IMG/VR virus record: IMGVR_UViG_3300031718_000110 | Coordinates: 1 to 22,619 of that record | Reading direction: 5' to 3' (one strand) | From: a virus | DNA length: 22,619 nt | Shown here: one piece after another, positions 1 through 22,619 of the stretch | Numbering within the stretch: position 1 is the first letter of the stretch | How the letters are laid out: each line of letters begins with the position of its first letter | Notes under the pieces: generated by a model | The model's input: the letters and a program-made list of their open reading frames with translations, nothing else | Told to the model about the DNA's origin: nothing | The model's database searches: none | Made by a program: the position numbers and the translations under genes

Positions 1-158
1 CGGCGCGGTTGGCGGCGCGGTTCGCGACGCGGTTGGCGACGCGGTTGGCGGCGCGGTTCACGGCGCGGTTGGCGACGCGGTTGACGGCGCGGTTGGCGGC
101 GCGGTTCGCGACGCGGTTGACGACGCGGTTCACGGCGCGGTTCACGGCGCGGTTGGCG
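1..158 (+). repeat. 12-bp tandem repeat, 13 full units, inside the DUF6745 coding region
   Basis: Thirteen 12-base units run from base 3 to 158, with a partial unit before them that continues off the window. Every unit keeps the hexamer GCGGTT. The other six bases vary almost only at three positions (G or C, G or A, G or A). Read in the frame of the following gene this gives the tetrapeptide Ala-Val-[Gly/Arg/His/Asp]-[Gly/Asp]. The array is coding sequence and has no spacers, so it is not a CRISPR. Confidence 0.93.
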
Positions 159-967
159 GATCAGTATCTAAATCCGCCATTCAGAAGGCCGTCATGGAAT
201 GCATAGAAAAAATGTGGCCGAATTATTTAGGCGGTCAGTTCTGGGCTGGCGGGTGGTATTGGGGCGGGGCGTACACATCGTTCTTTCGAGAGGTCGGAAA
301 CCTTGATTTAAACGGTGATTTGTGGCGCCGCGGGATTGCGTACGAAGAGACGATTCAGTCCGCTTGCTGGTGGTATCCGCACAAAGATTTCCTCATGGTC
401 TGCGAGCGGCCGCGACAGATTCACCGCGAACTTATAGATCCTGCACGCCCGCGCGGTTGGGGTTCGCATCGCCTACATAGTGATACGGGTCGGGCAGTCT
501 CCTGGGGAGATGGATGGGGCATCTATTCGATTCATGGCGTACGCGTAACGCAGCAGATTGTTGAGGCGCCAGAGACGCTCACCGTGCATCAGATCGAGAC
601 TGAACAGAACGCCGAAGTGCGCCGCATCATGATCGATCGGTATGGGCCGAAGAAATACCTTTCTGACTCAGGCGCGATCGTCGTCCAGGAATGCAAGGCA
701 GATCATTATCTGATCGGATTGCGCAGTGCGCGACTTTTGCGCAAAGAAGTCCCCGACGATGAGCCAATCGTGATGGTGGACTTGCTTAACTCGACGCCAG
801 AGCCGGACGGTTCGGTGAAGCGATACCTTTTGCGCGTTGACCCTTCCGCCTACGACGGTGAGGCCTCGAGGGATTGCCTAGCGGCGGTGGCTTCGACTTG
901 GCGCAATGCAGATGGGAGTCTTGCGTTTAAGCGGCCGCAGGATTACCACTGCGTATTCGAGAGCTGA
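2..967 (+). CDS. DUF6745 domain protein with N-terminal Ala-Val repeat, 5' partial
   Basis: The frame is open from the window edge to the TGA at 965-967, so the first ATG at 194 is probably internal and the true start lies outside the window. The first 50 or so codons are the A-V-x-x repeat. Next comes a Trp/Gly/Tyr-rich stretch (FWAGGWYWGGAYTSFFREVG), then CWWYPHKDFLMVCERP, RLHSDTGRAVSWGDGWGIYSIHG and the run NAEVRRIMIDRYG. These match what I recall of DUF6745 proteins, which often have [W/R/G]-[D/A]-S-V repeats at their N-terminus. The biochemical role of the family is unknown to me. It is followed one base later by a small membrane protein gene. Family recall is strong; function is not inferred. 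Confidence 0.8.
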   Translation, partial: GAVGGAVRDAVGDAVGGAVHGAVGDAVDGAVGGAVRDAVDDAVHGAVHGAVGGSVSKSAIQKAVMECIEKMWPNYLGGQFWAGGWYWGGAYTSFFREVGNLDLNGDLWRRGIAYEETIQSACWWYPHKDFLMVCERPRQIHRELIDPARPRGWGSHRLHSDTGRAVSWGDGWGIYSIHGVRVTQQIVEAPETLTVHQIETEQNAEVRRIMIDRYGPKKYLSDSGAIVVQECKADHYLIGLRSARLLRKEVPDDEPIVMVDLLNSTPEPDGSVKRYLLRVDPSAYDGEASRDCLAAVASTWRNADGSLAFKRPQDYHCVFES

Positions 968-968
968 T

Positions 969-1169
969 ATGGCCGAATATAAGTCCTGGCGAGAGGTTAT
1001 TGTGCGCGCCGTCTTGCTGATCGTTTTATCTGTCGCAGCGATAACTATGATTATGTGTCTAGCGACTTCTTGCGTCGGCAAAAAAGCCAAACTATGCGAA
1101 GCCAAGGGCGGCGTCTATCACTGGAGTCGGGACGGGAGTTTGTGTTTGAAGAAGGATGCAGTGTTGTGA
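969..1169 (+). CDS. Small single-pass membrane protein or lipoprotein
   Basis: This encodes 66 residues from the ATG at 969, one base after the stop of the DUF6745 gene. A longer in-frame start at 906 would overlap that gene and is less likely. Residues 11-33 are strongly hydrophobic (VIVRAVLLIVLSVAAITMI) and are followed by MCLATSC, which could be a poor lipobox. The remainder has two further cysteines around a short GGVYHW segment. It is either a membrane-anchored or a lipid-anchored protein facing the periplasm. No family is recognised. It heads a chain of tightly packed small genes. Confidence 0.62.
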   Translation: MAEYKSWREVIVRAVLLIVLSVAAITMIMCLATSCVGKKAKLCEAKGGVYHWSRDGSLCLKKDAVL

Positions 1170-1282
1170 CAAAAAAAGTACCTCCCTCAGTACGCGAATA
1201 CATGGCCGCAATCGGAAGGCGCGGCGGAAAGAACGGCAAGGGTAAGAAGAAGATTCGCAAGGACAAGCGTGCGCCTCGCTAA
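1166..1282 (+). CDS. Very small basic protein
   Basis: This is a 38-residue frame starting at GTG 1166, which overlaps the upstream TGA (GTGA overlap). GAAGGAT lies a few bases upstream as a ribosome binding site. Residues 10-20 read EYMAAIGRRGG, and the tail is almost only Lys, Arg and Gly (KNGKGKKKIRKDKR). Similar short proteins with a (G)RRGGK motif are common among phage small genes, but no function is known to me. The frame stays open upstream to 1055, but that part overlaps the previous gene and is probably not translated. Confidence 0.5.
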   Translation: MTKKVPPSVREYMAAIGRRGGKNGKGKKKIRKDKRAPR

Positions 1283-1388
1283 GGCCCTACTCGAAGCCAT
1301 CGCGTTCACTTTCGTGATGCTGTTCGTCATTTTCTGGACAATTTTAATGTGCCTCACCTATCCGCTGTGGCGGCCGTGCAAGTGCTGA
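1269..1388 (+). CDS. 39-aa single-helix membrane protein
   Basis: GTG at 1269 lies inside the end of the preceding gene, with AAGGA at 1258-1262 at good spacing. The stop is TGA 1386-1388. The peptide begins MRLAKALLEAIAFTFVMLFV and continues IFWTILMCLTYPLWRPCKC, giving one clear transmembrane helix of about 22 residues followed by a short Cys-rich end. The hydrophobic pattern, the binding site and the exact fit between two neighbours argue that it is real. Function unknown. Confidence 0.5.
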   Translation: MRLAKALLEAIAFTFVMLFVIFWTILMCLTYPLWRPCKC

Positions 1389-1418
1389 TTGGGCTACTGC
1401 CGGCTGGTTGAAGGTCAG

Positions 1419-1826
1419 GTGTCACCAACGATTAAACGATATCAGCCGCACTGGCCGACAGGAACGATAAGCGAGTCACTATGCGGCGATCTCGTCTATT
1501 TCGATGACCATGCCGACTGCATCAGCGAGCTTGAGGCTCGAGAGGCTACATGGAACATGAGGCATGAACGGGAGACCGCCATTGCCGATAAGGCGAGCGC
1601 TCGAGCCAGAGAGCTTGAGGGGGCGCTGCGCGAGATAGCCGTTGGCCTGACCGAGGAAGACAACGTGGCTGACTACTATAACCGCTATCAAATGTGCGCC
1701 AGCCGTATATGCAAGATTGCACGCGACGCACTGAGATCTACTGCGGAAACGGGCGGCGAAACTATCTTTAATAAAGATATAACGATAATCGGGTCAGCGG
1801 CGGAAACGAAAGGAGAACAAGGGTGA
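1419..1826 (+). CDS. Hypothetical small phage protein
   Basis: The frame is open from 1389 (TTG). I place the start at GTG 1419 because GAAGG lies just upstream at 1410-1414, whereas the TTG has no binding site. The predicted product is 135 residues. The middle (about 35-75) is charged and helical (HERETAIADKASARARELEGALREIA) and is followed by ICKIARDAL, a pattern often seen in small phage proteins with a coiled-coil core. Two cysteines sit in CASRIC. It ends in a GTGA overlap with the next gene. No function is assigned. Confidence 0.62.
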   Translation: MSPTIKRYQPHWPTGTISESLCGDLVYFDDHADCISELEAREATWNMRHERETAIADKASARARELEGALREIAVGLTEEDNVADYYNRYQMCASRICKIARDALRSTAETGGETIFNKDITIIGSAAETKGEQG

Positions 1827-2032
1827 TTCATAAAACCACGGTTCAGCGCACTGCTGATGGCTATCAGGGAATTTGTATCTGTGGTTGGGCCGGCAGGGAG
1901 AAGGACCGCATGTCAGATGATTACGCTTGGACGAATGCCAGCGACGATGCAAAGCAGCATGAGCGTTCGATTAAACCGAAATGCACGTGTGCAGACTTCG
2001 ACGGTTTCGTTGATTGTCCTGTCCACATATGA
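1823..2032 (+). CDS. Small Cys-rich protein, possible zinc binder
   Basis: This encodes 69 residues from GTG 1823, overlapping the upstream stop as GTGA, with a very good Shine-Dalgarno AAAGGAG at 1809-1815. The protein has a CICGWAG motif near residue 18 and a C-terminal CTCADFDGFVDCPVHI, so cysteine and histidine pairs could bind a metal. The central part is acidic and polar. It belongs to the run of small cysteine-containing genes. No family is recognised. Confidence 0.62.
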   Translation: MIHKTTVQRTADGYQGICICGWAGREKDRMSDDYAWTNASDDAKQHERSIKPKCTCADFDGFVDCPVHI

Positions 2033-2051
2033 ACCGGGGAGGTGTCAAATA

Positions 2052-2318
2052 ATGGGCTATTTCAGCAACGGCACGGAAGGCGATAGCTACTACGAGCATT
2101 ATTGTTCGCGGTGCGTCCACGACAACAACCACGATTGCGCCGTCTGGCTGGCTCACCTTTTGTACAACTACGATCTGTGCAACGAGGAAAAGAACCCGCT
2201 GAATGTGCTAATTCCGCGTAGCAAGGACGGGCCTGTACAACGAGCAATGCAAGATGTTCCTGGCTGCGCCCAGCATCGGGCTACCGCTGAATCATTTACG
2301 AACGCCCACTTTGAGTGA
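2052..2318 (+). CDS. Conserved small Cys-containing phage protein (YFSNGTEG type)
   Basis: This encodes 88 residues from ATG 2052, with GGGGAGG at 2037-2042 as binding site. The frame runs further upstream, but there it overlaps the previous gene. The product begins MGYFSNGTEGDSYYEHYCSR and continues CVHDNNHDCAVWLAHLLYNY, with a later VLIPRSKDG. I recall this pattern (YFSNGTEG, YC..C.H, C.VW..H..YNY, LIPR) from small phage and bacterial hypothetical proteins. The cysteines and histidines in residues 18-31 suggest metal binding. Its role is unknown. Confidence 0.72.
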   Translation: MGYFSNGTEGDSYYEHYCSRCVHDNNHDCAVWLAHLLYNYDLCNEEKNPLNVLIPRSKDGPVQRAMQDVPGCAQHRATAESFTNAHFE

Positions 2319-2323
2319 CAAAG

Positions 2324-2581
2324 ATGGCGAAACCTAAAGCACCGCTTCGGCTGGCCGTCGCCGCACTGACGGATAACGTCTACGTCGGGCGATTGACCAA
2401 GGACGGCACTTGCTTCCTCGATAGCAAGCAGGACATCACGAGCGACTTCCTGAAAGCCGTGATTGATCGTTTCGAGGGCATACCAGATGCCGAGATCCGG
2501 TCGTCTGATGGGACGCTTTGGAAAATCTCAATCACGAAAGTGACAACGAATCCTTCACGTGCTGTCGGGGAGGAAAAATGA
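2324..2581 (+). CDS. DUF7446-like small protein
   Basis: From ATG 2324 the product has 85 residues. A GTG at 2315 overlapping the previous stop (GTGA) is an alternative start giving 88. The sequence reads LRLAVAALTDNVYVGRLTKD, then a QDITSDFLKAVID segment and LWKISITKV near the end. This fits what I remember of DUF7446 proteins (LRIAVSPLTN.IYAGRL...), small alpha/beta proteins found in phages and of unknown function. The stop overlaps the next start as ATGA. Confidence 0.65.
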   Translation: MAKPKAPLRLAVAALTDNVYVGRLTKDGTCFLDSKQDITSDFLKAVIDRFEGIPDAEIRSSDGTLWKISITKVTTNPSRAVGEEK

Positions 2582-2727
2582 CCTGCGATGACTGTGAGCA
2601 GCCGACCGACTGGATACACGCCGTGCAATGCGATACCTGGGGTCGTCCGACCGGCGAAATCTATTGCGAGAATTGCGCCGAGCGTCACTGGTACCGGCAG
2701 CAGGAAAAGCTTATGGAGGAAACATGA
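2578..2727 (+). CDS. 49-aa double CxxC zinc-ribbon-like protein
   Basis: The ATG at 2578 overlaps the upstream stop (ATGA), and GGGGAGG at 2567-2573 is an excellent binding site. The product starts MTCDDCEQPTDW and later has CENCAERHW, so two CxxC pairs lie about 25 residues apart, typical of a small zinc ribbon. It could be a nucleic-acid or protein-binding module. The gene ends in another ATGA overlap. No named family. Confidence 0.68.
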   Translation: MTCDDCEQPTDWIHAVQCDTWGRPTGEIYCENCAERHWYRQQEKLMEET

Positions 2728-3128
2728 CATTGCTCACTACTGCTGGTGCGCAAGAGCGCGAAGAACTGGCTGAGAAGCAACGGCGAGAATTGGCTCCCGG
2801 CATGTGCAATGGCTGCGGGAACGAGCGTAACGCCTGCGCCTGCGATAGCGGCGGTCTGTTGGAGGTCCCGCCGTTCCTCAAGAGGGAAATACGCAAGTAC
2901 ATGGCCTTTATGCGGCTCATGGCTGCCGCTAAGGCGTTGCTCGCCGAGAACACTGAAACCGCCAAGGCGTCGTACAACGAGCCAGGGACGCGATTTACGG
3001 ATGCGCAGTGGAAGAAGGAAGATCCGGAGAACTTCAAGCTGTGCCGCGAAGTCCGCAACGCTCTGCGCGAAGCTGACCGCAGCCTTGCGTCTCAATCTCA
3101 ATCCGATGGAAGTTCTGAGGGTGGCTAA
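2724..3128 (+). CDS. Hypothetical protein with CxxC...CxC motif
   Basis: This encodes 134 residues from ATG 2724, overlapping the previous stop, with GGAGGA at 2715-2720. The N-terminus is helical and charged (AQEREELAEKQRREL) and leads into MCNGCGNERNACACDSGG, four cysteines that could bind zinc. The rest is helical: MAFMRLMAAAKALLAENTET, then a FTDAQWKKED segment and REVRNALREADRSLA. Function unknown. The same DNA in other frames gives long Ala/Arg-rich products that look like shadows. Confidence 0.65.
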   Translation: MTLLTTAGAQEREELAEKQRRELAPGMCNGCGNERNACACDSGGLLEVPPFLKREIRKYMAFMRLMAAAKALLAENTETAKASYNEPGTRFTDAQWKKEDPENFKLCREVRNALREADRSLASQSQSDGSSEGG

Positions 3129-3345
3129 ACATGTCTCACTGCCGGGTTGTTTTTGCTGGATCTGCATGAGGCGCGACGAAGTTCAGGAACTGAAGCGGAA
3201 ACTCAAGGCGGCGCAAACGATGCTGCGCGAGGCAGAAGCTAAATTGGACGCGGCGCAAATGCCGACAGGAGCCGATATGGCGAGACAGATTGATGCGATT
3301 TGCCGTCCAGACTTCACTCCCAGCGGAGGAACTGTCGATGAGTAG
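3121..3345 (+). CDS. Small Cys-motif plus coiled-coil protein
   Basis: I place the start at GTG 3121 (74 residues) because GGAAG at 3108-3112 is suitably spaced. ATG 3106 and ATG 3166 are alternatives. The product has a compact CFCWIC motif followed by a short coiled-coil-like helix (EVQELKRKLKAAQTMLREAE). The sequence before 3106 overlaps the preceding gene and is likely untranslated. Start and function are uncertain. Confidence 0.5.
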   Translation: MAKHVSLPGCFCWICMRRDEVQELKRKLKAAQTMLREAEAKLDAAQMPTGADMARQIDAICRPDFTPSGGTVDE

Positions 3346-3523
3346 CCTGAACGGACTGAAAGCCGTCGCCGCGCTTACGGCACTGCAAGCTGGGGCAAAG
3401 TGTAAGACGTGCCTCGATTCACACTTTGTGCTTGGCGATATTTTGGATCGCCCTATGGACGAATCGAAATGGGAGCCGTGCCCTGATTGTTCACAGTCTG
3501 ATGCCGGTGCAGCCAAACCATGA
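3338..3523 (+). CDS. 61-aa zinc-ribbon-like protein
   Basis: The ATG at 3338 has GGAGGA at 3325-3330 upstream and slightly overlaps the preceding gene. The 61-residue product carries CKTCLDS near residue 22 and CPDCSQS near residue 48, two CxxC knuckles that suggest a zinc ribbon. It ends in an ATGA overlap with the next gene. It is part of the coupled small-gene chain. Function unknown. Confidence 0.66.
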   Translation: MSSLNGLKAVAALTALQAGAKCKTCLDSHFVLGDILDRPMDESKWEPCPDCSQSDAGAAKP

Positions 3524-3723
3524 AGCCAGAACCGACCGTCACGATTGCCGAATTTGACGCCTTAGATGAAGGCTCAATCATCTGCACGAACGATCAGGTG
3601 TACCGCGTGCAAGATTATCTAGGCGGCGGCACATGGCGCGTCCGCAAGATGCGCTGGTGGAATTTGCTGTGGCGCTGGGTGTGCTGGAACTGGCAATCAT
3701 CCAGCGTCGTCGCTAAGCCCTAG
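3520..3723 (+). CDS. Small Trp-rich hypothetical protein
   Basis: This encodes 67 residues from ATG 3520, overlapping the previous stop (ATGA). It begins MKPEPTVTIAEFDALDEGSI and continues with a short beta-like segment (QVYRVQDYLGGGTWRVRKMR). Residues 45-58 hold six tryptophans (RWWNLLWRWVCWNW), an unusual cluster that could be membrane-surface active or pack in a small core. It is the last gene of the coupled chain. No family is recognised. Confidence 0.6.
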   Translation: MKPEPTVTIAEFDALDEGSIICTNDQVYRVQDYLGGGTWRVRKMRWWNLLWRWVCWNWQSSSVVAKP

Positions 3724-3760
3724 GAACCTCGCACAAATACACGTCTTCGCGACTAGTGTA

Positions 3761-3772
3761 AGGGAAATCCCT
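3761..3772. promoter_or_regulatory. Operator-like palindrome
   Basis: AGGGA-AA-TCCCT is a perfect 5-bp inverted repeat around a two-base centre in the only sizeable gap of the left region (3724-3898). It lies about 75 bases upstream of a possible promoter. It could be a repressor site, but one copy of this length can occur by chance. No T-run follows, so it is not an intrinsic terminator. Confidence 0.25.
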
Positions 3773-3845
3773 AACATATTTTCATGGTGAAATTCTTATG
3801 CCATCAGCAGATTATTCTCACTCAGACCGACTCGCCAACCGGGTC

Positions 3846-3874
3846 TTAAAATAGGTCGGCGGCGGATATATAAA
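3846..3874 (+). promoter_or_regulatory. Possible sigma70-type promoter for the 74-aa membrane protein
   Basis: TTAAAA (3846-3851, 4 of 6 to consensus) is separated by 17 bases from TATAAA (3869-3874, 5 of 6). The gene starts at 3899 with GAGG at 3888-3891. An imperfect hairpin (CGCCAACC at 3833-3840 against GGTCGGCG at 3854-3861) overlaps the promoter and could be an operator. Seen by eye only. Confidence 0.4.
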
Positions 3875-3898
3875 TAGGACAAATCCAGAGGTAAAGAC

Positions 3899-4123
3899 AT
3901 GAAAATACTTACTCGCATATTTATCTTTGAGTTTTTGGCGCTGTTTCTTGGTCTTCGGGCTGGCATAGCGCTGTGGCATTACTCCCAGCCGCCGAAAGAT
4001 TCCTGGTATATCACGCCATGGGCGTTCACGTGCCTATTCATTGGGATTTTAATCGGCGTTGGATTCGCGTTTTCGGTCTGGAGGCTGATGATGCGCAGCC
4101 GTAATATCCGAGTTAGGCCGTAG
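3899..4123 (+). CDS. 74-aa membrane protein with two transmembrane helices
   Basis: The ATG at 3899 is preceded by GAGG at 3888-3891. The product has a first hydrophobic helix at about residues 7-27 ([20 protein letters not shown]), a short loop with KDSWYITPW, and a second helix at about 42-62 ([20 protein letters not shown]), then a basic tail. This is the layout of a small inner-membrane protein. Unlike its left neighbours it is not coupled to them; it sits after a 175-base gap with a possible promoter of its own. Its end overlaps the end of the opposing tailspike gene by 11 bases. It could be a moron-type or superinfection-related protein, but nothing proves a role. Confidence 0.65.
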
Positions 4124-5996
4124 CCAGGGAACTTCCGATCTGCGTGACCGTACCGTCCCACGCGCCAGCATTGCAGGGCGCTCCGGTCGGCACGCCGCCG
4201 ATTCTGCCGGCATTGAAGGCTGGTGACCCGGTTTTCACCTGGTACTGCAGCGCGTTCGCGCCATTGTTGGTGAAGGGATTCACGGAATTGGCAATCGAGT
4301 TTGCATCCTTGCCGGTAGCGGTTTTCCAAGTAGCCAAGGTCTGCGCGGTAGCCGTTTGGCTGCCGTTCATGTCGTAGGTTGTGAAGCGATTGCGCATGCC
4401 ATAGATGTTGTAATCGCAGAGCGCAAACCCATCGGTGTTGCAGGAGTTATAGCCGTACTCGGGGCTTCCGGTAAAACCACTGTCATAGCAGAGATTGTTG
4501 TAGCAGGTGAATATCCCTGTATGGCCTGGGGCTTCAACCATCCGCATTCCGGTGCCGGGAGAAGCTGCGCCGCCAGCGAGGTCCCACGTATTGTTGTAGT
4601 AAGCGGCAGGAGTCGCATATTGATCCTGCGCCGTACCAAAGTATCCATCGAGCATCTGTCCGCCCTTGCAGATGTTGTGATGGAACGAGCTTCCCGCGCG
4701 ACCGCTTGCACCAGTATTGCCGAAGCCTTGCATCGCAGTGCTATTCGGAAGCGAAGAAGTGCCGGTAGTACTCATGTCAAAATAGCAATACCGGATCGTC
4801 GTGCCGGAGATCACTCCCGTATCGTAGATGCCGTAAATGCCGCAGGTGTTCAGCATCGTGCAGTACTCAATTGTGAGACCGCTACTCGCCCCTGTGCCGA
4901 TGCCGCCCCATGCGGTGATTCCGGCAAAGTGGGTCGCGTCTACCGACGCATTCACGTTGTTGCTGAACAGGCAATTGCTGATGAGGCAATTGGTATAGGA
5001 ATATAGCTCTACCGGCCCGGTATGCGCACCGACACCGCCATGCGCCGTGCCGCTACTGTTGATGAACGCGCAATTCTTGACAGTGGTGTTGGACATCTGA
5101 CCGCCGGTCCCATCGTAGCTTCCAACCTGGAGAGCCCACGCGCTGAATCCTGTGATCTGCACCCCGTCGAGTATCCAGTTCCCCCAGTTCGCTGGCGTTC
5201 CAGGGCCGCCCTCACCCGTAGCGGCTCCAATCACAGTGCTGTTGTTCGCATTGCCGCCGCCGTAAAAGCCGCTAGCCCCTTTTGCATCGAGTGTCGCGGC
5301 GCCGCCCTGATACTGTCCGCTCGCGTTACAAGATCCTATGTAAGTTGGTGTCGCGGCGTTCGGCCCACCGTTGATTTGCAGCGCTGGGGAATGAAAGGCG
5401 CCCATCAGCTTGCTGACATCGTAGGTTCCACCAATGAGTCCAACGCGCTTTCCAGCGTAGAGACTCTGATGGGTGTTTATCGCCGTAATCGCCCACGGAC
5501 TCGCCAGCGTGCCTGGATTGGAATCACTCCCAGATGTTGAGATGAAAAAATCGAAACTGCTAGGCGTTCCGGTTGGCCCAGTAGGCGCCGTGGGGCCCGT
5601 AGGCGCAGTTGGGCCAGTCGGAGACGTTGGACCAGTGGGTGCCGTAGGCCCGCCTGTGGGACCGGTCGGCGCGGTCGGTCCCGTAGGGCCACCAGAGGAT
5701 GGTCCGGTTGGCCCCGCGGGGCCTTGCGGTCCGGTAGGCCCAGTAATCGAAGCCCCCGGCGTACCGACACCCTTCGGCCCAGTTGGCCCCATTGATCCAG
5801 GATTTCCTGGCACGCCCTGCTGACCTTGATCCCCAGTTGGCCCGGTTGGCCCAGCCGCTCCGGTGGCGCCACTGCCAGCAGGACCAGTCGGGCCGCCGGG
5901 TCCGGTAGGCCCAGCAGGTGCATCCTGCGAGAGCGTGCCGCTGAAGGGGACGGAGATGCCGTTGATCGTGAGGGTTCCGGATACATTCGTTGTCAT
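4113..5996 (-). CDS. Collagen-like tailspike with beta-helix domain
   Basis: The start is ATG 5996: it overlaps the upstream TGA (ATGA), and AGAGGA at 6005-6010 fits as a binding site. The product is 627 residues. Residues 1-26 form a short N-terminal beta segment. Residues 27-144 form a collagen-like stalk of G-x-y triplets, mostly GPT. From about 148 there is a beta-helix-like domain ([31 protein letters not shown], then many NN/NC turns such as [13 protein letters not shown]), typical of pectate-lyase-fold tailspikes. It probably binds or degrades host surface polysaccharide, but no catalytic residue can be named. It is the last gene of the leftward cluster, after the lipase. Confidence 0.8.
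5565..5920 (-). repeat. Collagen-stalk coding repeat (GPT triplets)
   Basis: The region is built from degenerate 9-base units coding for Gly-Pro-Thr and variants. At the 3' part of the stalk (residues about 104-142) the pattern becomes GPT-APT or GPT-SPT alternation. The opposite strand also stays open as a GPVGP-like frame, which is a by-product of the repeat. Confidence 0.75.
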
Positions 5997-6829
5997 TGTC
6001 GTGGTCCTCTGATGCATGCCACGCATGGCAGATCAATGCTTGAAACCTTCGTCCAGTCCATGATCGCGTAATCTAGCATCGATGCGTAGCATATCGCGTG
6101 ATGGTGGCAGGCAAGATCGAACTTTATTTTCGCTTCAATCTCTTCGATCCCAAGCCATGTCGCTCTAGGCAACGTCTCATAGTCGGGCCCTAAAGGCACA
6201 TGCGGCACGACATCGAGGCAGTAATTGAAGACATCGTATGTATGCACGGCTGCGTCAAAAGCCTTAACGAATGTCTCATTTCCGGTTTGCGGAGAGGCGA
6301 AGAATACTCCGCTAACGCGCGCGCCTAATTCTGTGGCCAGATCGAATGTCAGATACGTCGATAATGCACTACCTAAACTGTGGCCTATAACTTTCACCGA
6401 ACCCGATCCTATCACCGCTGCAATTCCCTTGACTGCAGACACTGGAATGCCGCCAATAGGCGCGTATTGCATGCTCATATAGAGCCGATAGAATCCAACC
6501 TCTACCGTCCCAGCGACTGGGTGTGATACGGGTAGAAACTCCGCATCCTCGATCCACTCTACCAGTCCGTCCGTGCCGCGCACGGCGACTGCGTACGAGG
6601 TCGCATCGGCCACAGATTGCGCGAGGTACCCGTAGTAGACAGTCTGTCCGTAAGCGACCGATTGGCCGCGCCGAAATAAGCAATCATCGCCAGTCAGATA
6701 GCCTACGATCTTCCATTGCGATGAGAGGCGAATATCTGGCGCTGGTGCGATCGACTCAATATTGGAGGCGTGCATATCCGCGGCGTAGAGCACCAGCAGG
6801 ATATTGTCGGCTGCCTCCTGTGGAGTCAT
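5993..6829 (-). CDS. Class 3-type lipase / alpha-beta hydrolase
   Basis: The product is 278 residues. The nucleophile elbow is [11 protein letters not shown] with Ser151. A preceding AVRGTDG (about 83-88) fits the oxyanion-loop region of lipase class 3. Asp206 in [12 protein letters not shown] and one of His242-244 in CHHHAICYA are candidates for the rest of the triad. There is no signal peptide, so release by lysis or attachment to the virion is possible. It begins one base after the stop of the 99-aa gene and its stop overlaps the tailspike start. Likely substrates are esters or membrane lipids, which suggests a role in envelope attack at lysis or entry; that role is inference. Confidence 0.85.
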
Positions 6830-6830
6830 C

Positions 6831-7130
6831 TTATGCAGGCTTTATCGCTGCTGGAGCGGTCGCCGTGCCAGTCGTCATTCCCTGCAGCTTTGCGATCAGC
6901 GCGTTGAGCTTCGAATTGATATCGGTCTGCACCGTGCCAGCCTCTGCGGTCGCCAGTCCAGGCAGCAGCAGTTCTAGTTGGTTCACCAATATCCCGGCCG
7001 CGGGACCGGCGCGCAGCGGAATCTGCATTGGATCCCCAGTCAAGATCGTATTGATGCAGGTTTGCAGCAGTTGCACCGCTTGGATCACAGTAGGGGCGGC
7101 CGCGATGAGAACCGGGTTTGGCGTAGACAT
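6831..7130 (-). CDS. 99-aa protein, likely separate start inside the transglycosylase frame
   Basis: ATG 7130 lies six bases after AAGGAA, which itself follows the TAA of the holin-like gene. That suggests independent initiation even though the transglycosylase frame runs in phase into it. The product reads MSTPNPVLIAAAPTVIQAVQ, then a helical region with PAAGILVNQLELLLPGLATA and a LNALIAKLQGM helix, ending in an Ala/Thr/Pro tail. Similar small helical proteins occur near phage lysis genes, but I know no function. The hydrophobicity is too weak for a clear membrane protein. Confidence 0.6.
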   Translation of the reverse strand: MSTPNPVLIAAAPTVIQAVQLLQTCINTILTGDPMQIPLRAGPAAGILVNQLELLLPGLATAEAGTVQTDINSKLNALIAKLQGMTTGTATAPAAIKPA

Positions 7131-7769
7131 TTGCGTTTCCTTAGTTGGACTTATTGGGAATGAAATAGGTGCAGAGTGTGGTGATGAGACCGCCGATGGC
7201 AATACCGAGGGCTGGGCTTGGGGCTTTCGAAAGATACTGGTCACACGCGAGAATAACGACTTGCCCGAGGAACTGTCCGATGGTGGCACCGATGACGACT
7301 TTTTGACCGGGTACCCACTTTGCTGGGGGAGACTCTGGATCTTGCATAAAACTCCTGGCACTGGCACATCGGCCACTATTTGCGATACGTAGTTTCGCGT
7401 CTCAATCGGCAGTGTAGCGAAAGTCCCTTGACTTTTCTGCCATTTACTTAAGTTTCCTGGCCCAAAATCGTAGGCAGCGAGTCCGAGTTGCCAATCTCCG
7501 CCAAATCTTTTGCTGAGGGAGGCGAGATAGGCGGTAGCGGTTCCGATGTCCTTAACGGGATTAACGCCTGCCCCACGGAAAAATTGAGGGAGCAACTGGA
7601 AGAGTCCGACGGCGCCTGAAGTGGGATTTCGAGCGTCAGAGTTAAATCTTGACTCTTGATAGCACTGACGAGCGCTGAGTCCTTCAGGGATGCCATTATT
7701 GATCTCCGCGGCGCTGATGACAGGTACCCACTTCTCTGCATTCGGGCCTAAGCGCCAACTATCGCCCAT
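6831..7769 (-). CDS. Lytic transglycosylase (SLT type), frame continuing through the next two genes
   Basis: The frame is open from ATG 7802. I prefer ATG 7769 because AGGA lies six bases upstream. From that start the catalytic Glu39 lies in CYQESRFN, followed by SGAVGLFQLLP (about 52-61) and AAYDFGPGN, the three landmarks of the SLT/lysozyme-like fold that cuts the glycan strands of peptidoglycan. The domain ends near ETRNYVSQIVADV (about residue 134). After that there is no stop: the frame crosses the holin-like gene as Ser/Pro-rich filler and then runs in phase into the 99-aa gene, giving 312 residues. Whether the long product is made is unclear; the enzyme core alone is about 140 residues. 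It overlaps the end of the coiled-coil membrane protein gene by about 10 bases. Confidence 0.82.
   Translation of the reverse strand: MGDSWRLGPNAEKWVPVISAAEINNGIPEGLSARQCYQESRFNSDARNPTSGAVGLFQLLPQFFRGAGVNPVKDIGTATAYLASLSKRFGGDWQLGLAAYDFGPGNLSKWQKSQGTFATLPIETRNYVSQIVADVPVPGVLCKIQSLPQQSGYPVKKSSSVPPSDSSSGKSLFSRVTSIFRKPQAQPSVLPSAVSSPHSAPISFPISPTKETQMSTPNPVLIAAAPTVIQAVQLLQTCINTILTGDPMQIPLRAGPAAGILVNQLELLLPGLATAEAGTVQTDINSKLNALIAKLQGMTTGTATAPAAIKPA
7141..7347 (-). CDS. Holin-like membrane protein nested out of frame
   Basis: ATG 7347 has AGGAGT four bases upstream, one of the best binding sites in the region. The 68-residue product has two membrane helices: about 16-36 (VVIGATIGQFLGQVVILAC) and about 45-63 (PALGIAIGGLITTLCTYFIP), separated by a short loop, with a short C-terminal tail. 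Size, layout and position beside a transglycosylase are those of a holin, which would let the lysis enzyme reach the cell wall. It lies entirely inside the longer transglycosylase frame, in another phase. Holins are too diverse for a family name. Confidence 0.7.
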   Translation of the reverse strand: MQDPESPPAKWVPGQKVVIGATIGQFLGQVVILACDQYLSKAPSPALGIAIGGLITTLCTYFIPNKSN

Positions 7770-8136
7770 GCCCATTCCTAAATAGCGCATCGACCCTTTC
7801 ATGCACCGCTCTGATATCCGATCGGGTCGCCATGCCGTTATCCAAATTCTCCTTATGCATCCGTAAGCGCTCCTCCTTCATCTCTTGCATGAATGCCATT
7901 AGTTCAATGCGCGTGACTAACCCCGGTATTTTATCTTCCACGGCATTTACCATCTTAATCGTTGCGTAAGTTGAAGCTAGCTGCCCGATCAGAACTTCGT
8001 GCACATCGACTTTGATCACATATTTTCGCTGAATCCATCCATAAATTCCGATGAAGATCCCGGAGACGGCGAGCGCGAACCAACTTAAGACTTGAATTGC
8101 CCATGGGGGTAGAGGGGTCGTGTTCTCGATAGCCAT
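7759..8136 (-). CDS. Single-pass membrane protein with coiled coil
   Basis: ATG 8136 shares one base with the upstream stop (TAATG) and has AAAGGT nearby. The product is 125 residues. After a short lead (MAIENTTPLPP) there is one helix at about 12-35 (WAIQVLSWFALAVSGIFIGI), then a basic segment and a long charged helix (LMAFMQEMKEERLRMHKEN) ending in RAVHERVDALF. That is an N-in anchor with a periplasmic or cytoplasmic coiled coil, as in some phage lysis-accessory or inner-spanin-like proteins. No outer-spanin partner is visible next to it. It directly precedes the transglycosylase. Confidence 0.7.
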   Translation of the reverse strand: MAIENTTPLPPWAIQVLSWFALAVSGIFIGIYGWIQRKYVIKVDVHEVLIGQLASTYATIKMVNAVEDKIPGLVTRIELMAFMQEMKEERLRMHKENLDNGMATRSDIRAVHERVDALFRNGHGR

Positions 8137-8636
8137 TACGACCTTTGCAGTATCACGGCTACCGTGGCGCTGTTTAAGAAATGAAATCCAGGATTCCAAG
8201 ACCAATTGGCACTGCCGCCGAGTGAGCCTCCTGAAAATGTAGCCGAGGTGCTGAGCAGAAGCGTGCCATTTAGCATCAAGCTAGTTAGGTATCCAGACGT
8301 AATGGAACCAACATATCCAGTAATCGTTAAATTCAACGGAAACGGATTCGTCACGCTCGCATCGATCGCCGTCACGGTCGCCCCGTCTCCTAAGACATTA
8401 GGCGTGAGTGACCCAAAGCCACCTTGCGCGTAGCCATTCGTGCCACCTACCGGAGCGCCGGCAGTGACGAGAGTCAGAAAATCCGCGCCCGTGAAAACCA
8501 ATCTAGCCGTCGATCCTGAATCGATGACCCAAATTTTTTTTATCTTCCTCGCCGTCGAGCCAGAATCGATCACCCACACTTTTTTAACCTTGCGGGTGGT
8601 TGAGCCTGAATCGACGACGTAGGTGAATTGGCTCAT
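8136..8636 (-). CDS. Tail protein with VIDSGST tandem repeats
   Basis: The product is 166 residues. Residues 7-47 contain three copies of a 15-residue unit around VIDSGSTARKIKKIW, the last incomplete. The rest is Gly/Ser/Thr-rich beta-type sequence (GADFLTLVTAGAPVGGTNG; LNLTITGYVGSITSGY) ending in LNSATVAVILQRS, as in phage fibre or decoration domains. It follows the 221-aa tail protein with a 6-base gap and overlaps the membrane protein gene by one base. Virion or tail role inferred from position and composition; no named family. Confidence 0.65.
   Translation of the reverse strand: MSQFTYVVDSGSTTRKVKKVWVIDSGSTARKIKKIWVIDSGSTARLVFTGADFLTLVTAGAPVGGTNGYAQGGFGSLTPNVLGDGATVTAIDASVTNPFPLNLTITGYVGSITSGYLTSLMLNGTLLLSTSATFSGGSLGGSANWSWNPGFHFLNSATVAVILQRS
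8484..8618 (-). repeat. 45-bp tandem repeat (VIDSGST-RK-KK-W units)
   Basis: Three units with 45-base period run from 8618 down to about 8490, the third incomplete. Each encodes V-[VI]-D-S-G-S-T-[TA]-R, and the first two also [K]-[VI]-KK-[VI]-W. The second contains a run of eight A on the coding strand near 8534-8541. Confidence 0.75.
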
Positions 8637-8642
8637 GGCGAC

Positions 8643-9308
8643 TCAGAAGTAATAAAAAATTGCGCCCGGCGCGCCCGATGGCGTCGTGCCAGGATCTGCC
8701 GCAATGGTCACACCTGGACCTACGCCAGGATTTGGCAGTTGCGCATTCGGTACCGTGCCGCTTGAGAGATTCGAGGCGTTCGCGGCCGTTGCGATGGCAT
8801 TCGCCTGCGCTGTGTTGGCAGCATTGGTGGCGAAAGATTCGGCGGTCGATAAGACTACCGTGTCGGCGGCTGTGGCGAAGGCTTCGGCGGAAGCCACGGC
8901 TCCCGCAGCTAGCGCAGAATCGGCAACGCCTACATTGGCGCCATTCGATACTGTGATGGTGCGAAACCCTTGTAACAAAACCGGGCCTACGCCGCCGCTG
9001 ATGCCGAACGTCAGACTGAACGCGCCGGTTGTCGTATTTCCAACTGTCCAAATTCCGCCAACTCCGGCAGGTAAAACATAGACTAGATTGCCGGAGATTG
9101 TTCCGGTGAATTGAATGTTAATTGGCGTGTATTCCGAGAGTGTCAGAGCGTACGTGCCTGCGGCAACGCCAGTCACATCGATGAGAGTATTTCCCCCAAA
9201 CGCATTATCAATAATCGCCCAGTCCGCGTTCACGGGTACATCCCAGTCGTTGTTGAATGACCCCGACGCGGGCATCTGAATATTCTTGTTAGGCGTAAAC
9301 GTTGACAT
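8643..9308 (-). CDS. Phage tail fibre/structural protein
   Basis: ATG 9308 has GAGG seven bases upstream. The product is 221 residues. The N-terminal half (TPNKNIQMPASGSFNNDWDV, then PVNADWAIIDNAFGG, INIQFTGTISGNLVYVLPAG, GGIWTVGNTTTGAFSLTFGI) matches a module I recall from phage neck or tail-fibre proteins. The second half is Ala-rich and helical (ASAEAFATAADTVVLSTAES), followed by a short GVTIAADPGTTPSGAPG end. Position among tail genes supports a virion role. A strong rightward promoter lies in its leader. Confidence 0.7.
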   Translation of the reverse strand: MSTFTPNKNIQMPASGSFNNDWDVPVNADWAIIDNAFGGNTLIDVTGVAAGTYALTLSEYTPINIQFTGTISGNLVYVLPAGVGGIWTVGNTTTGAFSLTFGISGGVGPVLLQGFRTITVSNGANVGVADSALAAGAVASAEAFATAADTVVLSTAESFATNAANTAQANAIATAANASNLSSGTVPNAQLPNPGVGPGVTIAADPGTTPSGAPGAIFYYF

Positions 9309-9324
9309 TACATAACCTCAAAAA

Positions 9325-9353
9325 TTGACATTTCCAAGAAGCGGCTTTATTCT
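9325..9353 (+). promoter_or_regulatory. Sigma70-like promoter for the 43-aa membrane protein
   Basis: A perfect -35 TTGACA (9325-9330), a 17-base spacer and TATTCT (9348-9353, 4 of 6 to the -10 consensus) precede the small plus-strand gene by about 25 bases. It points against the direction of the late genes. By-eye call, but a perfect hexamer with optimal spacing directly before a gene is unlikely to be chance. Confidence 0.55.
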
Positions 9354-9377
9354 CAGCGCCAACAAGGAGTAAATGAC

Positions 9378-9509
9378 ATGATCTGGATATTCGCCGCAGT
9401 CGTTCTGATCCTCGCTGTGTTTAACGAGGGGTTTCGTAAACTGGTGTACGTTGCTGGCGGCATTGCTGTTGGTTTGCTCCTCGTGGCAACGGTAATTCAT
9501 GGTGGATGA
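9378..9509 (+). CDS. 43-aa two-helix membrane protein, moron-like
   Basis: ATG 9378 has AAGGAG at 9364-9369, eight bases away, and the stop is TGA 9507-9509. The peptide is MIWIFAAVVLILAVFNEGFR followed by KLVYVAGGIAVGLLLVATVI and HGG: two hydrophobic helices joined by a short charged loop. It lies in the 203-base gap between two leftward genes and ends two bases from the end of the 734-aa gene. Own promoter, opposite strand and membrane character fit a moron, an extra gene expressed separately from the late operon, for example in a lysogen. Function unknown. Confidence 0.62.
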   Translation: MIWIFAAVVLILAVFNEGFRKLVYVAGGIAVGLLLVATVIHGG

Positions 9510-9511
9510 AT

Positions 9512-11716
9512 TCACAGCGCGTTCCCCGCGATTTCTAACGCTTTCGCAATAGTGTTATCACTTACGTGCAAGAGTGGCTTTGTCGTCTTATCTGTCTCGC
9601 GCTTTGCGGCCTTCCATTTCTGCATCAGGCGTTCAACTAAAGCCTCATGATCTACCTTTCCGCCACTCGCTCGCTGAACCCTGGGCGGTGCAGTCGGAAC
9701 ATGATCTAATCCTGCCCCAGGCTTAGTCGCATCTTGCGCAAATTTCAATTTTGCATCCTTCACGGATTGAACCGCTTTTGCTTCTTTCTTGCCCTTCATG
9801 ATCCCCTGAGTCAGGCGTTTTATTCCAAGCCCAACAGGGCCCGCCACATGGGCTGCAGCGACATCTCCGGCGGTATCTAATCCATGCCCAACCAACCCGG
9901 CGGCCGTTGATGGCAACTCAGTCCCTACAGCGCCGAATCTTTGAAGAGTCAGCGCGGTATTTGATCGGTTCGTAGAGCTAGATTTGCTTTCGTTGTTCAC
10001 GTATCCAGATACGCGCTTTAGTCGCTCGATGTTGTCGATAGTCTCTGGACTCAGAAGCGCGCTAGCTTTTGGCGCCATAGCATCGACTGCGTTTTTGAAT
10101 GATGCGTTACGGAAAGATCCGTTGCCCAAATTGTCGATACCTGCAGCGCCGCTCAATTTATTGAGTGCATGCCCCTCAATTGATTGAGCCAAAACCGGAT
10201 CAGGAACTGCAGTCTTTAGGCGCTGGACCAATGCTGGAGATGCTGCTGCGCCATTTCCAGTCGCATAGGTATCTAGAAACTTTCCCGCCAGCGGCGACGG
10301 TGCCCCTATGACGTGAAGGCCTTTCTTTTTAGGCACGTTGTCATTAACCGCAGCGTCAATTGCCGGATTATCTCGGCTAAGCTCAAACTGCGCTTTCGCC
10401 GCCGCTCGAGCTTGATCCGCCAAATCCTTAAGGGGCGCTGCTTCCGGTGGCAGTGGCATGCTTTCAAGAGTATTGCGAACAATACCGGCAGCCACTCCTT
10501 CTGGCGTGTTCGTTCGCTGTAATGTCGCAAGATTGCTGCGAGCGTTTTCAAATCTCTCGAATGTGATTGGTTTGCCAGATCGCAGATCATTCAAAATAGG
10601 TCGAATTGAACTGCTTTCGTTTGCCACTTCCGACAGGTAATGATGTCCTAGCTGCGAGTCAATAGTACTTATGGCTGATCCAGAATCTATCGGAACAGAT
10701 CCGCCATTCGCATCTGTCAGCGCCTGATACTTTGCGCGCTTGTCTAAAGTCAAAGCATTATCTTGCGTCTTGATCGCATCTATGGCGGTTTGATCGTGCT
10801 CTAGATTATTTCTCTGCACGATATCTGGCGTCGCGCGGCGGCGAATCTCTCCCATACTTGCGCCAAGTTTGGTGTCTTGATCTTCTATGGAATCACTGAG
10901 AATTTTTTGTGTATCAGGATCGACGCGAAGATTCTTTTCGTCAGATATCTGCTGCGCGTCCCCAGTTGCCTGTCCTTTGCGCAACCATAGAGGATCAGAT
11001 CCTTCCGGCAGTGGTAATTGTGCTGTATCCAAGTGCCTGTCGAGTGCTACGGGATGAATAGCACCGCCGGTTTTTTGGGCTGCTTGCGAGATAGCCGCCT
11101 TTAACTCCGGGGGCGCTACGCTAAGGTCTGCTGCTGCGCCTGCAGCACCGGTAGAAGTTCGAGCGGCGTGCTGTGCAACCGCGTCCTCGGCGCTCATAGG
11201 AACCGCTTTCGGTGCTATTTTTGGCAAGTCCGAAAGAGACGAAAGAGCGCCCCTACCTGCATTAGCCATTGGAGCAATTGAAGCCACATCGGTGGCAACG
11301 GGAGCAACGTAATTCTTAACGAAATCAGTTTCCGCGTCAGGCAGAGGAAAATCTTCCTTGGCTACCTTCACGGCTGCGTCTTTTATCGGCCTTAAAGTCT
11401 CGCCAACAGAAGATGCGACGTTCTTTTCGTTTTCATTGAGTGGCACGCGCAAAGCATCGACTGCGCTAGAATCTGGAGCATTCGTATCACCACCGGTTAC
11501 TCTGCGATACAAATCTTGAGCTCCATGCGCGGCAGCATACGGAACATTTAGAATGCCTTTTCCGACCGCACCAGCTGCACCGTTAATGAATCCAATTGGA
11601 CCATCGGATATTTCCTTTATAGTGCTGGCAGGATTGAAATCCATAGGCGGAGGCGACCAATCCGCGTTCTCAAAGTCCGCATCTGGCGGCGACCATTGAT
11701 CGTCGTCGGCAGCCAT
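9512..11716 (-). CDS. Probable internal virion / DNA ejection protein (734 aa)
   Basis: ATG 11716 shares one base with the upstream stop (TAATG). The N-terminus is acidic with repeated WSPP (QWSPPDADFENADWSPPPMD). The body is mostly helical, polar and Ala-rich, with no enzyme motif that I recognise. The C-terminus RASGGKVDHEALVERLMQKW, then KAAKRETDKTTKPLL and DNTIAKALEIAGNAL, is a tail I recall from podophage internal proteins thought to be ejected with DNA. It follows the 1418-aa protein. Role inferred from size, composition and position between tail-stem genes and fibres. Confidence 0.65.
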   Translation of the reverse strand: MAADDDQWSPPDADFENADWSPPPMDFNPASTIKEISDGPIGFINGAAGAVGKGILNVPYAAAHGAQDLYRRVTGGDTNAPDSSAVDALRVPLNENEKNVASSVGETLRPIKDAAVKVAKEDFPLPDAETDFVKNYVAPVATDVASIAPMANAGRGALSSLSDLPKIAPKAVPMSAEDAVAQHAARTSTGAAGAAADLSVAPPELKAAISQAAQKTGGAIHPVALDRHLDTAQLPLPEGSDPLWLRKGQATGDAQQISDEKNLRVDPDTQKILSDSIEDQDTKLGASMGEIRRRATPDIVQRNNLEHDQTAIDAIKTQDNALTLDKRAKYQALTDANGGSVPIDSGSAISTIDSQLGHHYLSEVANESSSIRPILNDLRSGKPITFERFENARSNLATLQRTNTPEGVAAGIVRNTLESMPLPPEAAPLKDLADQARAAAKAQFELSRDNPAIDAAVNDNVPKKKGLHVIGAPSPLAGKFLDTYATGNGAAASPALVQRLKTAVPDPVLAQSIEGHALNKLSGAAGIDNLGNGSFRNASFKNAVDAMAPKASALLSPETIDNIERLKRVSGYVNNESKSSSTNRSNTALTLQRFGAVGTELPSTAAGLVGHGLDTAGDVAAAHVAGPVGLGIKRLTQGIMKGKKEAKAVQSVKDAKLKFAQDATKPGAGLDHVPTAPPRVQRASGGKVDHEALVERLMQKWKAAKRETDKTTKPLLHVSDNTIAKALEIAGNAL

Positions 11717-14700
11717 TACTGCTTAACTCCGGCTTTGCCGTTATGCATGTACGTCGCGCCCCTCGGGAGTGCGTCATAGTCGGCTTTGCTCTTGACGACA
11801 GGGGTTTTATCAACGGTGTTGACCGCATCGGCTCTAGGATAATGCTCTTGGTTCCATCGGAAGAACGATTGCGGATCGCCATTATATCCGCCGCGGGGAT
11901 TTTCCTTAGATGGCGGACTCTGATCGAGGAATGTTTTGACGCGATTGGCGGTATCTAACGTGTACTGATTTATGTTTATGTTTGAATTAAGCAAATCATT
12001 CAATGCATCGGGCGTATTGGCAGTACTCGGGCTTAACTGCTCAAACTGCAGGCCAGTATTTTTGTCCGTAGAGTGAGCGAAATTTCCATGCGACATTTGC
12101 ACGGCTAAATTGCCTAAGTTCTTTGCGGCTATTTGATAATTAGTAGCGTCAATGTGTCCACCAGGAACGGCCGCGCTCGCGGCCTTAATGGCCGGGCCAA
12201 AAGCGCCAGTAATTGGCGCGCCTTTGGAGTCCATTATTTGTTTCGCGGCCTTGGCAAATTGAAGAGCAGCGCCAGCAGATTGCGCGGATTCTTCGGCGTC
12301 TGCCTGCAATTTTGCGCGCGTTTCAGATGTAGCTTTAACCTGATTAGTAACCGCATCACTCGGCGTCGTGCCAATCTGGGTAGGAATCGGCGCGAGTTTG
12401 TACTTAGGATCTGAGAATGCCTTTGTGTCTACCGGATTGACAGGCGCGGTAGGCGCAACTGGCGCAGGCTTAACCACCGGCGCTCTAGTCGGCACGACCG
12501 GCGGCGCAGCTCGCGCAGGCGCAGCAGCCGACTGTGGTGCATTCGCGCTCGGTGGCAGGGCTCCTGGTGGTAATTGCCTAGAAATATAGTCCGCAGGTGA
12601 AGTACCACCATTGATGGCGTATTTCGGCATTAACTTCGTCTCGCCAGGCACGCCGGTTGGCACAGGTACCTTAGTGAGCGCATCGTTCATCATGTCCGCA
12701 TATTTTTGCGTACTGATGGTCTGCGTCTGATCGCCTATGGTGGGCCTATTCGTGCGCGTGTTGGTTGGCACGCCATCGCGCATTTCGTACTTATCGCCGG
12801 TGTATTGCTGATAGGCATTCGCCACGGACGCCGCAGAGGCGCGCAGTTCTGGATCTTTTGCATTCTGCGCGACTGAATAAGCATCGTCGTAATTCTGACG
12901 CGCATCGTTTTGATTAGCAGCGACTTGATTGTCCTGGTATTGCTTGATTTCGGCTTTCACAGCATCGACAGGCGCACTGCTGCCGAGCGCATAGGACTTC
13001 CTGTAGGCGTCTTGCAACTTCGCCGCTAAAGCTGGCGGCGTTGGCTGGATGAAGTATTGCTTTCGCAAATCCGTAGGCGCATACGAGCCTTGTGACGGTA
13101 GCGGCGATGGGGGAGCGCTTGGCGTACTCGGAGGCGCTTTCAAGTAATTCAATTTCTGCTGCGCCATCTGATTGGCTAAATTCACGCCCTGCGTCGTCGC
13201 CTCAGTCTGCCGAGTGTCAGCCAAACCCCGCTGCGTCGGCACATAGTCGCGCGCCGCCGCGCCCAAACCAGAAGCCAGAGCCACACCAAGATGGCGCGTC
13301 GGCGCCGTCCCCATCGCCGCCAAGCCTTCCGCCAAAGGGATGATTTTCCCCTTATTCCTATCCCACCACGACGGCCCCGAGTCCATCTTCAACGGCGCCG
13401 CAGGAGCCACGCCAGCGCTCTTCGGCGGCGTATCAGAGTCATCCGACGGCCCCGCATCCGTGTTATCGGTATCGTCCGGATCACCGCCCGCAGCCAAGCC
13501 AATCCGTCCGCCACGCTTCGCCGCCGTGTTCGAGAACATCGACCCGAGCGCCCCCGATGCGCCTTGCTCAGTTCCCAACGTCATCAGTGTCTGCAGCCCT
13601 GTCGGCTGCTTAACCAATGGTCCCGCGGTCTGCAACTTCGGCGCCCCGCCGCTCGTATCCGGAATATCCAATGACCCATCAGGATCCGAGTACGGCATCC
13701 CACCCGCATCGTAGCCAATCCGCCCACCGCGCTTCGCCGCAATCAGCGCCGCAGCTCCGACATCCGCCGCCGCGTACTCAGCCGCGAGCGCCGCTGCCGC
13801 CTCAGCCGCCGCAGTACCTCCCGCATCCGCCGCAGCCGCACCCGCAGCTCCTGCCGCCGCATCTCCGGCCGCACCTGCCGCTGCGCCAGAGCCCGCGGTT
13901 GCCGCCGCGCTCGTGCCCGCAGCATCGGCCGCAGGGGCAGCGGCAGGGGATGCCACACCGTAGCCTGCGGAGCCATCGAAGCCGCCGGACATATCAACTG
14001 GCGTTGAGCCATCGAATGACACGCCTTCGGTGCCCGTCGAACTCCACGGTCCGTTATTCGAAGGCGGCGAATTTGGCGCCGATGGCCCGCTCATCTTTTT
14101 GTACGCCGAATAGCCCTTCTGAGCGAGACCTATGCCTTGATTTAAGCCACTCGACCCGGATGGCGCGGGCTGTGGCGTGCCAGAAGCCACGGCCAATGTA
14201 TGCGTGCCACCGCCGGCCGATGGGATATCCTCGCCCTTGCGCTGCTGATTGCCGTACATCGCCCCATGCGCGCCCACCAGGCCACTGAAGTCCACATCCC
14301 CGCCATCATCATAGCCGCGACGTCCCGCGACCCCGCCGCGCTTATAATCCGATGGCGACACGGAAGCCTCGGTCGTATCAGGCACCACTGCGGCTGCTGA
14401 GCCGTCAAAATTCGCCCCCGGCGCACTCCATGCCGCAGGCGCCAAACCCCCGTCAGTGGTCGTCGTGGTCGTATGGCGAACTGGTTTGCCTCCAAAGTCG
14501 TCATAGAGGCCTTTGCCTGATTTCGCAAGACCCATGGCACCCGATAGGTTTTGCACGCCAGTCGGCTGCGCTTTCAAGCCACCCTCTGCGGTGACTAAGT
14601 GCGGCACGGCTCCGGTGGGGGCCGGCACTCGGCTCGAGCCGCCGCGCGGTACACTGCCGCCCGCGCCACCATAGACTCCGCTTGCAGAGCTCATCGGCGC

Positions 14701-15972
14701 ATACATCGCCTGCTGCGCTTGCAATATCGCCGACAAATCCGAGGCATCAACGATCGAGGGGCCACCGCCCGCCTTCGCGACGCGGCGCATCGGCACCACG
14801 CCGCCCTCGTAGAAGTGCCCGCGATTCGCCGCGGCATCGGTTGCCGTGCCGTAATCTACGATCTTGTAGCCTGAGCGACCATCGACCCCGACAGCGGCTG
14901 GTTTTTTCTTCTCAACTTCCTGCGCCATCAATCCTATGTGCGTTCGATCATCGCCGTGCATCTTGTAGGAATAAATAGTTTGACCGTCGAAGGTTTTGCC
15001 GATTTTTTTGATGTCGTGTTTTAGGCGACGGTCGGAGAAGAAGCCTCCGGGTTGAGTTGTGGTCGTTGTCGATCCTGAGAGAGCGCCGGTCCCCTCAGCG
15101 ATGTTGGCCAGGAACTGGTCCACCTGGAACGGATAACTTTGCTGTTGAAGGAATTGATTGTATTGAGCTGTGTCTTGCGCCTGTTGGGTTTGCTGCTGAA
15201 CTGTCCCGGCAGCTAGTTGCGCGTTCGCTCCTTGCAGTCCTGCGGTCTGCGCGCCGCTTGCGAGCGAGCCTTGCTCAGCAGCAGTGTTTGCGCCTTCTCC
15301 ATACGCAGTTTGCCCAATCGAAGCTAACTCGCTACCAGCGCTCCCAAGTGCCGCGCGATTCGCTTGTCCAGCCGCTAAATTAACGCCTTGCTGTTGCTGT
15401 GCGACTCCCTGCGCGTTCGTATATCCTTGCGACAAAATGTTGGAGTAAATATTTGCGTTCGATAAATTCTGTTGCTGCTGCAAATTAGCAGCCGCTATAC
15501 CGGTTCGATCTCCACCGAATGCGCCAGATGAAATTGCCGTACCGAGCGCGCCGCTTTGAGCTTGCGCATTATTTTGCCCTAAGAGTGCCGCAGTGCTTCC
15601 CGCAACATCTTGCACGTACGGGTTCATGTACTGCTGAATGCTTTGCGCAGTCAGAGGATCGGCGTTGACTTGTCCAGCACTCGCTGCGGCTAAGCCGGTC
15701 GCCGCGTTATTGATACTGGTAGTATTATTTTGCGCAGTACCTAGCGTGTTCTGTGCGGCAGCATAACCTGGCTGCGCTTCATTCGCGGCGGCGTTTGTTC
15801 CTGCGATTCCTTGCTGCTGCTGGGCGTTAACGGGGGCGACAAATTCGCCAGAGTATTGCTGGAATGGCGTGGCTGCGGTTTGCTGGGCTTGTTGATTTAC
15901 GCTAGCGTACTGGGCCAAAATTTGCGGCGGCACCGACAAAGTTTGTTGTGACTGCGCAGTTTTTCCTCCCAC
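11716..15972 (-). CDS. Giant S74-domain virion protein, candidate ejection protein (1418 aa)
   Basis: The start is GTG 15972, with AAAGGGG upstream at the end of the endonuclease gene. Residues 1-300 are Gln/Ala/Asn-rich and helical (ILAQYASVNQQAQQTAATPF; QQQQGVNLAAGQANRAALGS). At about 310-395 lies an S74-like intramolecular chaperone domain: FFSDRRLKHDIKKIG, then IGLMAQEVEKKKPAAV and GYKIVDYGTAT. Ser313 and Lys318 have the five-residue spacing of the known Ser-Lys dyad. KRGG.AGRRGYDDGG (about 544), KRGGRIGYDAGG (about 744) and KRGGRIGLAAGG (about 817) follow, with an almost pure Ala/Gly stretch at 670-740. The rest is helical, then Pro-rich, then helical again. An internal S74 domain is unusual. 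Ejection-type or tail-fibre-attached virion protein is the best guess. Confidence 0.65.
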   Translation of the reverse strand: MGGKTAQSQQTLSVPPQILAQYASVNQQAQQTAATPFQQYSGEFVAPVNAQQQQGIAGTNAAANEAQPGYAAAQNTLGTAQNNTTSINNAATGLAAASAGQVNADPLTAQSIQQYMNPYVQDVAGSTAALLGQNNAQAQSGALGTAISSGAFGGDRTGIAAANLQQQQNLSNANIYSNILSQGYTNAQGVAQQQQGVNLAAGQANRAALGSAGSELASIGQTAYGEGANTAAEQGSLASGAQTAGLQGANAQLAAGTVQQQTQQAQDTAQYNQFLQQQSYPFQVDQFLANIAEGTGALSGSTTTTTQPGGFFSDRRLKHDIKKIGKTFDGQTIYSYKMHGDDRTHIGLMAQEVEKKKPAAVGVDGRSGYKIVDYGTATDAAANRGHFYEGGVVPMRRVAKAGGGPSIVDASDLSAILQAQQAMYAPMSSASGVYGGAGGSVPRGGSSRVPAPTGAVPHLVTAEGGLKAQPTGVQNLSGAMGLAKSGKGLYDDFGGKPVRHTTTTTTDGGLAPAAWSAPGANFDGSAAAVVPDTTEASVSPSDYKRGGVAGRRGYDDGGDVDFSGLVGAHGAMYGNQQRKGEDIPSAGGGTHTLAVASGTPQPAPSGSSGLNQGIGLAQKGYSAYKKMSGPSAPNSPPSNNGPWSSTGTEGVSFDGSTPVDMSGGFDGSAGYGVASPAAAPAADAAGTSAAATAGSGAAAGAAGDAAAGAAGAAAADAGGTAAAEAAAALAAEYAAADVGAAALIAAKRGGRIGYDAGGMPYSDPDGSLDIPDTSGGAPKLQTAGPLVKQPTGLQTLMTLGTEQGASGALGSMFSNTAAKRGGRIGLAAGGDPDDTDNTDAGPSDDSDTPPKSAGVAPAAPLKMDSGPSWWDRNKGKIIPLAEGLAAMGTAPTRHLGVALASGLGAAARDYVPTQRGLADTRQTEATTQGVNLANQMAQQKLNYLKAPPSTPSAPPSPLPSQGSYAPTDLRKQYFIQPTPPALAAKLQDAYRKSYALGSSAPVDAVKAEIKQYQDNQVAANQNDARQNYDDAYSVAQNAKDPELRASAASVANAYQQYTGDKYEMRDGVPTNTRTNRPTIGDQTQTISTQKYADMMNDALTKVPVPTGVPGETKLMPKYAINGGTSPADYISRQLPPGALPPSANAPQSAAAPARAAPPVVPTRAPVVKPAPVAPTAPVNPVDTKAFSDPKYKLAPIPTQIGTTPSDAVTNQVKATSETRAKLQADAEESAQSAGAALQFAKAAKQIMDSKGAPITGAFGPAIKAASAAVPGGHIDATNYQIAAKNLGNLAVQMSHGNFAHSTDKNTGLQFEQLSPSTANTPDALNDLLNSNININQYTLDTANRVKTFLDQSPPSKENPRGGYNGDPQSFFRWNQEHYPRADAVNTVDKTPVVKSKADYDALPRGATYMHNGKAGVKQ
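13740..13970 (-). repeat. Ala/Gly low-complexity coding stretch
   Basis: About 70 codons of the giant protein encode almost only Ala and Gly with a few Asp, Ser and Thr, using degenerate GCC, GCG and GGC codons. Long antisense frames here are by-products. It could be a flexible linker or a membrane-interacting segment. Confidence 0.65.
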
Positions 15973-15974
15973 GA

Positions 15975-16754
15975 TTAAGCCCCTTTGCTCATCGCAATTC
16001 TTTTTCTTCTATTCTCCCATCCACGCTTCGCGCTATCACTTAATATCGCGCGAGTTTCTTCGGTATGCTTCGTCCCAAGACGAATTTCGCGTATTTTATT
16101 TTTATGTTCTTCGCTCTTAGGTTTGCGCATTCGCTCTTTAACCCACTCAGGTTTAGGAATGCCTTTTTGACGAGCGCTGCTCGCTGCTTTTTCTTCTTCT
16201 GTGAACGGTCGTCCTGGAATTCCTTTGCGATTTTCGCTCATCTTTTTGCGAGTTTCTTCACTCACGACTCGACCGGTATTCCTAATACGCAATGCCTCTA
16301 CAAGGTGCGGAGCTCTCTTACATCCTTTGGCCCTCGTATTACCCATCGCAGCGCGCGACATATTTGCGCGAGCTTCGTCCGACATTTTGCGGCCTTTCAT
16401 TCGCAAGCTATTAGCCTGCTTCCATTCATCGGTGTGTTTCAGGCCGCTAGGTCCCTCCCCTCCATCAGTTAGGTTAACTAGATCAGCGCCAATCGATCTC
16501 CAATGCGCAATCAATTCTCTTTCTTTGGCAAGCGCATCGGTTTCTTCCATATCACTATGGACGATGCGTACTTCGACTCGCAATCCTAATTTTCGAAGTT
16601 TCGCAACAATGAATCTATGCCAACGATTGCGTCCACGGTGCCAATCGTAAGCGCGGCGCGCGTGACCTTTGCCGACGTAAAAAATTACGCGTTCGTCAGG
16701 TCGCCAGTGTTCATATACGTAGAATTTTTTTTCTTTAGTGCTCAACTTCATCAT
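15975..16754 (-). CDS. GIY-YIG homing endonuclease with NUMOD3-like repeats
   Basis: The product is 259 residues. The N-terminal GIY-YIG nuclease has FYVYEHWRPDERVIFYVGKG (residues 11-30), followed by HARRAYDWHR, the candidate catalytic Glu78 in ALAKERELIAHW and LVNLTDGGEGPSG (92-104). The C-terminal half repeats short NUMOD3-type DNA-binding motifs: LKHTDEWKQANS, GRKMSDEARANMSRA, GRVVSEETRKKMSENRKG and LGTKHTEETRAI. It is free-standing, not inside an intron or intein, and overlaps the end of the 81-aa gene by 20 bases. The start is the ATG pair at 16754/16751; GAGG is directly upstream. It presumably cuts related phage DNA lacking it and spreads by repair. Confidence 0.9.
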   Translation of the reverse strand: MMKLSTKEKKFYVYEHWRPDERVIFYVGKGHARRAYDWHRGRNRWHRFIVAKLRKLGLRVEVRIVHSDMEETDALAKERELIAHWRSIGADLVNLTDGGEGPSGLKHTDEWKQANSLRMKGRKMSDEARANMSRAAMGNTRAKGCKRAPHLVEALRIRNTGRVVSEETRKKMSENRKGIPGRPFTEEEKAASSARQKGIPKPEWVKERMRKPKSEEHKNKIREIRLGTKHTEETRAILSDSAKRGWENRRKRIAMSKGA

Positions 16755-16980
16755 CCTCAGATAAAGAAATTGAGATATTGAATTTCAGTCCGTTTAAATC
16801 AAACTCGACATCTGCCGATCCGCAACCGCATCCGTCATTACCGGTAGTCTTCGCATCCGTGCATTCGGTGATGACTTCGGAAACCATCTTGCGCAGTTCC
16901 ATCAAGATATCCGAGTCGGCGAAACCGCCCGCGGCTGTCTCTTCTGCTACATCAGAAATAGTGTCGTAAATCGTTTTCAT
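16735..16980 (-). CDS. Small acidic hypothetical protein
   Basis: This encodes 81 residues from ATG 16980, overlapping the stop of the acetyltransferase (ATGA). The product is acidic and helical at first (MKTIYDTISDVAEETAAGGF; LMELRKMVSEVITECTD), then has a GNDGCGCGSAD linker and a beta-like end (VEFDLNGLKFNISISLSEDD). The CGCG motif is noted. No family. It lies between the acetyltransferase and the homing endonuclease, and its stop is overlapped by the endonuclease start. Confidence 0.65.
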   Translation of the reverse strand: MKTIYDTISDVAEETAAGGFADSDILMELRKMVSEVITECTDAKTTGNDGCGCGSADVEFDLNGLKFNISISLSEDDEVEH

Positions 16981-17468
16981 AACACCCCATGTCCTGGCTC
17001 GGCTTTCGCCCCGTACAAGAAAAAAGCCCCTGCGGGCTCTCCGAATATTCTCTTATACATCCGTACCTTACCCTCTGTGCGGGTATTTGACAAAATTCCG
17101 ATCAGGAGCGGTATTCCGAGTCCATCAGCGACTTTTTTCGAGTATTCGCACAACTTGCGGGCCCGGCCGCCTTTGGCCGCTCGAAACTCTGGATAGATGA
17201 AAACGCAACGTTCTTCCACGACAGTTTGAGGGCTATACCACATCGCGCCTACGCGAAGGAGTGCAAGCCCCTCAATTGGTCCACCTGGGCGACCGATAAC
17301 TGGGCAGAGTCCGTGATCTTGGCACAATGCCGGGTATATCTCGCGTGCCAGCAATTCCTGAGATGCGTTCAAGAATCCATTCTCTTCGCATGCAGTGACC
17401 GCCAGCCGCATCACCTCCGTCATATCATCGGTGGTAGCCAAGCGGATTTGCAGGTTGTCGTCGGTCAT
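16977..17468 (-). CDS. GNAT-type N-acetyltransferase
   Basis: This encodes 163 residues from ATG 17468. The N-terminus has the usual GNAT start IRLATTDDMTEVMRLA. The central beta strands contain EGLALLRVGA and ERCVFIYPEFRAAKGGRARK, where R-A-A-K-G-G resembles the acetyl-CoA pyrophosphate loop, followed by the helix KLCEYSKKVADGLGI, then SNTRTEGKVRMYKRIFGEPA. It would transfer an acetyl group from acetyl-CoA to an amine on an unknown substrate. It sits inside the virion gene cluster, as I recall for some podophages; a role on virion or host proteins is only a guess. A terminator-like sequence lies in its 3' end. Confidence 0.82.
   Translation of the reverse strand: MTDDNLQIRLATTDDMTEVMRLAVTACEENGFLNASQELLAREIYPALCQDHGLCPVIGRPGGPIEGLALLRVGAMWYSPQTVVEERCVFIYPEFRAAKGGRARKLCEYSKKVADGLGIPLLIGILSNTRTEGKVRMYKRIFGEPAGAFFLYGAKAEPGHGVL
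17020..17038 (-). terminator. Terminator-like hairpin and U-tract inside the acetyltransferase gene
   Basis: On the minus strand the order is AGCCC, loop GCAG, GGGCT, then a run of T (six bases including the last T of the stem). It lies within the coding region, about 40 bases before the stop. The stem is only five pairs. It may attenuate transcription of the genes to its left or be chance coding sequence. Confidence 0.3.
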
Positions 17469-17484
17469 GTTGGCAGTTGCGCTG

Positions 17485-17598
17485 CTAAGGAAATTCTATT
17501 TTAGGCCGAGAACGCCAGTATTTAATAAGTCGTCTTTTTTCGCCCATTGTTCTACAGTGGAACCACAGAATATAGAAGCCATCACCATATTTATTCAT
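17485..17598 (-). CDS. 37-aa basic protein
   Basis: ATG 17598 overlaps the stop of the 74-aa gene (ATGA), with GGAG seven bases upstream. The stop is TAG 17487-17485, 16 bases before the acetyltransferase start. The peptide starts MNKYGDGFYILWFHCRTMGE and continues with KRRLIKYWRSRPKIEFP, short, aromatic and very basic. It fills the only gap in this part of the operon. The coupled start supports a real gene; it resembles no family I know. Confidence 0.5.
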   Translation of the reverse strand: MNKYGDGFYILWFHCRTMGEKRRLIKYWRSRPKIEFP

Positions 17599-17819
17599 TG
17601 TGGCGCTCCAAAAACTGGACTCATTCCACGCCGCTTTCGTTCCTCCATTTCGGCGTCAAAGGCCCGCTGTTTGACAGATTGATACTGAATGCAATCTTGG
17701 CATGCGCATTCTGCGGAATGGCGTAATCGAAAGAATTTCTGCAATTGATTAGATATTTCTGCATCTTCTTCGCTAATTGGTCCGTTAGGATTATTAGGAT
17801 CGTATTTTGATATAGACAT
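17595..17819 (-). CDS. Small hypothetical protein with CxxC
   Basis: This encodes 74 residues from ATG 17819, with AAGGA about nine bases upstream. The middle is helical and contains a CACQDC motif (residues about 38-43) after LRHSAE. The C-terminus is charged (FDAEMEERKRRGMSPVFG). No family is recognised. It follows the 204-aa protein within five bases. The cysteines could bind a metal. Confidence 0.65.
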   Translation of the reverse strand: MSISKYDPNNPNGPISEEDAEISNQLQKFFRLRHSAECACQDCIQYQSVKQRAFDAEMEERKRRGMSPVFGAPQ

Positions 17820-17823
17820 AGCG

Positions 17824-18438
17824 TCAATCCTTTTTCGGTCCCGGTAGATTCTTGAGCGTCTTAATATTCTCAGCCCTCACGCGCTTAACAAACTCATCGA
17901 GCACTTTGTGACCTAAGTCCATATCCCCGCCGCCGATCTCGCGCACCGTGTCGGGATGAATGACGTACTCGCCGCCCGCAGCAACGATGGGTACGCCACT
18001 TTTATCACTATCTGCTGATCCGCCTTTGGCCATGCCGTAAGGGCCACCAGTATGGCCATAGGGCTGCGCTCCACCGCCGCGAGGCATTCCACCGAAGACG
18101 CGCTTTGCGTGCGCGAAGCCAGCCATGGTATTGCCCTCGGCACCGGGCGCGCCAGATATCACATCGGCTGGCAAAACGTACGATCCCGAGCCTACGGTCA
18201 TGGGCAGATGATCGGTGCGCCCTGCAACGCTCGAGTGAATCGGGCCGCTGAAGTGCTTTGGCTTAGGGATATGGGCTGATTTGACGTGTTTGACGTGAAT
18301 CGATGCGCCGCCCTCGGCTCTCTTATGCCGCCGCGCCACATCGAGCGCGATCGCAATCGCCTGCTCATGAGGCTTTCCGGCTGACTGTTCGGCCTTAATG
18401 TTGTGGCCGATATTTTTCTTGCCGGCGAGGAGCGGCAT
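17824..18438 (-). CDS. Conserved small virion-associated protein
   Basis: This encodes 204 residues; the start ATG 18438 directly follows the upstream TAA. The N-terminus MPLLAGKKNIGHNIKAEQSA then GKPHEQAIAIALDVARRHKR, and the C-terminal block PIVAAGGEYVIHPDTVREIG, then DMDLGHKVLDEFVKRVRAEN and LPGPKKD, match a pattern I recall from podophage virion-region hypothetical proteins. The middle is Gly/Pro-rich (KPKHFSGPIHSS; GGGAQPYGHTGGPYG). Its precise role is unknown; position between the gp10-like gene and the ejection proteins suggests a virion component or assembly factor. Confidence 0.7.
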   Translation of the reverse strand: MPLLAGKKNIGHNIKAEQSAGKPHEQAIAIALDVARRHKRAEGGASIHVKHVKSAHIPKPKHFSGPIHSSVAGRTDHLPMTVGSGSYVLPADVISGAPGAEGNTMAGFAHAKRVFGGMPRGGGAQPYGHTGGPYGMAKGGSADSDKSGVPIVAAGGEYVIHPDTVREIGGGDMDLGHKVLDEFVKRVRAENIKTLKNLPGPKKD

Positions 18439-18810
18439 TTACGAGTAACTCACGGTGACAACTTGCCCACTACCCGGCACGACCAGCAGTCCAAAGGATA
18501 ACGGCATGTTTACCACGTAAGGCTCTGTTCCTACTGAAGTTGGAATGACATATACAGGCTTTATGGTAGCAGTCAAGGTCGCCCCATCGTAAATCAGACC
18601 TGTGGCAGATCCTGCGGTTAGAACCGACACGCTCGCGATGCGTCCGGCGCTTGTCTTGACTACGGTGGGAGATGAGATATTCGCCGCATTGACGGCACCT
18701 TGAACATTAAGGTAGTTCTGTGCCGCGGTGGCGAGCGCGGTGACGATATTTTTAATCGCCGTTAAGACGTCGGAGATTGAGGCTGTGCCGGAAGTGATCG
18801 GGTCGGCCAT
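18439..18810 (-). CDS. Small virion-type protein
   Basis: I use ATG 18810, which shares a base with the gp10-like gene's stop (TGATG). An in-frame ATG at 18834 would add eight residues (MGTGWQDL). The product of 123 residues begins MADPITSGTASISDVLTAIK and continues with helices and beta segments (ALATAAQNYLNVQGAV; IYDGATLTATIKPVYVIPTS), ending in SFGLLVVPGSGQVVTVSYS. No catalytic motif. It abuts the 204-aa gene. Virion or tail accessory role inferred from context only. Confidence 0.65.
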   Translation of the reverse strand: MADPITSGTASISDVLTAIKNIVTALATAAQNYLNVQGAVNAANISSPTVVKTSAGRIASVSVLTAGSATGLIYDGATLTATIKPVYVIPTSVGTEPYVVNMPLSFGLLVVPGSGQVVTVSYS

Positions 18811-20939
18811 CAGATCTTGCCATCCGGTGCCCATCGGTACCTAATCGCGCCGATTCTCCAAAAACTTCCTAAATCGCTGCTCGATATCTTCACCGCCAAA
18901 AGCCTTGCTCGCAGCCTGGTATAGAAATACTCTGTCGCCTGAGTGACGGTATACGGACCGAACACTTGCGGCGTGTCGCCAGGATAATCGGCGGTAAGGA
19001 AAGTGATTTGCAATTGCGCGCTCTTTGCCTGCGAAACTTGGCCCCACTTGGCATCAGGCCATATCCAGTCGATAAATGATTTCTGATCGCCTTCATTAAG
19101 CGCGTAATAGCCGCTTTGAAAGAACGGCAGCATCGCCACCCCATCCGCATCATTCGAAGTCTCATGCTGCTGCAATAGCAGCGTCGTTGGATCAGCTCCT
19201 ATTGGCGGCCCCAGCACCGATTGATCGACCCACGCTGATCGTCCAAGGGTGCCAAAGTCCCAGACATTTAAGTACACATTGAATTTTACGTAACTATCGA
19301 CTTCCCCAGTCCCGCCAGTGATGGAAGGATAAAACCATTGAATCTCGCCAAACCTAGAATTCACAGCCACGCGAATTTTCTGTGCACGACTCACTCCGCT
19401 GATCGGATCAATGGAAGTGTCTAAGTTTTGATACACCACATCCCACACCGAGCACTGCAGGATTTGCACACCAGCGCCAGAGAGCGAATAGAACTGCGAT
19501 GGTCCCATCCAGTAATAGATGCCATTGACCGATGCCGCAGCTTTTCTCCCAATGAGACCGCACCCGGTACCAATTTCATTAAAACCATAGACGAACGGCT
19601 GTCCGATGTACTGCATCGACCAGACATCGATATCGGTCCAAATGATTGCCTGCTGCGGACCTTGGGCGCAGCCGACAATGCGTGAGCCTTTTGGAATGCG
19701 ATATGATCCCGCCTGATTGGTAACGGTGGCGATCCAGGAATTAAAATTCCCGATATCGCACCAGCGAATAAGGAGTGGATCTGGAATCCCAGTCTGCGTT
19801 GAGCCCCACGCGACGATCTGTCGCTGCGGCATGGCGACGAATATCCCATCATTCACTGGCGGGGCCGCCGTGATGATGGTCGCTTGCGCAGCTCCCTCAT
19901 CCCATTGGTAAATGGGCTGAAATGGCGTCGCCTCAAATGGCTGATCCCGATCGGGACACGCGATTAAAATCTCACCCCAGTTATCCAGCGTCCAGTCTAT
20001 TGCATCGATCGCAGGCCCAGTTGAGGGAGTGACAGCGGTGCCCGTGCCATAGCCGCCGCCACCATATACACCTACCCCGTATCCTGTGCCGCCAGGCAAA
20101 GCGCCTTGGCCGAACGAATAGATATAGCGCGCATTGCCGCTATTCATCGTCCCAGTCGCTGAAGTGACCGCCTGCGTGTTGGCTAAAATCGTGAAATTAT
20201 TCACATCAATCAGAGTCTGGACGACGTAATTGCCGAAAAATGTAATCCCGCCAACCGTCGTTGCAGCTAGGACCGGGAATGTATCGCCGACAGCGTAGGT
20301 GTAATTAGGCAGCGTCACAGTCACCGTGATCGCATTCATTACCGTGGTGAACGATGGCAGCACTGGCGATGTAGAGTTAGATGTCGCTGGCAGTAAGTTT
20401 CCTAACTGATCGCGCGAGAATACCGTGTACGCATTCGCAGAAAGAAATCCATCAGGATCGCACATGTAAAGGCCAAAAAGAACGATCCCGCCGATGCTGA
20501 TTTGCGTGGCAATGTACACGGAGTTGAAATTCGTGATGCCTGTCGTGGTCGTATCGGTGATAAGTATCGATGGGTTACCAGTGAAGGACTGAACCACTGG
20601 CGTGATGTCATCCTCGAGCGCGGTTGGCGTGATGTTATCGATCGAGCCATTTGTGATCACGGCGAGCTGCGCGGAGTTCGTGCCGGTGATGGTTTGTGTG
20701 CCGACGGCTAAGTGCGCATTGAGATTTAGATCCTCCCATGCCCACAGCGCGCGCACGATGGCGGGGGCGGGAAGGGAATTAAAGCGTGACCAGCCGCCGA
20801 GTTTCTGCACAAGCCCGATCCCATTTCGATCAGGCATGAATCTCACAAGCTGAGTTTGCGAGATTCCAGAGTTCTCGTTAAGAGCCGGCGTCTCTTGAGT
20901 GTCGGTGCCTGGGACTAGCTTTAAGGCTGCGTGCGGCAT
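18810..20939 (-). CDS. P22 gp10-like packaged-DNA stabilisation / tail nozzle protein
   Basis: This encodes 709 residues from ATG 20939 (GGTG upstream). Opening QTQLVRFMPDRNGIGLVQKL then GGWSRFNSLPAPAIVRAL is typical of the tail-stem hub family. Later segments include DNWGEILIACPDRDQPFEAT, MPQRQIVAWGSTQ and RWCDIGNFNSWI, then GCGLIGRKAAASVNGIYYWM and GPSQFYSLSG. The C-terminal RLRARLLAVKISSSDLGSFW then RIGAIRYRWAPDGK matches what I recall of P22 gp10 relatives. In P22 gp10 sits below the portal and adaptor and keeps the packaged DNA in. Its place directly after the adaptor gene supports this. Confidence 0.78.
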   Translation of the reverse strand: MPHAALKLVPGTDTQETPALNENSGISQTQLVRFMPDRNGIGLVQKLGGWSRFNSLPAPAIVRALWAWEDLNLNAHLAVGTQTITGTNSAQLAVITNGSIDNITPTALEDDITPVVQSFTGNPSILITDTTTTGITNFNSVYIATQISIGGIVLFGLYMCDPDGFLSANAYTVFSRDQLGNLLPATSNSTSPVLPSFTTVMNAITVTVTLPNYTYAVGDTFPVLAATTVGGITFFGNYVVQTLIDVNNFTILANTQAVTSATGTMNSGNARYIYSFGQGALPGGTGYGVGVYGGGGYGTGTAVTPSTGPAIDAIDWTLDNWGEILIACPDRDQPFEATPFQPIYQWDEGAAQATIITAAPPVNDGIFVAMPQRQIVAWGSTQTGIPDPLLIRWCDIGNFNSWIATVTNQAGSYRIPKGSRIVGCAQGPQQAIIWTDIDVWSMQYIGQPFVYGFNEIGTGCGLIGRKAAASVNGIYYWMGPSQFYSLSGAGVQILQCSVWDVVYQNLDTSIDPISGVSRAQKIRVAVNSRFGEIQWFYPSITGGTGEVDSYVKFNVYLNVWDFGTLGRSAWVDQSVLGPPIGADPTTLLLQQHETSNDADGVAMLPFFQSGYYALNEGDQKSFIDWIWPDAKWGQVSQAKSAQLQITFLTADYPGDTPQVFGPYTVTQATEYFYTRLRARLLAVKISSSDLGSFWRIGAIRYRWAPDGKI

Positions 20940-20942
20940 GCA

Positions 20943-21731
20943 TCACCGCGTTGGGGTCGCAGCGGTGGGCGTGGAGTACGATGACCAGGCCGAGGCCTCC
21001 ATCTTGCGACGATTCTCCATTGGTACAGCACCTAGACGCAGCGCTTGGTATTGCTTCTCGTAGGTCATTCCCATCGCTGGATCGTCACTCGCGTTTCCAA
21101 AGTTGCGCTGGAACATGGTGATATAAATCATGCTCGCCATAATCAGCATGTCTGGATAGTAGCTGGATATGTACGTGAAATTCGTATCAGCCACGCCAGT
21201 ACTTGCATACTTAAATAGCGACGGCGTGACAATGGTCCCAGTCACGCGCACGGTGTAATTGAAATTAGGCGTAGGACCTAGCAGAACCTTATTCAACGTA
21301 TCCGCATTGCCGCCGAAAGTATCCCCCACCAGAGCGTAGTATTGCGGCGTGCCCGCGCTCGCCATGCCACCATAGACATTCTGTATGAATTCCTTCGATA
21401 CCGGCAGTAAGGGTGATGCATTCACCGTCTGCGTGCCATTCATCTGCGTGATTTCAAATGTCTGCAGCGTTTGAAAATCATCGATCGGAATATCAAGGAT
21501 TGGGCTCCCGGCGGTGAGCGTGTATGTATTGTTCGAGGTTTGCGAGGCCAAAAGATCCAAGTCGCGCTGAATTCGCAGCTCGGCGTAGTTGAGCATCGAA
21601 GGCGTAATCAACGTCGGCGGCGCATCTAGGAACAATGTAACGCCGCTAATGCTTTGCGTTTGATACACCGCCAGCGCAGCGATTTGCGCGATATATTGGT
21701 TGTAGCTCAAAGCGTTGGTGTTAGCGGTCAT
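20943..21731 (-). CDS. Tail adaptor protein (P22 gp4 / T7 gp11-like)
   Basis: This encodes 262 residues from ATG 21731, overlapping the lipoprotein stop (ATGA). The first part has DAPPTLITPSMLNYAELRIQ then RDLDLLASQTSNNTYTLTAG, a helix plus beta-strand pattern typical of podophage head-tail adaptors. Further on are PVSKEFIQNVYG and QYYALVGDTFG, and YPDMLIMASMIYITMFQRNF then EKQYQALRLGAVPMENRRKM near the end. It would bridge portal and gp10-like protein. Family assignment by pattern and neighbour order. Confidence 0.65.
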   Translation of the reverse strand: MTANTNALSYNQYIAQIAALAVYQTQSISGVTLFLDAPPTLITPSMLNYAELRIQRDLDLLASQTSNNTYTLTAGSPILDIPIDDFQTLQTFEITQMNGTQTVNASPLLPVSKEFIQNVYGGMASAGTPQYYALVGDTFGGNADTLNKVLLGPTPNFNYTVRVTGTIVTPSLFKYASTGVADTNFTYISSYYPDMLIMASMIYITMFQRNFGNASDDPAMGMTYEKQYQALRLGAVPMENRRKMEASAWSSYSTPTAATPTR

Positions 21732-22039
21732 TTCTTCTTAATCTCAAAAACGTATCCGATTCTTACCGTCGATTCTTCGCGATTATTGCCTACGATCTCA
21801 CCATACGAGTTGTAGCGCGTCCAATGCGGAGAGACGTTGTAGCCTTCTGCTATTTCTAGATACGCATGTCGCGCTAAATCCCAGTGAGCCACAGCGTTTA
21901 CCATGTTGACGGCATATTCTTGCTGATTGCCTCCGAAGTGCTCAGACAAATGAGACATGTGCTCAAGTTCCGGACGAACGGAATCTGGCGCTAGAGCGCA
22001 GCCGTTGAGAATAAAAATCGCCGTTATTAACTGTCTCAT
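21728..22039 (-). CDS. Putative lipoprotein of phage tail region
   Basis: This encodes 103 residues from ATG 22039, directly after the stop of the collagen gene. The N-terminus MRQLITAIFILNGCALAPDS has a hydrophobic stretch ending in LNGC, a possible lipobox for lipid attachment. The mature part has RPELEHMSHLSEHFGG, then HAYLEIAEGYNVS, YGEIVGNNREEST and IGYVFEIK, a pattern I recall from podophage lipoproteins. The ending could be a membrane-associated beta domain. It lies between the fibre and adaptor genes. Its role is unknown; surface exclusion or spanin-like functions are conceivable. Confidence 0.6.
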   Translation of the reverse strand: MRQLITAIFILNGCALAPDSVRPELEHMSHLSEHFGGNQQEYAVNMVNAVAHWDLARHAYLEIAEGYNVSPHWTRYNSYGEIVGNNREESTVRIGYVFEIKKK

Positions 22040-22619
22040 TTAATTTAAATCGTAAGTCACGACCATGCCTGCGCCTGACATTCCTTTCGTCCCTGTCGCG
22101 GTCCAACTAGCAGCGGCGCCATTTTTGAAAAATGAAAAACTAGAACTGGCTGCGACTTGAGCGGTTACATAGAATCCGCCTAGAGAAGAATTATCTTCCC
22201 ACGCTATCCCTCCGGTAGGTAGTTCCCAGGTGCTTACTGGCTGTATGGGCACAGGTAGGCCAGTGAATCCAAAGCTGCTTGAATTGCTGGTGCCGCTAAA
22301 AGGAGGAATGGATAAAGTAACGCTCGTGCCAACTAGAGAATAATGACACGTGACCGTGGGTGAGGTGGTCAAGCCTGTTGCAGTGGCTGTGAAAGATCCG
22401 GTAGTAACTCCCGAGGCGCCTGTCGGACCAGTTGGGCCTGTCAGGCCGGTCGCGCCAGTGGACCCTGTAGACCCAGTTGCACCGGTAGATCCAGTCGGGC
22501 CGGTTGGGCCCTGAATACCGGTTCCACCACCTGCACCGGTAGGGCCAGTAATACTCGGTCCAGTCGGACCAGTCGGCCCGCCGGCGCCTGTTAATCCGAT
22601 CGAACCGGTAGGTCCTGTG
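22040..22619 (-). CDS. Collagen-like tail fibre protein, 5' partial
   Basis: The frame is open to the right edge, so the N-terminus lies outside. An apparent start at 22372 is a TTG inside a continuous frame, not a real start. About 192 residues are visible. The first 75 or so are G-x-T collagen triplets ([20 protein letters not shown], earlier [10 protein letters not shown]). A short linker ([15 protein letters not shown]) leads to a C-terminal head: [40 protein letters not shown], then [14 protein letters not shown]. Collagen stalk plus terminal head is typical of phage fibres. It begins the leftward gene group seen here. Confidence 0.75.
22373..22619 (-). repeat. Collagen-coding triplet repeat at the window edge
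   Basis: Degenerate 9-base G-x-T coding units run to the right edge. Unlike the tailspike stalk, Gly is kept at almost every third residue, and the middle positions are Pro, Ser, Ala or Leu. Confidence 0.7.

Follow-up and report, generated by a model that had tools for sequence, protein, structure and literature searches.

A holin-like gene nested out of frame in the open transglycosylase frame of a phage lysis cassette, and the probable origin of the overlap by run-on of the enzyme frame

Organization of the lysis cassette

The window, i.e. the whole stretch of DNA that was analysed, derives from an uncultured phage and comprises 22,619 nucleotides (positions 1 to 22,619 of the virus record IMGVR_UViG_3300031718_000110). 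Its minus strand carries what appears to be a lysis cassette. The genes encode, one after the other, a one-helix membrane protein, an SLT transglycosylase (the putative endolysin), a two-helix holin-like protein, a small protein called ORF99 here, and a lipase or another hydrolase. A search for promoter and terminator signals found none above chance.

The two-helix gene is an open reading frame of 68 codons (7347..7141, minus strand) that lies entirely within the 323-codon open frame of the SLT gene (7802..6831, minus strand), in another phase. The gene is recognised by its reading frame, its ribosome-binding site, its hydropathy profile and the selection on it relative to the close relative L001. 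The ribosome-binding site, AGGAG (7352..7356, minus strand), is positioned 4 nt before the ATG. It is identical in L001, and CCAGGAG is found at the corresponding place in a distant relative, L023. Hydropathy peaks begin at residues 17 (1.99) and 46 (1.69) of the protein, and AlphaFold2 places helices at residues 13-40 and 45-62, in a model of low confidence (mean pLDDT 65). The original prediction, which was made from the nucleotide sequence, had given this reading frame and its coordinates, the ribosome-binding site, the two helices and the complete nesting, all of which were reproduced here.

The nested protein is small, has two membrane helices and is encoded beside an endolysin gene, the SLT gene being directly upstream. 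In these respects it resembles the two-helix holins, but it could not be matched to any holin family described so far. There was no PHROG match up to an E-value of 5, the Pfam search returned one weak, spurious match only, and the fold search gave nothing significant. Family and sequence searches revealed no recognisable relatives beyond the window and L001. We infer from the size, the helices and the position that the protein is a holin.

The transglycosylase proper occupies positions 7348..7802 (minus strand). Residues 29-129 of its frame match PF01464 (E 8.6e-16, 58 bits compared to a cut-off of 21.3). The catalytic glutamate of the ES motif, Glu50-Ser51, is invariant in the window, L001 and L023. 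The end of the domain falls just before the start of the nested gene. The best PHROG match of the SLT protein is a lytic tail protein; its small size and the context of a lysis cassette fit a role in lysis. No export signal is evident. SLT matches from Caulobacter and Shewanella were considered as relatives of the cassette and set aside, as they sit in large virion-type 'lysis proteins' and not in cassettes.

Past the nested gene the open SLT frame runs on into ORF99 and ends with it, at 6831. ORF99 (6831..7130, minus strand) has its own start, an ATG at 7130, ten bases past the nested stop codon and in the same phase as SLT, which the original prediction had overlooked. Its ribosome-binding site, AAGGAA (7137..7142, minus strand), overlaps the stop codon of the nested gene. 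In L006, another distant relative, ORF99 has a counterpart that is a free-standing gene.

The upstream gene of the cassette (7759..8205, minus strand) encodes a protein that has a single membrane helix at its N-terminus and, behind it, a long, charged stretch of helical appearance. Its start is likely to be an internal ATG (MAIENT...). The helix is strong (hydropathy 2.01), the gene is conserved in the cassette, and its counterparts precede the enzyme gene in L006 and L023. The protein gave no family match and is a candidate holin or spanin. At the other end of the cassette lies a class 3 lipase gene (PF01764; 5993..6829, minus strand). The slot after ORF99 is taken by this lipase in the window and by another α/β-hydrolase-like protein in L001 (6933-7499) and L023, as if this position of the cassette were open to an exchange of esterases.

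Elsewhere in the window, two minus-strand reading frames, 4113-6026 and 22040-22618, contain collagen-like GPTGPTG repeats, and the first of them matches tail-fibre families. A reading frame at 15975-16754, between large structural genes, resembles by eye a GIY-YIG homing endonuclease (YVYEHW...FYVGKG). Positions 2-200 are an array of GAV(G/R/H)(G/D) codons, a low-complexity repeat that runs off the end of the contig.

Selection on the two overlapping frames

L001 (IMGVR_UViG_3300050821_004237) is the sole close relative that was found, and it has the same layout. Sixty-six of the 68 residues of the nested protein are the same in the two phages if the GTG start of L001 is counted as Met (97% over 67 residues). 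The start varies only between ATG in the window and GTG in L001, both of which are usable. There are 20 nucleotide differences in the nested gene, and 16 of them affect the third base of a codon (binomial P 2.5e-5). Counted as codons, with the start and stop codons included in the tally, 16 changes are synonymous and three are non-synonymous. In the SLT frame over the same stretch 17 codons have changed, every one of them non-synonymously.

Substitution rates were calculated between the window and L001 by the method of Nei and Gojobori. The nested gene has dN 0.020 and dS 0.383 (dN/dS 0.05), whereas the SLT frame over it has dN 0.125 and dS 0.010. In the non-overlapping SLT domain dN is 0.101 and dS 0.377 (dN/dS 0.27), and in ORF99 the values are 0.20 and 1.5, respectively. 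The non-synonymous excess in the overlapping part of the SLT frame does not represent positive selection, because the third codon positions of the nested gene are the second positions of the SLT frame. The dS over the nested gene equals that of the SLT domain; as it is not lowered, nothing indicates that the amino acids of a further protein are constrained here. The nested reading frame is thus a real gene under strong purifying selection, as judged from the sequence comparison, and the SLT frame over it is unconstrained in its amino acids.

These values agree with the original prediction that selection acts on the holin-like frame. The opposite arrangement, a conserved SLT frame over a holin-like frame broken by stop codons, was looked for in L001, where the reverse was found. 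The Ser/Pro-rich appearance of the SLT frame in this stretch has a simple cause: a shift by one base turns the NTC codons (Val, Leu, Ile) of the nested frame into TCN (Ser) and its NCC codons into CCN (Pro).

Relatives in which the two genes do not overlap fully

Two distant relatives, L023 (IMGVR_UViG_3300048823_000117) and L006 (IMGVR_UViG_3300050821_004113), have a comparable cassette in which the enzyme gene ends before the membrane gene. The order in L023 is the same as in the window: a one-helix gene, SLT, a 105-residue two-helix gene, a 95-residue reading frame and a hydrolase. The L023 SLT protein is 40.6% identical to residues 15-147 of that of the window (E 1e-27), and its hydrolase is 58% identical to the one of L001. 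L006 was reached via ORF99, to whose counterpart ORF99 is 44% identical. It contains a one-helix gene, a 114-residue endolysin-like gene with a stop codon, a 66-residue membrane gene and the relative of ORF99, with ATGA overlaps. The L006 enzyme is different from SLT, and the membrane protein of L006 shows one hydropathy peak.

The L023 SLT protein ends in ...YVAQILADVPGELV-stop, compared to ...YVSQIVADVPVPGVL-Cys in the window. In L023 the tail ...ILADVPGELV is followed by TGA, which shares bases with the ATG of the two-helix gene (an ATGA overlap). In the window ...IVADVPVPGVL is followed by TGC in the place of that TGA, and the phase in which the next gene starts is the same. The TGC (7344..7346, minus strand) encodes Cys153 of the SLT frame and is also present in L001. 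Across the membrane gene, several more stop codons interrupt the enzyme frame of L023 as well as that of L006, and in neither phage is the reading frame in the slot of ORF99 in phase with the enzyme.

The membrane genes of L023 and L006 have no detectable sequence match to the nested protein and correspond to it by position and topology only. Likewise, the 95-residue reading frame of L023 has no detectable sequence match to ORF99 and corresponds to it by position. Among viral contigs, queries and alignments of SLT, of the nested protein and of ORF99 found L001 and L006 only, and a search for W[VI]PGQKV-type DNA patterns yielded two unrelated contigs, L013 and L014. Among 84,980 genomes, ORF99 had no match and the SLT profile found distant SLT genes only. 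The nested, ORF99 and one-helix proteins gave nothing meaningful when compared with phages by tblastn. MW202675, the best annotated phage match of a head-and-packaging gene, has no recognisable copy of the cassette in its first 40 kb, as judged by annotation.

Origin of the overlap

The nesting is probably the result of a run-on of the enzyme frame, which lacks its stop codon, and not of a holin having evolved inside an enzyme. The original prediction had placed the holin-like gene inside the transglycosylase frame. The open SLT frame does contain it, but the enzyme itself does not span it: the domain ends before the nested gene, which is also where the L023 and L006 enzymes stop. The ancestral type of layout may be that of the relatives, in which the stop codon of the endolysin gene and the ATG of the two-helix gene overlap as ATGA; this stop codon would be the one missing here. 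The simplest account is that it was lost in the lineage of the window and L001, the direction of the change being deduced from the comparison of these cassettes. It is also possible that the two-helix gene was replaced, rather than that the stop codon was simply lost, because the L023 and L006 membrane genes match by position and topology and not by sequence. A sequencing error was considered as the cause of the missing stop codon and rejected: L001, an independent contig, also has TGC there, together with a GTG start.

Since the SLT frame has no stop codon of its own, any ribosome that translates it would, under the standard code, continue in frame across the holin-like gene and terminate at the stop codon of ORF99 (6831). 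The product would consist of SLT, a Ser/Pro-rich tail and the ORF99 sequence. Having ribosome-binding sites of their own, the two-helix protein and ORF99 would in addition be made separately, and we infer that all three proteins are produced. By analogy with holin-endolysin lysis (PMC6139136), the two-helix protein presumably makes the inner membrane permeable and so gives the endolysin access to the peptidoglycan. The relatives that bear on the run-on are one close (L001) and two distant ones, and the membrane helix of the 7759..8205 gene product would allow that protein to be the holin instead.

This last point leads to a reading in which the nested gene is real and selected but encodes an antiholin, a spanin-like accessory or some other small membrane protein, with the 7759..8205 gene as the holin. 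We regard it as rather unlikely. The missing holin family match, the single charged residue near the C-terminus of the nested protein and the strong, conserved helix of the upstream gene product speak for it. On the other hand, the size, the two helices and the slot right after an endolysin without an evident export signal fit a two-helix holin well, and a similar gene occupies the same slot in L023, L006 being less clear. Far less probable still, indeed hardly credible, is an origin of the holin-like gene de novo, by overprinting in a pre-existing long SLT gene. The restriction of the nested protein to the window and L001 is what overprinting would lead one to expect, but L023 and L006 have a membrane-helix gene in the same slot and enzymes that end before it. 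Furthermore, overprinting predicts that the old enzyme frame is constrained and the young overprint is not, the reverse of what was observed.

The long SLT frame could also be maintained as a fusion, in which the endolysin is joined by a flexible Ser/Pro-rich linker to ORF99 as a C-terminal domain, with ORF99 also made alone. The holin gene would then lie out of frame in the linker, and after the loss of the stop codon selection would act only against new stop codons and not on the linker sequence. Should such a product be functional, it would exemplify a protein linker that stems from another essential gene, read in a shifted frame. When synonymous codons for the nested protein were drawn from each phage's own usage, the SLT frame remained open in 0.7% of the trials for the window and 0.3% for L001 (P about 0.007 and 0.003, respectively). 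None of the 13 risk codons (Leu, Val or Ile before a purine) creates a stop codon in the SLT frame, whereas 18-48% of them do so in most other genes of the window and L001, and 20-22% in the SLT domain. Although the spacers measure 10 and 7 nt, SLT and ORF99 share a phase in both phages.

Against these figures, the SLT and nested genes form a sharply bounded block (7141-7802) of low divergence, with dS 0.38. The flanking genes have dS values of 1.07 and 1.54 and those farther away are saturated, which points to a probable recent exchange. Because the block is shared at such low divergence, the window and L001 represent one event and not two independent witnesses. Depending on the transition bias, the frame would have remained open over the divergence seen here with a probability of 0.14-0.65. 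With the codon bias of the SLT domain itself (4 stops at 18 risk sites), the probability of openness is only about 0.04, and one of roughly 30 other gene junctions runs on for 78 codons out of frame, about as far. The openness probability is also inflated by the choice of this case for its open frame. The linker has no amino-acid constraint, and a structure model of the 323-residue SLT-ORF99 frame was uninformative. Selection for openness of the SLT frame is thus possible, and a maintained fusion is unlikely. The run-on remains the preferred reading, and an automatic call of a 'nested gene' is best met here by reading the enzyme as ending with its domain and the overlap as run-on.

Comparison with other embedded lysis genes

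The locus shares two features with embedded, out-of-frame lysis genes, namely a nested frame inside an outer frame and a selected coding sequence in the nested one. In phage 187 Loessner et al., in 1999, reportedly found a holin-like gene, HolTW, fully embedded in the frame of a peptidoglycan hydrolase. The two loci are alike in that the holin-like gene is entirely inside the hydrolase frame and in another phase. The enzyme of phage 187 is of another type, a CHAP-type domain having been reported for Ply187. Furthermore, in the present cassette it is a run-on past the domain, and not the domain, by which the enzyme frame covers the nested gene, and relatives with the stop codon exist. Ply187 is now considered to be a virion-associated lysin and not the endolysin (PMC6023083). 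Full encompassment has been called very rare among dsDNA phages in a paper on phage Ms6 (PMC3111421). The original prediction had described the nesting as uncommon, which it is, but phage 187 provides a precedent.

In phage lambda, the spanin gene Rz1 is embedded in the spanin gene Rz, and mutation of a stop codon followed by extension past the downstream gene has been proposed as a route to embedding (PMC6139136). Both in lambda and here a lysis gene lies out of frame within another. However, Rz has a function in its overlapped part, and the product of Rz1 is an outer-membrane lipoprotein, whereas the gene nested here encodes a membrane protein with two helices and lies in an outer frame without amino-acid constraint. 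The Ms6 pair lysA/lysA241 and other two-polypeptide endolysins (PMC3111421, PMC9430671) have an internal in-frame start with a ribosome-binding site, like ORF99. They share a known C-terminal part of the endolysin, whereas ORF99 is represented by a free-standing gene in L006. The locus is a variant of the known embedded-lysis-gene arrangement, with relatives that show the layout without the overlap. It would provide a concrete example of the proposed route, in which an upstream gene overruns its neighbour once its stop codon has been lost.
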